From an uncultured Candidatus Saccharibacteria bacterium (GTDB taxonomy: Bacteria; Patescibacteriota; Saccharimonadia; Saccharimonadales; Saccharimonadaceae), in contig CAMZEB010000001.1 of NCBI GenBank assembly GCA_947305705.1, forward strand, positions 62,001-126,000: a DNA stretch of 64,000 bases. The letters are read 5' to 3'. The translations under genes and the position numbers were made by a program. Shown one piece after another: positions 1 to 64,000 of the stretch. Positions within the stretch are counted from its first letter, which is position 1. Each line of letters starts with the position of its first letter. The notes under the pieces are model-generated. The model was not told the DNA's origin and searched no databases. It worked only from the letters and a program-made list of their open reading frames with translations.

Positions 1-41
1 TTTTTGCGCGCAAAAATAAAGCACATTAGGAGGGGACTAGT

Positions 42-605
42 ATGGATGACGAAAAGGATTACATCATCGTATCGGAACTAAGTAGAGACGAAAACTGTAT
101 GACGGAAAAACAGGCAAAAATTGTCACTGTTTTGATCACCGTCGGTTTTGTTGTAGCTATCGCCATTATGGTAATCCAGCTCGGAAGAAGCACTCCCGCT
201 AATTCCGACACAGTCGATGACATTATCGACAAGGTAGCGGCAGTCCGCGAAGACTATGAATCGATTATGACGAAGGCCGACACGGCCTTTCGGCAGAGGC
301 TAGCCCAATTCACTTTTGACGATGTGCTTGATATTCCAATGCTCCTTGAGAGTTATGGATACAAGAATGAAGATAAAAAGTGGGTCGGAAGAGCCGGAGT
401 GGTATCGTTCAATTTATTCGATTCGATTGTTAGTTTCACCAAAACAGATAGTAACGTTTCGTACCGAATAGTACTAAGCCAAAACGGCACGACAGCCGAC
501 GATTACTACTGTAAACTCGGCAAGGATATCTTGATTTTCAACGAAAGCGATATCTTTGCTTTGGGACGCGCTCTCGTCGGAGACGAAAGCGGATTCATCC
601 AATAA
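42..605 (+). CDS. Single-pass membrane protein of unknown function
   Basis: I do not recognise a family for this 187-residue protein. It starts with about 25 acidic and polar residues, followed by one hydrophobic segment (about residues 26-46) and then a soluble domain of about 140 residues, probably outside the membrane. The predicted helix just after the membrane segment is rich in Asp, Glu and Ala. The start is supported by a strong Shine-Dalgarno sequence (AGGAGGGG) 6-7 nt upstream. The gene ends at a strong hairpin terminator and its promoter lies before the window. It converges on the M16 peptidase gene, so it is a separate unit from the serS-secA cluster. Confidence 0.75.
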   Translation: MDDEKDYIIVSELSRDENCMTEKQAKIVTVLITVGFVVAIAIMVIQLGRSTPANSDTVDDIIDKVAAVREDYESIMTKADTAFRQRLAQFTFDDVLDIPMLLESYGYKNEDKKWVGRAGVVSFNLFDSIVSFTKTDSNVSYRIVLSQNGTTADDYYCKLGKDILIFNESDIFALGRALVGDESGFIQ

Positions 606-607
606 AA

Positions 608-637
608 AACACCCAGCCAAACGGCTGGGTTTTTTTA
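608..637. terminator. Bidirectional rho-independent terminator
   Basis: An 8-bp stem (611-618 with 623-630, loop AAAC) has an A-tract on its left and a T-tract on its right. It can end the small membrane gene on the plus strand and the M16 peptidase gene on the minus strand. Confidence 0.85.
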
Positions 638-1912
638 TACCGTGTCCAGAATACGTGTCCAAAGTTCATCAAGAAACGCTTTGTTCATATTGCCGACAAC
701 GGCAAGACCAGAAATGCCAGATTGCATAAAAATACGCGCGAGCTGGACAATAGTTCCCTTATCGATATTCTCTATCATCTTTGGCGCGTCAGACATTGGA
801 CGGAAAGTGCCGTTCGTAACATAATCACGCAGATAATACGCGCTAATTTGATCGGCGGTCTGTGCAAGCATCTGATGATGGCCGAGCGCATAAGCCTTAG
901 CAGCCTCAATGTCACTCTCGGAAATGTCACCATTAATAACCTTGCCGAGTTCAACTGCAATCAAATCAAAAAGATCGGCAGCATTCTCGGCATTTACCTC
1001 GCCGTCAAAGTCCCAAGTACTCGACCATTTGTCGCTCTCGGTCTGCGAACCCATACCATAAACAAGGCCTTTTTTACGGGCGGCGCCAAAAATCTTACTG
1101 CTCATAGTGCCATTCAAAATATGGTTGAGACAGCCCATCGCATACTGTTCAGACGGCGAAAGCGCGCGCTGAATCACGAAAGAAAAACCGAAGCTCATAT
1201 TACTGGCATCTTTGCGGCGAATTAGCACCGGGGACGAAGCGTGATAGGCAGATAGAGGCAACTCAAAGGATTCGCCCGGTTTGAGATCCCAATTCTCGAG
1301 CATACTAATAATCTTGTGCTTGCGACCGCGCAGATTGCCAGTAATAATAAACTGCATATTATTCGCAGTATGCGTACGGCGATAGTGGTCGCGCACGTCT
1401 TTTAGCTCGATATTATTAATCGTCTTGAGACGCTCGCCATAAGTTAAAACTTCTTCGCCGAGCATTTGCTGGAGTTTTGGCCAAATCAGACGAGAATAAT
1501 CATTCTGATAACCTGTAAGTTCTGAGCGGACATTGCCCTTCTCGGAGCGAAGTTCTTCCTCGTTGAAACGCGGGCTCGTAATTGCAAGCTCTTGGAGTTC
1601 AAGAATGCGCTCCCACTCAAAATCTGCACACTCAGCCTCATAGGCAATAAAGCAGTCAGACGTCCAGGCGTTATGGTAAGCGCCATTTTTTGTAAAATCT
1701 GCTTCATAGGATTGCTCGTCGCGGTATTTCGCATTGCGGCCAAAAGCCATATGCTCCATAAGGTGAGCAACTTCGTAGATTTCGTTAGATTTTACAAACT
1801 TGTTGCCAGCGCGAAATATCACCCGAATATTGAGAACGGGGCTACCTGGCGCATCGATAAGGAGGCCCTTGGCGCCATTTTTGAGCCGGACCTCCTCAAT
1901 TGAATGTCTCAA
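635..1912 (-). CDS. M16-family zinc metallopeptidase (insulinase/PqqL-like)
   Basis: This 425-residue protein carries the inverted zinc motif of family M16: HLMEH at residues 50-54, with the third ligand Glu at about 131, 76 residues later, inside an ELRSEKGNVRSE-like helix. The length matches one two-domain M16 subunit. M16 enzymes degrade or process peptides in a clam-shell chamber. No signal peptide is visible, so it is probably cytoplasmic. It begins with TTG only 2 nt after the secA stop, which suggests translational coupling; the AAGG in the secA tail may act as ribosome site. Its placement after secA hints at processing linked to secretion, but that is inference. Confidence 0.85.
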   Translation of the reverse strand: MRHSIEEVRLKNGAKGLLIDAPGSPVLNIRVIFRAGNKFVKSNEIYEVAHLMEHMAFGRNAKYRDEQSYEADFTKNGAYHNAWTSDCFIAYEAECADFEWERILELQELAITSPRFNEEELRSEKGNVRSELTGYQNDYSRLIWPKLQQMLGEEVLTYGERLKTINNIELKDVRDHYRRTHTANNMQFIITGNLRGRKHKIISMLENWDLKPGESFELPLSAYHASSPVLIRRKDASNMSFGFSFVIQRALSPSEQYAMGCLNHILNGTMSSKIFGAARKKGLVYGMGSQTESDKWSSTWDFDGEVNAENAADLFDLIAVELGKVINGDISESDIEAAKAYALGHHQMLAQTADQISAYYLRDYVTNGTFRPMSDAPKMIENIDKGTIVQLARIFMQSGISGLAVVGNMNKAFLDELWTRILDTV

Positions 1913-1914
1913 AA

Positions 1915-4833
1915 CTATCTGCGACCTTTTTTCTTGTTTTGGCGAGCTTTTTTCTTGGACTTGCGGGCGGCATTGCGCTTAGCATTGCGATCAGAGTTCT
2001 TGCTGGAAGCGCCAGATTTCTTGCTCATACCGACATTTGACTGATGTTCAGCGGCTTTCGTAATGCCGTGTTCGTCTTTGGAGAATTCGTCATCCATATT
2101 CTTGACACCAGCAGACACTTCATTAACACCCTTCTCGGTGGCACCTTCGGCCATCTTGGTAAGCTCAGTGTCGTATTTGTCGTCAGAAACTTCAGCCACT
2201 TCTTGCATACGAAGAGTGAGGAGAATCTTCATAACTTCCTCGCGGAGAGCACGCTGAAGACCATCGAAGAGCTTCTGCGACTCAGAGCGATATTCTACGA
2301 GTGGGTCACGCTGACCAACGCTGCGCCAGTGAATGCCCTCGCGGAGATGCTGCATATTTTCGAGATGCTGCATCCAGAGCGTATCGAGAACGTTGAGATA
2401 GACTTCGCGCTCAATCTTGCGCATAGTCTCTTCGCCGAATTCGAGCTCTTTGTCGTGATACATTTCTTCGACAGCGGCGAGCGCGAGTTTGTAGCGAGCC
2501 TTTTCTTTGCGCATAAGACCAATTGAATTAATTAGGTCATCATCAAGTGCGAAAACACGTTTGAAGTTTTCGGTAAATTTCTTGTTAATGCGAGAGCTGA
2601 ACTGAGTGAGTTCGGCGATTTCGTCTTTGTAAAGGCGAGAAATCTCTGGGCGAATGTTGTCGCCGTCGAGAATCTTGCGACGCATCGTATAGACAACCTT
2701 GCGGTGGCGATTAATGACGTTATCGTACTGAACAACGTTTTTGCGGGAATCAAAGTTGAAACCTTCGATACGTTTCTGAGCAGATTCGAGCGTGCGGCTA
2801 ACCATCTTGTTGCGAAGCGGCATATCATCATCAACGCCGAGACGCTTCATAATCATTGCAATACGGTCGCCCTGGAAGATGCGCATAAGGTCATCTTCGC
2901 AGCTTACGAAGAACTGAGTCGTACCAGGATCGCCCTGACGGCCACCACGACCACGGAGCTGATTATCAACACGGCGAGAATCGTGACGAGCAGTACCGAT
3001 CACGACGAGACCGCCGAGTTCTTTGACGCCTTTGCCGAGCTTAATATCGGTACCACGACCTGCCATATTAGTTGCAAGCGTAACAGCACCCTTCTCACCG
3101 GCTTTTGCGATAATTGCAGCCTCACGTTCATTGTTCTTAGCGTTCAAAATCTCGAATGGAATACCCTCTTTTTCGAGGTAGGCAGCGATGCGTTCGTTGT
3201 TTGCAATAGAGTCAGAACCAACGAGGACTGGCTGGCCTTTTTCGTGATATTTCTTCACTTCGGCAGCAATCGCTTTGAGCTTAGCAGCCTCGGTGCGATA
3301 GATTAAATCGTCTTTATCGACACGAATAATCGGCTTGTTAGGTGGAATCTGAATTACGTCGAGAGCGTAAATCTGCTGGAACTCCTCAGCCTCAGTAAAT
3401 GCGGTACCGGTCATACCGGCGAGCTTATTGTAGAGGCGGAAGAAATTCTGGAAGGAAATCGTAGCGAGCGTGGTCGATTCTTCACGAACCTGAACACCTT
3501 CTTTGGCCTCGATAGCCTGATGAAGACCTTCGTTGTAACGGCGGCCGTGCATAAGACGACCAGTATGCTCATCGACGATCATAACTTCGCCAGAGTTCGT
3601 GACGACGTAATCTTTGTCGCGCTTAAAGAGAGTTTCTGCGCGAAGAGCTTGCTCTAGATGGTAAACAATGCGAGTATTCTCGGTGCTATAAAGTGTCTCT
3701 ACGCCAAGAATCTTCTGAACTTTGTCGACACCCTCGTCAGTCAATGTGACGGTACGGCGTTTTTCATCAACGACATAATCTTCATCAGAAAGACGAGCGC
3801 AAACCTTAGCGAATTGATAATAGCTCTCAGGATTATCGGCGGCTGGAGCGGAAATAATCAAAGGCGTACGAGCTTCATCGATAAGAATCGAGTCGACCTC
3901 ATCGACGATTGCATAGTTCAACTCGCGTTGGCGTAGATATTCGGAATCCTTGACCATGTTATCGCGGAGATAGTCGAAGCCGAATTCGTTGTTCGTACCA
4001 TAAGTAACATCACATAGATATGCCTCTTTGCGCGTAGATGGCTTGAGGTGCTTCATACGAGGATCGTCGTGATCTTCATTGACGTAATTGCGGTCATAAA
4101 CGAAGCTTGCTTCGTTAATAATGACACCTACAGAGAGGCCGAGGAAATCATAAAGTTCGCCCATCCAGCCGGCGTCACGCTGAGCGAGATAGTCGTTAAC
4201 GGTAACGACGTGGACACCGCGACCAGTCAAAGCATTGAGATATACTGGGAGAGTTGCAACGAGAGTTTTGCCTTCACCAGTCTTCATCTCGGCGACGTTG
4301 CCTTCGTGTAGAACGATACCACCAATCAGCTGGACATCGAATGGACGGAGACCAAGAATACGGTCACTAGCTTCGCGGACGAGCGCAAATGCCTCTGGGA
4401 GAATCTGATCGAGGACTTTGTTATCGGCTGCGATTTGGGCCTTTTTGTCGATTTTCTTTGGCTTCTTGGCTTTTTCGACTTTTTTGCCTTTTTTGGCGTC
4501 CTTGCCCTTAACTTTAGCAAGAGCAGCGTTAGCCTGAGCCTGCTTGTTTAGCTTCTCGAAACGTTTCTTGAGCTCAGTCGTCTGTTCGGCGAGCTCCTTT
4601 TTGCTCATCTTGGAGTATTTTTTGGAAAGCTTGTTGATATCAGCGACACGCTTTTGAAGACGATGCAAAGTCTTCTTCTGTGCATCGCCGAAAATATGTT
4701 GCAACACCTTGGTAGTTGCGGTCTTATCGGCAAGTTTGTCGGTAGGTTTTTTGTCCTTTGGGGCCTTTTTGGCTTTTGGAGCCTTGGCCGGTTTTTCTGC
4801 CACCCTCTTCTGTTCTGACTTCCTCTCTTTCAT
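1915..4833 (-). CDS. secA: Preprotein translocase ATPase SecA with lysine-rich extensions
   Basis: SecA drives proteins through SecYEG using ATP. The protein has 972 residues. Walker A (KTGEGKT) lies at about 184-190 and a DEVD-type Walker B (VDEVDSILIDEAR) follows. The DEAD-motor helicase core with the TNMAGRGTDI motif and the wing and scaffold domains are all present. Three parts are unusual. There is a Lys/Ala/Pro-rich N-terminal tail of about 40 residues. A Lys-rich insert (about 105-131) sits before the conserved LPEAFALVREAS region, and as a result Walker A lies about 80 residues later than in E. coli SecA. The tail is very basic and lacks the C-terminal zinc-binding cysteines. The ATG lies 6 nt after a TATACT box, so a leaderless transcript can start here inside the serS-hpf-secA-M16 cluster. 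Confidence 0.97.
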   Translation of the reverse strand: MKERKSEQKRVAEKPAKAPKAKKAPKDKKPTDKLADKTATTKVLQHIFGDAQKKTLHRLQKRVADINKLSKKYSKMSKKELAEQTTELKKRFEKLNKQAQANAALAKVKGKDAKKGKKVEKAKKPKKIDKKAQIAADNKVLDQILPEAFALVREASDRILGLRPFDVQLIGGIVLHEGNVAEMKTGEGKTLVATLPVYLNALTGRGVHVVTVNDYLAQRDAGWMGELYDFLGLSVGVIINEASFVYDRNYVNEDHDDPRMKHLKPSTRKEAYLCDVTYGTNNEFGFDYLRDNMVKDSEYLRQRELNYAIVDEVDSILIDEARTPLIISAPAADNPESYYQFAKVCARLSDEDYVVDEKRRTVTLTDEGVDKVQKILGVETLYSTENTRIVYHLEQALRAETLFKRDKDYVVTNSGEVMIVDEHTGRLMHGRRYNEGLHQAIEAKEGVQVREESTTLATISFQNFFRLYNKLAGMTGTAFTEAEEFQQIYALDVIQIPPNKPIIRVDKDDLIYRTEAAKLKAIAAEVKKYHEKGQPVLVGSDSIANNERIAAYLEKEGIPFEILNAKNNEREAAIIAKAGEKGAVTLATNMAGRGTDIKLGKGVKELGGLVVIGTARHDSRRVDNQLRGRGGRQGDPGTTQFFVSCEDDLMRIFQGDRIAMIMKRLGVDDDMPLRNKMVSRTLESAQKRIEGFNFDSRKNVVQYDNVINRHRKVVYTMRRKILDGDNIRPEISRLYKDEIAELTQFSSRINKKFTENFKRVFALDDDLINSIGLMRKEKARYKLALAAVEEMYHDKELEFGEETMRKIEREVYLNVLDTLWMQHLENMQHLREGIHWRSVGQRDPLVEYRSESQKLFDGLQRALREEVMKILLTLRMQEVAEVSDDKYDTELTKMAEGATEKGVNEVSAGVKNMDDEFSKDEHGITKAAEHQSNVGMSKKSGASSKNSDRNAKRNAARKSKKKARQNKKKGRR

Positions 4834-4839
4834 CGTTCT

Positions 4840-4868
4840 AGTATATCATCTCAAGCCTGCTTCTTCAA
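4840..4868 (-). promoter_or_regulatory. Promoter of secA, leaderless type
   Basis: On the minus strand TTGAAG (inside the hpf tail) is followed after 17 nt by TATACT, preceded by TG (extended -10). The secA ATG begins 6 nt after the hexamer, so transcription should start at or next to the start codon. Confidence 0.6.
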
Positions 4869-5213
4869 AATACGCTTGAGGAATCCTTTCTTGTCATAGT
4901 TAGTTTTCTCAGTCTTGAAGCGGCGAATCTGACCATCGAGTTTAGCCTCAATAATATCAATGCCTGCGTAAACGTTCGAAGCCTCATCTTTGGCAGCGAG
5001 AACCTTACCGCCAGGGATATCCATAGAGACGGAGATTTCGTATTTGTTGCCGTGAGCGCGGTCAACTTCAGTTACAACAACCTTAGTGATGACATCTTTG
5101 CGGTGGTTGCGTGGAAGATGGCGATCGAGTTTACCAATTCGTTTGATAACGTATTTTTTGAAGCTCTCTTCTACTTTGTAGTTTGAGCCACTAATTTCAA
5201 TATTATCGATCAT
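4851..5213 (-). CDS. hpf: Ribosome hibernation-promoting factor, short form (HPF/YfiA family)
   Basis: This 120-residue protein matches the short HPF/YfiA (sigma-54 modulation) family. The beta-alpha-beta-beta-beta-alpha fold is visible: I-x-I-S-G start, helix VEESFKKYVIKRIGKLDRHL, then basic and beta stretches and the final helix INxIEAKLDGQIRRFK. The family binds the 30S decoding centre and idles ribosomes in slow growth. There is no C-terminal dimerisation domain of the long form. The start ATG overlaps the serS stop by one base (TAATG), so the two are coupled. Confidence 0.9.
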   Translation of the reverse strand: MIDNIEISGSNYKVEESFKKYVIKRIGKLDRHLPRNHRKDVITKVVVTEVDRAHGNKYEISVSMDIPGGKVLAAKDEASNVYAGIDIIEAKLDGQIRRFKTEKTNYDKKGFLKRILKKQA

Positions 5214-6514
5214 TATAGATTCTCCTTTCCATCCAAATATTTCTGCAAAACCTTTGGCACGCGAATGGTCATGTCAGGGTTTTGATAATTTTCGATAATT
5301 GCTATCATAATACGACCAAGCGCAAAGGCAGTTGCGTCGTTAGTATGAACTAATTCAATGGCGCCATCGTCGCGGCGAACGCGCGTCTGAAGGCGGCGAG
5401 ACTGATAATCGGTCATATAGTCAGCGGTATGAGTCTCGCGATATTTATCCTGGCCTGGGAGCCATACTTCAATGTCGATACCGCGAGCATCTGGCTTGCC
5501 GATATCGAAAGTACATTTGCGAATCACGCGATATGGAAGCTCTAGTTGTTCGACGAGCCAGCGCTGAATAGCAACGAAAAGCTCGTGCTCTTTGCGGCTA
5601 GTTTCCTTCGTAGAGAAGCTCTCCATCTCGAGCTTATCAAACTGATGCATACGAATAATGCCTTCCATATCCTTGCCGTAAGTACCGGCCTCTTGGCGGA
5701 AGCTGGTAGCGTAGCCAAGATAGCGAACAGGAAGTTCTTTTTCTTCAAAAATCTCGCCGGCATGCATAGAGCCAAGGACGTGCTCGGCGCTACCCTGGAG
5801 CCAGAGTTCCTCGCCCTCAATCTTGTAGCGATCTTCGCGTGGCTCTAGACGATCCATTGCGTCATACATTTCGGTGCGGAGCATAAGTGGCGGGAGGACA
5901 ATCGTAAATGGCTTTTCGGAAACCTGGCCAGTCAGACCGGCCTTGCCGACAATCTCTTTAATGATTTTTTCATCGGTGAGACTATTCATAACAAAGTTAA
6001 CGATAGCCATCTGAAGCTTGACCATATCGCCCTTGATGTAGGCGAAGCGAGCACCAGTAACTTTGGCGGCACGTTCTTTGTCGATCCAACCACGAGCTTG
6101 GCCGATTTCGTAGTGGTTCTTTGGATTCTTGATCTCAGGAATCTTACCGCAAACTTCAGCAACCTGGTTGTCGTCTTCGGTAAGGCCGATTGGAACGTCA
6201 TCTTCGTAGACGTTCGGCACTTGCTTGAGGAGGTCAATGAAAGATTTCTCTACCTCGGCGAGCTTTGGCTCTAGCTCGGCGAGTTTAGCTTTTAGTTCCT
6301 TGCCCTGTTCGATTAACTTTGGATCTGGTTTGCCACCCTTCATTTGCGCAGAAATTTGGTTGCGTTCCTGGCGGAGAGCATCAATTTCGCGCGAGAGGTC
6401 TTTGCGCTCATCGTCGAGACGCAAAAGCTCATCAAGGTCAATATCGTAGACCTTATTGTGAATTGCATCCTCAACTTTCTGGCGATTCGCACGGATGAAA
6501 TTTATATCTAACAT
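5213..6514 (-). CDS. serS: Seryl-tRNA synthetase
   Basis: Class II synthetase that charges tRNA-Ser. The 433-residue protein opens with the MLDINFIRANRQKVEDAI start typical of SerRS, then the long antiparallel coiled-coil arm (about 30-110). The catalytic core has motif 2 (RYLGYATSFRQEAGTYGKD) and a motif 3 arginine near ALGRIM at the C terminus. Full length for the family. It heads the serS-hpf-secA-M16 cluster. The ATG lies 10 nt after TATAAT, so the transcript has at most a few leader bases. Confidence 0.97.
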   Translation of the reverse strand: MLDINFIRANRQKVEDAIHNKVYDIDLDELLRLDDERKDLSREIDALRQERNQISAQMKGGKPDPKLIEQGKELKAKLAELEPKLAEVEKSFIDLLKQVPNVYEDDVPIGLTEDDNQVAEVCGKIPEIKNPKNHYEIGQARGWIDKERAAKVTGARFAYIKGDMVKLQMAIVNFVMNSLTDEKIIKEIVGKAGLTGQVSEKPFTIVLPPLMLRTEMYDAMDRLEPREDRYKIEGEELWLQGSAEHVLGSMHAGEIFEEKELPVRYLGYATSFRQEAGTYGKDMEGIIRMHQFDKLEMESFSTKETSRKEHELFVAIQRWLVEQLELPYRVIRKCTFDIGKPDARGIDIEVWLPGQDKYRETHTADYMTDYQSRRLQTRVRRDDGAIELVHTNDATAFALGRIMIAIIENYQNPDMTIRVPKVLQKYLDGKENL

Positions 6515-6524
6515 ATTAGTAATT

Positions 6525-6530
6525 ATTATA
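6525..6530 (-). promoter_or_regulatory. Extended -10 box of serS
   Basis: TGC-TATAAT on the minus strand, with 10 nt between the hexamer and the serS ATG. This implies a leader of about 3-4 nt and no room for a Shine-Dalgarno sequence. Confidence 0.6.
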
Positions 6531-6561
6531 GCACGCTAAACAGCGTATTGGCGGATTGTAA

Positions 6562-6637
6562 TGGTACACCCGGCGGGAGTCGAACCCACGACACCTGGTA
6601 CCGGAAACCAGTGCTCTATCCACTGAGCTACGGGTGC
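6562..6637 (-). tRNA. tRNA-Arg (anticodon CCG)
   Basis: A complete 76-nt cloverleaf with encoded CCA. The anticodon loop TTCCGGT gives CCG (codon CGG). The acceptor stem is 7 bp with a G1-U72 pair, and the TTCGACT T-loop is intact. A TGT-TATAAT extended -10 box ends 9 nt before the mature 5' end (6647-6652). Confidence 0.95.
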
Positions 6638-6646
6638 ACTTTCTTA

Positions 6647-6652
6647 ATTATA
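6647..6652 (-). promoter_or_regulatory. Extended -10 box of tRNA-Arg(CCG)
   Basis: TATAAT preceded by TG, 9 nt before the tRNA 5' end, so the primary transcript should begin only 2-3 nt before mature G1. Confidence 0.6.
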
Positions 6653-6730
6653 ACAGATTAGAAATCGTATATTTACGTATGGTTTTTCTGGCATAAGCAT
6701 TATATAATTAATGTAAGTAAGGGAGGTCAA

Positions 6731-8995
6731 ATGACAAAAGTCAAAAAAATTATCACAAAGGCAGCATTCGCCATCTCTGCCGCTGTGATAAGTGCAGTCG
6801 GTCCGTGTTCGCAATTCAGCGCATTTGCATACGATTTTACCGATAATGAAATTATCGTTAAAGCAACTGGCGCAACTGCGACGGAAGGGATCCAAGGTAC
6901 TACAGATTTTACCTGGACAATTGCAGGTACCGATGTCACGCTCGGCACTGGCTCCGGCGTCAATGTCGTAAATGGTGATGGTGACGAAAAAGTCATCAGC
7001 TTCGTCGAGGGTGCCTATGGCCTAAAGCAAGGCTTAAGCCTCTTTTATCATGGCAATTTCTGTAGCCAATACGATGCAATTATCGATGCGCCAAGTGTGC
7101 AATGGCGAACGAATTTAAATTGTGATTACGCCGAACCGAGCGAACATGGCGGTGACCAGACTGAATTATCCGTTTCCAGCGACGCAAATATTCCAAACGA
7201 TATCAATACATTCATTCTTACCGTTCAGCCTAAAAGCGAAGAGCAGACCTACTTCTCTGCAATCTTCGATAATGTCGAGCAATACGACACTGAGAACGGT
7301 TCATATGTTATCGTCGGTTCAGGCGGCGATAGCTTCCCTGGCAAGCATTTCACATTAACTTCTTCAATGTTTATTGGTGGTAAAGGTGATGACCAAGTAA
7401 CAATTTATTCCGTTGATACTACCGATGGTGACGCCTATAGGCACTTAACTATTACGATTTCCGGCGAAGATTTCAATCCTGAAACAATGGCCCTCTTCCT
7501 CCATGGAGATAATAACTATCAGCAAGAGACTACTTGCGCTATACATAATGACGAATGTGTTGTCGAATTTAGTGACTACAATATTCCTGATGGCGTCAAT
7601 GTCGATATCCTCCCGAAGGGTGGACAAGCCCCAGAACCGGACCCAGATCCAGAACCATCACACCCTGGCAATCCGACCGATGCGACCGTCACTATTCATG
7701 GCAGCAACGGTTCGAAATCATTCTATAAGAGCCGCGTAGCTATCAATAACGTAAATGTCATCGAAAACGACGAATGCGAGTGGGATGATTCTGGTTCTAC
7801 TTGTGCTGATTCGTATACCAGGAACATGACCTATAACAAAGAGGATGACGTTAATACGGTCGAAATCCGCTTCAGCCCATTATTCATCTACAAGATTCAA
7901 GGTCCGATCGTAATTAACAATATTTCATACGATGTGCCGTTTAACTATTCCAACCGTGCCGAATGGCTCGCTCATTACGCGCAACAAGAGGTTACATTTG
8001 AGCTTACAAATGTTCCTTATGATGCCACTGGTTACGATATCGAAGTTAATGTGATTGAGGCCGGCGAAGATGTCTTTATCGGCAACTTCCTCTGGTCCAA
8101 CGATCCAAAAGATGAAGGCGAAGATGACTATATTGGTCACGCTCGTCTCGAAATGGTTAGCTTGCTCTGCCATATTGACGAAGGAAACGATATTCTTATA
8201 ACCCCTGAAACAGAAAATATTCCAGATGGATGTGTTGTTGAATTCGGAGAAAACGATGACGGCACAGTTGGCTCACTAGTCGTGCCTGATGGCAGCGTTG
8301 CTACAATCAAAATTTGGACCGAATACGGCTGGCAGGTCACTTCATTTGGCATCAACAGCCAAAATGTCGATGTCGATCCAGATAAAATCGCTGAATATAC
8401 ATTCACGATTGGCAAAGGCAATTACCACCTCGGCGCAGTCGTCGAGCAAACCGAAGATGAAGTTAATACCGAATCAGAAAAAATCAAGGCAGGTTCGATT
8501 GAACTAGGTGGCGACGAAATCGATGAAGGTACCGCAATGCTCACCGTTAGCGATGCTGACTTGAGCGACGAAGACCGCGAGCGCTTCCAGAACGAAGCCG
8601 GCGACTATAATGTTACGACTTACCTCGAGATTGATTTGGATCAGATCTTCTATGATGGCCACGGCGATTACTGGAAGGGTGCCGAGATGAAAGAGCTCGA
8701 CAACGAAGCAACAATTACACTTCAGCTCGAGGATGGCGTCGACGGCAACTCAGTCATAATCGTCCACCAAAAGCACGATGGCACTTACGAGGTAATTCCT
8801 GCGACTTACGACCCAGTAACAAATACAATCACCTTCAAGACATCTAGCTTCTCAAACTACGCAATCGCTTCAAAGACGGTCGATACGCCAAATACTGGCG
8901 ATATGATCGCAAAATATCTCTTGATATTCTTCGCTAGCGCAAGCGTGTTTACACTAGCAATTCTAGTAGCTCGCAAGAGTAAGAAAGAAGCATAA
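6731..8995 (+). CDS. Sortase-anchored surface protein
   Basis: A 754-residue secreted protein. The signal peptide (about 1-33) has a lysine-rich start, a hydrophobic core and a likely cut after SAFA. The long extracellular part is acidic and rich in beta-type sequence, with a proline/Asp-rich linker (PEPDPDPEPSHP) at about 305. The C terminus has a complete cell-wall sorting signal: TPNTGD, then a hydrophobic helix and the basic tail RKSKKEA. TPNTG is a variant of LPxTG. An AGGGAGGTC Shine-Dalgarno precedes the ATG. The gene sits alone between two tRNA-Arg genes and has its own terminator. No family was recognised for the ectodomain; an adhesin role is inference. Confidence 0.88.
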   Translation: MTKVKKIITKAAFAISAAVISAVGPCSQFSAFAYDFTDNEIIVKATGATATEGIQGTTDFTWTIAGTDVTLGTGSGVNVVNGDGDEKVISFVEGAYGLKQGLSLFYHGNFCSQYDAIIDAPSVQWRTNLNCDYAEPSEHGGDQTELSVSSDANIPNDINTFILTVQPKSEEQTYFSAIFDNVEQYDTENGSYVIVGSGGDSFPGKHFTLTSSMFIGGKGDDQVTIYSVDTTDGDAYRHLTITISGEDFNPETMALFLHGDNNYQQETTCAIHNDECVVEFSDYNIPDGVNVDILPKGGQAPEPDPDPEPSHPGNPTDATVTIHGSNGSKSFYKSRVAINNVNVIENDECEWDDSGSTCADSYTRNMTYNKEDDVNTVEIRFSPLFIYKIQGPIVINNISYDVPFNYSNRAEWLAHYAQQEVTFELTNVPYDATGYDIEVNVIEAGEDVFIGNFLWSNDPKDEGEDDYIGHARLEMVSLLCHIDEGNDILITPETENIPDGCVVEFGENDDGTVGSLVVPDGSVATIKIWTEYGWQVTSFGINSQNVDVDPDKIAEYTFTIGKGNYHLGAVVEQTEDEVNTESEKIKAGSIELGGDEIDEGTAMLTVSDADLSDEDRERFQNEAGDYNVTTYLEIDLDQIFYDGHGDYWKGAEMKELDNEATITLQLEDGVDGNSVIIVHQKHDGTYEVIPATYDPVTNTITFKTSSFSNYAIASKTVDTPNTGDMIAKYLLIFFASASVFTLAILVARKSKKEA

Positions 8996-9013
8996 TATTC
9001 CTTTGTAAGATAT

Positions 9014-9041
9014 AAAAAGCAGGCCGCGCGCCTGCTTTTTT
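9014..9041 (+). terminator. Rho-independent terminator of the TPNTG surface protein
   Basis: Stem AAAAAGCAGGC (9014-9024) with its complement ending 9040, short GC loop, then a T-tract. Confidence 0.85.
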
Positions 9042-9122
9042 AATGATATGTTTTGTCTATCTCAGCTACCATCTCATCGAGTTTCGTGACTTTTGTTCGT
9101 GGATCGCAATTCAATACCTAGT

Positions 9123-9199
9123 TGGTACACCCGGAGAGATTCGAACTCACGACCCCCTGTTCCGAAGACAGGTGCTCTAATCCACTGAGCTACGGGTGC
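9123..9199 (-). tRNA. tRNA-Arg (anticodon TCG)
   Basis: A complete 77-nt cloverleaf with encoded CCA. The anticodon loop CTTCGGA gives TCG (codon CGA). Its acceptor stem and D-arm are almost the same as those of tRNA-Arg(CCG) 2.5 kb away. An extended -10 box (TGC-TATAAT, 9208-9213) ends 8 nt before the 5' end. Confidence 0.95.
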
Positions 9200-9207
9200 A
9201 TGGGGTA

Positions 9208-9213
9208 ATTATA
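9208..9213 (-). promoter_or_regulatory. Extended -10 box of tRNA-Arg(TCG)
   Basis: TATAAT preceded by TGC; 8 nt separate it from tRNA G1, so the precursor has almost no 5' leader. Confidence 0.6.
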
Positions 9214-9214
9214 G

Positions 9215-9334
9215 CACGCTCGTTGCGTAATAAAATTTAGTTATAAAGCAGTAGGCCTTGACTGGGACAATCGCAAAGCGGAAACTATTGACGGGAAAAA
9301 TCTCGAGTCCTATCTAGATTCATTAGGTTGGTAG
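9215..9334 (+). pseudogene. Possible C-terminal remnant of a lost gene
   Basis: An open frame of 39 codons without a start codon reads ...YKAVGLDWDNRK... and ends ...LESYLDSLGW-stop, which has the look of a real protein C terminus. It lies between the tRNA-Arg(TCG) promoter and the promoter of the next small gene. I cannot name the parent gene. It may be chance; the call rests only on amino-acid composition. Confidence 0.25.
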
Positions 9335-9355
9335 AATAATTGCGACTGGCACCCC

Positions 9356-9384
9356 TTGACGTTAGTCTTTTTGTGCGGCATAAT
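9356..9384 (+). promoter_or_regulatory. Sigma-70-type promoter of the 85-residue gene
   Basis: TTGACG (9356-9361), 17-nt spacer, CATAAT (9379-9384). The leader is about 45 nt and ends in a TTAGGAGGTGAT Shine-Dalgarno. Confidence 0.7.
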
Positions 9385-9436
9385 CATAACAGCCTAAACA
9401 CTATGTGTAGGTAATCGCTCTTTAGGAGGTGATTGT

Positions 9437-9694
9437 ATGTATCTACTTACTAATTCTGACAGGAACATCCTGTTTCGGACCGATCGCTACGATAGTATAG
9501 AGAAATTAACTATGCTCAAACCCGAAACGATCGTGATTCTGAAGGAATTCGGAGTCGAAGTTATCAAGGATTTAGTCCGCTTGCCTCTGTATGACAGAAG
9601 TATCAGCAAAAGTTTTTCGGACGAAGAATTAAGTAAGCTTCAAGCAATCATTGCGCACATTTTTAATGGCGCCTATGATAATTTGCATGGCTGA
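9437..9694 (+). CDS. Small protein, possibly with a helix-hairpin-helix-like fold
   Basis: An 85-residue protein with a canonical promoter and an almost perfect anti-SD match (AGGAGGTGAT) before ATG. The middle (LKPETIVILKEFGVEVIKDLVRLPL) has the rhythm of a helix-hairpin-helix, as in the RNA polymerase alpha C-terminal domain, followed by a last amphipathic helix. That likeness is weak and no function is assigned. It is followed by two strong terminators, so it is a single-gene unit. Confidence 0.6.
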   Translation: MYLLTNSDRNILFRTDRYDSIEKLTMLKPETIVILKEFGVEVIKDLVRLPLYDRSISKSFSDEELSKLQAIIAHIFNGAYDNLHG

Positions 9695-9725
9695 TTGCCA
9701 ACAGCTATGTATTCCTCCAGTCAGA

Positions 9726-9754
9726 CCCACCCCAGCTTTTTCGGGGTGGGTTTT
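9726..9754 (+). terminator. Rho-independent terminator of the 85-residue gene
   Basis: Perfect 8-bp stem CCCACCCC/GGGGTGGG (9726-9733 with 9743-9750) followed by TTTTATTTTT. Confidence 0.85.
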
Positions 9755-9770
9755 ATTTTTCTTAACCAAC

Positions 9771-9812
9771 AAAAATACCCCACGCGGACGAATCCGGTGG
9801 GGTATTTTTTAT
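9771..9812. terminator. Long bidirectional terminator hairpin
   Basis: A 13-bp stem (9771-9783 with 9797-9809) contains a nested CGGA/TCCG stem. The A-rich and T-rich arms let it work in both directions: as a second stop for the small plus-strand gene and as the terminator of the minus-strand DUF11 protein gene. Confidence 0.75.
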
Positions 9813-9869
9813 TATGTTTCCCGTTGTTACTATATAGCTTCTGGGAAAGCTCTATACTAGGCGGTCAAC

Positions 9870-11990
9870 TTAGTTTAACTTTTTGCGGCTAATAATGTAA
9901 TAACCAGCAGCGGTTGCGACGCTAGCTGCGCCAACTACGCCAGAAATAACAGTGTTTGCGCCAGTCTTTGGCATTGGAGGATCTTCCTCACATACCTTAG
10001 CATGAACAGTAACATCAGCGGTGTCAGACTTTTCAGTCTTAGCATCGTTGTTGTACTTACCCTTCGCAACGTTGCGGAGAGTAGAATCGTTACATTCGTC
10101 AGCTGGGGTATTGACCGTAGCGTAGAAGTACACAGTTGCTTCGGTACCCTTTGCGTAATCGCCGATGTTAATACCATCGTTGCTTACAATACCGTCACCG
10201 AGAGTCTTGCCGTTGGTGTTCGCAGCGTTGTAAAGAACAGTGCTGCCCTTTACGTAACTGATACCAGCTGGAAGAATATCACGGATGACAACATTCTTGA
10301 GGGTAGTGTTGCCAGTGTTCTTGAATTGGATGCGGTAGCGAATAGTATCGCCAGCTTTTGCAGTTACATCCTCTGCCCAGTCACTACCACCTTTGATTTG
10401 AACCATCTTGTTGATAGTAAAGCCTGGGTTTTCTTTCTCAGAACAATCTTTGCCGTCGACAGAGACAACTGCGGTGTCAGACTTTTCAGTCTTAGCATCG
10501 TTGTTGTACTTAGCCTTAGCAGTGTTTGTAAGTTCAATCTTCTCGCAGATGTTAGCGAGATCGCCGTTCATCGTGACGAAGAAGTAAAGGTTAACGGTCT
10601 TACCAGCGGCGACAGAACCGATGTTGATACCGTCAGTAGAGACGACACCATCAGCGAGCTTCTTACCGTCGAGGTTAGTGCTACCTGCAACATAGGTTTC
10701 GTTTGCTGGAAGGATATCGCGAATAACGACATTCTTGAGCTCAACGTTACCAGTGTTCTTGAATTGGATGCGGTATTCTACCTTATCACCAGCTTTAGCG
10801 GTGATGTTTTCAGTGAAATCGTTGCTACCGAGGCGAACTTTCTTATCGAGAGTGAAGCCTTCCGTACAAACTTTGCCGTCGACGAGAACGTCAGCGGTAT
10901 CTTCTTTTGTACCGGTAGTTTGACCTGCGCTAGCCTGAGCGATGTTGCGGAGAAGCGTATTGGTACACTTATCAGAAACACCAGCTTTGACCTTTGCGTT
11001 GAAGTAGAGAACTGCGTTTGCACCTGCAGCATAATCGCCAATGTTTATACCATTGGTACTAGTGATATTATCGCTGAGCGCAACACCCTGCGGATGATTG
11101 CCGTTGATAATAGTAGTCGTACCGTTGATATATTCTAGATCGCTAGGGAGAAGATCGCGGACAACGAGACCATTGATGTCAGCGTTGCCAGTGTTCTTGA
11201 CCTGGATACGATAGCGAACCGTGTCGCCAGATTTTGCTTTGGCCTGTTCGCTCCAGGTATCAGTACCGAGGATTTTAACTTCCTTTTGGATGCTGATGTT
11301 TGGAGTTTGAGCTGGTTGAGCAAATTGAGCCTTCACACGGAAGGTAAGGTAACCAGAATATTTGTTACAACCAGGAAGATTACCATCCATAGTGTTGTAA
11401 CCAAGAAGAGCACCACGATCGTCTAGAAGTTCGTTGCCAATAGAGAAGGTACGGATTTTACCGTTGTCATCAGTATTGGAATAAACAGCAGAACCTGCGA
11501 CGTAGGCGAGGTTAAACTTTTCACCATTCTTTGATACAAAATGTGTTTCGTCCCAAACAGAAGTTGGGTTTGCGTTATCGGCACTAATTTTGCCGCTAAC
11601 AGTAATCTTTGTGCCGGTCTCGGTTGGGAGAACGACGAAAGCTTTGGTATTTTTTGCGATACCTTCACCGGTTTCGAAGTTAACAAGGTTTGAACCCATG
11701 TTGTTATGTACATACATACGAACAACATATTCCTTGCCATCCTCTACCTGAGTCTCATCAGAGAAATAGTTGTCATTTGCGTTACCAGTCCATTTGGAAG
11801 CAGCAACGAAATAACGCTCATCACCGATAACGTTATCGGTAATGGAGTTAAGTGTAATGTAGTTAGCTGGGCTTTCCATCTTGAAAGTTGCACGATCAGT
11901 AGGACCCCAAGCGAAAACTACAAAGGCGCTAGTAGCGGCGACGGCAGCGACGGCTGCAAGACCGATACCAGCCTTGGTAAATTTCTTCAT
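9870..11990 (-). CDS. Sortase-anchored surface protein with three DUF11 repeats
   Basis: A 706-residue wall-anchored protein. The signal peptide is MKKFTKAGIG plus an alanine-rich core to about residue 30. After an N-terminal domain of about 200 residues come three DUF11 (conserved repeat domain) modules, each with FKNTGN...VRDxLP and a GD...RIQ-type edge. The C terminus reads PPMPKTGANT, then a hydrophobic span and RKKLN, which is an LPxTG-type sorting signal. Two modules share a stretch of nearly identical DNA (around 10018-10062 and 10471-10515), a sign of recent duplication. I chose ATG at 11990 over TTG at 11996 because the AAAGGA site is 10 nt from the ATG and only 4 from the TTG. A stalk or adhesin role is inference. 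Confidence 0.9.
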   Translation of the reverse strand: MKKFTKAGIGLAAVAAVAATSAFVVFAWGPTDRATFKMESPANYITLNSITDNVIGDERYFVAASKWTGNANDNYFSDETQVEDGKEYVVRMYVHNNMGSNLVNFETGEGIAKNTKAFVVLPTETGTKITVSGKISADNANPTSVWDETHFVSKNGEKFNLAYVAGSAVYSNTDDNGKIRTFSIGNELLDDRGALLGYNTMDGNLPGCNKYSGYLTFRVKAQFAQPAQTPNISIQKEVKILGTDTWSEQAKAKSGDTVRYRIQVKNTGNADINGLVVRDLLPSDLEYINGTTTIINGNHPQGVALSDNITSTNGINIGDYAAGANAVLYFNAKVKAGVSDKCTNTLLRNIAQASAGQTTGTKEDTADVLVDGKVCTEGFTLDKKVRLGSNDFTENITAKAGDKVEYRIQFKNTGNVELKNVVIRDILPANETYVAGSTNLDGKKLADGVVSTDGINIGSVAAGKTVNLYFFVTMNGDLANICEKIELTNTAKAKYNNDAKTEKSDTAVVSVDGKDCSEKENPGFTINKMVQIKGGSDWAEDVTAKAGDTIRYRIQFKNTGNTTLKNVVIRDILPAGISYVKGSTVLYNAANTNGKTLGDGIVSNDGINIGDYAKGTEATVYFYATVNTPADECNDSTLRNVAKGKYNNDAKTEKSDTADVTVHAKVCEEDPPMPKTGANTVISGVVGAASVATAAGYYIISRKKLN

Positions 11991-12069
11991 AATCAATAAT
12001 CCTTTCTTTGAAAATAATTTCTAGAATGGAGAAAATACTACAATTCATTAGCCAGGTTGTTAAACTCTA

Positions 12070-12090
12070 TAACAAATCAGATCGTTGCCG
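12070..12090 (+). repeat. 21-bp inverted repeat, left copy
   Basis: TAACAAATCAGATCGTTGCCG here is matched at 19 of 21 positions on the opposite strand at 14378-14398. The two copies enclose the two-gene membrane module. Confidence 0.55.
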
Positions 12091-12193
12091 AACACAAATC
12101 ATTGGAATTGGGAGGGGCCATTAAAGGTCCCTCCCTATATATGTACAAGCGGTATTATGAGGCCCGCTCTTTGCCTTTTGTGTTGGAATTATT

Positions 12194-13576
12194 CTATTCG
12201 AAGTCCGTGACTTCGACTGTGTTGATCGGGTCATCAGCAAGGGCGTCCTCTACCGGAGGTTTATCCGGATTGGACGGGTCTGCAATCTCGCCAAGATCTC
12301 CGTTGTTTTTGCCGTTGCCGGCTTCAACATCGTAAGTCTTGCCATCATGCACCTCGGTTTTACCGTTGTCGGTATCCTGAGTCTTGCTGCCACTCTTAGT
12401 GTCCTTCGATGCCTCGGACTGAGGCGCCGGAGTTACTGGAGTGGTAGTAGGAGTCTGGGTCGGAGTCTGTGTAGCAGGCTTGGTCTCTTCCGATGCCGGA
12501 GGAGTAGGCGCTACATATTCCTTTGTAGGAGAAGTAGGCTCCGAGGTTCCCGTAGTGTCAGGGTCATGGTTGATACGATCAGGCGAGTAAAACTCGTGCT
12601 GATCAGCGCCAGCCGCATTTTGTGGATCATTTGCCGGATCCTTCGGCTCTGGAGTTGGGTTATCAGGGATTGGAGGCGAAGGCGGTACCGGAATATCTGG
12701 AACATCTACCGGCTGGTAGCCGCATTCCAAACGGAAGCGGATGGTTTTCCAGACATCTTTCTCGACTTCGACCGTAAACAGGGCGAAGTGGCCTCCTGCG
12801 TTTGTCGTCTTACGAACGATAATGCTAGGAATGCCCTTCTCGACGCCATCTCTATACATATACATTCCTGATGTATAGTCAGACATCTCTTTGATCTCCT
12901 GTTTCGTCCATGGTCCCCACAAGAGATCAATAATGCGGTCTCTTGCGTAGTCCCAATCCTCTTGGTTCTTCATGAACCTCTGTAGAGCGGCATTAGGTCG
13001 CTGATCTACAGGAAGCTCCTGCTCCTCCTTGAGAATCGGACAAACTCCACTGATGCCATACTGGTCAAGGGCGCAAGCCCAAGCTGCAGTAAAGGCTGGA
13101 TCAAAATAAAGTAAAAACGCTGGTTTACCCGAGTCGGGATGGTTCGACATCGCCTCGACGATAGTTTCTGCCTTCTTGTCTGCCACTTCTTTTTCTGCCT
13201 TTTTGTAGGCATTTTTATCGAAGTTGAGATCGAAGACATACTCGTCGATAGTCTTATACTTACCGTCTTTTACGGCCTGTTCTGCTTTCGCATAGCAGTC
13301 GTCAAAGAAATTGAAACGTCCGAGCTTATTGTCGGAATATGTAAGAAAGACTATATGACGTTCCGTATCCGCGTCCTCTTCGTCGGATTTCGACGAATCG
13401 GTCGCGGTCGGTTTTGCGTCGTTATTATCCTTAGACGGGTTGCTCTTGGAAGAGTCCAGCGTGGCGGCCGTTCCTGCCATAGCATCTGCGATTGGCTCGC
13501 GGAAGGCGAAGAACAGACCGACCGAAAGCAGCATGACTGCAAGCGCAGCTGCTGCTATTCTGCCACGTCTTGACAT
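12194..13576 (-). CDS. Membrane-anchored extracellular protein with proline/threonine-rich tail
   Basis: A 460-residue protein of unknown family. A short basic start (MSRRGR) is followed by one hydrophobic segment (about 8-27) that could be a signal anchor. A charged Ser/Lys/Asp linker leads into a folded domain of about 230 residues (about 72-300) with many aromatic residues. The last 160 residues are disordered and rich in Pro, Thr and Asp (PTPTQTPTTTP-like). There is no sorting motif, so anchoring would be by the N terminus. The start is set by AAGGAGGTGAT, a full anti-SD match. It lies 12 nt after the partner membrane gene, so both form one operon. Confidence 0.75.
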   Translation of the reverse strand: MSRRGRIAAAALAVMLLSVGLFFAFREPIADAMAGTAATLDSSKSNPSKDNNDAKPTATDSSKSDEEDADTERHIVFLTYSDNKLGRFNFFDDCYAKAEQAVKDGKYKTIDEYVFDLNFDKNAYKKAEKEVADKKAETIVEAMSNHPDSGKPAFLLYFDPAFTAAWACALDQYGISGVCPILKEEQELPVDQRPNAALQRFMKNQEDWDYARDRIIDLLWGPWTKQEIKEMSDYTSGMYMYRDGVEKGIPSIIVRKTTNAGGHFALFTVEVEKDVWKTIRFRLECGYQPVDVPDIPVPPSPPIPDNPTPEPKDPANDPQNAAGADQHEFYSPDRINHDPDTTGTSEPTSPTKEYVAPTPPASEETKPATQTPTQTPTTTPVTPAPQSEASKDTKSGSKTQDTDNGKTEVHDGKTYDVEAGNGKNNGDLGEIADPSNPDKPPVEDALADDPINTVEVTDFE

Positions 13577-13588
13577 AATATCACCTCC

Positions 13589-14215
13589 TTAGTTTTTTCT
13601 TACCTTGACGTGCTTTAACAGGTCAAGGATAAGAATTGACAGTGCAAACGTTGCAGCTGAGAAGAAAAAGATAGTAATAACCATCATTGTCTTGTCTGGA
13701 ACATATTCGATTACATCTCTGTAATACTTAATGTTCCCTGCGTTATCGGCGACTGCTTTTGTCACGCTCGACGCAATGCGAGCGAACGGACGAACCTGCT
13801 CCTTGACCAAATGGTCGAAGACCAAGAATTTGCCCGCGATGCCGCCAGCGACCGCGCAAGCAACAATGATGAGAAACTGCCACCAAGTCCATACTTCGAT
13901 GGTCATGGCGCGAAGCTGTCTCATTATCTTGTCGCCCCACTTGTTGACGTTCGCATCAGTCTGTGCTGCCATCTTGGTCGTAGTATCAACCGAGATATCA
14001 GCGACGCGACGGATGTCATCTCTGGTGGGAAGCGCATCGATTCGCTTTGCGAGCGAAGACTCTACATGTGCAGCGTTGCGGGTGCTAGTATCGACGATTA
14101 CGCCGGTAGCTCTCACTAGATCAGCACGCTTGACAAAGGTCGGAGCCTTAGTTGCGGTAGTCTTAGTGGTCGTCTGAGTTGTTGTGGTTTTGGAACCTGA
14201 TTTTTTCTGTGTCAT
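13589..14215 (-). CDS. Two-helix membrane protein, partner of the downstream anchored protein
   Basis: A 209-residue protein of unknown family. The frame is open back to 14281, but AGGAGG lies 8 nt before the ATG at 14215, so that start is preferred. A Thr/Lys-rich N-terminal tail is followed by a helical, heptad-like region with repeated V-D-T-S/T-T motifs, and then two membrane segments (about 108-130 and 178-201). It is the first gene of a two-gene operon behind a consensus promoter. The tail-plus-two-helix plan could be a scaffold or anchor for the second protein, but no function can be assigned. Confidence 0.72.
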   Translation of the reverse strand: MTQKKSGSKTTTTQTTTKTTATKAPTFVKRADLVRATGVIVDTSTRNAAHVESSLAKRIDALPTRDDIRRVADISVDTTTKMAAQTDANVNKWGDKIMRQLRAMTIEVWTWWQFLIIVACAVAGGIAGKFLVFDHLVKEQVRPFARIASSVTKAVADNAGNIKYYRDVIEYVPDKTMMVITIFFFSAATFALSILILDLLKHVKVRKN

Positions 14216-14377
14216 TTTTGTATCCTCCTGTGATTTTTCCGAAGGATTTCCTCCGGGCGCTGATGGGTTAAAGAGTTGCATCTATATCAACTGCTATGCC
14301 CCATTACCCGGGGGCGCCGCAGATAATTTTTCGGGCCCCTTAAGGGGATGATTTCCAACACAAGCTGTACTTATGTA

Positions 14378-14398
14378 CAGCAATGATCTGATTTGTTA
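14378..14398 (-). repeat. 21-bp inverted repeat, right copy
   Basis: The minus strand reads TAACAAATCAGATCATTGCTG, matching 12070-12090 with two differences. It lies in the 5' leader of the two-gene operon and forms part of a leader that also holds the hairpins GCTGTAC...GTACAGC and CCCCTTAAGGGG. Confidence 0.55.
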
Positions 14399-14447
14399 AT
14401 TCAACACCTCTTGCATAAGCTTTTACCGCTCGCAATTAGCTGGACTT

Positions 14448-14476
14448 ATTATATCAAATCTTTGTCTTTTTGTCAA
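14448..14476 (-). promoter_or_regulatory. Consensus promoter of the two-gene membrane operon
   Basis: TTGACA, 17-nt spacer, TATAAT on the minus strand: a perfect sigma-70-type consensus. The leader to the first ATG is about 225 nt and rich in hairpins, which leaves room for leader-level control. Confidence 0.8.
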
Positions 14477-14538
14477 TAGTATTTTGTAGGAATTTACGGA
14501 TTAGGCGGTTTATTTTATACATAAGCGGTTTGATATGG

Positions 14539-14544
14539 TATAAT
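14539..14544 (+). promoter_or_regulatory. Extended -10 box of the 159-residue gene
   Basis: TGG-TATAAT with 10 nt to the ATG at 14555. No Shine-Dalgarno fits, so the mRNA is nearly leaderless. Confidence 0.6.
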
Positions 14545-14554
14545 CATAAGTGTT

Positions 14555-15034
14555 ATGGGGCTAAATATTAACTTAATTAAGCGCACAACGAAGACAAATA
14601 CCTCTGATATTATCCACAGTTCTGGCTATGTTTCTGGCCGCGAAGGGGCCGTTTTTGGCTCTAGCGATAATACAACATTTTCCGAGAGACAGCAAATCGA
14701 GCAGCAGCGCAAGCTAATTAAGGGATATCGCAACGCCCAAGTGGCAAGAGGAACTGGCATTTTACCGAGGACAAAAAGCTATGAGGACGAGGTGGCTGTG
14801 CAAGCAAAAATTGCCGAAATTGAGCAAAACGAACGGTTGCGTGGGACGTCTAAACAAGAATTTAACCTAAATCAAGATAGAGGCGGATTGCGCCAATATG
14901 ATACAAGATCTAGAGAAAATGTCGCTAGATATGGAAGCGCTAGAGAGGCGTCAGGCGCCATAAGAGCGGAACGGGCGAGTCGTTTTGATGCAAAAGCTCG
15001 ACCGGTACCAAAAACAGGGAGATTTGGACGGTAA
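14555..15034 (+). CDS. Basic hypothetical protein, probably largely disordered
   Basis: A 159-residue protein rich in Arg, Gln, Glu and Ser, with no hydrophobic segment and long charged helical stretches (ERQQIEQQRKLIKGYRNAQ). No family was recognised. Its Arg-rich tail could bind nucleic acid. It converges on prfA with only 4 nt between the stop codons. The extended -10 box just before the ATG supports the start. Confidence 0.65.
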   Translation: MGLNINLIKRTTKTNTSDIIHSSGYVSGREGAVFGSSDNTTFSERQQIEQQRKLIKGYRNAQVARGTGILPRTKSYEDEVAVQAKIAEIEQNERLRGTSKQEFNLNQDRGGLRQYDTRSRENVARYGSAREASGAIRAERASRFDAKARPVPKTGRFGR

Positions 15035-15038
15035 CAGA

Positions 15039-16070
15039 TTACTCTGAGGCAGTTTTTAGCTCGCGTTCGTGAGCTTGGAGAGCCTCGATAATATCTTCGA
15101 TATCGCCGTTCATAGCGGCGGAAATGTTGCTGCGGTTATAATGGATGCGGTGATCTGTAATACGGTCCTGCGGGAAGTTGTAGGTGCGGATTTTTTCACT
15201 GCGGTCCCCTGTTCCGATAAGAGATTTGCGCGCATCGGAGGCATTGGCGCGATCCTCGGCGATTTTGCGCTCAAGAAGGCGACTCCTCAAGACCGTCATA
15301 GCCTTGATGCGGTTTTGCTGTTGAGAGCGCTCATCTTGCATGGCAACTACAATGCCGGTTGGAAGATGGGTGATACGGACGGCGGAATCGGTCGTATTGA
15401 CGCCCTGCCCACCGTGGCCGCCAGAGCGATAGATATCGATACGAAGATCCTCGGGGTTGATCTCGAGATCCTGTTCCTCGGCCTCTGGAAGAACAGCGAC
15501 TGTTGCAGTGCTGGTATGGATGCGCCCCTGAGATTCGGTAACTGGGATGCGCTGAACACGGTGGACGCCACCCTCGAATTTGAGTTTGCCATAAGGTTGG
15601 TCGCCAGAAATGCGGAAAATTACCTCTTTGTAGCCGCCAGCGTCGTTGATTGACTCAGATTGAAGCTCAACTTTGAGACCATGCGTCTCGGCGTAGCGAG
15701 TGTACATACGATAGAGGTCGCCTGCAAAGAGGCTCGCTTCGTCGCCACCGGCGCCAGCGCGAATCTCTAGGATAGCCGGTTTGTCGTCATTAGGGTCCTT
15801 CGGAATGAGCATTTCGGAGAGTTTCGCCTCGGTTTCGGCGAGTTCCCGCTCGAGGTCAGGCTTCATTTCGGCGAGATCTGGGTCGATTTCAGCCTCTTTG
15901 ATGTCGTTGACGAGCTGGTCGCGCTTTTTCCCTGTCGCGATTAGCTCTTCAAGTTCTTGAAGACGGCGGTTTTTGGCAGCAAAATCTGGAGCAGCATAGG
16001 CATCTGGCTGGCTCAAAAAGTCAGTGATTTCTTGTTTTTCGGTGTTTAGAGCATCAAAATCGAGGTTCAT
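15039..16070 (-). CDS. prfA: Peptide chain release factor 1
   Basis: Releases peptides at UAA and UAG. The 343-residue protein has the RF1 recognition region ([15 protein letters not shown], with PVT as the PxT stop-codon reader) and the GGQ loop that triggers hydrolysis. The loop reads [15 protein letters not shown]. Most RF1 proteins have AGGQH, so the residues on each side of GGQ are unusual, but GGQ itself is intact. The start ATG lies 7 nt after a TAAAAT box on the minus strand. A separate RF2 must exist elsewhere because UGA is used as a stop in this window. Confidence 0.95.
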
Positions 16071-16106
16071 TAGAGATATTTTATAATATTTTTTGGGTTT
16101 GCGCCA

Positions 16107-17027
16107 CTACTGGAATTGGTCAGTATCCACTTTATATAAAATGTCGCCAGAGACGCCGCAGCTAGTATTTATAGATGTAAGCACCGGGTATGGTTTACCG
16201 CATAGGACCCAGCCAGCATCACCGCGTTTGAGAATAAATCTATAAATATCACTAATATATCCGACTTTTTTGGCTATATAACCGTACAGATAATTACCTT
16301 CTTCCTTAGTGTCGCCTAAATGAAAGCCGTCCATAGCGCTGCCGAAGCCTGAATGTAAATATTCATACGGATCAGTTTGAGCATTACTGGCAAATTCAAC
16401 TATGAATGGCGACTCGAATTCTTTTATTTCTACGTCATACTTCGTAATGTCGTCTTGAGTAAGAACTTCCATTAGTCGCGAAATTGCTAGCTCACGAAAG
16501 TCTCGATTCGCCTTAACTATGACTTTAAATTCATCCGTCTCAGAAAGCTCATAACTTAAGGTATAATTAGGAGTTTTTATTGGAAATTTTGACATTAGCG
16601 GGAACTGCTCGCGCACTGATTTACCATAGTTAGATTGAGCTTTCGCTACAAGACCGGATACTGCAGAAAATTCATTTTCATGTTCCCTTGCATATTTTTC
16701 GCCCGCTTCATTGTTTGGAGTAAGGTAGCCATAGACTGTAGTATTTTCAGTAATATCGTATTCCTGTTCTAGAGAATCAAAATTCTCAAATTCAACCTTA
16801 AATGTATGCTTGCCTGGCGTAAGATAGTGCGTGGCGTTATTTTTATATTTGTCGCCGTCTATACGAACTGTACTCGCATATGGGGCATATACCACTTTCA
16901 CTTCATATTTGCCAATCCGAGAAATTAGGATGATAGCAGAATAGATTACAATAGCTACCGCAGCGAATATCAGTACAATTATTGCGATTTTTATATTCCG
17001 TTTCTTTCGCTCGTCTACATCGTTCAT
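16107..17027 (-). CDS. Single-pass membrane protein with PEGA-like domain
   Basis: A 306-residue protein: a basic start (DERKKRNIK), one membrane helix (about 14-36), then a PEGA-like beta domain (about 42-100: VRIDGxKY...LTPGKHTFKVEFENF...YDIT) and a second extracellular domain of about 180 residues with no recognised family. It begins 2 nt after the stop of the wall-hydrolase gene (TAA-GC-ATG), so the pair is co-translated. A role beside the wall enzyme at the cell surface is plausible. Confidence 0.75.
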   Translation of the reverse strand: MNDVDERKKRNIKIAIIVLIFAAVAIVIYSAIILISRIGKYEVKVVYAPYASTVRIDGDKYKNNATHYLTPGKHTFKVEFENFDSLEQEYDITENTTVYGYLTPNNEAGEKYAREHENEFSAVSGLVAKAQSNYGKSVREQFPLMSKFPIKTPNYTLSYELSETDEFKVIVKANRDFRELAISRLMEVLTQDDITKYDVEIKEFESPFIVEFASNAQTDPYEYLHSGFGSAMDGFHLGDTKEEGNYLYGYIAKKVGYISDIYRFILKRGDAGWVLCGKPYPVLTSINTSCGVSGDILYKVDTDQFQ

Positions 17028-17029
17028 GC

Positions 17030-19042
17030 TTATTTCCTATGCACCCATCGTACTATTTCTTTTGTTACCTTATCATCTTCTAGGCCGTATATAACCCCTT
17101 CCATCCCCGATACCGGCGCCCTAGCATGAGCATTCCCGTTACTCGAGTAAGAAGCTGATGCAATATGCGTCTGGAAACCATCCACTTCACCTATGTAAAG
17201 ATATGTATGGCCACATGCCGATGTCTCTATATTAGTCTCATTACAATGCGTGTACGCGACATCGCCTGGCGATAAAACACTCTCGTCAGGGATAGGCGTA
17301 TTCCAATCTGGGTTTACAAGTTCCCATTGTTCTGGGTGACTGCGAACATATGGCACTTGCCCGTATCCGACATTGCTAGCACCGTCGCTAATTTTTCCAT
17401 AATAGTTATATTCTGGCGCGAAACCACTTTCATTTAGAATAGTCGTTACGAAGCCGCCGCAGTCAATGCCAGAAACGCCATCAACTGAGCCGCCAACATA
17501 AAGACCTTTGCTTTGGCGCGTTTTTACAGCTTCGGCATAATCTGGCATCCTATCAGTAAATGGCGCCGCATGCCACTCTGGCCACACGAAACGTCTCACA
17601 TAAGAGATAAGACTGCTATTGTCAGTACAGGAGCTGCCAGACATTCCGCCGATAGCCGAATATTTAACGAACGTGCCGAAGTTATATGATACTGCCTGAT
17701 CGTCATATTTATGATCGGCAACATATTTCCCGCGCCAAAGCGGATCCATTTTGTCTGGCTTGGTTGGATCGCGACGCTCATCAAAACGGTTCATCACATA
17801 TGGAGAGCCTTCGCCGATATTTGCCTGTTCTTGGCTGTAGCCCATGGCAAGTGCTTTATCTATGTATTGCTTCGCTTTGCCGTTATACTGAAAGAACACC
17901 ACCTTCGCACCTTCATCGCTTTGTAGGTCAAGTTTATTTGAGTTGATTATGCTTACGACAAGGTCTGCGGCGAGCCTGGTTTGGCGGATAAATTCTTCTT
18001 CAGTAACGGCGCCTGCTGGCAAAAATGCTTTGTCTGGATCGAGTTCACTCGTGCCTTTTTTGCGCGTATAAGAATAAAGCTGATAAAGGCCTTGCCCGTT
18101 TTCCGGGTTATCAACAAACAAATTATGCTCAACACTATGAAGCGTGGCAAGCAGCTGCCATTTAATGCCGTATTCCTGCGCCACTAGTTCGTAGACGTGT
18201 TTATTCTGATTAATCCTATCAAGCTCACCTTTTGTCCAGACATCCTGACCATCATAACTTTTGTTATCACCATTATTACCGACATTTTCGTTCCAATTCG
18301 AAGCAATGGCATTCTTGAGCATAGTCACAAAGGCCTTTTTCCCTTCATCAGTTAGATGAACACCCAGAGAATTTGGGTCAGAGATATATTTGTCCGCATA
18401 GCCAGACACCGCTGAATTCCAATCTGCCACTGAAACATTATCATGTGTTGCCGCATATGACCTGATTGCATCATTATTTTTATTATATAAATCGATATTA
18501 TTTTTGATGCTGAAATTTGTAGTTAAGAGAATCTTCGTATTCGAACCGGCCGCAGCAACAAGATCGTCGAGCACTTTCTCAGTCACCATACCAGGGCTAT
18601 TAGTCCCAAGTGCAAAAATTAGATGACTACGGAGTTCGTTTTTTTCTACTAATTTCTTAACTAGCGTTATGCCATCGTGGTTCGGCCCGTCCTCATCGCC
18701 AGAAAACACTTTGCTAACTTTTATAAGATTATAGGTAGTACCATCATACACTTTATCTTCGCCGTCGATACCAGGGTATTCGTTTTTTATGCTGTCATAA
18801 ATCGAGACTGATATAGAATCACCGATATACGTGATATTGTCGCCCTTAACTGCATAAGTGCTGCATTTGCCCTCATCTTGATCATAAAACATAATATTAT
18901 TTGAGGCGTATTTGTCGAGGGTTTCATCATTAATAGCGGATACGATTACCGTATTAAAACAAAGCAATATGGCGATTGAAAAATAGAACGAAACTAAAAG
19001 AGTATTTTTAGCTCGTAGAAAAAGATTATTCCCGTTCCTCAT
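17030..19042 (-). CDS. Three-domain cell-wall enzyme: SGNH esterase, lysozyme-like domain, NlpC/P60-like peptidase
   Basis: A 670-residue secreted protein. After a signal peptide (about 1-37) comes an SGNH/GDSL domain with YIGDSIS (Ser about 76), a GTNS block and a C-terminal VHLTDEG block holding the catalytic His. The middle (about 285-400) looks like a lysozyme/transglycosylase fold: a helix with LHSVEHN, where Glu is the likely acid, and GQGLYQL. The last 170 residues carry an NlpC/P60-type core, GIDCGGFVT (Cys about 528) followed by CGHTYLYIG (His). It could deacetylate or acetylate, cut glycan and cut peptide. The ATG lies 6 nt after TATAAT, so it is leaderless. Domain names rest on motifs and would benefit from profile searches. 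Confidence 0.82.
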   Translation of the reverse strand: MRNGNNLFLRAKNTLLVSFYFSIAILLCFNTVIVSAINDETLDKYASNNIMFYDQDEGKCSTYAVKGDNITYIGDSISVSIYDSIKNEYPGIDGEDKVYDGTTYNLIKVSKVFSGDEDGPNHDGITLVKKLVEKNELRSHLIFALGTNSPGMVTEKVLDDLVAAAGSNTKILLTTNFSIKNNIDLYNKNNDAIRSYAATHDNVSVADWNSAVSGYADKYISDPNSLGVHLTDEGKKAFVTMLKNAIASNWNENVGNNGDNKSYDGQDVWTKGELDRINQNKHVYELVAQEYGIKWQLLATLHSVEHNLFVDNPENGQGLYQLYSYTRKKGTSELDPDKAFLPAGAVTEEEFIRQTRLAADLVVSIINSNKLDLQSDEGAKVVFFQYNGKAKQYIDKALAMGYSQEQANIGEGSPYVMNRFDERRDPTKPDKMDPLWRGKYVADHKYDDQAVSYNFGTFVKYSAIGGMSGSSCTDNSSLISYVRRFVWPEWHAAPFTDRMPDYAEAVKTRQSKGLYVGGSVDGVSGIDCGGFVTTILNESGFAPEYNYYGKISDGASNVGYGQVPYVRSHPEQWELVNPDWNTPIPDESVLSPGDVAYTHCNETNIETSACGHTYLYIGEVDGFQTHIASASYSSNGNAHARAPVSGMEGVIYGLEDDKVTKEIVRWVHRK

Positions 19043-19048
19043 AAGGAG

Positions 19049-19054
19049 ATTATA
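19049..19054 (-). promoter_or_regulatory. Extended -10 box of the three-domain wall enzyme
   Basis: TGC-TATAAT on the minus strand, exactly 6 nt before the ATG. Confidence 0.6.
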
Positions 19055-19100
19055 GCATAAGCTTTCTGCTATAAGGATGGAGTTTTTTAGCCATTTAAGC

Positions 19101-19106
19101 TATAAT
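19101..19106 (+). promoter_or_regulatory. -10 box of tRNA-Val
   Basis: TATAAT, 10 nt before the mature tRNA 5' end. Confidence 0.55.
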
Positions 19107-19116
19107 CTCTCTAGGC

Positions 19117-19193
19117 GGATTCTTAGCTCAGTTGGCTAGAGCGCACGATTCACATTCGTGAGGTCACAGGTTCAAACCCTGTAGAATCCACCA
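19117..19193 (+). tRNA. tRNA-Val (anticodon CAC)
   Basis: A 77-nt cloverleaf with encoded CCA. The anticodon loop TTCACAT gives CAC (codon GTG). The acceptor stem GGATTCT/AGAATCC is perfect, and the T-loop is TTCAAAC. It is followed at once by a small terminator. Confidence 0.95.
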
Positions 19194-19203
19194 GGTCCAG
19201 ATT

Positions 19204-19223
19204 GCCCGAGAGGGCGTTTTTTT
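19204..19223 (+). terminator. Terminator of tRNA-Val
   Basis: Stem GCCC/GGGC with a GAGA tetraloop and seven T. Confidence 0.75.
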
Positions 19224-19488
19224 ATTGGCCAGCTCCGTAAGCCGTTGTATCTTGGCTGTCATCGTTAGAGGCGGCAGAATCTTCTGTTTGCTGAATCGGA
19301 TTGATTGTACGGAGTCCCGCAATTGGTGGATTAGCCATCGAGTCATCCTGATTGCCGTTTAGTATCGGAGGAAGATCCTTTTTAACTGGCTTTGCAAATT
19401 GCTGAACAACCGATGCTGGACCTCCAGACACCTGATTGATGTCGCTCTGCTTCTCTAGTGCCTGTTTCTTCTCTGACGAAACAAACAT
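19222..19488 (-). CDS. Small hypothetical Gln/Pro-rich protein
   Basis: An 88-residue frame with a polar composition rich in Gln, Ser, Asn and Pro, probably disordered. It begins just after the terminator of the HD-domain gene and has no visible Shine-Dalgarno; its stop codon touches the T-tract of the tRNA-Val terminator. No family was recognised. It may be expressed by read-through of the upstream terminator, or it may be chance. Confidence 0.4.
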   Translation of the reverse strand: MFVSSEKKQALEKQSDINQVSGGPASVVQQFAKPVKKDLPPILNGNQDDSMANPPIAGLRTINPIQQTEDSAASNDDSQDTTAYGAGQ

Positions 19489-19491
19489 AAG

Positions 19492-19523
19492 AATAAAAAC
19501 ACCCCCTAGCCTAAGCTAGGGGG
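19492..19523 (-). terminator. Terminator overlapping the stop codon of the HD-domain gene
   Basis: Palindromic stem CCCCCTAG/CTAGGGGG (19502-19523), followed on the minus strand by TGTTTTTATT. The stop codon TAG of the HD gene lies inside the hairpin. Confidence 0.75.
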
Positions 19524-20347
19524 TTGGTGGAGGAGGCGAACAGGCATCTGCCGTCCTTTATCCTCCGGGCGATGTTGGGGTCGTCTTTTTCGACACCTTC
19601 GTCACATTTCTTGAACAGATCAATGTCTGTGACGGTTTCGCTGGCGAGGCCATAATCTTCGCCGAAGAAGCTCAGAGCCTCTTTGAGGAAGCGCACCTTG
19701 TAGTCGACTGGTTCGCCAGTTTTCCAGTTGGTGTCCTGGTTCCAGAGCGTAAGCGGCTGCATGTGGCCATAGATGATAGCCACCAGCCTCTTGGCTCGAG
19801 AATTGTCGGCATCTGGTTTCCTTAGCAAGTGTCCAGCGATGAAGGCGGACAGCTCGGCGTGGTTATAGAAGCATACGCCACCTTTGTTATTGGTGGCGGC
19901 AGTGTACTTCTTGCCGATATCGTGCAAAACCGCTAACAAAAGGGCGTCGGCCTTGTCGAAATGCCCCTGGTTACAGAGATTTGCTGCGACGAGACAAGCG
20001 TGCTCGCGTAGCGTCTCTCGATGCCAGATGGAAGTCTGAGTGCCAACTGGCCCCACTACTTCCCTGATACCGTCCGGGATTGTTTTACCTTCTACGAAGG
20101 GGTAGGTGTACACCTTCCTGCCTTCACTAATATAACCGTCGCCATAAATACTACGAAAGAGCGAATCTGGCTCACGGAGATAATCGAGGTAAAAGTCTAG
20201 GCTTTTATCTTTGATGCGATCAAGCTCATGCATGAGTTTGTAGATCTGCTCTTTGGGCATACCAAGCTTAAATAAGAGGCCAAAATCCCCTTCCCAAGCG
20301 TCTTTGAGCGACATGTTGCGAAAATATTGAGTGAGATTTCTTCCCAT
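19511..20347 (-). CDS. HD-domain protein (putative metal-dependent phosphohydrolase)
   Basis: A 278-residue protein with an HD domain: an upstream His in TLREHACLVAANL, then the metal-binding pair in LAVLHDIGKKY (about residue 140), and further His residues in FYNHAELSAFIAGH. HD enzymes hydrolyse phosphate esters of nucleotides or RNA; the substrate is not clear here. The frame is open to 20362, but AAAGGAGG overlaps that part and sits 4-5 nt before the ATG at 20347, which decides the start. It lies 41 nt downstream of the small tandem-repeat protein gene and probably shares its transcript. Confidence 0.78.
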   Translation of the reverse strand: MGRNLTQYFRNMSLKDAWEGDFGLLFKLGMPKEQIYKLMHELDRIKDKSLDFYLDYLREPDSLFRSIYGDGYISEGRKVYTYPFVEGKTIPDGIREVVGPVGTQTSIWHRETLREHACLVAANLCNQGHFDKADALLLAVLHDIGKKYTAATNNKGGVCFYNHAELSAFIAGHLLRKPDADNSRAKRLVAIIYGHMQPLTLWNQDTNWKTGEPVDYKVRFLKEALSFFGEDYGLASETVTDIDLFKKCDEGVEKDDPNIARRIKDGRCLFASSTNPLA

Positions 20348-20388
20348 AGCGCCTCCTTTCAAATCGTAGAGATGGCTACCGAGAACGA

Positions 20389-20748
20389 CTACTTAACGAA
20401 GTAAACAACAAGAAGCATGATAAATACTATTGCAGAAGTAACTTCGCAGATTGGAAAATCGACCGCCGAATCGTTAATTTTATCTCCGATAAAATCGGCT
20501 ATAATTTTAGGATTATTCTTAGCCGCCTCTGCCGCTTCTTTCTCGATAGTTTTCAAGTAGCTGCGAATCTGTTTCACGAGCTGCTTCTGGTTTTTCGCCG
20601 TAAAAGTCATCGACATGAACAGATCGTAGTCATACATGATTGTCCCCGATGTCTCGTCGTCGTTATTATCTTCCAGACTCAAGTAGTTGCGGATCTTTCT
20701 TAAAAGATCATCTCGACTATTAGCATCAAATGTAATTGATATAGACAT
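20389..20748 (-). CDS. Tail-anchored protein with an internal duplication
   Basis: A 119-residue protein. The N-terminal part holds two copies of one unit: SISITFDANSRDDLLRKIRNYL (about 2-23) and MSMTFTAKNQKQLVKQIRSYL (about 46-66), each a short beta strand followed by an amphipathic helix. A helical linker follows, then one hydrophobic segment at the very end (about 100-117, ending YFVK), as in tail-anchored proteins. GAGGAGGT precedes the start; ATG at 20748 gives the better spacing than GTG at 20751. No known family was recognised. Confidence 0.7.
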   Translation of the reverse strand: MSISITFDANSRDDLLRKIRNYLSLEDNNDDETSGTIMYDYDLFMSMTFTAKNQKQLVKQIRSYLKTIEKEAAEAAKNNPKIIADFIGDKINDSAVDFPICEVTSAIVFIMLLVVYFVK

Positions 20749-20835
20749 CACAATTACCTCCTCTAAAAGAACTAGCCAAAAAAATAATGGCCGATATTTT
20801 AATTATACTACAATTTCGTCAAAAAGTCAATAGAG

Positions 20836-21480
20836 CTAGCGTTTAACCGTCGCTTTGCTGCCGAGGAATCCCCAGAAGCAAAAGACGAGGGCGGCGGCGA
20901 GGAAGAAGGCGCCATGAACATCGGTCATCCAGTGCATACCGGCAAAAATACGGCCGTAGGCGATGATGAACGACAAGATAATACAAGCTGCCTGAAGCGA
21001 GCGGCGAACAGCGCGCTTCTCAACAAAGCGTCCGAGCATAATAGCGGTGCTCCACATAAAGACGCAGGCTAGTAGTGTATGGGTGGACGGATAAGATACG
21101 GCGAGTTTGCCATCCTCGAGAATTGGGCGGTAGTTTATCGCGATGATTTTCTCGAATAACAGATAGAAAATGCCGGTGGCAGTATAGAGGCCGAAAAGCG
21201 CAATGAAGTTGCGATCGGCTTTTTTGCGCTTGACTGCGAGATAGGCGACATAAGCAAATAGAGATAGCGCGCCAACGATGGCGATAGCGATGAGAACATC
21301 GGTGATTTTATCCCAAGTTTTATTCGTGCCAAAGAAGGTAAAAACAGCGTTATTGAAGTGAGAAAGGCCAATTTTGCTTGATTCTGGGCCGATAGCCTCA
21401 ACATCGAAAATGCAGAGAGATATGGTTAGTACAATAAAAAGAGCCGCGAAGATGCCGGCCGTCAAAAACTTCTTCTTCAT
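20836..21480 (-). CDS. PAP2-family membrane phosphatase
   Basis: A 214-residue, multi-helix membrane protein with the three PAP2 motifs: KIIAINYRP (KxxxxxxRP), SYPSTHT (PSGH-like) and GRIFAGMHWMTDVHG (SRxxxxxHxxxD with Gly for Ser). The His residues in the second and third motifs form the catalytic pair. Family members dephosphorylate phosphatidate or undecaprenyl pyrophosphate; the second would support wall synthesis and is the likelier role here, but the substrate is not proven. The ATG lies 7 nt after TATAAT (minus strand). Confidence 0.88.
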   Translation of the reverse strand: MKKKFLTAGIFAALFIVLTISLCIFDVEAIGPESSKIGLSHFNNAVFTFFGTNKTWDKITDVLIAIAIVGALSLFAYVAYLAVKRKKADRNFIALFGLYTATGIFYLLFEKIIAINYRPILEDGKLAVSYPSTHTLLACVFMWSTAIMLGRFVEKRAVRRSLQAACIILSFIIAYGRIFAGMHWMTDVHGAFFLAAALVFCFWGFLGSKATVKR

Positions 21481-21487
21481 GGCTCTA

Positions 21488-21493
21488 ATTATA
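21488..21493 (-). promoter_or_regulatory. -10 box of the PAP2 gene
   Basis: TATAAT, 7 nt before the start codon; leaderless type. Confidence 0.55.
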
Positions 21494-21513
21494 CACTAAA
21501 AATATGCTTATGT

Positions 21514-22122
21514 TTATTCGACTGATTCAATTTCACCGTTCTTTAGGTGAAGAATGCGCTGATTGCGACTACCGCGGAATTTCATCGTAAGGTCGCGCTG
21601 CGACATAATGAATGGACCATCAATGAGGGCGTCAAGTTCTTTGATAAATTCCCACTCGATGCCGTCGCGCGGGATGCGCTCGTAGACTAGGCCAGTGAAC
21701 GACCAGACATTCCAGCCGAGCTCTTTTTTGCAGAAGCGGGTGATTTCGAGGAGAGCCTTGCACTGGAGCATTGGCTCGCCGCCGCAGAAGGTGATGCCGC
21801 TCTGCCCTTTGAGCTTGCGCAGCTCGTCTTTGACTTTTTCGATTGAAACGGTGGCGCCAACGGTTGGATCCTCAGTCCAGGTTTCTGGGTTCTGGCAGCC
21901 AGGACAATGCTGGCGACAACCTTGAACCCAGAGAACAGCACGGAGGCCTGGGCCGTTGACGATTGAATCACGCTCGAGGTCGCCAGAGAGGCGGATGTAG
22001 CCGTCTGGGACGTCGAGTTGTGGGCGGCAGAGGTTATACTGCAATTCGCCCGAGTGGGCACCGTCCGCCACTTTGCGCGTGTGAGAGACGGTGCTTGGGT
22101 CTAAATCTTCTTTTGCAGGCAT
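21514..22122 (-). CDS. nrdG: Anaerobic ribonucleotide reductase activating enzyme
   Basis: A radical-SAM enzyme that installs the glycyl radical on NrdD. The 202-residue protein has the cluster motif CRQHCPGCQ (CxxxCxxC) at about 69-76, a GGEPM loop for SAM binding, and WVQGC before the cluster. It has about 40 extra N-terminal residues compared with compact NrdG. Its ATG overlaps the nrdD stop by one base (TAATG), so the two are translated together. Confidence 0.95.
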   Translation of the reverse strand: MPAKEDLDPSTVSHTRKVADGAHSGELQYNLCRPQLDVPDGYIRLSGDLERDSIVNGPGLRAVLWVQGCRQHCPGCQNPETWTEDPTVGATVSIEKVKDELRKLKGQSGITFCGGEPMLQCKALLEITRFCKKELGWNVWSFTGLVYERIPRDGIEWEFIKELDALIDGPFIMSQRDLTMKFRGSRNQRILHLKNGEIESVE

Positions 22123-24470
22123 TATTCTTTTCCTAGAGCGGCCTGAGCGCAGGCTTTCTTTTGCTCGCGGGCGACCTTGGTCTTGATGTCGTATTGACCG
22201 ACGTCGACGTTGTGTTTGACGCGGGCAGCTTCCTCGGCCTTCTTGCCATCGTTCCAGCGCTCGAGAGAACCTACGAGGTAGCCGGTGATGCGGCGGAGGC
22301 GTTCGAAGCCATACTCGCCATCGTGTTCGTGGCGGCCGCAGCTTGGGCAGACGTCGCCTTTGATGATGCCAGAGAAGCCACAGACTGGATCGCGGTCGAC
22401 TGGGTGGTTGACAGAACCGTAGCCGATGCCAGCTTCTTTCATGTGGCGGATAACCGCCTCAAAGGCTTCGATGTTCTCTGATGGGTCGCCGTCCATTTCG
22501 ATGTAGGTAATATGGCCGGCATTGCAGAGAGCGTGATATGGAGCTTCGATATCAATCTTGTCGAAGGCGGAGATTGGATAGTAGACAGGAACATGGAAGG
22601 AGTTGGTATAGAAATCACGGTCAGTGACGCCCTTGATAGTACCGTATTCTTTGCGATCAATCTTAGTAAAGCGACCAGCGAGACCTTCGGCTGGGGTGGC
22701 AAGGAGCGAGAAGTTGAGGCGATGCTCTTTGCTGAGCTCGTCACAGCGTTCGCGCATATGACCGATGATGTCGAGGCCGATTTCTTGAGCTTCGGCAGAT
22801 TCACCGTGATGCTTGCCAATCATCGCAACGAGCGTTTCGGCGAGGCCGATGAAGCCAATCGAAAGCGTACCGTGCTTGATGACGTCGCGGAGTTTGTCGT
22901 TTGGACCGAGTTTTTCGCTACCGACCCAGTTGCCCTGCCCCATGAGGAATGGGAAGTTTTTGACTTTTTGGTTGCCCTGGAATTCGAAGCGTTGGATTAG
23001 CTGATCAGCGACAAGGTCAATCTTTTCGTCGAGCTCTTGATAGAATGCGTCCCAATCTGGTTTCTTGCGCTCGCCGAGGCAGATACCGTGCTTGATACCG
23101 AGGCGGACGAGGTTGATGGTCGTGAAGGAGCAGTTACCGCGGGAGACTGGCTTGCCGTCGGTTTCTTTGAAGATAGAGCCGATGACGCGAGTGCGGCAGC
23201 CCATAGTAGCGATTTCGGTTTCGTAATCACCTGGTTTGTAATACTGAAGGTTGAACGGCGCATCGATAAAGACAAAGTTCGGGAAGAGGCGCTTGGAGCT
23301 GACTTCCATACTGCGCTTGAAGAGGTCGTAGTTCGGATCGCCTGGGTTGTAGTTGACGCCTTCCTTGACCTTGAAAATGGAGATTGGGAAGATTGGCGTT
23401 TCGTGGTGACCGAGGCCGTTCATCGTGGCTTCGAGAAGCATCTTGGAGACAAGGCGACCTTCTGGGCTAGTATCCGTACCGAAGTTGATGCTCGTGAATG
23501 GAACCTGGGCGCCAGCGCGGCTGTGCATCGTGTTGAGATTATGAACAAAGCCTTCCATCGCTTGGAGAGTCTGATGTTCAGTATCTTCGTTCGCTTCTTT
23601 AATGACAGCCTCTGGGATTTTAGCTTTTTTGAGCTTTTTGTCGTCGCCGTAGCAAACAGTGTCATCAACGGTGAATTTGATTTTATTACCAGTGAATTCT
23701 TCGTATTTCTCAATGTTAGACTTGAGGGATTTGCGGAAAGTTTTATCGACACTTGGGGCCATAGCATAGTCGAAGTTTGGAATCGACTGACCACCGTGCT
23801 GCTCGTTCTGATTAGCCTGGAGGATGATAGCAGCGAGAGCGGCGGCAGTGCCGATGGAATTTGGCGTGCGAAGGAAGCCGTGACCGGTATTGAAGCCACT
23901 CTTGAAGAGCTTGAGTGGGTCAGTCTGGCAGCAAGTAAGGGTACCAGTTGCCATAAAGTCTAGGTCGTGAATATGGATGTCACCGTGATCGTGCGCATAG
24001 GAGAATTCTGGCTTTAGGAGGCAGATTTTGGCGTATTCCTTGGAGCCTTCAGCACCAAACTGGAGCATCTTGCCCATGGCAGAGTTGCCATCGACGTTAG
24101 CATTGCCACGCTTAACATCGGAATCTTCCTCTGCGTCAGCCTGGGAAATCGTGCTATAGGTCTGCATAAGCTGAGATTTGGCGTTGCGCTTGCGGGTGCG
24201 CTCAGCGCGGTACTCGATGTAGGCCTTAGCAGTGCGCTTGAAAGCGGACTCCATAAGGACCTTCTCGACGATATCCTGAATCTGCTCAACAGATGGAATG
24301 CGAGAGCTGACTTCCTTCTCGGCGACGCGGACAACCTTGTCGCTGAGATTCTGGGCGCGTTCGTATCCAAATTCGCCAGTGGCGGCGCCAGCCTTGGCGA
24401 TAGCTTCAGTGATTTTTTCCTGTTTAAAAGAGGCGACCTTTCCGTCGCGCTTGCGTACAGATTTGAACAT
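22122..24470 (-). CDS. nrdD: Anaerobic ribonucleoside-triphosphate reductase
   Basis: Class III RNR that makes dNTPs without oxygen. The 782-residue protein starts with an ATP-cone (about 1-95: VRKRDGKVASFKQEKI) for allosteric control, then the glycyl-radical barrel. Near the C terminus is the zinc site CGFSG...CPSCG (four Cys) and the glycyl radical loop RRITGYLVG. GGAGGT precedes the ATG. Two NrdR boxes upstream indicate repression by NrdR. No aerobic class I or II RNR is seen in the window; this is the only dNTP source visible here. Confidence 0.96.
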   Translation of the reverse strand: MFKSVRKRDGKVASFKQEKITEAIAKAGAATGEFGYERAQNLSDKVVRVAEKEVSSRIPSVEQIQDIVEKVLMESAFKRTAKAYIEYRAERTRKRNAKSQLMQTYSTISQADAEEDSDVKRGNANVDGNSAMGKMLQFGAEGSKEYAKICLLKPEFSYAHDHGDIHIHDLDFMATGTLTCCQTDPLKLFKSGFNTGHGFLRTPNSIGTAAALAAIILQANQNEQHGGQSIPNFDYAMAPSVDKTFRKSLKSNIEKYEEFTGNKIKFTVDDTVCYGDDKKLKKAKIPEAVIKEANEDTEHQTLQAMEGFVHNLNTMHSRAGAQVPFTSINFGTDTSPEGRLVSKMLLEATMNGLGHHETPIFPISIFKVKEGVNYNPGDPNYDLFKRSMEVSSKRLFPNFVFIDAPFNLQYYKPGDYETEIATMGCRTRVIGSIFKETDGKPVSRGNCSFTTINLVRLGIKHGICLGERKKPDWDAFYQELDEKIDLVADQLIQRFEFQGNQKVKNFPFLMGQGNWVGSEKLGPNDKLRDVIKHGTLSIGFIGLAETLVAMIGKHHGESAEAQEIGLDIIGHMRERCDELSKEHRLNFSLLATPAEGLAGRFTKIDRKEYGTIKGVTDRDFYTNSFHVPVYYPISAFDKIDIEAPYHALCNAGHITYIEMDGDPSENIEAFEAVIRHMKEAGIGYGSVNHPVDRDPVCGFSGIIKGDVCPSCGRHEHDGEYGFERLRRITGYLVGSLERWNDGKKAEEAARVKHNVDVGQYDIKTKVAREQKKACAQAALGKE

Positions 24471-24546
24471 TTTTTACCTCCAGAATGTTCTGTTCGTGTT
24501 GTTTGCTTGATGGACTCTACATTTGGTGTCCGTTGTCATAATGTTA

Positions 24547-24562
24547 ACGCTATATATAGTGT
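24547..24562. promoter_or_regulatory. NrdR box 1
   Basis: ACGCTATATATAGTGT fits the NrdR palindrome (ACACWATATATWGTGT) with one change. It overlaps the probable -10 region of nrdD. Confidence 0.75.
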
Positions 24563-24622
24563 TTTGTCCATACAGGTTGTAAAAAAAACAATGCTTACAG
24601 ATAGAGTTTTTTGCGCGGCAAC

Positions 24623-24638
24623 ACGCTAGATATAGCGT
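24623..24638. promoter_or_regulatory. NrdR box 2
   Basis: ACGCTAGATATAGCGT, a second NrdR-like palindrome, starts 76 bp from box 1. Classic NrdR pairs lie much closer, about three helical turns centre to centre. Confidence 0.65.
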
Positions 24639-24692
24639 ATTTAGGGGTAGGCTTGACACTAGGGATTTTTGATTTTTTAGCCGGTTTTATGG

Positions 24693-24698
24693 TAGAAT
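24693..24698 (+). promoter_or_regulatory. Extended -10 box of tRNA-Ser
   Basis: TGG-TAGAAT, 10 nt before the tRNA 5' end. Confidence 0.55.
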
Positions 24699-24708
24699 AA
24701 TGGAAGCT

Positions 24709-24794
24709 GGAAGGGTGGCCGAGTGGTTGATGGCACCGGTCTTGAAAACCGGAAGGTTAACGCCTCGCAGGTTCGAATCCTGTCCCTTCCGCCA
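24709..24794 (+). tRNA. tRNA-Ser (anticodon TGA)
   Basis: An 86-nt class II tRNA with a long variable arm and encoded CCA. The anticodon loop CTTGAAA gives TGA (codon TCA). Acceptor stem GGAAGGG/CCCTTCC and discriminator G73 are typical of Ser. Confidence 0.95.
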
Positions 24795-24802
24795 TTTTAT
24801 GA

Positions 24803-24808
24803 TATAAT
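24803..24808 (+). promoter_or_regulatory. -10 box of tRNA(CAT)
   Basis: TATAAT, 9 nt before the tRNA 5' end. Confidence 0.55.
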
Positions 24809-24817
24809 ACCTCGTAT

Positions 24818-24894
24818 GGCACCGTAGCTCAGCTGGTTAGAGCGTAGGACTCATAAGCCTAAGGTCACTGGTTCGATCCCAGTCGGTGCTACCA
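24818..24894 (+). tRNA. tRNA with CAT anticodon (elongator Met or Ile2)
   Basis: A 77-nt cloverleaf with encoded CCA. The anticodon loop CTCATAA gives CAT. It has a G1-U72 pair, which does not fit the C1xA72 mismatch of initiator tRNA, so it is elongator Met or, if lysidine-modified by TilS, Ile2. Sequence alone does not settle this. The last pair of the anticodon stem (A31/G39) is a mismatch. Confidence 0.92.
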
Positions 24895-24931
24895 TAAATA
24901 GACGCTTGATGCGTCCTTTTTTTGATTATGG

Positions 24932-24937
24932 TAGAAT
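24932..24937 (+). promoter_or_regulatory. Extended -10 box of the pilin-like gene
   Basis: TGG-TAGAAT exactly 6 nt before the ATG; leaderless type. Confidence 0.6.
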
Positions 24938-24943
24938 GATGGT

Positions 24944-25336
24944 ATGAAAACAAGAAAAGCTTTTACCGTACTTGAGTTAATATTAGCAATTGTGTTTGTT
25001 GGAATTTTTGTCGTATTGTTCTTCTTGCAAAAACAGAGCGTCGAGGCGATGAACCGTGACGAAAAACGCAAGGTTTCTATCAATGCAATGTATTATGCAC
25101 TTGAGGAAGGTTACTATACTGAGCATAAATATTATCCAGAAAATATCGAGAATGCCGAGACTTTGCCGTGGATTGACCCGAACCTATTTACTGATCCACT
25201 TGGTATTAATATCTGGGATGACGGCGGAAACTTTAGCTACGAAGCCACGAATTGCACCGACGGCAAATGTAAATCTTACACATTACGCGCAACACTCGAA
25301 AAAGAGGCCGATTACATCAAAACTAGTCGCCATTAA
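24944..25336 (+). CDS. Type IV pilin-like protein (prepilin N terminus)
   Basis: A 130-residue protein with a class III signal: a short basic leader (MKTRKA), then FTVLELILAIVFVGIFVVLFF, with Glu at +5 of the mature chain as in type IV pilins. Cleavage would fall after Ala rather than the usual Gly. The globular part has one Cys pair (NCTDGKC), typical of a pilin disulfide loop. No other pilus genes are adjacent; a PilB/GspE-like ATPase lies 3 kb away. It may be a minor pilin or pseudopilin. Confidence 0.82.
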   Translation: MKTRKAFTVLELILAIVFVGIFVVLFFLQKQSVEAMNRDEKRKVSINAMYYALEEGYYTEHKYYPENIENAETLPWIDPNLFTDPLGINIWDDGGNFSYEATNCTDGKCKSYTLRATLEKEADYIKTSRH

Positions 25337-25338
25337 TA

Positions 25339-25368
25339 AAAATCTCCGCGAATTTGCGGAGATTTTTT
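25339..25368. terminator. Bidirectional terminator between pilin-like and bPH2 genes
   Basis: Stem AAAATCTCCGC/GCGGAGATTTT (25339-25349 with 25356-25366) with T-tracts on both sides. Confidence 0.85.
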
Positions 25369-25374
25369 GTGGGT

Positions 25375-25980
25375 TTATTTTACCGAAGTGTCGTCGTTTG
25401 TTTTCTTGCACTCGTAGACGAGATGCGAGATGGTATTCACCTCATCGTGAGGAGTATCGACATATTTTAGCGTGTAGGTCGTTTCATCGCCAACTGTTGA
25501 CATACGAAGAGTGCCAAAATGGCAAAGATGATCGATCAGCGAGCCTTGGCGGAAAGAGACGTCTTCAATACGGCGGAGCTCAATAATGTTTGTCGAATTC
25601 GAGAAAATCGAGTTGCGAGACTTCTGGATGACGCGGCGATTAGTAACATAAATATGGTTAGAATTATAAATGCTTTGGCCGACAACGCCGCCAAAGAAGA
25701 ACAGGATATAGAGAGCGAGGACGATAATCCGAAGATAGTGCTTCGAGGCGTCATTGAGCTGAATAACTGTGCCATCTACGCCAGTAGGTCCATTAGTAGC
25801 GAAATAAATCAGGATAATGCTGAGAGCGAAGGCCATAAGTGCGACCACGCCCCAAATGAAGGCGATACCGACGCGAGAACGCTTAATATGAAGTACGACA
25901 TATTCGTCGTGCTCAAGGTCAATTTCTGGGAAGTCCTTGGCGCTGCGCGCATGTTGGACTTTCGATAATTCTGCTTTCAT
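25375..25980 (-). CDS. Membrane protein with bacterial PH domain (bPH2/YdbT-like)
   Basis: A 201-residue protein with two membrane helices (about 36-60 and 85-107) followed by a bPH2-type domain: YVTNRRVIQKSRNSIFSNSTNIIELRRIEDVSFRQGS is characteristic (NRRV and the I-x-DV block). Such proteins are common, mostly uncharacterised, membrane-linked beta domains. The leader contains GGAG 9 nt before the ATG. It is a one-gene unit. Confidence 0.82.
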   Translation of the reverse strand: MKAELSKVQHARSAKDFPEIDLEHDEYVVLHIKRSRVGIAFIWGVVALMAFALSIILIYFATNGPTGVDGTVIQLNDASKHYLRIIVLALYILFFFGGVVGQSIYNSNHIYVTNRRVIQKSRNSIFSNSTNIIELRRIEDVSFRQGSLIDHLCHFGTLRMSTVGDETTYTLKYVDTPHDEVNTISHLVYECKKTNDDTSVK

Positions 25981-26066
25981 ATTAGATCGCTCCGTCTAAT
26001 CTGTTGTTTTGCTGATTATATCATATAAACGCCTGCTAGACAAATCATTTGCGGGGATTAATTTAA

Positions 26067-26095
26067 TTGACTTTTTTAACTGCTTGTGGTATAAT
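26067..26095 (+). promoter_or_regulatory. Promoter of the RimK-like gene
   Basis: TTGACT, 17-nt spacer, TATAAT (26090-26095), with TGG before the hexamer. The leader of about 33 nt contains GGAG and a three-codon frame ATG-TTA-TAT-TGA at 26101-26112. Confidence 0.7.
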
Positions 26096-26134
26096 TAAAT
26101 ATGTTATATTGATCCAAACGGAGCGTCAGAAAAA

Positions 26135-27046
26135 ATGAAAATTGCAATTTTGTCTAACGGCAATGCAAATTACTCCACGAAGCGTCTCAAGGAAGAGGCA
26201 GAAGCGCGTGGACACCAAGTTGATGTAATAAAATACAAGAACTGTTATATTTCTATCGAGTCACGCCAAAATAAGGTGTATTACAAGGGTCGTCCGCTCG
26301 AAAACTACGATGCGGTTATTCCGCGCATTTCAAATAGTATGACCAAGTACGGTACAGCAATTGTGCGCCAGCTTGAGATGCAGGGCGAGTATGTGCTCTC
26401 AAAGTCTATCGCAATCACTCGTGCGCGCGATAAACTTCGCTCGATGCAGGTGCTTGCGAAGTATGGCGTCGATGTGCCAAAAACTGTTGTTTCGCGCAAC
26501 ACTGCCGATATTGACGAATTGCTCGATCAGCTTGGCGAGATGCCAGTTATCATAAAGCTCGCTTATGGTACGCACGGTAACGGTGTGATTCTTGCTGAAT
26601 CGAAAAAGGCGGCAAAATCTACGCTCCAAGCTTTCTATTTATCTAATGACGATGGCGTTTCGATTCTTTTGCAGGAATTTGTAAAAGAGTCGGCTGGCAC
26701 AGATATTCGTGCGTTTGTGGTCGGCGGCAAAGTCGTTGCATCGATGCAGCGTAAGAGCCTCGACGATGATTTTCGTTCAAATCTTCATAAGGGCGGAAGC
26801 GGCACACCGATTAAACTGACGCCACAAGAGGAAAAGATGGCGGTCGCCGCCGCGAAGGCGATGGGCTTAAACGTGGCAGGCGTTGATATTATGCGCTCAG
26901 AACGTGGCCCGCTCTGCCTTGAGGTGAACGCTTCGCCTGGATTCGGTATCGAAAAAGTCACTGGCCGCAACGTTGCCGGCAAGATTATTGATTACGTCGA
27001 ACATAACGCTGGACGCACGCAGAAAAAAGACCGCGTTGGTGCTTAA
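26135..27046 (+). CDS. rimK: RimK-family ATP-grasp ligase
   Basis: A 303-residue ATP-grasp enzyme with the RimK layout: N-terminal preATP-grasp fold (MKIAILSNG...), the PRISNSMTKYGTAIVRQLE block, the ATP-binding lysine region (PVIIKLAYGTHGNGV), IRAFVVGGKVVASMQR, and the Mg-binding end LEVNASPGFGIEKVTG. RimK adds glutamate to the C terminus of ribosomal protein S6; relatives join amino acids to other carboxylates such as F420 or amino-group carriers. The substrate here is not known, so the symbol is by family. Single-gene unit with its own promoter and terminator. Confidence 0.88.
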   Translation: MKIAILSNGNANYSTKRLKEEAEARGHQVDVIKYKNCYISIESRQNKVYYKGRPLENYDAVIPRISNSMTKYGTAIVRQLEMQGEYVLSKSIAITRARDKLRSMQVLAKYGVDVPKTVVSRNTADIDELLDQLGEMPVIIKLAYGTHGNGVILAESKKAAKSTLQAFYLSNDDGVSILLQEFVKESAGTDIRAFVVGGKVVASMQRKSLDDDFRSNLHKGGSGTPIKLTPQEEKMAVAAAKAMGLNVAGVDIMRSERGPLCLEVNASPGFGIEKVTGRNVAGKIIDYVEHNAGRTQKKDRVGA

Positions 27047-27052
27047 TAACAG

Positions 27053-27085
27053 AGAGTCTATGTCGTTAGATATAGACTCTTTTTG
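27053..27085 (+). terminator. Terminator of the RimK-like gene
   Basis: Stem AGAGTCTAT/ATAGACTCT (27053-27061 with 27072-27080) followed by TTTTT. Confidence 0.8.
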
Positions 27086-27096
27086 TTGCCTCAAAC

Positions 27097-27126
27097 TTGA
27101 CAAAATGGAATCGCTTGTGCTTAAAT
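27097..27126 (+). promoter_or_regulatory. Promoter of the 152-residue membrane protein gene
   Basis: TTGACA (27097-27102), 18-nt spacer, TTAAAT. The ATG at 27155 lies about 28 nt further on. The -10 is weak. Confidence 0.45.
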
Positions 27127-27154
27127 AAAGGCGTAAGTCAGTAAAAACAAACAG

Positions 27155-27613
27155 ATGATATTATTAGTATTTCTAGCGATTTTACTATTAATCTTTGTGA
27201 TTGTGCGCCACAATGTGGGCGTGCCGTTTCTAGCAATGATTGCCGGCGTCGCAGTCTATGAAAACTGGGGCGCAAGTTTTGCGAACCAGATAACCGAGTG
27301 GATCCCGCACATGAGCGTAATCTGGGTGCAATATGCGCTATATACGGCGTTAGTATTCGTCTTCCCGCTTATTCTCTATCTGAGGGCGGGCAAAAGTGGG
27401 CTATTCGGCGCACTAAGGATAGCGGAGTCGGTGGTTTTTGCGATTATCCTGACGGTAATGATGGCCGAGATGTTGGCTGGAATTTTCACCTTCGATAATA
27501 TCGCCTATGATGTAGCGAGCTTTTTGAATAATATCCGCGGCATTGCGATGATTGTGGGGATTATTGCGGCGTACGTAGATGTGTTCTTGTTCCACTCAGG
27601 GAAGACTTGGTAA
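27155..27613 (+). CDS. Small polytopic membrane protein, unknown function
   Basis: A 152-residue hydrophobic protein with about five membrane segments, CvpA-like in general look, but no family is certain. Its 3' end overlaps the convergent SPOUT methyltransferase gene by 53 bp, so the two mRNAs are complementary over their coding tails. Confidence 0.7.
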   Translation: MILLVFLAILLLIFVIVRHNVGVPFLAMIAGVAVYENWGASFANQITEWIPHMSVIWVQYALYTALVFVFPLILYLRAGKSGLFGALRIAESVVFAIILTVMMAEMLAGIFTFDNIAYDVASFLNNIRGIAMIVGIIAAYVDVFLFHSGKTW

Positions 27614-28082
27614 GTTCCCAGAGTGCGATGCCGGTCGCGACGGAGACATTGAACGATTCTTTTTTGCCGAGCATCGGAATCTCTAAGAGATAGTCACATT
27701 TAGCGAGAAGTTCGGACGGAATGCCGTGGACTTCCTCGCCGAGAATAAGAGCGAGTTTATCTGGTAGTTCAGGAGAATCGGCAAGATTAAGCGAATGTTC
27801 GCCCTGCTCCAAGGCAAGGATTTGGTAGCCCTGCTCTTTTAACTCACTGATGGCTTGCGAAATATCTGCGCGGCGAAAAGAGAGCGTGTCTTCGGCTCCG
27901 AGGGCGGTCTTGTGAATCTGCTTGCGAAGCTTCGCTTGTTCGTGCGGGAGGCCTTTATCCAAAAAAGGCGTGTAGCCAGTAAAAATCACTTCCCTCACAC
28001 CGAGGCAGTCGCAAGTGCGCAAAATTGCACCTACATTATAGGTTGAGCGTATATTATAGAGTATAACCGTAAGCTGTTTCAT
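27561..28082 (-). CDS. SPOUT-class RNA 2'-O-methyltransferase (TrmH/SpoU family)
   Basis: A 173-residue protein with the three SpoU motifs: NIRSTYNVGAILRTCDCLG (motif 1), LALILGEEVHGIP (motif 2) and IPMLGKKESFNVSVATGIALWE (motif 3). These form the trefoil knot that binds SAM. The size is close to TrmL, which methylates tRNA wobble positions, but an rRNA target is also possible. The start shares a 14-bp divergent promoter region with the PilB/GspE-like gene. The tail after WELTK is extended by about 15 residues that overlap the convergent gene. Confidence 0.88.
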   Translation of the reverse strand: MKQLTVILYNIRSTYNVGAILRTCDCLGVREVIFTGYTPFLDKGLPHEQAKLRKQIHKTALGAEDTLSFRRADISQAISELKEQGYQILALEQGEHSLNLADSPELPDKLALILGEEVHGIPSELLAKCDYLLEIPMLGKKESFNVSVATGIALWELTKSSLSGTRTHLRTPQ

Positions 28083-28096
28083 GTTATACTTATATT
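28083..28096. promoter_or_regulatory. 14-bp divergent promoter region with overlapping -10 boxes
   Basis: TATACT (28085-28090) with TG at 28082-28083 serves the plus-strand ATPase gene, and TATAAG (28094-28089 on the minus strand) serves the methyltransferase gene. Each ends exactly 6 nt before its ATG, and the hexamers share two base pairs. Confidence 0.55.
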
Positions 28097-29716
28097 ATGA
28101 ATGAAGGTGAGGTTCAAGCCAAGCGTAGACAGAATGAAGAAGATGCGACCGCGCGACGTGCGCGCATTCTAGGCTTGGTATATCTTGATACGCGGAGTTT
28201 TGAAAATGAAATTCCTCTCGTAATGGGCGTGCTCGAAAAAGAGCAGATGCATAGAGAGTTTATTATTCCTCTTCAGGCTGGAAATGAAGTGACGCCTTAC
28301 CAGTTTATGGTAACGAGCCAGACACCGAGCAGCACAATCAATAAGATTTCAGATGCTTACGAGGCGGAAGGTTTGCGCGCGGAGTTCTATTTGATTTCGA
28401 ATTCAGCTTACCAAGTGTTTATGCTGCGTTATGATCCGCCAATGCAAGTCAAATATGACGATATTCAGATTGCGACCGAGGGCGATAGCGAGACGATACA
28501 GCAGGTTTCGCAAACGCTTGATAGCGTGTCTACCGATAAGGTTTTTGACTATCTTTTGAACCAGGCCGACAAATTAGGCTCATCAGATATTCATATCGAG
28601 AATATGCGCGAGACGATTCGTATCCGTATGCGCGTAGATGGCATTTTGCACCCAGTGGCAGAGATTAGCAAAGACAAATATCGAATTCTTATGGGCGAGC
28701 TCTGTTCGAGGGCGAATCTTTCGTCGGCGAGCAACAAGCCACAATCTGGACATATGCAGATGGAAATCCATCGTGACGGTGCTTCGCACGTGCTGAATAT
28801 TCGCGTCGAAATGGTGCCGACAATGTACGGACACGATGCGGTGCTTCGTTTGTTTAATTTTGATGAAAGTCTCCTGAATCTTGATTTACTCGGTATCACA
28901 AATGAAGAACGCGATGCGATTCAAGAGGTCGTTTCCCATCCACGTGGCCTGCTCCTGATGGTTGGTCCGACGGGTTCTGGTAAGTCTACGACGCTATATT
29001 CGATCCTTAATGCACTAAACACGACTGAGCGTAAAATTATCACACTAGAGGACCCGATTGAGTATGGAATTCCTGGTATTTCACAGATACCGATTTATAC
29101 AAATGAGGGCGGTTCATTCGCAGATGGGCTTCGCAGCGTTTTGCGCCTCGATCCAGATGTCGTGATGGTTGGCGAGATTCGCGATGAAGACACGGCAAAG
29201 ACAGCGATTCAGGCGTCTATCACGGGTCACTTGGTACTTTCATCGTTCCACGCTAATACGACTTCGGCGGCGTTTTCACGTATGATTGATTTGATTGGTG
29301 TTAATCCGATTTTCTCAACGTCAGTGCGCCTCTTAATTGCACAGCGCCTAGTGCGCAGACTAGACGACAACAAGGAGCCTTACAAGCCAGATGAGAGCGT
29401 TGCGCGATACATTCGGAGCGTGCTTGAAGGCCTAGATATGTCGAAATACGATTTTAATCTAAACGATATTACACTCTGGCGCGAGAAACCGTCCGAAAAC
29501 AGCCCATTTGGTTTTAATGGACGTACCGCGATTATGGAACAGATGGTTGTGACGGAGCCGATTCAGAAATTTATCCGCGGCGATGTGGCAGATATAAATA
29601 CGAATGACATCGAAAAAACTGCCCGAGCGAGCGGTATGATAACCCTCGAACAAAAAGGCGTACTCGCAGCGCTGCGAGGCGATACGACAATTGATGAAGT
29701 TGGGCGAGTTATCTAA
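28097..29716 (+). CDS. PilB/GspE-family secretion ATPase
   Basis: A 539-residue hexameric ATPase of type IV pilus/type II secretion systems. It has an N-terminal domain of about 130 residues, then Walker A (GPTGSGKST, about 291-299), the Asp box (ITLEDPIEYGIPGI), Walker B (LDPDVVMVGEIRDEDTA) and the His box (ITGHLVLSSFHANTT). The CxxC zinc pairs common in PilB are absent before GRTAIMEQ. The role is to power pilin assembly or DNA uptake. It is leaderless (ATG 6 nt after TATACT). Its stop overlaps the next ATG by one base. Confidence 0.92.
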   Translation: MNEGEVQAKRRQNEEDATARRARILGLVYLDTRSFENEIPLVMGVLEKEQMHREFIIPLQAGNEVTPYQFMVTSQTPSSTINKISDAYEAEGLRAEFYLISNSAYQVFMLRYDPPMQVKYDDIQIATEGDSETIQQVSQTLDSVSTDKVFDYLLNQADKLGSSDIHIENMRETIRIRMRVDGILHPVAEISKDKYRILMGELCSRANLSSASNKPQSGHMQMEIHRDGASHVLNIRVEMVPTMYGHDAVLRLFNFDESLLNLDLLGITNEERDAIQEVVSHPRGLLLMVGPTGSGKSTTLYSILNALNTTERKIITLEDPIEYGIPGISQIPIYTNEGGSFADGLRSVLRLDPDVVMVGEIRDEDTAKTAIQASITGHLVLSSFHANTTSAAFSRMIDLIGVNPIFSTSVRLLIAQRLVRRLDDNKEPYKPDESVARYIRSVLEGLDMSKYDFNLNDITLWREKPSENSPFGFNGRTAIMEQMVVTEPIQKFIRGDVADINTNDIEKTARASGMITLEQKGVLAALRGDTTIDEVGRVI

Positions 29717-30072
29717 TGGACAAGAAGCTAAAAACTTACATTGAATACATCTCGGCGGAGTCCGAAAAACCGACGCCAGAATTGATTGAATACCATGAAA
29801 AAATGACGGCACAATTTCAGCACGAACGTCTAATTCATCTGATTGTGACGCTGTTTTTTGCGCTATTCATGATTATCTTTTTTATTGCCTTTGGCGCATT
29901 AGAAATTTTTCTACCACTGGACGATTGGGGAGTCTTGATCGCAAGCGGAGTCGGTGCGATTGACGCAATTTTGCTTATCGTGACACTATTTTATGTAAGG
30001 CATTATTATAAACTCGAAAACGGCGTTCAAGAGCTCGAAGAAATCACGCGCAAATTATATAAACGCGATTAA
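29716..30072 (+). CDS. Two-helix membrane protein coupled to the PilB/GspE-like ATPase
   Basis: A 118-residue protein: a charged N-terminal helix, two membrane segments (about 41-64 and 73-95) and a C-terminal coiled-coil-like tail ending ITRKLYKRD. It starts in the TAATG overlap with the ATPase gene, so it is probably made with it and may anchor it. No family was recognised. Confidence 0.75.
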   Translation: MDKKLKTYIEYISAESEKPTPELIEYHEKMTAQFQHERLIHLIVTLFFALFMIIFFIAFGALEIFLPLDDWGVLIASGVGAIDAILLIVTLFYVRHYYKLENGVQELEEITRKLYKRD

Positions 30073-30101
30073 AAAATCCCCGCTTCACGGCGGGGATTTT
30101 T
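30073..30101. terminator. Bidirectional terminator
   Basis: Stem AAAATCCCCGC/GCGGGGATTTT around a TTCACG loop; it ends the ATPase operon and the convergent WG-repeat gene. Confidence 0.85.
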
Positions 30102-30115
30102 GATGTTATGCCCTG

Positions 30116-31801
30116 TTAGCGTCCGCGCTTGGAGTAGCTATGGAACATTTTGCCTTCTTTTGTATAGAACTGATACTCGCTATCGGTTGTGACTTTTACA
30201 TAGCCAGAATCGTAGTAGTATGCAGAGCCATCAAAGGAGGCAAGGACTTTCTTGCCTTTAGGGTCGATTAAGTCGCTTTTGTTGTCGTATTTTTCACCAA
30301 TGACAACTTTGCTCTTGTCATAGAAGTCGAAATCTTCGTATTCGCCGCTGACGATAACTTCGCCGCTCTTATTGAGAAGGTCGCCCTTCTTGTCGCTCTC
30401 AACGAAGGCTTCATAGTATTCGCCGTAAGCGTTGATTGAGCTATACTTGCCGGAAAGTTCCTTGCCACTACGATTGAAGACAGAGTAGCGTTCTTTGCGG
30501 TCGTTTTCAGAGTTGTAGACAATGATATTGTCGTTCTTGTCTAGACCACGGAGGTCGCTATAGACGCCGTCAATAGACATTACATCGTTACCATCTATGT
30601 CAAAGAGGGTAACTTTCTTGTCGCTACGATTGGTTATTTCGTAACCCTTGTAGGACAAAGAAATGCTATCAGCCTTGGCAGATGTTTTCTCGCTGTCATT
30701 TACGTAGATTTTGATTGTCTTCTCAGAAGAATCGTAATATGCGTAGTGGTCTTGGTCATAGACATAATAACCAGTGCCATAAGCTGCGACTTTTTTGTCG
30801 GTAACAGAGCCGTCGCGAATTAGCAACTTATCACTATTGCTGTCATAGCAAGTGAGATAGTAGTTCTTGCTATTGACGGTGTTTTCCGAGATATCGATGC
30901 TCTTACAGCGATCGCCGAGCTCGGTAAACTTGCCGTTCTCGTAGATGGCATATTTAGCATTGTCGCTACTGCTGGAACTTTCTTTGAATACGATGGCTTT
31001 GATATCGTCGGTTGCGTTATAAACAGCATACGAAGTGCTAGTTTCAATAGTCTTCATAGGCTTGTAGTTTTTGTTGCTTAAGATAATGAGACCACCATCA
31101 TAAGAAACGGAGCTCGCGGTTCTGAGGCCATCTATGTTGATGGATGGCTCTTTGCTGCTCGTAAAGCTGGCAAGATGATTGCCAAGAGCATTGTAAAGCT
31201 CATACTTGTCGCCTTCGGTCTTGATAGCAATATATGGAGCGCTACTACCGCCAACATATTTCTCAACTTCTTCAGCTAGGACGCTGCCGTTGCCGAGAAT
31301 AATGTTTGGCTTAGTGGTCTGATTCTTTTCTTCGGCTACAACATAGAAACCAACCAATGCTTGGATGTATTCATATTTGCCGAATTCAACAGTCATATTG
31401 CCGTTGTGGTCAATGATGCCTACTTTGCCATCACTGTTTCTGACGTTAGAGTACCCGTTAACGAAGCCGCCAACAGATGTAAACTCAAAGTCAGTGAGCT
31501 TCCTACCGTCATTTTTGAAAAGAGCATACTTTGCACTACTGTCAGAGCTCTCCGGGAGGAAGAAGGCATCAGTCTTGAAGATGTCGATCTCGCGGTTTGC
31601 GATGACAATAATTAATACGACCAAGAAGGTAATTACCGATGCGGCAGCCGCAATGGCAGCGATGATAATTGCTAGGCGTTTTTTCGGAACGCGCTTCTTG
31701 TCTTTTGCCTTCGCCGGTTCTGCTGGGGCAGCAGGAGCCGAGGCTGGAGTGCCGCCAAGAACTGGCTCGGGAGCAACTTTTGGTTGACTATCTGGTGACA
31801 T
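30116..31801 (-). CDS. Membrane-anchored WG-repeat protein
   Basis: A 561-residue protein. The cytoplasmic tail is Pro/Ala-rich then basic (to about residue 45), followed by one membrane helix (about 46-70). The exterior is made of repeated beta units of the WG-repeat type, such as VNGYSNVRNSDGKVGIIDHNGN and KKGDLLNKSGEVIVSGEYEDFDFYDKSK, which probably form a propeller-like array. Very rich in Ser, Asp, Lys and Tyr. The ligand is unknown. It ends in RGR and shares the bidirectional terminator. Confidence 0.8.
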   Translation of the reverse strand: MSPDSQPKVAPEPVLGGTPASAPAAPAEPAKAKDKKRVPKKRLAIIIAAIAAAASVITFLVVLIIVIANREIDIFKTDAFFLPESSDSSAKYALFKNDGRKLTDFEFTSVGGFVNGYSNVRNSDGKVGIIDHNGNMTVEFGKYEYIQALVGFYVVAEEKNQTTKPNIILGNGSVLAEEVEKYVGGSSAPYIAIKTEGDKYELYNALGNHLASFTSSKEPSINIDGLRTASSVSYDGGLIILSNKNYKPMKTIETSTSYAVYNATDDIKAIVFKESSSSSDNAKYAIYENGKFTELGDRCKSIDISENTVNSKNYYLTCYDSNSDKLLIRDGSVTDKKVAAYGTGYYVYDQDHYAYYDSSEKTIKIYVNDSEKTSAKADSISLSYKGYEITNRSDKKVTLFDIDGNDVMSIDGVYSDLRGLDKNDNIIVYNSENDRKERYSVFNRSGKELSGKYSSINAYGEYYEAFVESDKKGDLLNKSGEVIVSGEYEDFDFYDKSKVVIGEKYDNKSDLIDPKGKKVLASFDGSAYYYDSGYVKVTTDSEYQFYTKEGKMFHSYSKRGR

Positions 31802-31881
31802 TTTTTATTCCTGTTTAATATTAATACTAGTTTACCACGTTAATGCTTAATATGATACTTTACTTATAGATAACAATCTGA

Positions 31882-31887
31882 TATAAT
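31882..31887 (+). promoter_or_regulatory. -10 box of the bL31 operon
   Basis: TATAAT with 11 nt to the ATG at 31899; very short leader. Confidence 0.55.
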
Positions 31888-31898
31888 TGGTCGTAATT

Positions 31899-32228
31899 AT
31901 GAAAAAATCAATTCAACCTAAAGAGTATGGCTTTGTGGTGTTTGCCGATGAGCAGGCAAAGTTTTCTTTTCTAACTCGCTCCACCGCTAAGTCTGACGAA
32001 ACCATCAAATGGACAGATGGCAAGGAATATCCACTCGTAAAGATGCAGATTTCTAGCGCATCTCACCCATTCTTCACGGGCGAAGAAAAGATTATCGATA
32101 CCGAGGGTCGCGTTGACCGCTTCAAGGCTCGCGCTAAGAAGGCAGCTGCTCTCAAAGCAACACTTGGCAACAAGGTCACTAAGGCGAAAAAAGAAGCTGC
32201 TAAAAAAGCTGCTAAGGCCGACAAATAA
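31899..32228 (+). CDS. rpmE2: Ribosomal protein bL31, type B
   Basis: A 109-residue protein. The first 70 residues match bL31 type B: MKKSIQPKEYGFVVF, FLTRSTAKSDE, DGKEYPLVKMQISSASHPFFTG and DTEGRVDRFK. There are no zinc-binding cysteines, as expected for the B form. The last 35 residues are an extra Lys/Ala-rich tail. The frame is open back to 31887, but those codons lie in the -10 box, so the ATG at 31899 is the start. Confidence 0.93.
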   Translation: MKKSIQPKEYGFVVFADEQAKFSFLTRSTAKSDETIKWTDGKEYPLVKMQISSASHPFFTGEEKIIDTEGRVDRFKARAKKAAALKATLGNKVTKAKKEAAKKAAKADK

Positions 32229-32248
32229 TTTCGGAGGTTATAGATTAT

Positions 32249-32359
32249 ATGGCACGCAAAACCAAAGGTAAAGCTGTCCCAACTGCAAAGTTGAACCGCA
32301 ATAACAACCACAAACACAGCGAGAAGCGCAAACACGTAAACTTGCGCGACGGTCGCTAA
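32249..32359 (+). CDS. 36-residue basic protein co-transcribed with bL31B
   Basis: ATG preceded by CGGAGGT, 36 codons, TAA. The product begins MARKTKGKAVPTAKLNRN and ends NLRDGR, rich in Lys, Arg, Asn and His and without cysteine. It lies 20 nt after rpmE2 and before the operon terminator. Size, charge and position suggest a small ribosomal or RNA-binding protein. It does not look like bL36, bL34 or Thx. No family was recognised. Confidence 0.7.
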   Translation: MARKTKGKAVPTAKLNRNNNHKHSEKRKHVNLRDGR

Positions 32360-32387
32360 AAAATCCCCCGCTAATGGGGGATTTTTT
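32358..32387. terminator. Bidirectional terminator of the bL31 operon and queH
   Basis: Stem AAAAAATCCCCC/GGGGGATTTTTT (32358-32369 with 32376-32387), loop GCTAAT. It overlaps the stop codons on both sides. Confidence 0.85.
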
Positions 32388-33033
32388 ATTTTAGCTTGTC
32401 TGGGTAGATGAGGTTATCTTGTTTGTTTGCTTCGATAATCTTGCGCACATTAGCATTGGTTGGCGCTATTCCCTGCTTTTTTAGCTGCTTGGCTAGCTCG
32501 CGACCGAGGCCGGATTCTTCTTCGGAATAGATACATCCGCAGTATTTTTGCATATATAGGCCAGCTTGGCGCGCCTCGTCTTGCCCTTCGCGCCAGCCTT
32601 CACGGAAGTCGCGATAGAGGAATTTGATGCCATATTCTTTGGCGAGAGTCTGCATCAGTTCGGCAATTTTGTCGTGCTTCTGATAAATGCTATAAAGGAG
32701 CGTAATGGTGATTGTGTCGTAGCCGTTCGCTTTGGCATATTCGAAGGCCTTGCGGAAACGTTTTGGGTAACAATAATCTTCGCAGCGTGAGTCTAGCTTC
32801 GATTGATTGACTTTGCAAATAAACTCATCAAGGCCATATGCGTCTTCAAGAATCAGTTTTACATTCTTTTGCTCGGCGTATTGCTTGAGGCAGTCGCGGC
32901 GAGCTTTATATTCGGAATATGGGTGGATGTTTGGATTGTACCAAAAAAGGGTCGGCTCGATATTTTCGGCGCGAAGAGTTTTGATGCAATAGACGCTACA
33001 CGGAGCACAACAGGTATGAAGTAATAGTTTCAT
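32386..33033 (-). CDS. queH: Epoxyqueuosine reductase QueH
   Basis: QueH carries out the last step of queuosine synthesis on tRNA and is the non-homologous replacement of QueG. The 215-residue protein has the family cysteines: LLHTCCAPCSVYC at the N terminus (C8, C9), CEDYCY in the middle and YCGCIYSEEES near the end, which hold metal and cluster. It is leaderless: the ATG is 6 nt after TACAAT. No other queuosine genes are near, so the precursor may be salvaged or made elsewhere. Confidence 0.92.
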   Translation of the reverse strand: MKLLLHTCCAPCSVYCIKTLRAENIEPTLFWYNPNIHPYSEYKARRDCLKQYAEQKNVKLILEDAYGLDEFICKVNQSKLDSRCEDYCYPKRFRKAFEYAKANGYDTITITLLYSIYQKHDKIAELMQTLAKEYGIKFLYRDFREGWREGQDEARQAGLYMQKYCGCIYSEEESGLGRELAKQLKKQGIAPTNANVRKIIEANKQDNLIYPDKLK

Positions 33034-33039
33034 GGTTTA

Positions 33040-33045
33040 ATTGTA
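33040..33045 (-). promoter_or_regulatory. -10 box of queH
   Basis: TACAAT exactly 6 nt before the ATG. Confidence 0.5.
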
Positions 33046-33068
33046 GCATTTTGTTCGAGGTGGTGACT

Positions 33069-33074
33069 TATAAT
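33069..33074 (+). promoter_or_regulatory. -10 box of the DUF1653 gene
   Basis: TATAAT exactly 6 nt before the ATG at 33081. Confidence 0.55.
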
Positions 33075-33080
33075 TAAGAT

Positions 33081-33326
33081 ATGAGAGAATTGAAGATTAA
33101 CCGAGTTTATAAACATTTTAAGGGAGACAGTTATTTAGTTGTTGATGTCGCGAAACATTCGGAGACGGGCGAAGATTACGTGATCTACAGGAAACTATAC
33201 GACGATGGGGGTTTATGGATACGGCCGCTGGCGATGTTTATGAGCGAAGTCGATCACGAAAAATACCCTAATGTGCAGCAAAAATATCGCTTCGAATTGC
33301 AAGAGATAAAGAGTGTAGCGAAATAA
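33081..33326 (+). CDS. DUF1653-family small protein
   Basis: An 81-residue cytoplasmic protein that matches DUF1653 by its order of motifs: [32 protein letters not shown], then [12 protein letters not shown] near the C terminus. The family is a small SH3-like fold of unknown role. Divergent from queH with only about 47 bp between starts, and leaderless. Confidence 0.85.
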
Positions 33327-33377
33327 GCCTTACGCGATAAATCAAAGAATTATTCTCTTACTCTATCAGATTTCGTG

Positions 33378-33383
33378 TATAAT
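33378..33383 (+). promoter_or_regulatory. -10 box of the InlB-repeat giant gene
   Basis: TG-TATAAT-like hexamer about 29 nt before the ATG at 33413. The leader ends in a weak GGTGAT site. Confidence 0.45.
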
Positions 33384-33412
33384 ATTTTTAAGCATAATAA
33401 TTGTTTGGTGAT

Positions 33413-36400
33413 ATGATTTTCTTGGAAAAAAGAAAAAACAAAAAAGAGTTTAATTATTCTCGTCTTTTGGTGGCATTTTTTGCAGTTATTTTCATCTTTT
33501 CGCTTTTTACCACAATTACTTCTGCAAATACAAAACCATTCAAAATTAATGATGTATCCATAATAGAGAAATCCGGTGGCGTATCAGGCGACATTAGTAG
33601 TTTTAGCGATAATGAAATCCAAAATACCATAGTTTTTCACAAGCTTGGCGATTATGTTATTTATAAGCTCAATATTCAGAGCAGAGTCCAAGAAACGATT
33701 ACATTGCAACAGATTTCAGATATAAATGAAAATCCATATATTCGATTAGAGTACGACAAGCATAATAATGAATCGCTTGATTTTGAATCTACCTTCGATC
33801 TTATTATTAAGGCAACATACGTCAATGAGCTAACAGATGTTAGCGCACGGAATCAAAATACAAACATCCGCTTATTAATTGAGTTCCTTGCTGACGGCGC
33901 GGAAGAAGAGGGGGAAATCATTGTTGGCCCAGTAACCGGAGATTTTATCTATGTTAGCTACATATTACTAGCCGTTTCAGCATTCGGTCTAATAGTATGT
34001 CTCTTTTTGGCGTGGAGGCGTACTGGCAAAAAAACGATTATCCCGATGACTATCCTTATAGGATCGTTAGCGCTCATACCGGCAACTGTAAAGGCGTTAG
34101 CTTCCGTAGATTCGATAGATTTTGTTACGCAGTTCAAAATCTACGATAAACAAGTAGTTAAATATATAATAGAAGGCGAAGAAAAGACACTGGTTACCCC
34201 ATACGGTAACGCAATTACCGGCCTCGAGACGCCAGCTAAAGAAGGATACACTTTTAGTGGTTGGAAAAATGAAGATGGAACAGATTTCGATCCAACTGCG
34301 CCTATTACGAGCGATATGAAAATCTTTGCGAGCTTCGTTTTGGAACAATATTCTATAAGCTATAACCTTAACGGCGGTACAGTAGAACAAGACAGCCCAA
34401 CATCATATACGATATTAGATGATTTTACACTAGCAAACCCAACGAAAGACCATTATATCTTCGATGGCTGGACAGGAACAGACTTAAATACGCCAACCAA
34501 GAACGTATCAATTAACCATTCAACTGGCGCCAGAAGTTATACGGCAATATTCACTCCAATAACATATACGATTACGTATGACGGTTTAACCGATGAAGAA
34601 AAAGAAAGTTTGAATAATCCAACCGAATACAATATCGAATCAATTAGGTTCTCTCTCAAATCGCCGCAGGATCGTTTGGATGAAGCGAATAGTGCGCGTT
34701 ATAGTTTCGCAGGCTGGAAGGATGGTGAGACGATTTCTTCGGCAATAGTATTACCGAACACGAATTCAATGGGCAATAAAACCTTTGTAGCGCAATGGAC
34801 AAAAATCGTCGATGATGTTTATACAATTAATTACATCCTAAATGGCGGCACGACTTCCGAGGCTAACCCAATCGAGTTCACAAAAAATACAGAATCGTTT
34901 ACATTACATAATCCAAGTAAAACCGGCTACACGTTCAGAGGATGGTCGGGTACAGATTTAGTCGGCGTAGATAATAACGAGGTAAGAGTAGAAAAAGGCA
35001 CTGCTAAGAATCTTGAATTTGAAGCAAATTATACTGCTAATGAATATCAGATAATCTTTAATAAAAGATACTCTAGTGCAGAAGGAACGATGCCAAATCA
35101 AATAATGACCTATGACGTTGCTTCTTACTTGCCTGCTAACACATATGTGCGCAAAGGCTATACATTTGCTGGTTGGAATACGAAAGCAAACGGATCAGGC
35201 ACAAGTTATAGTGATGGAGTATCTGTGAAGAATCTCGCCGAAAGTGGTGAAGTGACATTATACGCGCAATGGTCAGCCAATCCGTATACGATCAGTTTCA
35301 ATAGCAATGCTCCAACAGGGACTACCGCAACCGGCACGATGGAAGCTATGAATATGACTTATGGCACCTCAAAGATGTTGACTTTGAATACGTTTAGTAT
35401 TCCTGGTTATAACTTTAGTGGCTGGAACACTAAAGCGGACGGGTCAGGCACAAGCTATAGCGATGGTGCATCCGTAAAAAATCTCATAGCAAGTGGCGAG
35501 AAGGTATTGTATGCTCAATGGTCAGTAGAAGGAACAAATGTTGCCTATACTGTAGTTCATAAGCGAATGGATCTAAATGGCTCTTATACTATCATAGAAA
35601 CTGATACTTTTTACGGTGAGACCAGTTCGACAATTACACCAGACACGAAGGATTATATTGGCTTTACTTCCCCGAATGTAAAAGAGATAACAATTTTAGG
35701 CGACGGATCCGCCTCGATTGAATATTTGTATTCTAGAAATAAATATCAGCTAACCATCAATAATACTGATTTCGTCGAAGAAGGAGATATTTCTGGCGAG
35801 TATTATTACGAAGAAGTAATCTCCATTAATGCAATTAATCGAGATGGTTATTCTTTCGAGGGTTGGAGTATTGAGCCGTCTGATACTAATGTTATTATTA
35901 ATGAACAATCAGTTGAGGCTACTATTGGTACGTCAAACGTTACTTTGACGCCAATTTATAACGCAAATACTTATACGATTTCGCTCAGTAAGCAAGGCGG
36001 AAGCGGAGGACGAAGTAAAATCTATGAGAAATACGAAATTGGTTATTGCATAAGTATCGCTTGTAGTAGCACTATCACTTCTGTTTCTACGCCTAGTAAA
36101 GAAGGCTACGGTTTCCAGGGTTATTATTCTAAAAAGAATGGTAAAGGAATACAGTATATAGACAGCGATGGCAACTTAACTAGTAACGCTACTAATACGA
36201 CATTCTCCGCAAACACGACACTATATGCTTCTTATGTGGCGAATAATTATACGATTATATTTAATAATAACGCTCCGGCCGAGTCTTCAGTCGAAGAAGA
36301 GACAAGCAGCATGTTAATGGTTTACGACACTGCGGCGAATTTAAATGCGAATAACTTCAGTGTCACTGGATACAATTTTATTCGTTGGAATACAGAGAAA

Positions 36401-39400
36401 GACGGCAGCGGTACCGATTATGGCGATGGCGATTCTGTTATTAATCTGACCAACATAGACGATGGAACTATTACGCTCTACGCGCAATGGGAGATTAAGA
36501 CAGCTACGGTAACCGTAAAGAACGGCAGCGCGACAACATCACAGCAATATAATTATGGTAGCGAAGTGAACATTGAAGCCTCAGATAGGGTCGGCTACAG
36601 CTTTACTCGCTGGAACGTATCCCCTTCTAATACTATTAATGAAGTTAATGGCAAAAATATTCGTATTACGGTTGGCGAGAGCGATATTGTACTTGTAGCT
36701 GTCTATAGCATAATAAACCGTAGCATTACATATGGTCTAAATGGCGGGACGAATGCTTCAACAAATGTTTTGTCTTGTACGATTGAAAGCAGCGCGATAA
36801 CTTTGGCGAATCCAGCGAAGGATCATTATGACTTTGCTGGCTGGAGTGGCACTGATATTAACGGCCTCTCCAAAAATGTCACAATCCCGGCACACGGTTG
36901 TACGAAGGACTTTACCTTCACGGCTAACTGGGAGGCGAAATCTTATTCAGTTCGCTTCATGAAGAATGGTGGTACTGGAATTATGAACAACCAGGTTATC
37001 ACCTTTGATACTAAAGTTCACCTAAACAAAAATAACTTCAGGCGAGAAGGCTATACATTTGTCGATTGGGCTACTGAGGAAAATGGGGGCGGGACGAGAT
37101 ACGTCGACGAGGCGCTCATCGAAGAAAATATGACCGATACGGACGATGATATTATCGTATTGTATGCTCAATGGAGCCATAATCAATCTTCCGTTTCAAT
37201 TCCTAATGAGTATAAGCAATTTATTGAAGGTAATGATCCATCCGGTATATATAACTATGGCCAACAGGTCACTGTTACTGCTAAAGAACGAGCTGGGTAT
37301 TCTTTCGCCGGGTGGCGCGTTCGCCCTTCCGATACTTCTAGTTATACCAGCGGCAATTCGATGACAGTCACAGTCAGCAATAATAATATTACACTCGAGC
37401 CTATCTATAATTTGATAGAGCACAGCATCACATATAATCTAAATGGCGGGACGAATGCTTCAACAAATGTTTTGTCTTGTACGATTGAAAGCAGCGCGAT
37501 AACTTTGGCGAATCCAGCGAAGGATCATTATGACTTTGCTGGCTGGAGTGGCACTGATATTAACGGCCTCTCCAAAAATGTCACAATCCCGGCACACGGT
37601 TGTACGAAGGACTTTACCTTCACGGCTAACTGGCTATATACAGTAATATTCAAGAGTAATGGTGGTACTGGAGATGATATCGAACAGGTTATTGGCTACA
37701 ATGTCACCACTGAATTGCGAGCGAATACTTTCAGTCGTACCGGATATACATTTGAGGGGTGGAGCACGAAGAGCGATGGAGAGAATGGCACTTCATATAG
37801 CAATAGACAATCAGTAAAAAACCTTGGCAATATTACGTTCTATGCACAGTGGAAAGCCAAAAAAGCAACCGTAACCATACGAAACGGTAACGGAACAGTG
37901 TCGCAGGATCATGATTATGGTAGCGAAGTGAACATTGAAGCCTCAGATAGGGTCGGCTACAGCTTTACTCGCTGGAACGTATCCCCTTCTAATACTATTA
38001 ATGAAGTTAATGGCAAAAATATTCGTATTACGGTTGGCGAGAGCGATATTGTACTTGTAGCTGTCTATAGCATAATAAACCGTAGCATTACATATGGTCT
38101 AAATGGCGGGACGAATGCTTCAACAAATGTTTTGTCTTGTACGATTGAAAGCAGCGCGATAACTTTGGCGAATCCAGCGAAGGATCATTATGACTTTGCT
38201 GGCTGGAGTGGCACTGATATTAACGGCCTCTCCAAAAATGTCACAATCCCGGCACACGGTTGTACGAAGGACTTTACCTTCACGGCTAACTGGGAGGCGG
38301 CGAAATATACTGTCGTGTTAATCCCTGGCGATGATAATACATCAAGAGAAATCACAGGACTTAGCTACGATGGAACTGTAACCCTTGAGCATGACGTTAC
38401 TAAAAACGGATATACGCTTAGAGGTTGGCAGGCAAGTGGCGACACAGATATTTATGAAAATGGCGCTAACGTAGCGATAAGCGATTTGATTGGATTCGCG
38501 AACGAAAACAACGTAATACAACTCTATGCGAAGTGGGACGCAATCGAATATACGATCAAATTCTCTGGAGTCAAGCCCAACGAATGTACGTATATCACCC
38601 CGGTTTATTATGGCGACAATGTAACGATATCTTGCAATGCTTCAAAGGGTGGGGCGATATTCATGGGATGGAACACGAGAGGCGACGGTAGTGGAGCAAA
38701 TTATAACAATGGATCGGACGTCAGCGTCAGCGACCTGGTTAGCTCTGCGACTAGCTCTAATGACATTATTCTATATGCGCAGTGGAACGAGTCTATAGTA
38801 AATACTTATTTTCTAAATACCCAAGGTGGAAAATATAGTTCGAACCAGTCTGTGTTAATGATACTAAAAGACGGAACGACAATAATGGTAGACACTTCAG
38901 ACAACGAGGAGAATATCGTTAAGATTGTCAAGGAAACATTAGACGAGGATCCTTATTATACTAAATCTAATTATCAAATAGATCATTTAATAATTAGCCA
39001 TGCACACGGAGATCATTACGGTGCGCTTTATGTGTTACAGAAAGATATAGCCATAAATAATATTTACTATAAAGAAACAGATGCTTACAGCAATGATCAT
39101 CCGGGAAGATCTTCTACGATAAGCTCTGACATAAGTAACTATGTTCATATCTATGACGGAGTGAATAACAAATATAAGTCGTTAAGTGATATTATTGACA
39201 ATATTAACGCAACTAACAAAGAATCCATAAGCAGTAACGATACCTTCATGGAAATTAGCGTCAACAGCAATAATACTAAACTTTATCTCTCGAATCTAAA
39301 AGATAACTTCTCTGGTAAAACATGCAGCACGATAAGAGCGAAAAATGCGACAGTTACACGCGCCTCGTATAATAATGGATCGTTTGCTTGCAATGGCGCA

Positions 39401-40318
39401 TATATTTGTGCACAAGATTATTTCTCCGGTAATTATAACAACATCAAGCAAGCAACAGCGAGTGACGGCACTAACAATAATCTATGGAAATACAGCCTTG
39501 ACGACAATAATATTAGATACACCGGTTGTGGGCAAAAAACATATGCCAGAAATAACGATGGGACAGATGATCCAGACATAACAACGACACGAACATATAA
39601 CTATTTATGCTACGAAGAAACAACTGATAAGGTAAGTATCGCTAAAGACAAGGTATGCAATGAAAACACTAACTCTATTAGCTTATTGGTCGAGGCAAAC
39701 ACTAATAACGGCAAAAAATATATCTACATACCTAGCGATATCGAGAACAACGGCTACTCTCCTGCGGGGGAAAGCATGTTGAATAACAGCTATACGACTA
39801 ACTGGTATAACTATCCTAATGGCGAAATATATGGGAAAATGAATGCCCTACTGATCAATGATAATTTTGTCGGAGGCAAAGAAACTAACGGCATCATAGC
39901 AGCCGCCGCCGAATCTAGAAATGCAAATGATATTTGTTATAAAATTACCGGTGTACGATGTAACAATAATGGTTTGGAGCGGAGCAAGCTTGATGGTTTA
40001 GTAATATATCAAGTCTCGCACCATGGCAACAACAACGCCATCGATGCGAATGAGGCGCTAGGTTTTAATGAAAGAAATTCTAAGCTATATGCCATATATA
40101 CGATTGCAAAAAAGAGTAGTGAGATTAAGTATTCCGGAAGCGCCGACGTTCTAAGGACGTATGCCAATCTGACAGAATACGGCAATATAATACAATTGTC
40201 TTCTTATCAGAATAATTACAATTCCAGCAGTAAGAATATCGGGGTAGCTTGCCATATCTATCAATACGGCGATTATGACTGTATGGAAAAAGAAGACGGC
40301 GCGTGGGTCGAGAAATAG
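33413..40318 (+). CDS. Giant surface protein: about 19 InlB B-type repeats plus a ComEC-like metallo-beta-lactamase domain
   Basis: A 2301-residue protein. It has an N-terminal signal or anchor (about 18-38), an ectodomain, and two more hydrophobic spans (about 181-202 and 208-228) that should place the rest outside. From about 240 to 1800 come some 19 Listeria-Bacteroides/InlB B-repeat units (GYTFxGW...GTxYxxG). The last 500 residues are a metallo-beta-lactamase fold with HAHGDH (about 1863-1868), a downstream VSHHGNNN of the kind seen in ComEC/Rec2, and inserts with Cys pairs. Three units are identical at DNA level. A TTG at 33401 also opens the frame; the ATG at 33413 is preferred. No sorting motif. 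A surface nuclease or phosphodiesterase on a repeat stalk is inference. Confidence 0.88.
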   Translation: MIFLEKRKNKKEFNYSRLLVAFFAVIFIFSLFTTITSANTKPFKINDVSIIEKSGGVSGDISSFSDNEIQNTIVFHKLGDYVIYKLNIQSRVQETITLQQISDINENPYIRLEYDKHNNESLDFESTFDLIIKATYVNELTDVSARNQNTNIRLLIEFLADGAEEEGEIIVGPVTGDFIYVSYILLAVSAFGLIVCLFLAWRRTGKKTIIPMTILIGSLALIPATVKALASVDSIDFVTQFKIYDKQVVKYIIEGEEKTLVTPYGNAITGLETPAKEGYTFSGWKNEDGTDFDPTAPITSDMKIFASFVLEQYSISYNLNGGTVEQDSPTSYTILDDFTLANPTKDHYIFDGWTGTDLNTPTKNVSINHSTGARSYTAIFTPITYTITYDGLTDEEKESLNNPTEYNIESIRFSLKSPQDRLDEANSARYSFAGWKDGETISSAIVLPNTNSMGNKTFVAQWTKIVDDVYTINYILNGGTTSEANPIEFTKNTESFTLHNPSKTGYTFRGWSGTDLVGVDNNEVRVEKGTAKNLEFEANYTANEYQIIFNKRYSSAEGTMPNQIMTYDVASYLPANTYVRKGYTFAGWNTKANGSGTSYSDGVSVKNLAESGEVTLYAQWSANPYTISFNSNAPTGTTATGTMEAMNMTYGTSKMLTLNTFSIPGYNFSGWNTKADGSGTSYSDGASVKNLIASGEKVLYAQWSVEGTNVAYTVVHKRMDLNGSYTIIETDTFYGETSSTITPDTKDYIGFTSPNVKEITILGDGSASIEYLYSRNKYQLTINNTDFVEEGDISGEYYYEEVISINAINRDGYSFEGWSIEPSDTNVIINEQSVEATIGTSNVTLTPIYNANTYTISLSKQGGSGGRSKIYEKYEIGYCISIACSSTITSVSTPSKEGYGFQGYYSKKNGKGIQYIDSDGNLTSNATNTTFSANTTLYASYVANNYTIIFNNNAPAESSVEEETSSMLMVYDTAANLNANNFSVTGYNFIRWNTEKDGSGTDYGDGDSVINLTNIDDGTITLYAQWEIKTATVTVKNGSATTSQQYNYGSEVNIEASDRVGYSFTRWNVSPSNTINEVNGKNIRITVGESDIVLVAVYSIINRSITYGLNGGTNASTNVLSCTIESSAITLANPAKDHYDFAGWSGTDINGLSKNVTIPAHGCTKDFTFTANWEAKSYSVRFMKNGGTGIMNNQVITFDTKVHLNKNNFRREGYTFVDWATEENGGGTRYVDEALIEENMTDTDDDIIVLYAQWSHNQSSVSIPNEYKQFIEGNDPSGIYNYGQQVTVTAKERAGYSFAGWRVRPSDTSSYTSGNSMTVTVSNNNITLEPIYNLIEHSITYNLNGGTNASTNVLSCTIESSAITLANPAKDHYDFAGWSGTDINGLSKNVTIPAHGCTKDFTFTANWLYTVIFKSNGGTGDDIEQVIGYNVTTELRANTFSRTGYTFEGWSTKSDGENGTSYSNRQSVKNLGNITFYAQWKAKKATVTIRNGNGTVSQDHDYGSEVNIEASDRVGYSFTRWNVSPSNTINEVNGKNIRITVGESDIVLVAVYSIINRSITYGLNGGTNASTNVLSCTIESSAITLANPAKDHYDFAGWSGTDINGLSKNVTIPAHGCTKDFTFTANWEAAKYTVVLIPGDDNTSREITGLSYDGTVTLEHDVTKNGYTLRGWQASGDTDIYENGANVAISDLIGFANENNVIQLYAKWDAIEYTIKFSGVKPNECTYITPVYYGDNVTISCNASKGGAIFMGWNTRGDGSGANYNNGSDVSVSDLVSSATSSNDIILYAQWNESIVNTYFLNTQGGKYSSNQSVLMILKDGTTIMVDTSDNEENIVKIVKETLDEDPYYTKSNYQIDHLIISHAHGDHYGALYVLQKDIAINNIYYKETDAYSNDHPGRSSTISSDISNYVHIYDGVNNKYKSLSDIIDNINATNKESISSNDTFMEISVNSNNTKLYLSNLKDNFSGKTCSTIRAKNATVTRASYNNGSFACNGAYICAQDYFSGNYNNIKQATASDGTNNNLWKYSLDDNNIRYTGCGQKTYARNNDGTDDPDITTTRTYNYLCYEETTDKVSIAKDKVCNENTNSISLLVEANTNNGKKYIYIPSDIENNGYSPAGESMLNNSYTTNWYNYPNGEIYGKMNALLINDNFVGGKETNGIIAAAAESRNANDICYKITGVRCNNNGLERSKLDGLVIYQVSHHGNNNAIDANEALGFNERNSKLYAIYTIAKKSSEIKYSGSADVLRTYANLTEYGNIIQLSSYQNNYNSSSKNIGVACHIYQYGDYDCMEKEDGAWVEK
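36552..36937 (+). repeat. 386-bp direct repeat, copy A (in the InlB-repeat gene)
   Basis: Identical by eye to 37914-38299. The offset of 1362 bp is a whole number of codons. It covers one complete pair of InlB-type units. Confidence 0.9.
37438..37633 (+). repeat. 196-bp direct repeat, copy B (partial)
   Basis: Identical to the 3' half of copies A and C (36736-36931), offset 702 bp, in frame. Confidence 0.9.
37914..38299 (+). repeat. 386-bp direct repeat, copy C
   Basis: Second full copy of the 36552-36937 unit, in frame, no visible differences. Confidence 0.9.
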
Positions 40319-40363
40319 ATACTATAAATCTTATAGCGGCAGCTCAATTACGGCAGGCGATAA

Positions 40364-40394
40364 AAAACCGCTCCTAATCTATATCAAGAGCGGT
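40364..40394 (-). terminator. Terminator of the lipoprotein gene
   Basis: On the minus strand the stem ACCGCTC/GAGCGGT is followed by TTTTTT. Confidence 0.7.
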
Positions 40395-40409
40395 GAACGG
40401 GGTGAAAAA

Positions 40410-41462
40410 TTAGAAAGACGACTTACCGTAAGCAGCCAATTCATCGTAAAGCTTAGAGGGCCAGACCCAGGTATCATAGCTACTGCGTGAATATTCATCG
40501 TTCACATCGTCTGGCTTCTTATAGATAGAAGTCGCAATGCCGGTAGCTGACTGGGCCGCCCCAATCATCATCGATCGAGTCTCGAACGGACCATCTGGGA
40601 CAAGTTGAATTGCTAGTCTTAAATATATGTAATAGAATCTAGGTGATCCATTCATAAGCACCCTGGTTTCAGCGACAGACCAGCCATACTCGGCGGCATA
40701 TGCTGCGATCTCATCTACATATGCCTCGGCGTATTCTTTAACGCCCATAGCTACAACTGTGGTCTCTTCCGTTGTTTCTTCTGACTGAGATTCGGCAGTC
40801 GGGTCGTCTAGTGCGGTTGTTTGTCCGGACGACGGTTCCGTTGTTGGCTCAGTCGTTGTTTCAATCGGCGGCTCCGTTGACGGCTCAGTAGTAACTTCGA
40901 CTGACGGTTTCGGCTCAGTAGTCGATACAACTGGCGGCTCCGTTGGTGGCGAATTGGTCGGCTGTTCAGCCGGCGGCTCCGTTGGCTGAATTACAGTAGG
41001 CTGAGTCGGAGATTCAGCTACTGGTTCCGTTTCCGTCGTATCTGGAGGCGATATAGGCTGCTCTACTATCGGAGAAACCGTAGATAACTCACTTGAGTCG
41101 TTTGCCTCAGAATCGGTCATAACCGTAGTTGGCGGATACTTCTGCGATTCAGTCGCATGCGTCGTATCGTAAGGGGTAGTCGATTCGGTTTCAGAATCAT
41201 TTTTGGTACTTTCCGACATATCGCGCGTAGTAGCTTCTCTCGTGGAATTATTATTTTTAATTCCCCGCCTAGCGTTTTCTGTCGTTGACTCCGAAGGCAA
41301 GTCGAGCGATTCTTCCCAGTTTTCGATAGTTTCGATGCTGCTAACATCGGATACATTTAAACTAGGGGCGTCATCGCTACTCGCGTCTATCTTGCCGCAG
41401 GCAATTGTCGGAAACCAAAATGCGGCAACAAACAAAGCTAACTTGGCATTCTTCTTAAACAT
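40410..41462 (-). CDS. Thr/Pro/Glu-rich surface lipoprotein
   Basis: A 350-residue secreted lipoprotein. The signal peptide ends in a lipobox-like TIAC-G (Cys about 22), so it should be lipid-anchored. About 200 residues of low-complexity linker follow, rich in Thr, Pro, Glu and Ser (TTEPxTEPP repeats). The last 110 residues form a small folded domain (EYAEAYVDEIAAYAAEYGWSV...) of no known family. AAGGAAGG precedes the ATG. The long flexible linker probably carries the end domain through the wall. Confidence 0.82.
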   Translation of the reverse strand: MFKKNAKLALFVAAFWFPTIACGKIDASSDDAPSLNVSDVSSIETIENWEESLDLPSESTTENARRGIKNNNSTREATTRDMSESTKNDSETESTTPYDTTHATESQKYPPTTVMTDSEANDSSELSTVSPIVEQPISPPDTTETEPVAESPTQPTVIQPTEPPAEQPTNSPPTEPPVVSTTEPKPSVEVTTEPSTEPPIETTTEPTTEPSSGQTTALDDPTAESQSEETTEETTVVAMGVKEYAEAYVDEIAAYAAEYGWSVAETRVLMNGSPRFYYIYLRLAIQLVPDGPFETRSMMIGAAQSATGIATSIYKKPDDVNDEYSRSSYDTWVWPSKLYDELAAYGKSSF

Positions 41463-41566
41463 AATTTTTTACCTTCCTTTCAATGTGCTTGCAGCCCTCC
41501 GCTGCACTATAGTGGACTTAGTTTTTTCGTCCTTTTCTCGAGGAAACGAAAATACTAGATAACAAT

Positions 41567-41572
41567 ATTATA
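41567..41572 (-). promoter_or_regulatory. -10 box of the lipoprotein gene
   Basis: TGC-TATAAT with a TTGCAT 16 nt upstream on the minus strand. The leader is about 100 nt and contains a GCAGC/GCTGC hairpin. Confidence 0.55.
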
Positions 41573-41776
41573 GCATAACTTCCGAAGAATGCAATCATGA
41601 GCGTTAGCGAGGTGACTGATTTTTGAAGTATTTTGACATCGAGTATGTTAATGCATAGTTTTTATTATTGCGGCATAGACTCAAACAGTTGCAAATATAT
41701 TGCTTTTTTGTATAAAAAATGATAAAATAATCTAGTATTAACAATTTGGTGAGCAATTTCAGATTGCGTGCAATTT
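41573..41776. other. Spacer upstream of tRNA-Lys
   Basis: About 200 bp of AT-rich sequence with no open frame of note. A TTGACA at about 41633 and several AT-rich -10-like boxes (such as TAAAAT near 41733) may drive tRNA-Lys, but none is convincing. Confidence 0.4.
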
Positions 41777-41853
41777 GGGCCGGTAGCTCAGCTGGTTAGA
41801 GCACGAGCCTCTTAAGCTTGGTGTCGTGGGTTCGAGTCCCACCCGGCTCACCA
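41777..41853 (+). tRNA. tRNA-Lys (anticodon CTT)
   Basis: A 77-nt cloverleaf with encoded CCA. The anticodon loop CTCTTAA gives CTT (codon AAG). Acceptor stem GGGCCGG/CCGGCTC has one G-U pair. Confidence 0.95.
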
Positions 41854-41898
41854 ACAGGGGAACCTGTGGAAAACTCAGGTTCGAAGATGAAATTAAAT

Positions 41899-41930
41899 GG
41901 TGATTTATATCTGTAAATCACCCTTTTTTG
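41899..41930 (+). terminator. Terminator downstream of tRNA-Lys
   Basis: Stem GGTGATTTA/TAAATCACC with a TATCTG loop and a T-tract. Confidence 0.8.
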
Positions 41931-42087
41931 TGCATCAATTTCGAGGTTCGAAACCATATTTCTGACCAAAATGTCCTTTTCGACGAGATCTCCTTTTTTC
42001 TTCTCAAATTCGCGCAAGCGCTCGCAATGGTCTTTTTCGTTTATGGGTGATATTGCTTCGTAAAATATTTTAAAAATACGAAAGTGC

Positions 42088-42093
42088 TATAAT
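42088..42093 (+). promoter_or_regulatory. Extended -10 box of the GtrII-like gene
   Basis: TGC-TATAAT with 10 nt to the ATG at 42104. Confidence 0.55.
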
Positions 42094-42103
42094 TGGAGTC
42101 AAG

Positions 42104-43621
42104 ATGAGGAATTGGAAACGATTAATGCGACGTTGGGTAAGCGAAAATAAGTTTTTACTCATACCGTTTTTGATTTTGGAGTCGATATATTTAGTTGGTA
42201 TATCAGCTATTTTACTAAGTGGCGTGCGCTATGCGGATGATATTGGCAGAACAGAGCGCGGGTATGCAGTGTGGGCTAATTTTAGTAGGTATATTAATGA
42301 AATACTATCTAGATTTATACATGCGGATAATTATTTGACTAATATTGCTCCTTTGCCGCAACTAATGGCGACTCTCATTTTGGCTATTACTGGCGTAATG
42401 TTAATATGTGTCCTAGTAGGTAAAGATAAATTCAGACAGCCATGGGCAAAATGGATAGGACTAGTAGTAGCGATAGTGCCTTTGGGATTATCGCCATATA
42501 TGTTGGAATGTTTATCGTACCAATATGATTCGGTTTATATGGCTCTGTCGGTGTTTTTTGCGGTATTGCCGTTTGCGTTTAGAAAAAGAAGTTTTAAGCA
42601 ATACTTGATGGCTATTGTCGTGGGTACATTTGGCGTATGCATGACTTATCAGGCGGTAGTAGGGGTTTTCCCTATGATAATAGTGTTTGTATTGATGAAT
42701 GATTGGAATGAAAAACTAATAGGTGGAGACAAGGCGAAAAAGAAAGAATATATCAAAAAGACCATAATTGCACTTGCGGTTTTTGGTTTGACCTTGATTG
42801 TATTCCAGAAGTTTTTAATGATTCCGCAAGATTTGTATGTATCAAATAGCTTACCGAGTTTGCAGGATTATATACCGGAAACCATAAAACATTTAGGACA
42901 ATATTTCGGTTTGCTAATGAGCGATTTTAAAATATGGTGGTTAATTCTAATAGCTATAATTGTGGCGATATTTGTAGTATTGTATGCACAAAAAAGCAAA
43001 CAGAATAAGATTCTAGCAGCAATAATATCTATAATTGGAGTATCGGTGATGGCGATGTGTGCTTTTTTGGTTTATGCTTCATTGTCGATGCCGTTATTTG
43101 CGCCACGCGCGATGTATGCCGTAGGGATTTGCTTAGCGATAATCTTTGTGTATGTAGTAAATAATAGCCGAATGGCGATAGTAAAGACGCCTGTGTGGGT
43201 GATAGTTTGGTGTTTCTTTGTTTTTGCATTTACATATGGTAATGCTTTGGCGGATCAGGATGAATATAGGAATATCAAGATTGATATGGTAAAGAGTGAT
43301 TTAAACGATTTAAGCATGATGCAAAATGATGAAGTAAAGATTATTCAGGCGGTTGGTGATATTGGTCTGTCTCCGATTATTACTCATATGCCGCAAGATT
43401 ATCAAATGCTTAATCGTTTATTGAGACCGAGCTTTAATGATGGTTTGCTTTGGACAACATATAAGTTGGTATATTTGAGCGATATGGGAAATTTGCGCGC
43501 TGACATGAATGTCGACTTGACGAAGATGAATTTACCAATCATGAAGGATACAGCATATTATAATATTAGAGCTGACAATAGTAATATTTTGGTGGAATTC
43601 AAGAAGAGCTATAGAAATTAG
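42104..43621 (+). CDS. GtrII-like membrane glucosyltransferase
   Basis: A 505-residue protein with about ten membrane helices. The start of the first loop has RYADDIGRTERGYAVWANFSRYI, the acidic pair and GR spacing seen in the GtrII (glucosyl transferase) family, which moves sugars from lipid carriers to surface polymers outside the membrane. The C-terminal 100 residues are a soluble domain. It has a strongly AT-rich codon use compared with its neighbours, which may mean a different history. It stands alone; no sugar operon is near. Confidence 0.78.
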   Translation: MRNWKRLMRRWVSENKFLLIPFLILESIYLVGISAILLSGVRYADDIGRTERGYAVWANFSRYINEILSRFIHADNYLTNIAPLPQLMATLILAITGVMLICVLVGKDKFRQPWAKWIGLVVAIVPLGLSPYMLECLSYQYDSVYMALSVFFAVLPFAFRKRSFKQYLMAIVVGTFGVCMTYQAVVGVFPMIIVFVLMNDWNEKLIGGDKAKKKEYIKKTIIALAVFGLTLIVFQKFLMIPQDLYVSNSLPSLQDYIPETIKHLGQYFGLLMSDFKIWWLILIAIIVAIFVVLYAQKSKQNKILAAIISIIGVSVMAMCAFLVYASLSMPLFAPRAMYAVGICLAIIFVYVVNNSRMAIVKTPVWVIVWCFFVFAFTYGNALADQDEYRNIKIDMVKSDLNDLSMMQNDEVKIIQAVGDIGLSPIITHMPQDYQMLNRLLRPSFNDGLLWTTYKLVYLSDMGNLRADMNVDLTKMNLPIMKDTAYYNIRADNSNILVEFKKSYRN

Positions 43622-43686
43622 AGTGGCATTGAGTTTTTTGCAAAGGTTATAAGTTACCACTTGGAACTGGAGATAGAGAGTTGTTT

Positions 43687-43825
43687 TTTAGGTATAACTT
43701 TAATCTTAGCCGTGTATTCGGGGTGATCAATACACCAGTCCACCACCATACAAAGCCGAGCAACAACGTCTGGTCGCCCCTCACCAAATGGAGAAACCTA
43801 AACCTGCCGCAAGGCAGTGTTTTTT
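43687..43825 (+). ncRNA. Candidate structured RNA
   Basis: A 139-nt non-coding stretch between genes shows nested complementary arms ending in a terminator. TTTAGGT (43687-43693) pairs with ACCTAAA (43796-43802). GGGGTGA (43720-43726) pairs with TCGCCCC through one G-U, and CCAG with CTGG inside it. GTGTATT...AATACAC is an alternative hairpin. CTGCC-GCAA-GGCAG plus T6 ends it. It does not match tmRNA, RNase P, SRP or 6S by eye. The promoter is unclear (TATAAC at 43693-43698 would lie inside it). Confidence 0.4.
43804..43825 (+). terminator. Terminator of the candidate structured RNA
   Basis: CTGCC-GCAA-GGCAG followed by TGTTTTTT. Confidence 0.75.
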
Positions 43826-43841
43826 GTTATAGGGTGAATAT

Positions 43842-43920
43842 CTAGGATTATACCCGTTAGTTTTAGCTTCCCGCGTTTGCGGGTTGTTTTTTTACGCTTT
43901 GCCTTCAATCAAAATCCTAG
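43842..43920 (+). other. Second hairpin unit with 8-bp outer arms
   Basis: CTAGGATT (43842-43849) is the reverse complement of AATCCTAG (43913-43920). Between them lies a terminator hairpin CCCGC-GTTT-GCGGG with T7 (43870-43893). The rest of the gap to 44024 shows nothing clear. Confidence 0.35.
43870..43893 (+). terminator. Terminator hairpin in the 43.9 kb spacer
   Basis: CCCGC/GCGGG stem, GTTT loop, TTGTTTTTTT. Confidence 0.7.
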
Positions 43921-44023
43921 CGTAACTTCCACACGCCACAAATTAATGCGAAGCAAACTCCAGCCCCGTCGGAAAAAATTTCCGCGCAAAAAATAGTTAA
44001 GCATAGGCACGATAAAATCTCTG

Positions 44024-47000
44024 TTATAGCAGCGTTTTTAGTACGTTCGCAATTTTGCTTTTGCTTGGTTTTTTGTTTTTAATAATGAACCGATCAAGCG
44101 TGGCAAGAAGCGCAGGCAAAAGAAGTAGAATAATGCAAGTTGCGCAGAATGTGCCAAGCGAAATCGACTGGCAAATCTTGCCAGCAATTGCGGATGTGAA
44201 ATTCCCCACAATCGCCGTCACGATAATAAGAATCGAAGCGGAAGTCAGAATTGCACTGATTGCCTTATTATATGTATTAATCAAAGCGTCCTTCACGCTC
44301 AGCTTAAAGTAGTTACGATTCTCGACATAATAGGATGTAAAGAGAATTGCATAGTCGATGGTCGCGCCCATCAAAATCGCTTGAACAATAATTAGAGCGA
44401 TGAAGTAAATACTAGAACCTGTGAACGAAAGATATGCCATTACGATATACACTGCGCATTGAATCACTAAAACTAGCAATGACGAAATAAACAACGACTT
44501 AAACGTGCAAACGACGACCGCAAATATTGCAAGCATTGTGATGATTGTAATCATATCCATCTCGCCGCTAAAACTTTGAGACATTTCGTAGGCCATTGCG
44601 GAATCGCCGACGAGATAATAATCTCGCATATTGTTTGGGCCGAGTTTTTCTTTTAATTCTCTAATGAACGTGAAAGTTTTTTCGCCTTCAGCTGGAAGCT
44701 CGGTTTCGATGAGAGCACGATAATGTTTTTGGCCGACTAGAAGCTTTTTTGCGTCACTGACTTTTTTACGACCGTCAAGAATTTTTTGCTTCGTCTCGTC
44801 ACTAATGCGCTCCGCGAAGCGTGAATCTGGCAAAACTTTGTCAGCCAAGAAATCTACTAATTTTTCGAGCGTGAGCGTCCAGTTGTCGTCGTATTTATAG
44901 AGTGATCCATAATACAAATATGCCAGGAAGAGTTTATTCTTGTCTAACTCGCTAGACAGCGGAAGGATTGCGCGATATAGCGAATCATAATTGTATGGCA
45001 CGCCCATTTTTGCGGCGCGCATAAGCGTTGCGATTGTCGATATTTTCGTCTGCTCACTAGCATTCATATGGCTCGCATATTCTGGGTTCGGCAAGATTTT
45101 TTCGTCAATGAAATTAATCAAAGTCCAGAGCGATAACTGCGGGTTAGTATTGACGTGACGATAGTCATAAAATGCATACACGAGTCGAAGTTTGCCAGCA
45201 TCGAGACTGAAAGTCTGCGCGAGCTCGCCTGATGAATACTTCGTATTCTGGTTGTTCATAATATACTGAACGAGCTGAAGTCTCGTCAACGTTTCGTCCG
45301 ACATAGCGTCTTTTAGCTTGTCGTCGTTAGCGTGGCTGATTAGGAAATCAACCAGTGCGCGCGGCGTAACTTTGCTTGTATTTTTTGTAGTTTCCGCCTG
45401 GTATAATTTGTAGATATTTTTGAGTTGCGACAATTTGTCGTTGAGATTAATTTTTGCGCGAGTATCGGAAATTTTTGCTGATATTTGACTTGCATAGCCT
45501 AGGACAGACGCTTTGGTTTCGTTGTCGAGTTGCGCAAATACGTCCGTATAATTCGCTTCGAGATTACCGAGCCAATTCGTCGCATTATCGAGCGTAGAAT
45601 TAATCTTCTGCGCTGCTTCGGAATAGTCAGAATACGTATGCGGACCGCTAAGGACGTTTTCGACTTCTTTGATTTTTTGGTCGAGCGTCGAGCGAAGAAC
45701 GGTAATTTGCGGCGCGATTTCGGCTTGAGTTTCTTCTGGCAAATTCGCGACAGCTTCGTCAAGTTTCTGGCTGAATGCTTCATATCGGCTCTTGGCTTCA
45801 GCTGTATAATTTGCGGACGAATTTTTAATCTCCGTGAGTTGCACTCTTAGCTCAGCCGCTTCGGTTTCAGAAATATTCAATTCTGCGAGTACATTTTCGT
45901 TTGTGAGTGCAAAATCAATTAGCTCGCTAATCGTGGCAGCAGAAGTTGGAGTTTCGGTTGTCGTGTAATTATAATAAACAAGTATTTGTTCGATAGTATT
46001 TTGATCGATGCCGAATAGTTTTGAAAGTTCAGCCGAATTCTTGGCGCTGTCGGTTACATTGCGGTCACTGAATAATTTGAGACTTGCTAAATCGTTGCGC
46101 TGAGACGAAGTTACCATCGTCGCATATTTCGCGTCAGTCAAAATCTCATTTGATGTGAATTGCGCGAAATCATAAAGCGTCATTTTTACCGAAGAATTTT
46201 GCTCCGACAACCATAGTACATATACTTCATCGAGCTTCGCAGGATCGATGCCGAGGATGTTCGCAATCTCAGTTTTCGAACGCGGTTTGTTGACTTTTTG
46301 CTGGTCCGTGAAGTAAGAGAATTGATTGATTCTTGCTTTGATATCGTCAGTTATTTCATCCGAGAAATGCTCGTCCGGAAATACATCGCGCTGAAGGAAT
46401 TTTACAAAATCATCGAGCGTGATCGTTAGATCGTCTACGTCTTTGTAGTAGTGATAGTAGATTGCCTTGATGAGGTAGTTTTCGACGTCGATTTTTTCGT
46501 CGCTTAGCTCGTTCATTTTCGGTACGACTTCGTCAAATTTTTCTGGCTCATTAATCGTGTTGCCATAGCACAACACACGTACCGTGTCTTCGCGCGCATC
46601 ATATTCTTTGCAAATGTCAGTAACTTTTTCATCCATATCGCCGTCATATACTAGGGCAATTTGGTTCACCTCGTTAAACACGTCTTTGATTTTATCGTTT
46701 TGCGATGCAGTGAAATCTATCGTCGTGCTACCTTTTAATAAGAAGCTGCCAACGAAAATTATTAGGAAGGCCGGCAACGCAAAATGGCGGATTGCGTAGC
46801 TCATTTTGCCGAACCAATCCATCTTGAAAGTGATGGTCTTTTTGGCAGTTTTTTCTATGGCTTTGTCAAATAAAAGAAGGAGCGCTGGGAGCGAGGTAAA
46901 AATCGAGACGAGACTGAGAATCACGCCTTTGCTTAGCACTAAGCCCATATCGCGGCCGATTGTGAAGCTCATTAGAACGAGGACAATAAGGCCGACGACG

Positions 47001-47800
47001 GTCGTGATTGAACTAGATGAAATAGCGCCAAAAGAATAGCGCATTGCGCGACGCATCGCAGTCTGTTTGTCCGGGCAGTCTGCCTTGGCTTTTTCCTGGC
47101 GATAGCGCGTCGAGAGCATAATGGCATAATCCATCGAAAGCGCCATTTGCAAAATTGCCGCTATCGCATCGGTAATATGCGAGACGTTCGGAAAGATTAT
47201 GTTCGTGCCTTTATTAACAATCACGGCGAGCAAAATCGAGAAAAGAAAAAGGAATGGCTCGACCCATGACTTACTCATAATGATGAGGATTAGAAATGCG
47301 AAGGCGATAGCGATAAGTGCTGTGTGGATCTGTAAGACGGCGCCGTTAAAATCGCGAACTTGGCCAGACTCGGCAATTTCGAATTTTTCAGCATATTCGC
47401 TATGGATTTGGTCGTAGACGCGAGCGGCGGTGTCGGAGTCGGCAGGCGCGGCGACATTAATGCGGTAGCGCGTATATTCGCCGCGGTTATATTCATCAGA
47501 ATCATTATAATCGACTGAGCCGACGCCATCGATAGATTCGATGTGCTCTTTGATAGCTGTTTTTTCGTCAGCTGGCACGTCTGTCAGCATCATTTCGTAG
47601 CTACTAGTTGCGCTATAATCAAACTCGTCATTCATAATGTTTAGGCCGAGTGAAATCTCAGAATCGACCGGCATATATGAGTAGATATCTTTGTTAATTT
47701 TGACTTTCGTCGAAAGAATTCCGCAGATTCCAGTAATCACCAAAAAAACAGCAAAAATAACGTAGCAGTGATTAACGATAAAATCTGTAATTTTACGCAT
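44024..47800 (-). CDS. MMPL/RND-superfamily transporter with a large extracellular lobe
   Basis: A 1258-residue membrane protein. One N-terminal helix (about 10-28) is followed by a loop domain and a block of helices (about 165-370, with TDAIAAILQMALSMDYAIMLSTRYR, the signature Asp-Tyr region of MMPL proteins). A very long extracellular lobe follows (about 400-1020), mostly helical with repeated D-xxLV-FL units. The second helix block (about 1050-1240, ILMGATIDYAILFTSYY) repeats the signature. MMPL proteins export lipids, peptides or drugs using proton flow. It is divergent from a TetR regulator, which probably controls it. The ATG is 8 nt after TATAAT. Confidence 0.88.
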   Translation of the reverse strand: MRKITDFIVNHCYVIFAVFLVITGICGILSTKVKINKDIYSYMPVDSEISLGLNIMNDEFDYSATSSYEMMLTDVPADEKTAIKEHIESIDGVGSVDYNDSDEYNRGEYTRYRINVAAPADSDTAARVYDQIHSEYAEKFEIAESGQVRDFNGAVLQIHTALIAIAFAFLILIIMSKSWVEPFLFLFSILLAVIVNKGTNIIFPNVSHITDAIAAILQMALSMDYAIMLSTRYRQEKAKADCPDKQTAMRRAMRYSFGAISSSSITTVVGLIVLVLMSFTIGRDMGLVLSKGVILSLVSIFTSLPALLLLFDKAIEKTAKKTITFKMDWFGKMSYAIRHFALPAFLIIFVGSFLLKGSTTIDFTASQNDKIKDVFNEVNQIALVYDGDMDEKVTDICKEYDAREDTVRVLCYGNTINEPEKFDEVVPKMNELSDEKIDVENYLIKAIYYHYYKDVDDLTITLDDFVKFLQRDVFPDEHFSDEITDDIKARINQFSYFTDQQKVNKPRSKTEIANILGIDPAKLDEVYVLWLSEQNSSVKMTLYDFAQFTSNEILTDAKYATMVTSSQRNDLASLKLFSDRNVTDSAKNSAELSKLFGIDQNTIEQILVYYNYTTTETPTSAATISELIDFALTNENVLAELNISETEAAELRVQLTEIKNSSANYTAEAKSRYEAFSQKLDEAVANLPEETQAEIAPQITVLRSTLDQKIKEVENVLSGPHTYSDYSEAAQKINSTLDNATNWLGNLEANYTDVFAQLDNETKASVLGYASQISAKISDTRAKINLNDKLSQLKNIYKLYQAETTKNTSKVTPRALVDFLISHANDDKLKDAMSDETLTRLQLVQYIMNNQNTKYSSGELAQTFSLDAGKLRLVYAFYDYRHVNTNPQLSLWTLINFIDEKILPNPEYASHMNASEQTKISTIATLMRAAKMGVPYNYDSLYRAILPLSSELDKNKLFLAYLYYGSLYKYDDNWTLTLEKLVDFLADKVLPDSRFAERISDETKQKILDGRKKVSDAKKLLVGQKHYRALIETELPAEGEKTFTFIRELKEKLGPNNMRDYYLVGDSAMAYEMSQSFSGEMDMITIITMLAIFAVVVCTFKSLFISSLLVLVIQCAVYIVMAYLSFTGSSIYFIALIIVQAILMGATIDYAILFTSYYVENRNYFKLSVKDALINTYNKAISAILTSASILIIVTAIVGNFTSAIAGKICQSISLGTFCATCIILLLLPALLATLDRFIIKNKKPSKSKIANVLKTLL

Positions 47801-47808
47801 ATTTTGAA

Positions 47809-47814
47809 ATTATA
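47809..47814 (-). promoter_or_regulatory. -10 box of the MMPL gene
   Basis: TATAAT on the minus strand, 8 nt before the ATG. Confidence 0.5.
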
Positions 47815-47856
47815 TCTGTTATCTCTATGCTTATAAAGGACATTCTCTTTATACTG

Positions 47857-47894
47857 TGTCAAAATTTAGACAAAATATTGACTGATTGTTCAAT
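47857..47894. promoter_or_regulatory. Candidate TetR operators in the divergent promoter
   Basis: Two imperfect palindromes: TGTC-N8-GACA (47857-47872) and ATTGA-N8-TCAAT (47877-47894). The second covers the -35 of the TetR gene. This is the usual place for auto-regulation. Confidence 0.5.
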
Positions 47895-47906
47895 GTGTGG
47901 TATAAT
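47878..47906 (+). promoter_or_regulatory. Promoter of the TetR gene
   Basis: TTGACT, 17-nt spacer, TGG-TATAAT; the ATG at 47913 follows 6 nt after the hexamer. Confidence 0.75.
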
Positions 47907-47912
47907 ATAGTT

Positions 47913-48485
47913 ATGAATAGGTCTTCTTACACAAAAGCTACCTCTAGAAATCGCCATAAAATTCAATCGGCATTCGCCGAGCTTCTTGCTGAACGCGGAT
48001 CGATAAATAATATCACCGTTACCGAGCTGGCCGAGCGCGCCGAAATAACACGTGGGACTTTTTATAACTACTACAACAATATTTACGAAGTCGGCGCCGA
48101 AATTCAAAGCGAAATCGAAAAGCAGGTTCTCTCGGAGTACGAAACGATGGGCACTGCCGATAGCATCGAAGAATATATTGATGGGGTGTTTATCTTTTTG
48201 AGCAGGCACGAGGCGATTTACCGCGAGCTGCTCGCAAGCGATGCATCAAACACTTTTTTGACACAGTTTGAGAACGAGATGGGTCAGCGCGTGCTTGAAG
48301 CAATGCGCAAGAACGGAGTTAAGGACAAAAATGCGGGAATTGAGTTGCTTTTTACGATCAATGGAGCAATTGCAATTTTGCGCAAATATTACCGCAAAGA
48401 GGTATCTCTATCGCTAGATGACATTCGAGTTTATCTCAAAGAGAAGCTGCGCTGGCTATTTAACAAATATATGGTCAACCGCTAG
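47913..48485 (+). CDS. TetR/AcrR-family transcriptional regulator
   Basis: A 190-residue regulator. The N-terminal helix-turn-helix reads RHKIQSAFAELLAERGSINNITVTELAERAEITRGTFYNYYNNIYEV, the TetR signature. The C-terminal helices form the ligand domain. The frame is open back to 47886, but that part is the promoter itself, so MNRSSYTK at 47913 is the start. It is divergent from the MMPL transporter with two palindromes between, so it most likely represses both. Ligand unknown. Confidence 0.9.
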   Translation: MNRSSYTKATSRNRHKIQSAFAELLAERGSINNITVTELAERAEITRGTFYNYYNNIYEVGAEIQSEIEKQVLSEYETMGTADSIEEYIDGVFIFLSRHEAIYRELLASDASNTFLTQFENEMGQRVLEAMRKNGVKDKNAGIELLFTINGAIAILRKYYRKEVSLSLDDIRVYLKEKLRWLFNKYMVNR

Positions 48486-48506
48486 CGTCTGAATACCATA
48501 AGCCTA

Positions 48507-48535
48507 TTGACTTTTTAAAACGTTTGTGCTATAAT
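48507..48535 (+). promoter_or_regulatory. Promoter of the 148-residue gene
   Basis: TTGACT, 17 nt, TATAAT (48530-48535); a leader of about 22 nt holds AAGGTG. Confidence 0.7.
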
Positions 48536-48564
48536 TATATTATATTTATTAAGGTGTATAAGAT

Positions 48565-49011
48565 ATGGCTACTTCTAATAGTGTATTAGTAAGAACTAAA
48601 AGTCGTTCTCCTGTCAATAAGGGCAAGTCAAAAACTGCCATTATTGTTATTGTCGCCATAATTGTTGCGATTGGTGCCTTTATCGGTTGGTACAATTCTG
48701 ACGATTGGCCGTGGCCGTCTGATACGCAGATTCGCGAGCGACTCAACAAGGTAATTGATACTTGTACTGATAATGAAGATAGCTATGCTTGTAAAAATTT
48801 ACAGAAAAAATTCAATATGACATTTAAATATTGCCATTCGCTTGGAAGTTTGGGTCAAACTGATAGTTATGGGCTCCCTACTTTTCCATGGTATGCTGTT
48901 GCGTGGGAAGGCACTTCGTCTGAACCGCCTAGCACAACGATGAAACTCGGAAATGGAAATACAAGCACATTGCCAAGCACATATTATGGCTGTAAGGAGC
49001 ATCGAGAATGA
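48565..49011 (+). CDS. Single-pass exported protein with four cysteines
   Basis: A 148-residue protein: a basic N terminus, one membrane segment (about 24-42) and an extracellular domain of about 100 residues with Cys at about 72, 81, 94 and 144, which may form disulfides. It is Trp-rich just after the membrane (WYNSDDWPWPSD). No family was recognised. Its TGA stop overlaps the ATG of the J-domain gene (ATGA), so both are co-translated. Confidence 0.75.
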   Translation: MATSNSVLVRTKSRSPVNKGKSKTAIIVIVAIIVAIGAFIGWYNSDDWPWPSDTQIRERLNKVIDTCTDNEDSYACKNLQKKFNMTFKYCHSLGSLGQTDSYGLPTFPWYAVAWEGTSSEPPSTTMKLGNGNTSTLPSTYYGCKEHRE

Positions 49012-49946
49012 AATACGTAGTATTATATGATTTTGGTTTCACAGAGTCGGCTTTTGCGTTCGACAGCCACGACGATGCCGTCGATTATATTAACGACTGT
49101 ACAGATGTTGCTGGAGATAATGTATCGGAATTAACATCCAGCAGCGAAAACGTCCACAAGATGATTCTAAAAAGTGGCAAGGAAGTGAAGATTGGGATTA
49201 AGGAATTCCCCGACAGTAAGGTGCGCTATGATTTGTCGTTCGATAAAAATGGTCGCCACGTCGAAACTCGCCGCTTTAGCAAACGCCAACTTGCCGTAGA
49301 TTTTGCAAATAAAATCCTCGACGATCTCGATTGCAATGCGGACCCTGGCGAAGACGAACTTGGCGAATGGTCCGTAAGCGATAGTGCCAGAAATTTGCGC
49401 GCTAGACTTACTTTGAAACTTGTAATTCTTGGCGAAAAAGAAAGTTCGGATTACGACATACTTGGAGTTTCGCCGAACGCGAGCGACGATGAAGTGAAGG
49501 CGGCGTTTAGAAAAATGGCACTAAAATACCACCCAGATCAAGGTGGTAGCCCAGATAAATTCAAGCAAATTCACGATGCTTATGAGCGGATCAAGAATCA
49601 TTCCGGTTCTGCTTCAGGCAGACAGGCAATTTTGCGTTCATTTAGCTCGGCGGATATGCGCTATTTCTTCGAGAATTTGAACGAGCTCAATAAAAAAGCT
49701 GAACAAGAAAACGAAGAAGCGATGGAGCCAATCTATAATGCAATCCGCGAGAAGGCGGCGAGCTTAGTTGGACGTGGCTTATTGGAATTTTTCGCTGGCT
49801 TTTTCTTGACGGCAATTTCAGGCGGCGTCGTATTGTTCTATGGATTAATCATATTTGGCGCGTGGGATGCGATAAAAGGATTTTACTATATCATTAATCC
49901 GAAGGCAGTAGTAAAGAAAGCGCAATCGGCGCAATACCGTAGTTGA
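49008..49946 (+). CDS. Membrane-bound J-domain (DnaJ-like) protein
   Basis: A 312-residue protein. The first 145 residues are an unknown alpha/beta domain with two similar parts (KYVVLYDFGF... and KVRYDLSFDK...). The J domain is in the middle (about 147-200): YDILGVSPNASDDEVKAAFRKMALKYHPDQGG, with the HPD tripeptide that stimulates the DnaK ATPase. Near the C terminus is a hydrophobic stretch (about 265-295), so it probably sits at the membrane with the J domain inside. It is not a classic DnaJ (no zinc or substrate domains). It should recruit DnaK, encoded 8 kb away, to the membrane. Confidence 0.88.
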   Translation: MKYVVLYDFGFTESAFAFDSHDDAVDYINDCTDVAGDNVSELTSSSENVHKMILKSGKEVKIGIKEFPDSKVRYDLSFDKNGRHVETRRFSKRQLAVDFANKILDDLDCNADPGEDELGEWSVSDSARNLRARLTLKLVILGEKESSDYDILGVSPNASDDEVKAAFRKMALKYHPDQGGSPDKFKQIHDAYERIKNHSGSASGRQAILRSFSSADMRYFFENLNELNKKAEQENEEAMEPIYNAIREKAASLVGRGLLEFFAGFFLTAISGGVVLFYGLIIFGAWDAIKGFYYIINPKAVVKKAQSAQYRS

Positions 49947-49975
49947 AGAAATAACTAAATCAAAATAAAATTAAA

Positions 49976-50009
49976 GAGGAACTGAAAGCAATTCGGTTCC
50001 TCGATTTTT
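49976..50009 (+). terminator. Terminator of the J-domain operon
   Basis: Stem GAGGAAC/GTTCCTC (49976-49982 with 49996-50002) followed by GATTTTTA. Confidence 0.7.
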
Positions 50010-50014
50010 ATAGT

Positions 50015-50527
50015 ATGATTGTTTTATTTATTATTATTGTGGTTGTTTTACTGTTTTGTTTGATGGCGTTTTTTGGTGCGCCATATTTGCCAAGTAACAA
50101 TGCGGAGATTCGAAAAGCGTTTCGGAATTTGTATAAAATAAGCGGCAAAGATTTGTTGATTGATTTAGGCAGTGGCGACGGTAGGGTTCTAAAAATTGCA
50201 AGTGATTTCGGCGCAAAAAGTGTCGGCATCGAGTTGAACCCAATCTTAGCGCTGTTTAGCAATTTGCGACTGCGCAAAAACAAGAATGCGAAGACGATTT
50301 GCAAGAATTACAACTCTTACGACTTCCCTGCGGATGCTACCGTCGTGTATGTTTTTGGCGACAGCCGAGATATCGAAAAAATCGTAAGTTATATCGAGAA
50401 GCAGGCAACGAAAATTGGCCATCCATTGTATTTGATTTCGCACGCTTTTACCACGGAAAAGTACAAGCCGGAGAAAAAATATCGAGCTTATTATTTGTAT
50501 AAAATCAAGGGAGAGGACGAAAAATGA
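50015..50527 (+). CDS. Membrane-anchored class I SAM-dependent methyltransferase
   Basis: A 170-residue protein: one N-terminal membrane helix (about 1-22), then a Rossmann core with motif I LIDLGSGDGRVLKIA, SVGIELNP after strand 2 and a CKNYNSYDFP loop. The C-terminal half of a full methyltransferase is short. The ending ATGA overlaps the MBL gene. The substrate is unknown. Its start is close behind the terminator and no Shine-Dalgarno is visible, so the start is less sure. Confidence 0.75.
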   Translation: MIVLFIIIVVVLLFCLMAFFGAPYLPSNNAEIRKAFRNLYKISGKDLLIDLGSGDGRVLKIASDFGAKSVGIELNPILALFSNLRLRKNKNAKTICKNYNSYDFPADATVVYVFGDSRDIEKIVSYIEKQATKIGHPLYLISHAFTTEKYKPEKKYRAYYLYKIKGEDEK

Positions 50528-51096
50528 AAATCGAGTGGTTTGGGCATTCTTGTTTTAGAATTAACGACAGTTTAGTTATCGACCCATACAAAGACGGGAG
50601 CGTGCCTGGGTATGGAAAATTGGGACTGAAGGCAGATAAAGTAATTTGCACACACGAGCACGCCGACCATTCTGGGCGAGAATGTGTGGAGCTTTCGGGA
50701 GATAGCTGCGTGCTAGAGGTTCAGGAAATTGCGAGCTGGCACGATGAACAAAATGGCGCGTTGCGCGGGCCGAACACGATATTCATCGTAAGTGATGGCG
50801 ATGAAAAATTAGTGCATTTAGGCGATTTAGGACATTTTCCAAATGACGAACAATTGGCAGCTATCAGCAATGCGGATTATTTGTTGATTCCAGTCGGCGG
50901 ACATTACACGATTGACGGTACGATAGCAGCACAAATTTGCGCCGCTGCGAATCCACGCCATATTATCCCGATGCATTATCGCTGGGGCGAGCACGGTTAT
51001 GCCGAAATTGGCACGGACGAAGAATTTTTGGCCGCAATTGCAAAGAGCAGCCTAACAGATAAGCTGATGCGACCAGAATTAACGGCGAGCGAATAG
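50524..51096 (+). CDS. Metallo-beta-lactamase-fold hydrolase (UlaG/UPF0173-like)
   Basis: A 190-residue cytoplasmic MBL protein. MKIEWFGHSCFRI at the start, then the metal motif THEHADHSG (HxHxDH), HLGDLGH and MHYRWG at the end (the third and fourth metal sites). This matches the UlaG/YtkL-type family of small MBL hydrolases. The substrate is unknown. It overlaps the methyltransferase gene by 4 nt and the convergent LRR gene by 18 bp. Confidence 0.88.
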   Translation: MKIEWFGHSCFRINDSLVIDPYKDGSVPGYGKLGLKADKVICTHEHADHSGRECVELSGDSCVLEVQEIASWHDEQNGALRGPNTIFIVSDGDEKLVHLGDLGHFPNDEQLAAISNADYLLIPVGGHYTIDGTIAAQICAAANPRHIIPMHYRWGEHGYAEIGTDEEFLAAIAKSSLTDKLMRPELTASE

Positions 51097-54000
51097 ATTA
51101 CGCTTGGCAGTAATAGCAATTACAGCGGCGGTTAGCGAGATGAATACGATTGTATAGACAGCCATATTGTCGGCGAGGGTAATCGGATTTGAAGGATCGG
51201 AGTATGGATCAATATCTGTGTCTGGCTTATTGTTTGTGAAAGCGTCCGTATAGATAACATTGATGAGCCTGACACCATCTGTCGCTTGGTCGCGAATAAA
51301 CTCGTAGTCTATTTCGGCAAAGTTTTCATTGTCGTAGCGAAGTTCGCTCATAGGAACCGGCGTATCCCAAATCGTGCCAAAGTCAGGATCGGCAGCAATC
51401 GTTGGAAGCATATCTTCGAAGTGTAGATTATTTTCGCTGCGTGGATATGACACACCATCAAATTCGCCCCAGTTGTCCGATTGAAGCACGATACCATCGC
51501 GGCGGAGCGCATAGACAACAACGTTAGATTTATCGAAATCGTCTGGATTTTCGTAGAGTTCAACAGTCGGATCGTTGGACGTAATGTAGAGAACTTCGTC
51601 GAGTGGGTAATATTCGCCATCGAAATCGTCGCGACCATTGTATGCGGCATAATCTTTCGCAGGCGAGGTTGTATAGGCGTAGATGTCTGTTCCCTCTGGA
51701 ATGGTTGGACCAAGCGTTTCTTCGTCATCGCCATCTGCACCCATACCGCTAATTGGTGCTTCATAACCAGGGAGGTTTTCGTCTAGCACTACAGTATTAC
51801 CCCAAATGAAGATGCGTTTTAGTTTGTTATCGTTTGCAAAGGCTGCATTATCTATACGTTTGACCTTGTATGCTACTGATGCAGTTTCGAGTTCTGGAGA
51901 ATCGTAGAAGGTCTTTTCTGGGATTATAGCGTTACTGAAGGTACTTGGTACATCTACGCTCTTCAATGCTTTCATCTTCGAGAAGACTTCACCTGCGGAG
52001 GCATCGAATTTAGCAGCATAGAGGTTGAAGTCTGAATCTGCATTACCGATGCTTGTTAGACCAGTATTTGTGAAGGCATTGATGCCTAGGATAATGTCTT
52101 CACTGCTGATGTTTGGCGAGAACTTAACTGTCTTGAGTTTTTCATCATTCATGAAGGCTTTATCGTCAATCTCACGAATGTTTATGTTATTGCTCATATC
52201 GACAGTTTCGAGATTGTTACACATATTGAAGGCTGAATAGGTAATCTTCGGTAGATTATTGATGACGACTTCCTTCATGTCCATGTTCCAGAATTCTTCA
52301 CCGTTATCATAATCGCTGACTGGACCTTCAACACCCTGATCCATTGCTGTTAATGAGCTAGAATCGATGATGAGTTTATCTACACTGACGTTCCAGAGTA
52401 GCTGGTGAACTCTCTGGCTGCTCGAATTTGCAACCGTCAGATTTGGCTTAATTGTCACTGTATTATAGTGGACATCGGTATCTCCGGTCGAGATTGCTGA
52501 CCAGCCAATGCTCGTAACCGTGCTTGGGATAACAAGATCATCAGTAAAATCCGTATCATAGAAGGCTGCTTGGCCCATCGATAGGAGGCCTTCCTTGAAG
52601 GAATTCACGACGTGAATATCTGAGCGCATAAAGGCAGATGAGCCGATAGTTTTGAGCGTTCTTGGGAATTCGAATTGGCCGCCAACCTCAGCCATATAGA
52701 AGGCCGCACCGCCAATCGTCTCAAGACCCTCTGCAATGCTCAGGCCGCCAAGTTTCGACTCTTGGAAGGAGTTGCCATTAATTGCCCTAAAGCTACGTGG
52801 TAAAGCAACTGTGCCACCGACTTCTGACTGGTAGAAAGCAGAGCCATTTATCGATTCAAGGCCCTCGTTTAGATTAATGCCGCCAACTTTTGACCATTGG
52901 AAAGCCGCGTCACTAATCGCGGTAAGCGACGAAGGAATAGTGACAGAATCAGTTATCTCGGCTTGCATAAAGGCTGCTCTATTCAAGTTTTGAAGGGTTT
53001 GAGGGAGAATGAGCGTGCCGATTTTTGCGCTATGGAAGGAATCAGAATTGTTTGTAAGCTTCGTCCATTTTGCTTCTCCGAGATCGACTTTTTCAAAAGT
53101 GAGGCCAGCAAAAGTGCCAGGATTACCAGGTATATCCATTACTGAGTTTGAACCGAATTTGAGAATGCCATATGATTCTCCTGAGGTCATTTGACCCTCG
53201 TTCAAATACGTTTGGCTTTCTTTCATCGTCTTATTAAAGATCGTATAGAAGGTTTCGAAGTTCTTGCCAGTCACAATATCCTTTAATTGCGGATCTTCAT
53301 AGTTTCTTTCGAGTATATGTGATGAAACTTCATAGTAAGCACGCTCTTCGCTTCCCGCCCAGTCGATTACCGATTGTGGGAGGGCGTAAAGTTTATCATT
53401 ATACGGAGCCGTAACAAGGGCGCCGAAATCCGCATCAATCTCGATGTTGCGAAGATTCGCATTGTTTGCAAAGGTTCCTTCATGAAGCGAAGTAACGCCA
53501 CTTGGAATATATACGTCACGAATGCCAGTTTCCATAAAGGCACGTGGGCCAATGTATTTTAGATTTGACGCATTCAAATCAGCGGTCAGATTCGTGTCAC
53601 CCCAGAATGCTTCGTACCCGACATATTCAAGAGAGGAAGGAAGATTTTTGATTGTTGCAGTCTTTAGGTTATAACCGTTCTGCGCAGCATTCCTTATCGT
53701 ATATTCATAATGGGCCAGTTTCCAACTCTCAAATGCTCCAGTACCGATGACCTTAACTGTGTCAGGGATTACAATTTCTTCTTGCGTCTCAGTAGAACTG
53801 AAGGCGTGATGGCCTATCACTTCAAGATTTTCAGGAAGCTTGATACTATCAATCTTCGCTTCATTCATAGCAAAACGTGGGAGAACTTTCCACGGCGTTG
53901 CGCTAAGATCAATTTCGTCTGCAATAACAAGACCAAAGAACGAGTCGTAAGTATGGCAGTCATCTCCATAGTTACAAGAAACATTTTCTTTCACTGGGAT

Positions 54001-56496
54001 TTCATGAACGGCTTTTTCAGTAAAGGTGATTTTTCCGAATCGTTGATGATAACTATTGCTATCACTCAGTTCCCTATGATCGCGTTTAATCCCCCAGCGA
54101 TCTACACTCTCTTGACTTTGATAATCCCATGCCCAAGCATACCATTCACCAAAGAGGCGTTTGAATAAGTGCGTATGGTTTGCTTTCGCCGCTTCTTCAT
54201 CCAACCTACCAGTCTGCCAATCAGTAGTCATCATACCATAATCATAGAAGTAATCTGGATTTATCCAGATGATCATTAAATCTGGGTCGAAGATATCGAA
54301 ATCGATTGTAATATCTTCGATTGTAGGAATATTTGAAAAGGCGTGCTCGCCTAGGTAATAAATTTTGTCGTGGAGCGTGATGTTCTTGAGCATCGTCGAT
54401 TCGAAAGCGTAGTCGCCGATATATTTTACATTACGCAAGTCGAAATCAATATTCATATGATATACACGGCGAAAAGCTGCGATGCCTATGAATTCAAGAT
54501 TTTCTGGCAAATTTATCTTCAAATTCGGGCTCCAGGCACCCTCAAAGGCAAGGTTGCCAACGCCTTTTAGGCTTTCTGGGAGATTGATTTCTTCGATGCG
54601 ACGGCTCTTTACTACATCGCAATATTCACCATAGTAGCCCTGATAGCATGTACGCCCAGCAGCAGTAAAGCTGGCCATATTTTCCCAAGTCTTGCCATCG
54701 TCCTGATAATTTGAACCTGCCAAGAATGCTTTGCTGCCAATAAACTCGAAGCCTTCGCCAACGGTTATTTTCTTTAGATTGTTTAGACCTTGGAAGTAAG
54801 CTGGTGCAACAATATTTTTCTTGTTTTCTACATCAGCATAATCATCTTCAAATTCATAGATATAAGTGGCCTTCTCAGTGCCATAGTATTTTCGATTATA
54901 ATACGTCTGGTCAACAGTGCCATACTTGTTTCCGCCGTCTGGATAGTTCACGACTTCTGCATACTCTTGCGTGTATGGATCATAGTGCCAGCGATAATTA
55001 TCATAGGAAATATGGGTTCCGCTAACTGATTCTTCGGCGCCATACGGAGCAAGAACGATTAGTTCCTCAATGGCAGCACTTGCCGTGCCGTCATTTCCGT
55101 AATATCCTCTCGTATCACCATCAAGAACAACGAAGAACGGAAGAGTCGTGCCACTCGTAAGTGTATCGTAAGCGACAGTTACTTTACGAAGATTAGTATT
55201 ACCATAAAATATATTTGACTGAAGATAATTGATAGATTTCGGGAAATAGAGTTCCGTAAAGTTGTTATCTACGAACGCACTATATTCAATTCGTTCAATA
55301 CCTTCCAGATTTACACTAGTTAATCCTGTGCCATAAAATGCACGTGGGCCAATAGTTTTAATTGGAGTCAATGCGAAATTGATGGACGTTAGACCGGAAC
55401 CAGCAAAGGCGCCATCAGTGATCTTTGTGACGTTGCTCGAGAATTCTACTTCACTCAGCATCGCGCAGTCTCTGAAGATGCTCGTGCCGATTGTTTCCGT
55501 CTCGATAATTGCTTTCGTGACGTTAGTATTGCTAAAAATGTAGCCGCCAGCAAAGGCGTCGCCAGAAACCGTGACGGTAGTATCGTGAAGAGTTGAGCCA
55601 GCAAAGGCCGCCCAACCGATATAGTTAAAGTTACTCTCTACGAAATTCGTTAGCTTTAATTTATACCCGCCAAAAACACCTTTAACATCAAGCTTAGTAT
55701 GGTCGCTTGCGGTTATATCGACGTTATAATTGTAGATGCTGTCTTTATCATAGGTATACATACCCCAGCTAGGTATATAACAACGATTCGGGTCGTAATT
55801 TAGACTCGTGACATTTTCCTCTGGCCAGCAGCCAAAATCCGCTACTGTAGGGACATATGCTTCTATTTGAGCCTGCGTCATATTATCGGAGTTTGGTATA
55901 TTAGCGACCATCGTCTTGTGGCTATTACAGTAATACGACTGGCTGTAATCATCGAATACCATTTCTTTACAGACGTAAGCGCTCATAATACCGCCAGGAA
56001 TGTCGCCAATTACTATATTTGGACCGAATACGAGTTCAGTTTCTACCGCTGGGTCAATAATTGGTTTTACGCCAAGGATTTGGATTTTTGAGGTATTTTG
56101 CATATCGAGCTTAGTCGTATCGACAGCTGGCGTGCGGCGCGTAAGACTCGGGTATCTTGAATCTTGTTGTGCCGTATCTGCACTCTTTAGAAAATATGTT
56201 GTTTGCACGGAGCTAGCGCCTGGGACGAGATCGTTGAGCTCACTTAGTGAAGGGACGGTCACGGTAGCGAGGTTTTCTGGTTTATCATAAAACATGATAG
56301 AAAGGCTCGGTTCGCCACTATCAGTAACTAATTCATACTCCCAGCGAATGCCGTTTGAGTCAGTAATGACGTCGTAAGCAGTTGCAGCAGAAGCCGAACC
56401 GCAAATTAAATTTGCTGTAAAAAATGCCGCCATCAAAAACGCAAAGCAAATGCGTCTGATAGTCGGACGATAAATAATCCCTCTATGTTGTCCCAT
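51079..56496 (-). CDS. Giant BspA-like leucine-rich-repeat surface protein
   Basis: A 1805-residue secreted protein. The signal peptide (about 1-38) ends in GSASA. From about 270 to 1640 are many LRR_5 (BspA/TpLRR) units with the form LxxIxxxAFxxxxLTSVxxP, broken by less regular segments. The C terminus is a hydrophobic helix followed by KRNLFARR, but no LPxTG-like motif precedes it (NPITLADN instead), so it is probably held by the membrane helix. BspA-like proteins bind host cells or matrix in oral and gut bacteria. A host-binding role is inference. No clear Shine-Dalgarno is visible before the ATG. Confidence 0.9.
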   Translation of the reverse strand: MGQHRGIIYRPTIRRICFAFLMAAFFTANLICGSASAATAYDVITDSNGIRWEYELVTDSGEPSLSIMFYDKPENLATVTVPSLSELNDLVPGASSVQTTYFLKSADTAQQDSRYPSLTRRTPAVDTTKLDMQNTSKIQILGVKPIIDPAVETELVFGPNIVIGDIPGGIMSAYVCKEMVFDDYSQSYYCNSHKTMVANIPNSDNMTQAQIEAYVPTVADFGCWPEENVTSLNYDPNRCYIPSWGMYTYDKDSIYNYNVDITASDHTKLDVKGVFGGYKLKLTNFVESNFNYIGWAAFAGSTLHDTTVTVSGDAFAGGYIFSNTNVTKAIIETETIGTSIFRDCAMLSEVEFSSNVTKITDGAFAGSGLTSINFALTPIKTIGPRAFYGTGLTSVNLEGIERIEYSAFVDNNFTELYFPKSINYLQSNIFYGNTNLRKVTVAYDTLTSGTTLPFFVVLDGDTRGYYGNDGTASAAIEELIVLAPYGAEESVSGTHISYDNYRWHYDPYTQEYAEVVNYPDGGNKYGTVDQTYYNRKYYGTEKATYIYEFEDDYADVENKKNIVAPAYFQGLNNLKKITVGEGFEFIGSKAFLAGSNYQDDGKTWENMASFTAAGRTCYQGYYGEYCDVVKSRRIEEINLPESLKGVGNLAFEGAWSPNLKINLPENLEFIGIAAFRRVYHMNIDFDLRNVKYIGDYAFESTMLKNITLHDKIYYLGEHAFSNIPTIEDITIDFDIFDPDLMIIWINPDYFYDYGMMTTDWQTGRLDEEAAKANHTHLFKRLFGEWYAWAWDYQSQESVDRWGIKRDHRELSDSNSYHQRFGKITFTEKAVHEIPVKENVSCNYGDDCHTYDSFFGLVIADEIDLSATPWKVLPRFAMNEAKIDSIKLPENLEVIGHHAFSSTETQEEIVIPDTVKVIGTGAFESWKLAHYEYTIRNAAQNGYNLKTATIKNLPSSLEYVGYEAFWGDTNLTADLNASNLKYIGPRAFMETGIRDVYIPSGVTSLHEGTFANNANLRNIEIDADFGALVTAPYNDKLYALPQSVIDWAGSEERAYYEVSSHILERNYEDPQLKDIVTGKNFETFYTIFNKTMKESQTYLNEGQMTSGESYGILKFGSNSVMDIPGNPGTFAGLTFEKVDLGEAKWTKLTNNSDSFHSAKIGTLILPQTLQNLNRAAFMQAEITDSVTIPSSLTAISDAAFQWSKVGGINLNEGLESINGSAFYQSEVGGTVALPRSFRAINGNSFQESKLGGLSIAEGLETIGGAAFYMAEVGGQFEFPRTLKTIGSSAFMRSDIHVVNSFKEGLLSMGQAAFYDTDFTDDLVIPSTVTSIGWSAISTGDTDVHYNTVTIKPNLTVANSSSQRVHQLLWNVSVDKLIIDSSSLTAMDQGVEGPVSDYDNGEEFWNMDMKEVVINNLPKITYSAFNMCNNLETVDMSNNINIREIDDKAFMNDEKLKTVKFSPNISSEDIILGINAFTNTGLTSIGNADSDFNLYAAKFDASAGEVFSKMKALKSVDVPSTFSNAIIPEKTFYDSPELETASVAYKVKRIDNAAFANDNKLKRIFIWGNTVVLDENLPGYEAPISGMGADGDDEETLGPTIPEGTDIYAYTTSPAKDYAAYNGRDDFDGEYYPLDEVLYITSNDPTVELYENPDDFDKSNVVVYALRRDGIVLQSDNWGEFDGVSYPRSENNLHFEDMLPTIAADPDFGTIWDTPVPMSELRYDNENFAEIDYEFIRDQATDGVRLINVIYTDAFTNNKPDTDIDPYSDPSNPITLADNMAVYTIVFISLTAAVIAITAKRNLFARR

Positions 56497-56584
56497 TAAA
56501 AACGCTGTCTTCGCAGTTTTTGTTTTTATTCACACTTCACACTTATGCTTATTTTATAATGGAATTTATCTTTTTTCAAGCTTA

Positions 56585-56616
56585 AAAAAGACCACTTCTT
56601 CAAGTGGTCTTTTTCT
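56585..56616. terminator. Terminator downstream of dnaK
   Basis: Stem AAAAAGACCACTT/AAGTGGTCTTTTT with a CTTC loop; symmetrical, so active in both directions. Confidence 0.85.
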
Positions 56617-56635
56617 TTAAAAGCCGCAGCTATTC

Positions 56636-58528
<1,893 letters not shown>

Positions 58529-58564
58529 TGATTTTTCCTCCTTTGTAGAAAAAATGTTTTTCGT

Positions 58565-58591
58565 TTAGCACTCACGGTGGTTTAGTGCTAA
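58565..58591. promoter_or_regulatory. CIRCE operator 2 (leader side)
   Basis: TTAGCACTC-N9-TAGTGCTAA, one change from the perfect inverted repeat. It lies just after the expected transcription start. Confidence 0.85.
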
Positions 58592-58602
58592 TTCTTAAGT
58601 CC

Positions 58603-58631
58603 ATTCTAACGCATTAGCACTCTACTGTCAA
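58603..58631 (-). promoter_or_regulatory. dnaK promoter
   Basis: TTGACA, 17-nt spacer, TAGAAT on the minus strand. The -35 hexamer occupies the spacer of CIRCE 1. Confidence 0.8.
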
Positions 58632-58640
58632 GAGTGCTAA
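58614..58640. promoter_or_regulatory. CIRCE operator 1 (perfect)
   Basis: TTAGCACTC-N9-GAGTGCTAA, a perfect HrcA-binding palindrome over the -35 of dnaK. Confidence 0.93.
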
Positions 58641-58663
58641 TACAGGGGTAGAAAGACGTATTT

Positions 58664-59251
58664 TTAGTTTTTTTCTAACTCAGAGACGAATTTTTTGCTC
58701 GTAAACAGGAAGCAGCCGATGATTGCGCCGATAGAGGCGGAAATTAGGTCAAACATTGTATCATCGACGCCTGGTGTCACTAATTGCTGCATACTTTGCC
58801 CGAGACATTTATCGCAGAAGAATTCAAAATATTCCCACAAAACTGCGATTGTGACACTTAGCGCAAAGATAAATAGCATACGGAATAGTTGTGGAGTTTT
58901 TTGTGCTTTGAAAAAGACAATTGCATAATAGCCGACAATAGTCGAAACGACGCCAGACCCAAGATGAACTACCTTATCGTAATACGGAACCGTCTTATAA
59001 AGGTCAAGACTAATCCCTAGGCTGAGAGCGGCAAAAAGAAAAATATAATATATTAGCTGAATGCGAAACGGAACTTTGATTTTAAATAGTTTTTCGACAA
59101 TAGGCGGGAGGAACGGGAGACCAAGACCGGCGAAAACGCCACCCCACTTATTGTAATTTGGATCCGTAAGAACCCACACGAGACAGAAGAGCGCAAATAA
59201 TACGAATAGCACCCGAATTATTATGATAAAACTACGTTTAAATTTACTCAT
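58664..59251 (-). CDS. Multi-pass membrane protein, DUF2238/YjdF-like
   Basis: A 195-residue membrane protein with about five helices. The pattern YYDKVVHLGSG...AVLWEYFEFFCD...DDTMFDLISASIGAIIG is like DUF2238 (YjdF) proteins, whose function is unknown. It lies 17 nt behind the sortase gene of the pilus operon but has its own -10 box with the 6-nt spacing, so it may be read both ways. Confidence 0.75.
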   Translation of the reverse strand: MSKFKRSFIIIIRVLFVLFALFCLVWVLTDPNYNKWGGVFAGLGLPFLPPIVEKLFKIKVPFRIQLIYYIFLFAALSLGISLDLYKTVPYYDKVVHLGSGVVSTIVGYYAIVFFKAQKTPQLFRMLFIFALSVTIAVLWEYFEFFCDKCLGQSMQQLVTPGVDDTMFDLISASIGAIIGCFLFTSKKFVSELEKN

Positions 59252-59257
59252 ATTATG

Positions 59258-59263
59258 ATTATA
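59258..59263 (-). promoter_or_regulatory. -10 box of the DUF2238-like gene
   Basis: TATAAT on the minus strand exactly 6 nt before the ATG, overlapping the 3' end of the pilus operon. Confidence 0.55.
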
Positions 59264-59268
59264 CCTCT

Positions 59269-59997
59269 TTACCGATTGTAACCGACTAAAAGAACAGCGC
59301 GCTGTCTTGAATGTTTATAACAAGTAGAAAGCAGAAGGAGCGTATTTGGATACTTATCTGGCACATTTTTATTTATCGATAAGGACCCAATGTAAGAAAT
59401 GATTTCTGCGTTGGTATTATTGGCGTTCGTATCGATATTGTATGCGTATTCACTATCGTTCATTATGATGGCGAAGTTTAATATCGATAGTTCATGCTGC
59501 GAGCCGTCACTTAAATAAATTCTACCTGTACTATGACCGCTAAAATAGCCTGCATCTTCGAATTTATTTAGTGCGCCGAACATTTGATCGCCATTCATAT
59601 TATGCCCATAAATAACCGCGTAATCATCGGCAAGTAAATCGCTCCTATAATCAGCAAAAATATTGCCCGCAATCGAATATTCTTTTTTGTAATCGTGGTT
59701 TAAATAAAAATTGTTGTTAGTTGTTTGTGTAATTGGGAAATCTATATCTGCATTGTCTATCGTAATCCAAGCAATAATATCCGAATTCACCTTTCGCAAT
59801 TCGGCTATACGCTCATCGTCTGGCGTATTTTCGATAATTTTACTTGCGCCCGCTATCACATTCGTTTCATTGCGCAAGCTAACGACGTCATACACCGCAT
59901 AGAGACATATACATAAGATAGCAGCAAAAAAGATTATTATTATTCGACTAATAATTCGATCAATAATGTTTACAACTTTTGTTGCCCTAGATTGCAT
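59269..59997 (-). CDS. Class B sortase of the pilus operon
   Basis: A 242-residue sortase with one N-terminal membrane helix (about 14-38) and the SrtB-type fold. The catalytic residues can be seen: His in YGHNM (H132), Cys in LLLSTC (C226) and Arg in RQRAVL (R233). The long insert between His and Cys fits class B. In streptococcal FCT loci a class B sortase (SrtC1/SrtB type) polymerises the backbone pilin, and the gene order here gives it the same role. It overlaps the signal-peptidase-like gene by 11 nt. Confidence 0.92.
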   Translation of the reverse strand: MQSRATKVVNIIDRIISRIIIIFFAAILCICLYAVYDVVSLRNETNVIAGASKIIENTPDDERIAELRKVNSDIIAWITIDNADIDFPITQTTNNNFYLNHDYKKEYSIAGNIFADYRSDLLADDYAVIYGHNMNGDQMFGALNKFEDAGYFSGHSTGRIYLSDGSQHELSILNFAIIMNDSEYAYNIDTNANNTNAEIISYIGSLSINKNVPDKYPNTLLLLSTCYKHSRQRAVLLVGYNR

Positions 59998-60535
59998 GAG
60001 TACGGAAAATTCCTATTATCTGACCGGTTATTTCATTTTTGTTAATAGCGCCAAACGTGCGCGAATCATCCCATTCGTTACGATTGTCGCCAAGAATAAA
60101 GAACAGATCGTCCGCAACTTTATACGGATAGCTAACCGTTGAATTCTCTGGGAAACTATAGTCGCCATAAGTGGTAAGGTCCTCTAGGTGACCATTAATT
60201 GTAATCTTACCCTCTTCATTGATGTCGATAGTATCGCCAGCTTTTGCTACAACTCGACCTATACAGGTGCGTTTTTCGCATTTGTAGCTGACTACGTCAC
60301 CGATTGAATAGTCGGAATTGAGATGGAATATTAGCGCCAAGTCGCCGCCTTTCGTAGTAGGAGACATAACGTTCGTATCTATTCGAATAAAACCATAAAT
60401 GCGGAATGCTAGAATGTAAAAAATCAGGAATATGCCAACAATTTTTGCGCACAAAATCACAATACGACGCCGTAGCTCGGGCGACACCCGAGCTACTTTC
60501 TTTGGTGGTTGATACTGCTGTTGCGTTGGTGTCAT
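59987..60535 (-). CDS. SipA-like signal peptidase homologue, predicted inactive
   Basis: A 182-residue protein with one membrane helix (about 25-50) and the S26 fold. The box-B region reads NVMSPT where active enzymes have SMxPT, so the nucleophile is replaced by Val56. The box-D region reads IGRVVAKAGDTI where active enzymes have KRxVGLPGD, so the general-base Lys is replaced by Gly93. The box-E motif LGDNRNEWDDSRTFG is kept. Streptococcal SipA also lacks both catalytic residues and aids pilus assembly as a partner of the pilin and sortase. It overlaps the pilin stop by ATGA. Confidence 0.85.
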   Translation of the reverse strand: MTPTQQQYQPPKKVARVSPELRRRIVILCAKIVGIFLIFYILAFRIYGFIRIDTNVMSPTTKGGDLALIFHLNSDYSIGDVVSYKCEKRTCIGRVVAKAGDTIDINEEGKITINGHLEDLTTYGDYSFPENSTVSYPYKVADDLFFILGDNRNEWDDSRTFGAINKNEITGQIIGIFRTHAI

Positions 60536-61563
60536 TTTTTATCAGCAAACGCTTTCTTTGAATAGATAATTGCGCCAACAGATATTATGCCAAGAAGAAT
60601 GTACGGCCAGATATTCAGGAAGACACCAGTTGGCGTGCCTGAATCTTTCGTATTTACGAATGCTGCGGCGTTGGCTGAAGCGGTAGGCATCACCGTTTGC
60701 TGCCCGGTCGTGCGAGACGACGTGGCTGCATTAGTACCAACTGCGACTGTTGTGGTGTAGTCGGAATAGGTGTCTTCAGTAATCGTATAAGTAGAACCGA
60801 CAGGAATTTGGCTAGTGGTGCCGTTATAGCCGATGCGTACTGTGTCGCCAGATTTGAGGTAAACTACGCAGTTGCTTCCGGCCGTACAGCTCGAAGCGGA
60901 ACCAGAACCAGATGATGCGCCATTAACCGAATAAGTGCCAGTTCCAGAGACATTGACTGTGAATTTGAATAGCTTATTAGTGTCGCCAGCATTACCTTGG
61001 ACTGACTTGGTGATTTGAATATCTTTGTTCGAATATTCTTTCGGAGAGCTGAAGTCGAATTGGGTGACCTTCGTGCCGGACGAATTCTTTAGATAGCCCG
61101 TTGCAACTTGGCCAGTCACGTTATTGTTCGAATCCAGCGTATTGCGGAGATCTAGCAGGAGAGTATATGTCGTGTTGTCAGCAGTGTAGCCACTAACGGC
61201 GGTTTCAGCAACCGTGACCGCAACTTGCGTAGGTGTATTGTTAGAAAAAGTGATACCAGATACGTCTATGTTGGCGCATTTAGACACTTCGTGATTGGCG
61301 TCGTAGTTTGCATTAGAAAATGTAACTTTTGCGTTTGTTGGTAAGCCAGTGACCACGCCTGATGTAGCGGCCGTGAAAGTATAATTGAAAGTTGCGGTCG
61401 TTTTGTCGTAAGCGTTCGTGATTTTCTTACAAATCTTCACTGTAGTTGGCGAGGATAAAGCCACCGTCGCGGCGTTAGTGTTGACTGCGTTTGCGATATT
61501 TGCGCTAGCGGCAAGTATTGCCCCTAGAAGTGTTATTTTTATTACTCTTTTTTTACTTATCAT
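60532..61563 (-). CDS. FctA-like backbone pilin
   Basis: A 343-residue secreted protein. Signal peptide (about 1-32), then two beta domains. The first starts with VKICKKIT and FNYTFTA; the second has ITKSVQGNAGDTNKLFKFTVNV, VYLKSGDTVRIG and IPVGSTYTITEDTYSDYTTT, the pattern of Spy0128/FctA-type pilin domains with Lys-Asn isopeptide bonds. The sorting signal is GTPTG-V, a hydrophobic stretch and KKAFADKK; EVPTG is the matching motif in FctA. GGAG precedes the ATG. Small size and position next to SipA and a class B sortase mark it as the polymerised subunit. Confidence 0.85.
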   Translation of the reverse strand: MISKKRVIKITLLGAILAASANIANAVNTNAATVALSSPTTVKICKKITNAYDKTTATFNYTFTAATSGVVTGLPTNAKVTFSNANYDANHEVSKCANIDVSGITFSNNTPTQVAVTVAETAVSGYTADNTTYTLLLDLRNTLDSNNNVTGQVATGYLKNSSGTKVTQFDFSSPKEYSNKDIQITKSVQGNAGDTNKLFKFTVNVSGTGTYSVNGASSGSGSASSCTAGSNCVVYLKSGDTVRIGYNGTTSQIPVGSTYTITEDTYSDYTTTVAVGTNAATSSRTTGQQTVMPTASANAAAFVNTKDSGTPTGVFLNIWPYILLGIISVGAIIYSKKAFADKK

Positions 61564-61609
61564 TTTTTATTTCTCCGTTTTGCTGTTTTGTTTGTTTGTT
61601 GTTCAGTTG

Positions 61610-63991
61610 TTATGTTTTTAATCGCCGTGCCCTCCAGGTTATGTATGCTCCGGCCCCGGCAATCATCATACCGGTCGAAATAAACAATACTGCGCCAACA
61701 TCGAAATCTACACCCGAGACAGGGATGCCATCTTTCGTGTTTATGACTTGCACGGTTTCGTAGCCATTACCAGAAACAGTGCCAGTCTGGCCAACGAATG
61801 TCGTAGTATAGCCATCGCTAGTATAGCTAGCTTCTGTAACTTTATACTGGTAGCCACTACGTAGAGTTAGCGTAATAGTATCGCCGCCTTTGAGTTTGAA
61901 ATTTGCTTTATTGTTTGATAGAGTCAACGTTCCGCTAGTAGTCGTTCCGCCCGATGTCTTGCTATATGAGATTGAACTAAGGGCGGAGTTGTTGCCATTC
62001 CCTGTAATTTCGAAATATATCGTGAATTCTTTGTTCGCATCAGCGCCTGCACCGCGGAGAATTTTTGTGATTTGCACACCGCCATCGGAAGCCAAGGTGT
62101 CCGTCATCGTGATTTCACGAGTCCCGGTTTTTGCTGATGATGGATTAGCCGATGCGATAGTATTATCGTTGCTACCGCTGCCGCTCACGGTAAAGGTAAT
62201 GTTGCTAGTAATCGCATAATTGGTCGGAGGGATTGTTTCTTTTAGAGTATATGTACCAGATGGCAATGCATAGATGGTCGCGCATTGGTTCGTAGATGTC
62301 CATTCGAGCATAGTATTACTTGAGCTAGTATTAGTAATTGCAGACGCAATGTTGCTATCTTGACTAAAGTTAATCGCAGTCGATCCATTTACGCCGGTTA
62401 GCTGAAGCTTTGCACCAGTGAGTAGAGTTCCGCTCGAGTTTTTCTTACAAATCGTGTATGGTATTGGCTGCGCATTTACAGTAATACTATGGTCGTCAAC
62501 AACCTCACTAAAGGTATAAGTATATTTTCTCTTGCCAGACGATCGCGACACATAGGTAAGAACAGAAGGAGCGCCACTACTGGCTGAACTATTAACATTA
62601 TCAATTGTGACTTTATTAATGTAGTACCCTTCGTCAACTTCAATAGTGATAGTTTTGTCCTCACGCCAGAGAACATCATTATCCGTAGAAGTAATTGTTA
62701 GATGGCTGCCATTCGTCCCTTTTGCTGTTTCGACTTTTTTCGTGCCAATAAAGCCTAATTTCGTACCGCAGTTTGAGCCACTCCAGTGGTATTTGAAGCC
62801 TCTCGCATCAACAAGTGCGAGAAATCTCGACGTGTCTTGCGATGGCTGATTATCATCACCAGTGTATCTAGTACCGGATATCCTTAATTGATCATTGCTC
62901 ATTTTGGAAAAATAGAGATAAGTGCCATCTTCGTCAGTCGTCGAAGTAGTACTTCTATCGTCAGGATTATAAGTGTAGATTTTATTATCTTTCAAACCAC
63001 TAAGAATAGTGATGGATTCTGCATAATCATTAGGGGTGCTGCCTTGTGCCAAATATCTCGAGCCAATATTGCCGTCACGATTCGGGTTTAATGTAATAGT
63101 ACAGGATTGCCATGGCGTCGAAGTGGTACAGTCTGTTGCTTGCGGGTATGCACCGTTTGGCGCGGTGCCATTCAACCAATATGATATTCCACCATTATTT
63201 ACGGCGTAATATGTGCTGTCAGTAACATCCAAATCCTCAAAGCTCATTGCCATGGCGCTTTTATCTGCATCTATCAATGTAGAGGTACCAGTTTTATAGA
63301 GCTTAATAGTTACATCATATTCTATGCCATCATAATAACCATTTATAGCGGAATTGTGATAGTAAGTCCCCTCATCGGTGAGCTCGCTAAGCGGATGCTC
63401 CTGAAGCGCAGCGAGAGAATAATGCCAATTGTACCCAAATATGGCGAATTCGTGATAACGGCGTCCACTGGAGTAATATGTAACATTATCGATAGTCATT
63501 TCGACATCATATTTATTGTTGTCTTGATCTTTTGCGGCTTCCGGCCATTTAATTGTAGCGGTGCCAATATTATTCTTTTTTCCGATGGAAGATGCGCCAG
63601 TCATGCCATTGACGGCATTTTTACTAATCACAATGTATTTTCCGCTGCGACTGGATATTTCAAACGTTGCTTTAGAGCTACGCTCATTCTCATATGTGCC
63701 ATTTTGCATTTCGGCGTAAGTGTATTTTTTCGCATCAACCGTAGTCAAATTTCCAGTCGTCGAAAAGACAGCAGTGGATGAATTAGTAGTTATTTTGGTA
63801 GTATCAACGAAAACTTTATTTTCACCTAAGCCGGTCGAGGCGTCCCGCCACCCGTCAGTAATAACAGTCACACCACCGATCTTGCTTTTGACTGCAAAAA
63901 CGTCATTATTAAAGACAAACAAAAAGGCGGCAATAACTGTCGCTAAATAAAGCATCCCTTTCCAGATTTTTTTGTCTGTGTTTTTGAACAT
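61610..63991 (-). CDS. Pilus-associated adhesin with Cna-B and FctA-like domains (Cpa-like)
   Basis: A 793-residue secreted protein. Signal peptide (about 1-33), then an N-terminal region of about 480 residues with no known family, rich in Tyr, Asn and Thr. A Cna-B/SpaA-type domain follows (about 520-620: ICKKNSSGTLLTGAKLQL ... SGTYTLKETIPPTNYAI, with the Glu of the isopeptide triad), then an FctA-like domain (about 640-745: VQITKILRGAGADANKEFTIYFEI). The tail reads IPVSGVDF, a membrane helix and WRARRLKT, a variant sorting signal. It is the first gene of the operon in view; its promoter lies beyond the window. Likely the tip or side adhesin. Confidence 0.83.
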   Translation of the reverse strand: MFKNTDKKIWKGMLYLATVIAAFLFVFNNDVFAVKSKIGGVTVITDGWRDASTGLGENKVFVDTTKITTNSSTAVFSTTGNLTTVDAKKYTYAEMQNGTYENERSSKATFEISSRSGKYIVISKNAVNGMTGASSIGKKNNIGTATIKWPEAAKDQDNNKYDVEMTIDNVTYYSSGRRYHEFAIFGYNWHYSLAALQEHPLSELTDEGTYYHNSAINGYYDGIEYDVTIKLYKTGTSTLIDADKSAMAMSFEDLDVTDSTYYAVNNGGISYWLNGTAPNGAYPQATDCTTSTPWQSCTITLNPNRDGNIGSRYLAQGSTPNDYAESITILSGLKDNKIYTYNPDDRSTTSTTDEDGTYLYFSKMSNDQLRISGTRYTGDDNQPSQDTSRFLALVDARGFKYHWSGSNCGTKLGFIGTKKVETAKGTNGSHLTITSTDNDVLWREDKTITIEVDEGYYINKVTIDNVNSSASSGAPSVLTYVSRSSGKRKYTYTFSEVVDDHSITVNAQPIPYTICKKNSSGTLLTGAKLQLTGVNGSTAINFSQDSNIASAITNTSSSNTMLEWTSTNQCATIYALPSGTYTLKETIPPTNYAITSNITFTVSGSGSNDNTIASANPSSAKTGTREITMTDTLASDGGVQITKILRGAGADANKEFTIYFEITGNGNNSALSSISYSKTSGGTTTSGTLTLSNNKANFKLKGGDTITLTLRSGYQYKVTEASYTSDGYTTTFVGQTGTVSGNGYETVQVINTKDGIPVSGVDFDVGAVLFISTGMMIAGAGAYITWRARRLKT

Positions 63992-64000
63992 TTTTTGTTT

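Follow-up and report, generated by a model that had tools for sequence, protein, structure and literature searches.

A candidate accessory wall-opening protein of a saccharibacterium that joins OatA-type SGNH, lysozyme-like and NlpC/P60 domains and is kin to a hydrolase of a type IV secretion operon

The question of how ultrasmall epibionts breach the walls of their hosts is the background to this analysis. We analysed a locus in the genome of an uncultured Candidatus Saccharibacteria bacterium (885 kb, 99.5% complete), very probably an epibiont of other bacteria, in a 64-kb stretch of DNA, here called the window. In the window, positions 17030..19042 of the minus strand are one intact open reading frame (ORF) of 670 amino acids, and the plus strand across 17030-19042 is full of stops. 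The initial annotation had described three successive motif sets in a single 670-residue chain, and these lie in the order described on the minus strand within this one ORF: GDSIS at residue 74 (Ser76), GTN at 146-148 and GVHLT at 227 (His229); HSVEHN at 302 (Glu305) and GQGLYQL at 316; and, in the C-terminal part, GIDCGG at 525 (Cys528) and CGHTY at 610 (His612). A promoter scan upstream of the gene found none.

Scans of the query protein against Pfam, NCBIfam and PHROGs gave just sub-threshold GDSL and tail-protein matches; in Pfam, Lipase_GDSL_2 reached E 0.0039, below the cut-off, and the other two domains had no match. Therefore, alignments of our own were needed. Among the relatives, 55 SGNH, 11 lysozyme-like (LYS) and 48 NlpC domains were found, of which 34 and 26 of 55, 11 of 11 and 31 of 48, respectively, were used as alignment rows. 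The resulting family profiles place SGNH at residues 66-247, LYS at 260-467 and NlpC at 475-648 of the query. Moreover, intact frames with the whole architecture occur in two further members of the genus, whose proteins are 49% and 43% identical to the query (L069/L007 and L070/L008). Because the architecture recurs in this way and the profiles find the domains, we conclude that the motifs are not due to chance. The profile search of each domain that the initial annotation had called for thus supports SGNH, lysozyme-like and NlpC/P60 folds, and the three superfamilies that it named are found together in one predicted exported chain. An AlphaFold model of the query as a lone sequence had a pLDDT of 34.7 and was too poor to use. 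The chain begins with an N-terminal hydrophobic signal sequence (about residues 1-36, ...VSA/IN; 18935..19042, minus strand) with a hydropathy peak at residues 15-37 and a cleavage site placed by eye; from this leader we infer that the protein is exported by Sec.

The SGNH domain (residues 66-247; 18302..18847, minus strand) carries Ser76, Asn148 and His229 and has no Asp at His-3. A profile of 26 rows, from which AT3-bearing proteins were excluded, matched the C-domains of OatA in the PDB at E 2.3e-19 to 8.6e-17 and the next family at 2.9e-7; OatA C-terminal SGNH domains (PDB 5ug1, 5ufy, 6vjp, 6wn9) are by far the closest solved relatives of the family's SGNH domains. In tblastn with the query alone, the annotated match outside the group was Listeria oatA, at 30% identity. 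By these comparisons, the query SGNH domain is specifically OatA-like, i.e. of the peptidoglycan O-acetyltransferase type. Unlike OatA, the query chain has no N-terminal Acyl_transf_3 membrane domain and lacks the Asp at His-3 of the Ser-His-Asp triad, which in OatA is complemented by an oxyanion Asn; in the pneumococcal enzyme, the triad includes Asp568 and His571, as given in the available part of the OatA report (PMC5697884). Among 34 aligned SGNH domains, Ser is present in 33, Asn in 32, His in 31 and Asp at His-3 in 23. The last is absent from the query, from both relatives of the same type and from the genome's own core paralogue (see below). In the relative in G026, whose gene also lies beside a release-factor gene, Phe replaces Asn and Leu replaces His. 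Because Asp is missing from the query and Asn and His are lost in this syntenic relative, SGNH chemistry in the query appears doubtful. According to the same part of the OatA report, isolated OatA C-domains have weak esterase activity, with an efficiency 45- to 252-fold below that of a genuine O-acetylpeptidoglycan esterase (PMC5697884). Given the incomplete triads and this weak activity, the domain may remove acetyl groups, transfer them or simply bind.

The genome also encodes a separate OatA-like protein (L074:3465-5312, minus strand), with Acyl_transf_3 at E 2e-31 and SGNH by our own profile. Its presence suggests that the saccharibacterium's own wall is probably O-acetylated. Block III of this protein reads ATN instead of GTN.

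A phage origin of the query was considered and rejected, as no relative was found in IMG/VR by two alignments. In the phage collection, just the SGNH part was matched, by four unannotated Listeria records (OR848271, OR846888, OR848364, OR846926). Because the same stretch is annotated oatA in a record of the plasmid collection, these four "Listeria phage" matches are probably chromosomal DNA.

The lysozyme-like domain (residues 260-467; 17642..18265, minus strand) is of the SLT/goose-lysozyme type, with Glu305 as the predicted catalytic residue. In profile-profile comparisons with nine SLT domains from the same order as the query (Saccharimonadales), LYS was matched at probabilities of 89% and 94% (E 2.2e-6 and 1.1e-7), and the alignment paired Glu with Glu, GQGLYQ with GAxGxxQ, and YNG with YNxG. 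Two control pairs of unrelated profiles gave 0.4% and 0.2%, i.e. no match, as a check against chance similarity between LYS and SLT. The best PDB match of LYS was a goose-type lysozyme at E 0.0053, which is weak taken alone. The catalytic Glu is present in 11 of 11 aligned domains, and the query sequence follows the catalytic-Glu E / GxGLxQ / YNxG frame of SLT/goose-type (GH23-like) lysozymes. Against the core proteins, which carry another lysozyme, LYS gave a weak match at 7% probability.

The NlpC/P60-like domain (residues 475-648; 17099..17620, minus strand) contains Cys528, His612 and Ser629. It matched Spr/MepS at E 0.0022-0.0031 with Cys and His aligned, and the active-site Cys and His are present in order in 31 of 31 aligned NlpC domains. 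The third residue in NlpC/P60 (C40) enzymes is typically polar, i.e. His, Asn or Gln; in the 31 aligned domains it is Ser in 25, Glu in three, Gln in two and His in one, and in the query it is Ser629. The initial annotation had proposed that the chain combines esterase or acetyl-transfer activity with glycan and peptide cutting. The domains, the conserved Glu and the conserved Cys/His are consistent with the two cutting activities; by contrast, the part that concerns SGNH catalysis is called into question by the residues missing from the query and its G026 relative.

Directly after the signal sequence, at residues 38-60 (18863..18931, minus strand), the query has a conserved tag, LDxxAxNNIMFY[DN]x..C. 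In most full-length members of the family the consensus is LDxFAxNNIMFY[DN]P..C, and it directly follows the leader whatever domain comes next. The tag was found in 48 of 72 distinct family ORFs, a count that is not independent because the tag profile was built from 20 N-termini of the same family. Here, the 72 ORFs comprise one row per distinct C-terminal 150 residues, and the copy in the window was excluded because L001/L003 already represent it. Of the 24 ORFs in which the tag was missed, several are incomplete frames or OatA-like proteins. Within the query's own genome, the tag profile matched just the core paralogue (1.3e-13), the query (1.7e-12) and a third, weak place (E 0.07) with an internal stop.

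Two bp downstream of the query gene lies a gene for a 306-residue membrane protein with a single strong membrane helix and a PEGA-like domain (16107..17027, minus strand), which agrees with the co-encoded PEGA-like membrane protein of the initial annotation. This partner may hold, regulate or neutralise the enzyme. The PEGA match of this partner is sub-threshold (E 0.0012); among 15 aligned partner proteins, 11 matched PEGA at E 0.1 or better, with a best value of 1e-6. The partner profile had no PDB match better than E 0.98, and an AlphaFold model of the partner with one relative (pLDDT 48.3) was too poor to judge a VirB8-like fold. The pairing is conserved. An adjacent PEGA-like neighbour was present for 37 of the 48 tagged ORFs, downstream in the core and query types and upstream in most long mosaics, and the groups formed by the partners match those of their hydrolases. 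For six of the 11 tagged ORFs without such a neighbour, the fetched DNA ends on the side concerned (L015, L017, L037, L049, L065, L075), and the true exceptions are L038, L043, L047, L053 and L071. Outside the genus, the partner often takes the form of two shorter proteins in succession (L091-L094).

Beyond the partner lies the gene for release factor 1 (PCRF 1.4e-62, RF-1 4.4e-42). The neighbourhood in G026 seems to be the same: positions 9870-16070 of the window and L079:4040-9943 of G026 apparently share one gene order, with a surface protein that has DUF11 repeats, two membrane or exported proteins, a small gene on the plus strand and release factor 1. The query gene is about 155 kb from the genome's only VirB4 place. 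At that place, within the genome's own type IV secretion system (T4SS) operon, lies a paralogue of the query (L073:4075-5892), a Phage_lysozyme2/SGNH/NlpC hydrolase that we refer to as the core paralogue. The operon has the order PrgI, TraC-like protein, VirB4, large membrane protein, hydrolase paralogue and PEGA-like protein (PrgI PF12666 5.6e-14; VirB4 PF19044 5.1e-30). It is adjoined by recF, dnaN and dnaA, which were named by reading translations, and T4SS pilins (PF18895) are near.

This arrangement is shared across the genus. The large membrane protein is directly upstream in 25 of 26 core loci, and the 26th starts at a contig end; VirB4 is present in five of the five core loci for which enough DNA was fetched; and the PEGA-like protein follows directly in 24 of 26, with contig ends truncating the remaining two loci. 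The enzyme in the T4SS slot varies. In G028 it is an SGNH-Phage_lysozyme2-LYS-NlpC mosaic, and in G042 and G047, which belong to other families, the slot is occupied by a LYS protein, preceded by PrgI and VirB4 and adjacent to recF/dnaN; for G047, the slot protein is shown to have CHAP fused to LYS. In the NlpC tree, the three query-type domains and 24 core domains form one supported set (99/98). Together, the slot proteins and this tree indicate that the lysozyme type and the NlpC domain of the query belong to the stock of secretion-slot enzymes.

In one genome, the large membrane protein that precedes the core hydrolase (L082:1937-5206, plus strand) has CHAP near its end (PF05257 1.3e-5). 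Loci L038 and L047 (G013 and G002) have a second, diverged copy of the large membrane protein before a tagged SGNH protein (1e-62 and 1e-52), which points to a possible second cluster of secretion-like type; the roughly 10 kb fetched further upstream contained no VirB4.

Matches to the query family were found in 37 of 37 genus genomes searched and in three of 24 from other families of the order. Most genus members have the core paralogue of about 600-740 residues with Phage_lysozyme2, SGNH and NlpC, a statement based on Pfam for two proteins, end-to-end alignment of 14 and 26 loci in the sample. By contrast, the exact order SGNH-LYS-NlpC without another lysozyme is rare, being found in three of the 37 (G000, G007 and G026), and we therefore regard the query module as accessory. 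Three more genomes (G014, G019 and G028) combine SGNH, Phage_lysozyme2, LYS and NlpC/CHAP. A Pfam scan of 30 diverse members found Phage_lysozyme2 in 19, GDSL in 14, CHAP in nine, C39 in four, M23 in three and glucosaminidase in two, as well as GH3, M15, Amidase_2, Amidase_3 and SLT once each. Across the order, the NlpC profile matched in 79 of 246 genomes. In the SGNH tree, the query lies outside the core SGNH group and near the long mosaics, a weak placement (82/86 at that fork, 66/94 at a deeper fork). A simple duplication of the core gene was rejected, as the query's SGNH domain falls outside the core group and its lysozyme is of another type; because its NlpC domain groups with the core and its SGNH domain does not, the query is a re-assorted relative and not a plain copy.

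Three proteins of about 510 residues (L059:894-2420, L061:1841-3379 and L062:2140-3660, all plus strand) combine Big_2 repeats with a T4SS pilin domain (PF18895, 2e-11 to 1e-13) and, at the C terminus, the NlpC domain of this family, i.e. a secretion pilin fused to a wall peptidase. A protein of 1200 residues from another family of the order (L058:4113-7715, minus strand) has Phage_lysozyme2, GDSL, GH3, Amidase_3 and NlpC domains and a PEGA-like neighbour. Several core hydrolases are 110-150 residues longer at the C terminus (L023:280-2487, plus strand; L012, L018, L025, L084), and the extension in L023 has a weak 3D-domain match (0.0042).

The most likely explanation is that the query is an accessory wall-opening module of VirB1/PrgK descent that was duplicated and re-assorted. 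We give a probability of about 0.58 to its being a second, chromosomally separate relative of a VirB1/PrgK-like T4SS wall-opening module. This reading is based on the single VirB4 place with the operon of the core paralogue, the NlpC grouping, the occurrence of the query's lysozyme type in the secretion slot, the shared tag and the layout of the pCF10 locus described below. The protein would be exported by Sec and would stay at the cell surface beside its PEGA-like single-span partner, on which it would probably be docked. The SLT/goose-lysozyme domain would cut the glycan strand and the NlpC/P60 domain the stem peptide, and the peptidoglycan would be opened locally. The OatA-type SGNH domain would engage O-acetylated MurNAc, from which it may remove the acetyl group that blocks lysozyme, or which, given the incomplete triad, it may merely bind. 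Because an epibiont needs to reach its host, the host wall, or both walls at the point of contact, would be the likelier substrate. Several observations count against a VirB1/PrgK-like role: the query gene lies outside the T4SS operon and beside a release-factor gene; the partner has no sequence similarity to PrgL; the SGNH triad is incomplete and the SGNH domain does not group with the core; and the module is rare. In addition, domain homology is not activity, as the single active domain of PrgK illustrates in the part of the PrgK report available (PMC11323569).

The same observations bear on other readings. The query could be an autolysin that splits or remodels the cell's own, partly O-acetylated peptidoglycan, its SGNH domain undoing the acetylation by the cell's own OatA. 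The own OatA-like protein and the probably O-acetylated own wall fit such a role, and NlpC/P60 autolysins are common. However, occurrence in three of 37 genus genomes would be odd for a division enzyme, the NlpC domain groups with enzymes of the T4SS operon, and the gene adjoins that for a release factor and not division genes. Thus, we consider an autolysin unlikely. Close pairing with a PEGA-like neighbour, together with a great turnover of domains among paralogues, as in effector repertoires, could instead point to a secreted antibacterial effector. The hydrolase would then be directed against the host or competing cells, and the membrane protein would give the producing cell immunity; for a T4SS, pairs of effector and immunity protein are known, according to the accessible part of the relevant report (PMC10933484). 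We regard this effector reading as rather improbable, because a partner also accompanies the one conserved copy within the secretion operon, a setting that fits docking or a structural part better, the partner groups mirror those of the hydrolases, and the leader is of the Sec type and not a known T4SS signal.

We consider it very improbable that the query mainly binds or has a structural role at the surface, its enzyme domains having degenerated. The absent SGNH Asp, the Asn and His lost in the G026 relative and the unusual third NlpC residue favour this reading, and the degenerate LytM domain of PrgK, as described in the same available part, is a precedent (PMC11323569). By contrast, the conservation of Glu throughout the 11 aligned LYS domains, and of Cys and His throughout the 31 aligned NlpC domains, argues that selection maintains two of the three activities.

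These findings tie a defined set of predicted wall-cutting enzymes to a secretion system that others report to be essential for epibiotic growth, and a testable role can be proposed for wall O-acetylation, own or host, in the encounter between epibiont and host. A broader and tentative idea, which we hold with less than even confidence, is that the genus runs a mix-and-match set of exported wall openers, with a shared tag, a PEGA-like dock and cutting domains that can be swapped (phage-tail lysozyme, SLT, glucosaminidase, amidase, CHAP, C39, M15, M23 and NlpC) arranged round an OatA-derived SGNH domain that reads or strips O-acetyl groups. One copy would be fixed in the T4SS operon, and others, such as the query, would be docked to the same or a related machine by tag and partner to suit the chemistry of the host wall. 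Were this so, the repertoire of wall cutters could help to set host range.

Among known systems, the pCF10 locus has VirB4 followed by PrgK (Phage_lysozyme2 2.6e-29, CHAP 6.5e-21) and then by a small protein at the place of PrgL, so that PrgK occupies the position of the core paralogue in the saccharibacterial operon and the two loci have one layout. PrgK is a T4SS wall hydrolase. Its lysozyme domain, similar to those of phage tails, is a muramidase that is damped by CHAP and by a degenerate LytM domain; PrgL binds PrgK, and in vitro the muramidase is the sole active domain, all as stated in the available part of that report (PMC11323569). Both PrgK (LytM, phage-tail-lysozyme muramidase and CHAP) and the query are multi-domain proteins with a glycan cutter, a C-terminal cysteine-peptidase-like domain and a small protein next to them, and in both one domain is degenerate. 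PrgK moreover shares the Pfam lysozyme PF18013 with the query's operon paralogue. The query differs in that its lysozyme is of the SLT/goose type, in that it has an SGNH domain of OatA type, and in the location of its gene outside the secretion operon; its partner is unrelated to PrgL in sequence (probability 0.4%, no similarity). In terms of VirB1/PrgK-type features, the query has a glycan cutter and a C-terminal CHAP/NlpC-type domain in a predicted exported chain that is not encoded in a T4SS cluster. Because the query lies outside this cluster and its paralogue inside, we regard the query as related to, or working like, VirB1/PrgK hydrolases and not as a proven member.

For Ca. Southlakia epibionticum ML1, homologues of peptidases and lysozymes whose genes directly follow virB4 are reported to be essential for epibiotic growth, in the available part of an account that cites its reference 37 (PMC12102498). 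These enzymes are T4SS-linked and have the same operon place as the query's paralogue, a likeness drawn from their description; the available part of the account names no SGNH domain, tag or PEGA-like partner. An OatA-type module beside lysozyme and NlpC domains, a shared tag and a paired partner also found no mention in the literature searched, which was mostly without subscription journals. CwlT is a bifunctional lysozyme and C40/CHAP-type enzyme of mobile elements. Enzymes of the CwlT/TraG type resemble the query in that a single exported chain includes both a glycan-cutting and a cysteine-peptidase domain; to our knowledge, they have no SGNH domain, tag or PEGA-like partner. TraG is named in the available part of the PrgK report (PMC11323569). 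In total, bifunctional lysozyme-peptidase hydrolases of secretion systems are already known, and the novel elements here are an SGNH domain of OatA type within such a chain, a tag common to much of the family, a PEGA-like partner and a repertoire of reassorted domains.

What the first reader, a model, noticed from the sequence alone, without database searches (positions are those of the whole stretch)
59987..60535. Signal peptidase homologue with both catalytic residues replaced (Ser to Val, Lys to Gly)
Aligned by the conserved boxes, SMxPT is VMSPT and KRxVGLPGD is GRVVAKAGD, while GDNR and the fold are kept. The streptococcal pilus protein SipA is also an S26 homologue without its Ser-Lys dyad and acts in pilus assembly. 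The same loss next to a pilin and a class B sortase in a distant phylum points to a shared, ancient or transferred, non-enzymatic role.
Basis: partly seen in the sequence, partly recalled or inferred. Interest (0 to 1): 0.82.

Follow-up and report, generated by a model that had tools for sequence, protein, structure and literature searches.

The report
Dead signal peptidase in pilus operon
A gut-dwelling Saccharibacterium carries a streptococcus-style covalent pilus operon that includes SipA, a former signal peptidase that has lost its cutting residues and in streptococci is needed for pilus assembly; its relatives also carry drastically shortened versions that could show which part of SipA matters.

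Summary
The 182-aa protein at 59987-60535 (-) is an S26 signal-peptidase homologue with Val56 and Gly93 where the catalytic Ser and Lys should be. A third catalytic helper (Ser278 of E. coli LepB) is Trp155. Its nearest solved structure, by sequence and by predicted fold, is S. pyogenes SipA (4N31), ahead of any active peptidase. Its neighbours complete a SipA-type pilus operon: tip-like pilin, major pilin (predicted fold matches Spy0128, T-antigens and PitB), SipA, class B sortase. An intact LepB lies elsewhere in the genome. The organism belongs to gut/rumen Saccharibacteria. Full-length SipA is in 28 of 45 genomes of the genus, always followed by the sortase, but only in 2 of 156 sampled genera of the order. 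All 45 dyad-less proteins analysed (Saccharibacteria, Bacillota, Actinomycetota, S. pyogenes) form one clade apart from catalytic LepB. One clade of saccharibacterial SipAs is rejected (p-AU 0.015), so the operon probably moved between phyla more than once. New here: 17 genus loci carry a reduced mini-SipA (translated examples 72-110 aa) before a class B sortase. They keep the membrane helix and membrane-proximal strands and mostly lack cleft and cap. I file the window protein as a SipA-family member; its assembly function is inferred, not shown.

The parts
59987..60535 (-). SipA-like pseudo-signal-peptidase, 182 aa; N-terminal membrane helix then S26 domain
   Evidence: Pfam S26; best PDB match SipA 4N31; fold match 4N31 TM 0.84 of target
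60368..60370 (-). codon GTT, Val56, at the catalytic Ser position
60257..60259 (-). codon GGT, Gly93, at the catalytic Lys position
60071..60073 (-). codon TGG, Trp155, at the position of the catalytic helper Ser (E. coli Ser278; numbering from own knowledge)
60398..60481 (-). predicted membrane helix, residues 19-46
   Evidence: AlphaFold model
60532..61563 (-). major (shaft) pilin, FctA/Spy0128-like, 343 aa; overlaps the SipA start codon; C-terminal sorting signal GTPTGVF
   Evidence: DUF7601; TIGR03065 22.2 bits over cut-off 21.35; fold matches 3GLE/3B2M E 1e-16 to 1e-18
59269..59997 (-). class B sortase, 242 aa, with His132, Cys226 and Arg231/Arg233 in place; overlaps the SipA stop
   Evidence: TIGR03064 E 1.9e-41, 141.9 bits against cut-off 153.75; sortase B structures; motif positions
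61610..63991 (-). tip-like pilin/adhesin, 793 aa, SpaA and DUF7601 domains near the C-terminus, possible sorting signal IPVSG
   Evidence: Pfam; pilus_ancill_1 matches its C-terminal part only; PDB Cpa 2XI9 E 6e-4

Best explanation
The protein is a membrane-anchored, non-catalytic signal-peptidase homologue of the SipA family. It most likely helps the adjacent class B sortase join the adjacent FctA-like pilin into a covalent pilus carrying the 793-aa protein, probably at the tip. The housekeeping LepB would remove the signal peptides. SipA would sit at the membrane and hold or orient the pilin or its sorting-signal tail for the sortase. Shown here: homology, loss of three catalytic residues, clade, operon, fixed sortase neighbour, purifying selection. 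Inferred: that a pilus is made, that SipA is needed for it, and what SipA binds. Use of the pilus to attach to a host bacterium or gut surface is a guess.
For: SipA 4N31 is the best match by sequence (E 1.5e-25, against 5e-4 for the best active peptidase) and by fold (E 6e-11, against 1.5e-6 for SpsB). One clade of 45 dyad-less proteins including S. pyogenes SipA, 100/98. Lys absent in 45 of 45, helper Ser mostly lost, DSR of box E and M57 invariant. The pilin's top 25 PDB fold matches are all streptococcal major pilins, from S. pyogenes and from the type II/islet-2 pili of S. pneumoniae and S. oralis. All 34 full-length SipAs of the genus have a class B sortase downstream on the same strand. 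The same neighbours occur in Bacillota and Actinomycetota loci. SrtB and SipA trees recover the same saccharibacterial subgroups. dN/dS 0.03-0.12. In S. pyogenes SipA is needed for polymerisation, and changing the residues at and near the dead site has no visible effect (PMC4049620).
Against: No pilus has been seen in this organism. No FctB-like basal pilin was found in the operon, so wall anchoring is unexplained (other sortases exist in the genome). Gene order differs from S. pyogenes (SipA after the major pilin). The tip-like protein resembles Cpa only near its C-terminus, with no thioester domain called by Pfam. A second pilin-sortase pair in the same genome has no SipA, so a class B sortase with this kind of pilin does not always carry one.
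Confidence: 0.85

Rival explanations
1. It is still a peptidase that uses other residues (Ser58/Lys98 or an acidic residue), dedicated to the pilins.
For: It keeps the S26 fold and box E; Ser58 and Lys98 lie close to the lost positions.
Against: Ser58 and Lys98 are not conserved (13/45 and 8/45). No residue type is fixed at the old Ser and Lys positions. S. pyogenes SipA shows no cleavage and tolerates mutation there (PMC4049620). Intact LepB is present.
Confidence: 0.05
2. A decaying signal-peptidase paralogue without function.
For: Catalytic residues lost; some relatives have eroded box E as well.
Against: Intact frames in nearly all full-length hits (three show one TAA, each at the very start of the match where the model runs past the ORF), dN/dS 0.03-0.12, and a recurrent operon place in three phyla.
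Confidence: 0.02
3. A SipA-type protein whose partner is not pilus polymerisation but simple sortase-B anchoring of separate surface proteins to the wall.
For: Class B sortases often only anchor proteins (own knowledge); no basal pilin is seen; a lone pilin-SrtB pair exists in this genome.
Against: The pilin has the fold of polymerising shaft pilins and the operon carries two pilins, as in pili known to polymerise.
Confidence: 0.12

Closest known systems
SipA/LepA of S. pyogenes FCT-2, -3, -4 pili (PDB 4N31, PMC4049620)
   Same: S26 fold, Ser and Lys both lost (Lys to Gly in both), encoded with an FctA-type pilin and a class B sortase, same clade
   Different: Ser replaced by Val not Asp; different phylum; gene placed after, not before, the major pilin; about 38% identity
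PI-2 pilus locus of S. pneumoniae/S. oralis (PitB shaft pilin; SipA-type protein reported in the literature)
   Same: shaft pilin fold; needs a signal peptidase I homologue, reviewed in PMC7900414
   Different: SipA of PI-2 itself was not compared here
C. perfringens VR-10B pilus operon (PMC8088525)
   Same: three pilins, a signal peptidase homologue and a class B sortase in one transcript
   Different: sequence not compared here; catalytic state of its peptidase homologue not checked
Type I signal peptidase LepB/SpsB
   Same: fold, box E DSR, membrane anchor
   Different: all three catalytic positions differ; separate clade

Membership tests
SipA (non-catalytic pilus assembly factor) | S26 fold with N-terminal membrane helix | tested here: met
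SipA (non-catalytic pilus assembly factor) | Ser-Lys dyad lost | tested here: met
   V56, G93
SipA (non-catalytic pilus assembly factor) | in one operon with FctA-type pilin and class B sortase | tested here: met
   coding frames overlap on both sides of SipA
SipA (non-catalytic pilus assembly factor) | groups with streptococcal SipA apart from catalytic LepB | tested here: met
   100/98
SipA (non-catalytic pilus assembly factor) | required for pilin polymerisation, no peptidase activity | not testable with these tools
   needs bench work
Type I signal peptidase (enzyme) | catalytic Ser and Lys | tested here: not met
Type I signal peptidase (enzyme) | helper Ser (E. coli Ser278) next to box E | tested here: not met
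   W155
FCT-2/3/4-type pilus locus | class B sortase with intact triad | tested here: met
   His132, Cys226, Arg231/233; TIGR03064 E 1.9e-41 but 141.9 bits is under its cut-off of 153.75
FCT-2/3/4-type pilus locus | major pilin of Spy0128 fold with QVPTG-type sorting signal | tested here: met
FCT-2/3/4-type pilus locus | Cpa-like tip adhesin with thioester domain | tested here: inconclusive
   only the C-terminal part matches; no thioester domain called
FCT-2/3/4-type pilus locus | basal pilin FctB | tested here: not met
   no such ORF in the operon
[quoted passage not shown]
   order here is tip, fctA, sipA, srtB

The most novel reading that the evidence does not exclude
The job of SipA is done by its membrane helix and the membrane-proximal strands, not by the old peptide-binding cleft. 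Saccharibacteria hold a natural deletion series: full SipA (about 160-190 aa), an intermediate of 105 aa, mini-SipA of roughly 84-110 aa, and forms of 72-73 aa, all next to a class B sortase and in all but the intermediate case seen next to a pilin.
Probability: 0.3. Interest if true: 0.78.

Novelty: new member of a known kind. Interest (0 to 1): 0.62.

Why it matters
How SipA helps class B sortases build pili is an open question. A SipA family shared by three phyla shows which residues stay fixed over long times. The mini-SipA series offers ready-made test constructs. It also gives gut Saccharibacteria, whose host attachment has so far been discussed through type IV pili (PMC12206443), a second possible kind of filament.

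Tried and rejected
The plasmid search found only weak matches annotated as signal peptidase I (26-32% identity). I considered and rejected an active peptidase with alternative residues (not conserved) and a decaying pseudogene (dN/dS). In-frame TGA codons in second-locus sortases looked like a changed genetic code; a release factor 2 match is present in all 12 genomes searched (in 10 of them above the family cut-off) and TGA appears to end some genes there, so a genome-wide change is unlikely. The report of intact-dyad SipA homologues in S. suis and S. agalactiae (PMC4049620) was not followed up. Literature searches of the held library found no account of a SipA/sortase pilus in Saccharibacteria; subscription papers are not covered.

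Full report
OBSERVATION. The ORF at 59987-60535 (-) encodes 182 aa with an S26 domain. Val56 and Gly93 occupy the catalytic Ser and Lys columns. phmmer against the PDB ranks S. pyogenes SipA first (4N31, E 1.5e-25; 4K8W, E 2e-23); the first active peptidase follows at 5e-4. The gap-free alignment equates V56 with SipA Asp48 and G93 with SipA Gly85. Those residues were shown by crystallography to lie where E. coli LepB has Ser90 and Lys145 (PMC4049620). An AlphaFold model (mean pLDDT 83) matches 4N31 best (E 6e-11, TM 0.84 by target), then active peptidases. I had no coordinates, so geometry is by alignment. An intact LepB is encoded elsewhere in the genome.

OPERON. On the minus strand the order is tip-like pilin 61610-63991, major pilin 60532-61563, SipA 59987-60535, class B sortase 59269-59997. 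The last three overlap by a few bases, and 46 bases separate the first two. The major pilin carries DUF7601 and a QVPTGV-class sorting signal just over its cut-off. Its model (pLDDT 85) has as its 25 best PDB matches only streptococcal major pilins, from S. pyogenes (Spy0128, T-antigens) and from the type II/islet-2 pili of S. pneumoniae and S. oralis. TM-scores on the whole chain are modest (0.33-0.58). The sortase is closest to class B structures and keeps its His, Cys and Arg. The tip-like protein is like Cpa only near its C-terminus.

ORGANISM AND DISTRIBUTION. Close relatives are named Candidatus Saccharibacteria, several from sheep, goat and cattle gut. In the genus, 28 of 45 genomes hold 34 full-length SipAs; each has a class B sortase downstream on the same strand. 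In the order, 15 of 393 genomes match at E<=1e-9, in 2 of 156 genera, both of the same family. Class B sortases were found in 3 of 287 genomes across the phylum, including this genome and one other of its genus.

RELATIVES ELSEWHERE. A scan of bacterial and archaeal genomes gave SipA-like genes in Bacillota and Actinomycetota, many from gut and rumen. In these loci the S26 genes without the dyad sit with class B sortase and usually DUF7601-type pilins, while the great majority with an intact dyad have no such neighbours. Exceptions to the clean picture: two S26 genes near LPXTG proteins (L068, L083) have Arg at the Lys position, and L053, with an intact dyad, lies next to a long ORF that the sortase profile hit. 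The scan started from SipA, so it is not an unbiased count.

TREES. With 25 LepB rows, all 45 SipA-like rows, including 4N31, lie on one side of a branch with 100/98 support. Of three catalytic positions LepB has Ser 25/25, Lys 25/25, Ser/Thr 25/25; SipA-like rows have Ser 9/45, Lys 0/45, Ser/Thr 7/45, while M57, G64, D157, S158, R159 and G162 are invariant. The simplest reading is one loss of activity before the spread. The saccharibacterial rows fall in three places; holding them as one clade is rejected (p-AU 0.015), although the rows were partly chosen by similarity to the query and some branches are long. The sortase tree shows the same saccharibacterial subgroups, as expected if the operon moves as a unit. 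dN/dS of 0.03-0.12 between close pairs shows purifying selection.

MINI-SIPA. A second locus in the genus, pilin plus class B sortase, often carries a short ORF between them: 17 cases, all with the sortase downstream, 13 translated. They are 72-110 aa and align to the N-terminal half of the SipA profile (hhalign probability 98.9, E 1.5e-17). By eye they also keep the C-terminal GKVIAxLxVRGF strand. Most lack the Lys-bearing strand, cap and box E; L164 (105 aa) is intermediate and passes the S26 Pfam cut-off, and no pilin was seen next to it in the stretch read. [quoted passage not shown] the parts kept look like that sheet plus the helix. This last step is inference, since no mini-SipA was modelled. 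Pairwise dN/dS is 0.16-0.28. This genome's own second locus has no mini-SipA.

MECHANISM AND NOVELTY. The best-supported account is a non-catalytic assembly partner of the class B sortase, as in S. pyogenes, where SipA is needed for polymerisation, the residues at the old site are dispensable, and binding to pilin or sortase could not be shown in vitro (PMC4049620). The window protein is a new member of the SipA kind in a new phylum. The mini-SipAs are a new variant of it, but they lie outside the window.

Noticed in passing
L154, L155, L156, L158, L159, L161-L168 (second SrtB locus of the genus): Mini-SipA ORFs of 72-110 aa just before a class B sortase, mostly after a pilin; membrane helix and first and last strands kept, catalytic half mostly lost.
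   Followed up: partly
L154, L160, L161, L162, L165, L166, L168 (second-locus sortases): One or two in-frame TGA codons at positions that are Trp in relatives, with the rest of the frame intact, at different places in different species. RF2 matches are present, so read-through or early decay rather than a genome-wide code change.
   Followed up: partly
L120:7744-9437 (G000:C1): Second class B sortase plus DUF7601 pilin in the window's own genome, without SipA or mini-SipA.
   Followed up: yes
L120:12347-14188 (G000:C1): Camelysin/TasA-like protein next to a SipW-like signal peptidase, resembling the B. subtilis biofilm-fibre locus.
   Followed up: no
G000 whole genome: Six sortase genes in an 885-kb genome, many for an organism of this size.
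   Followed up: no
window 51079-56496: 1805-aa surface protein with many BspA-type leucine-rich repeats and a C-terminal membrane segment.
   Followed up: no
window 58664-59251: 195-aa membrane protein (weak DUF2238 match, under cut-off) directly downstream of the sortase; a homologue is there in the close relative L004 but not in most others.
   Followed up: no
A3; FctA C-termini in L043, L046, L049: Sorting signals of the major pilins vary strongly within the genus (PTGVF, PTGLF, PAGRF, ISGHF, VDSKAF); could be compared with SipA subclades for co-variation.
   Followed up: no
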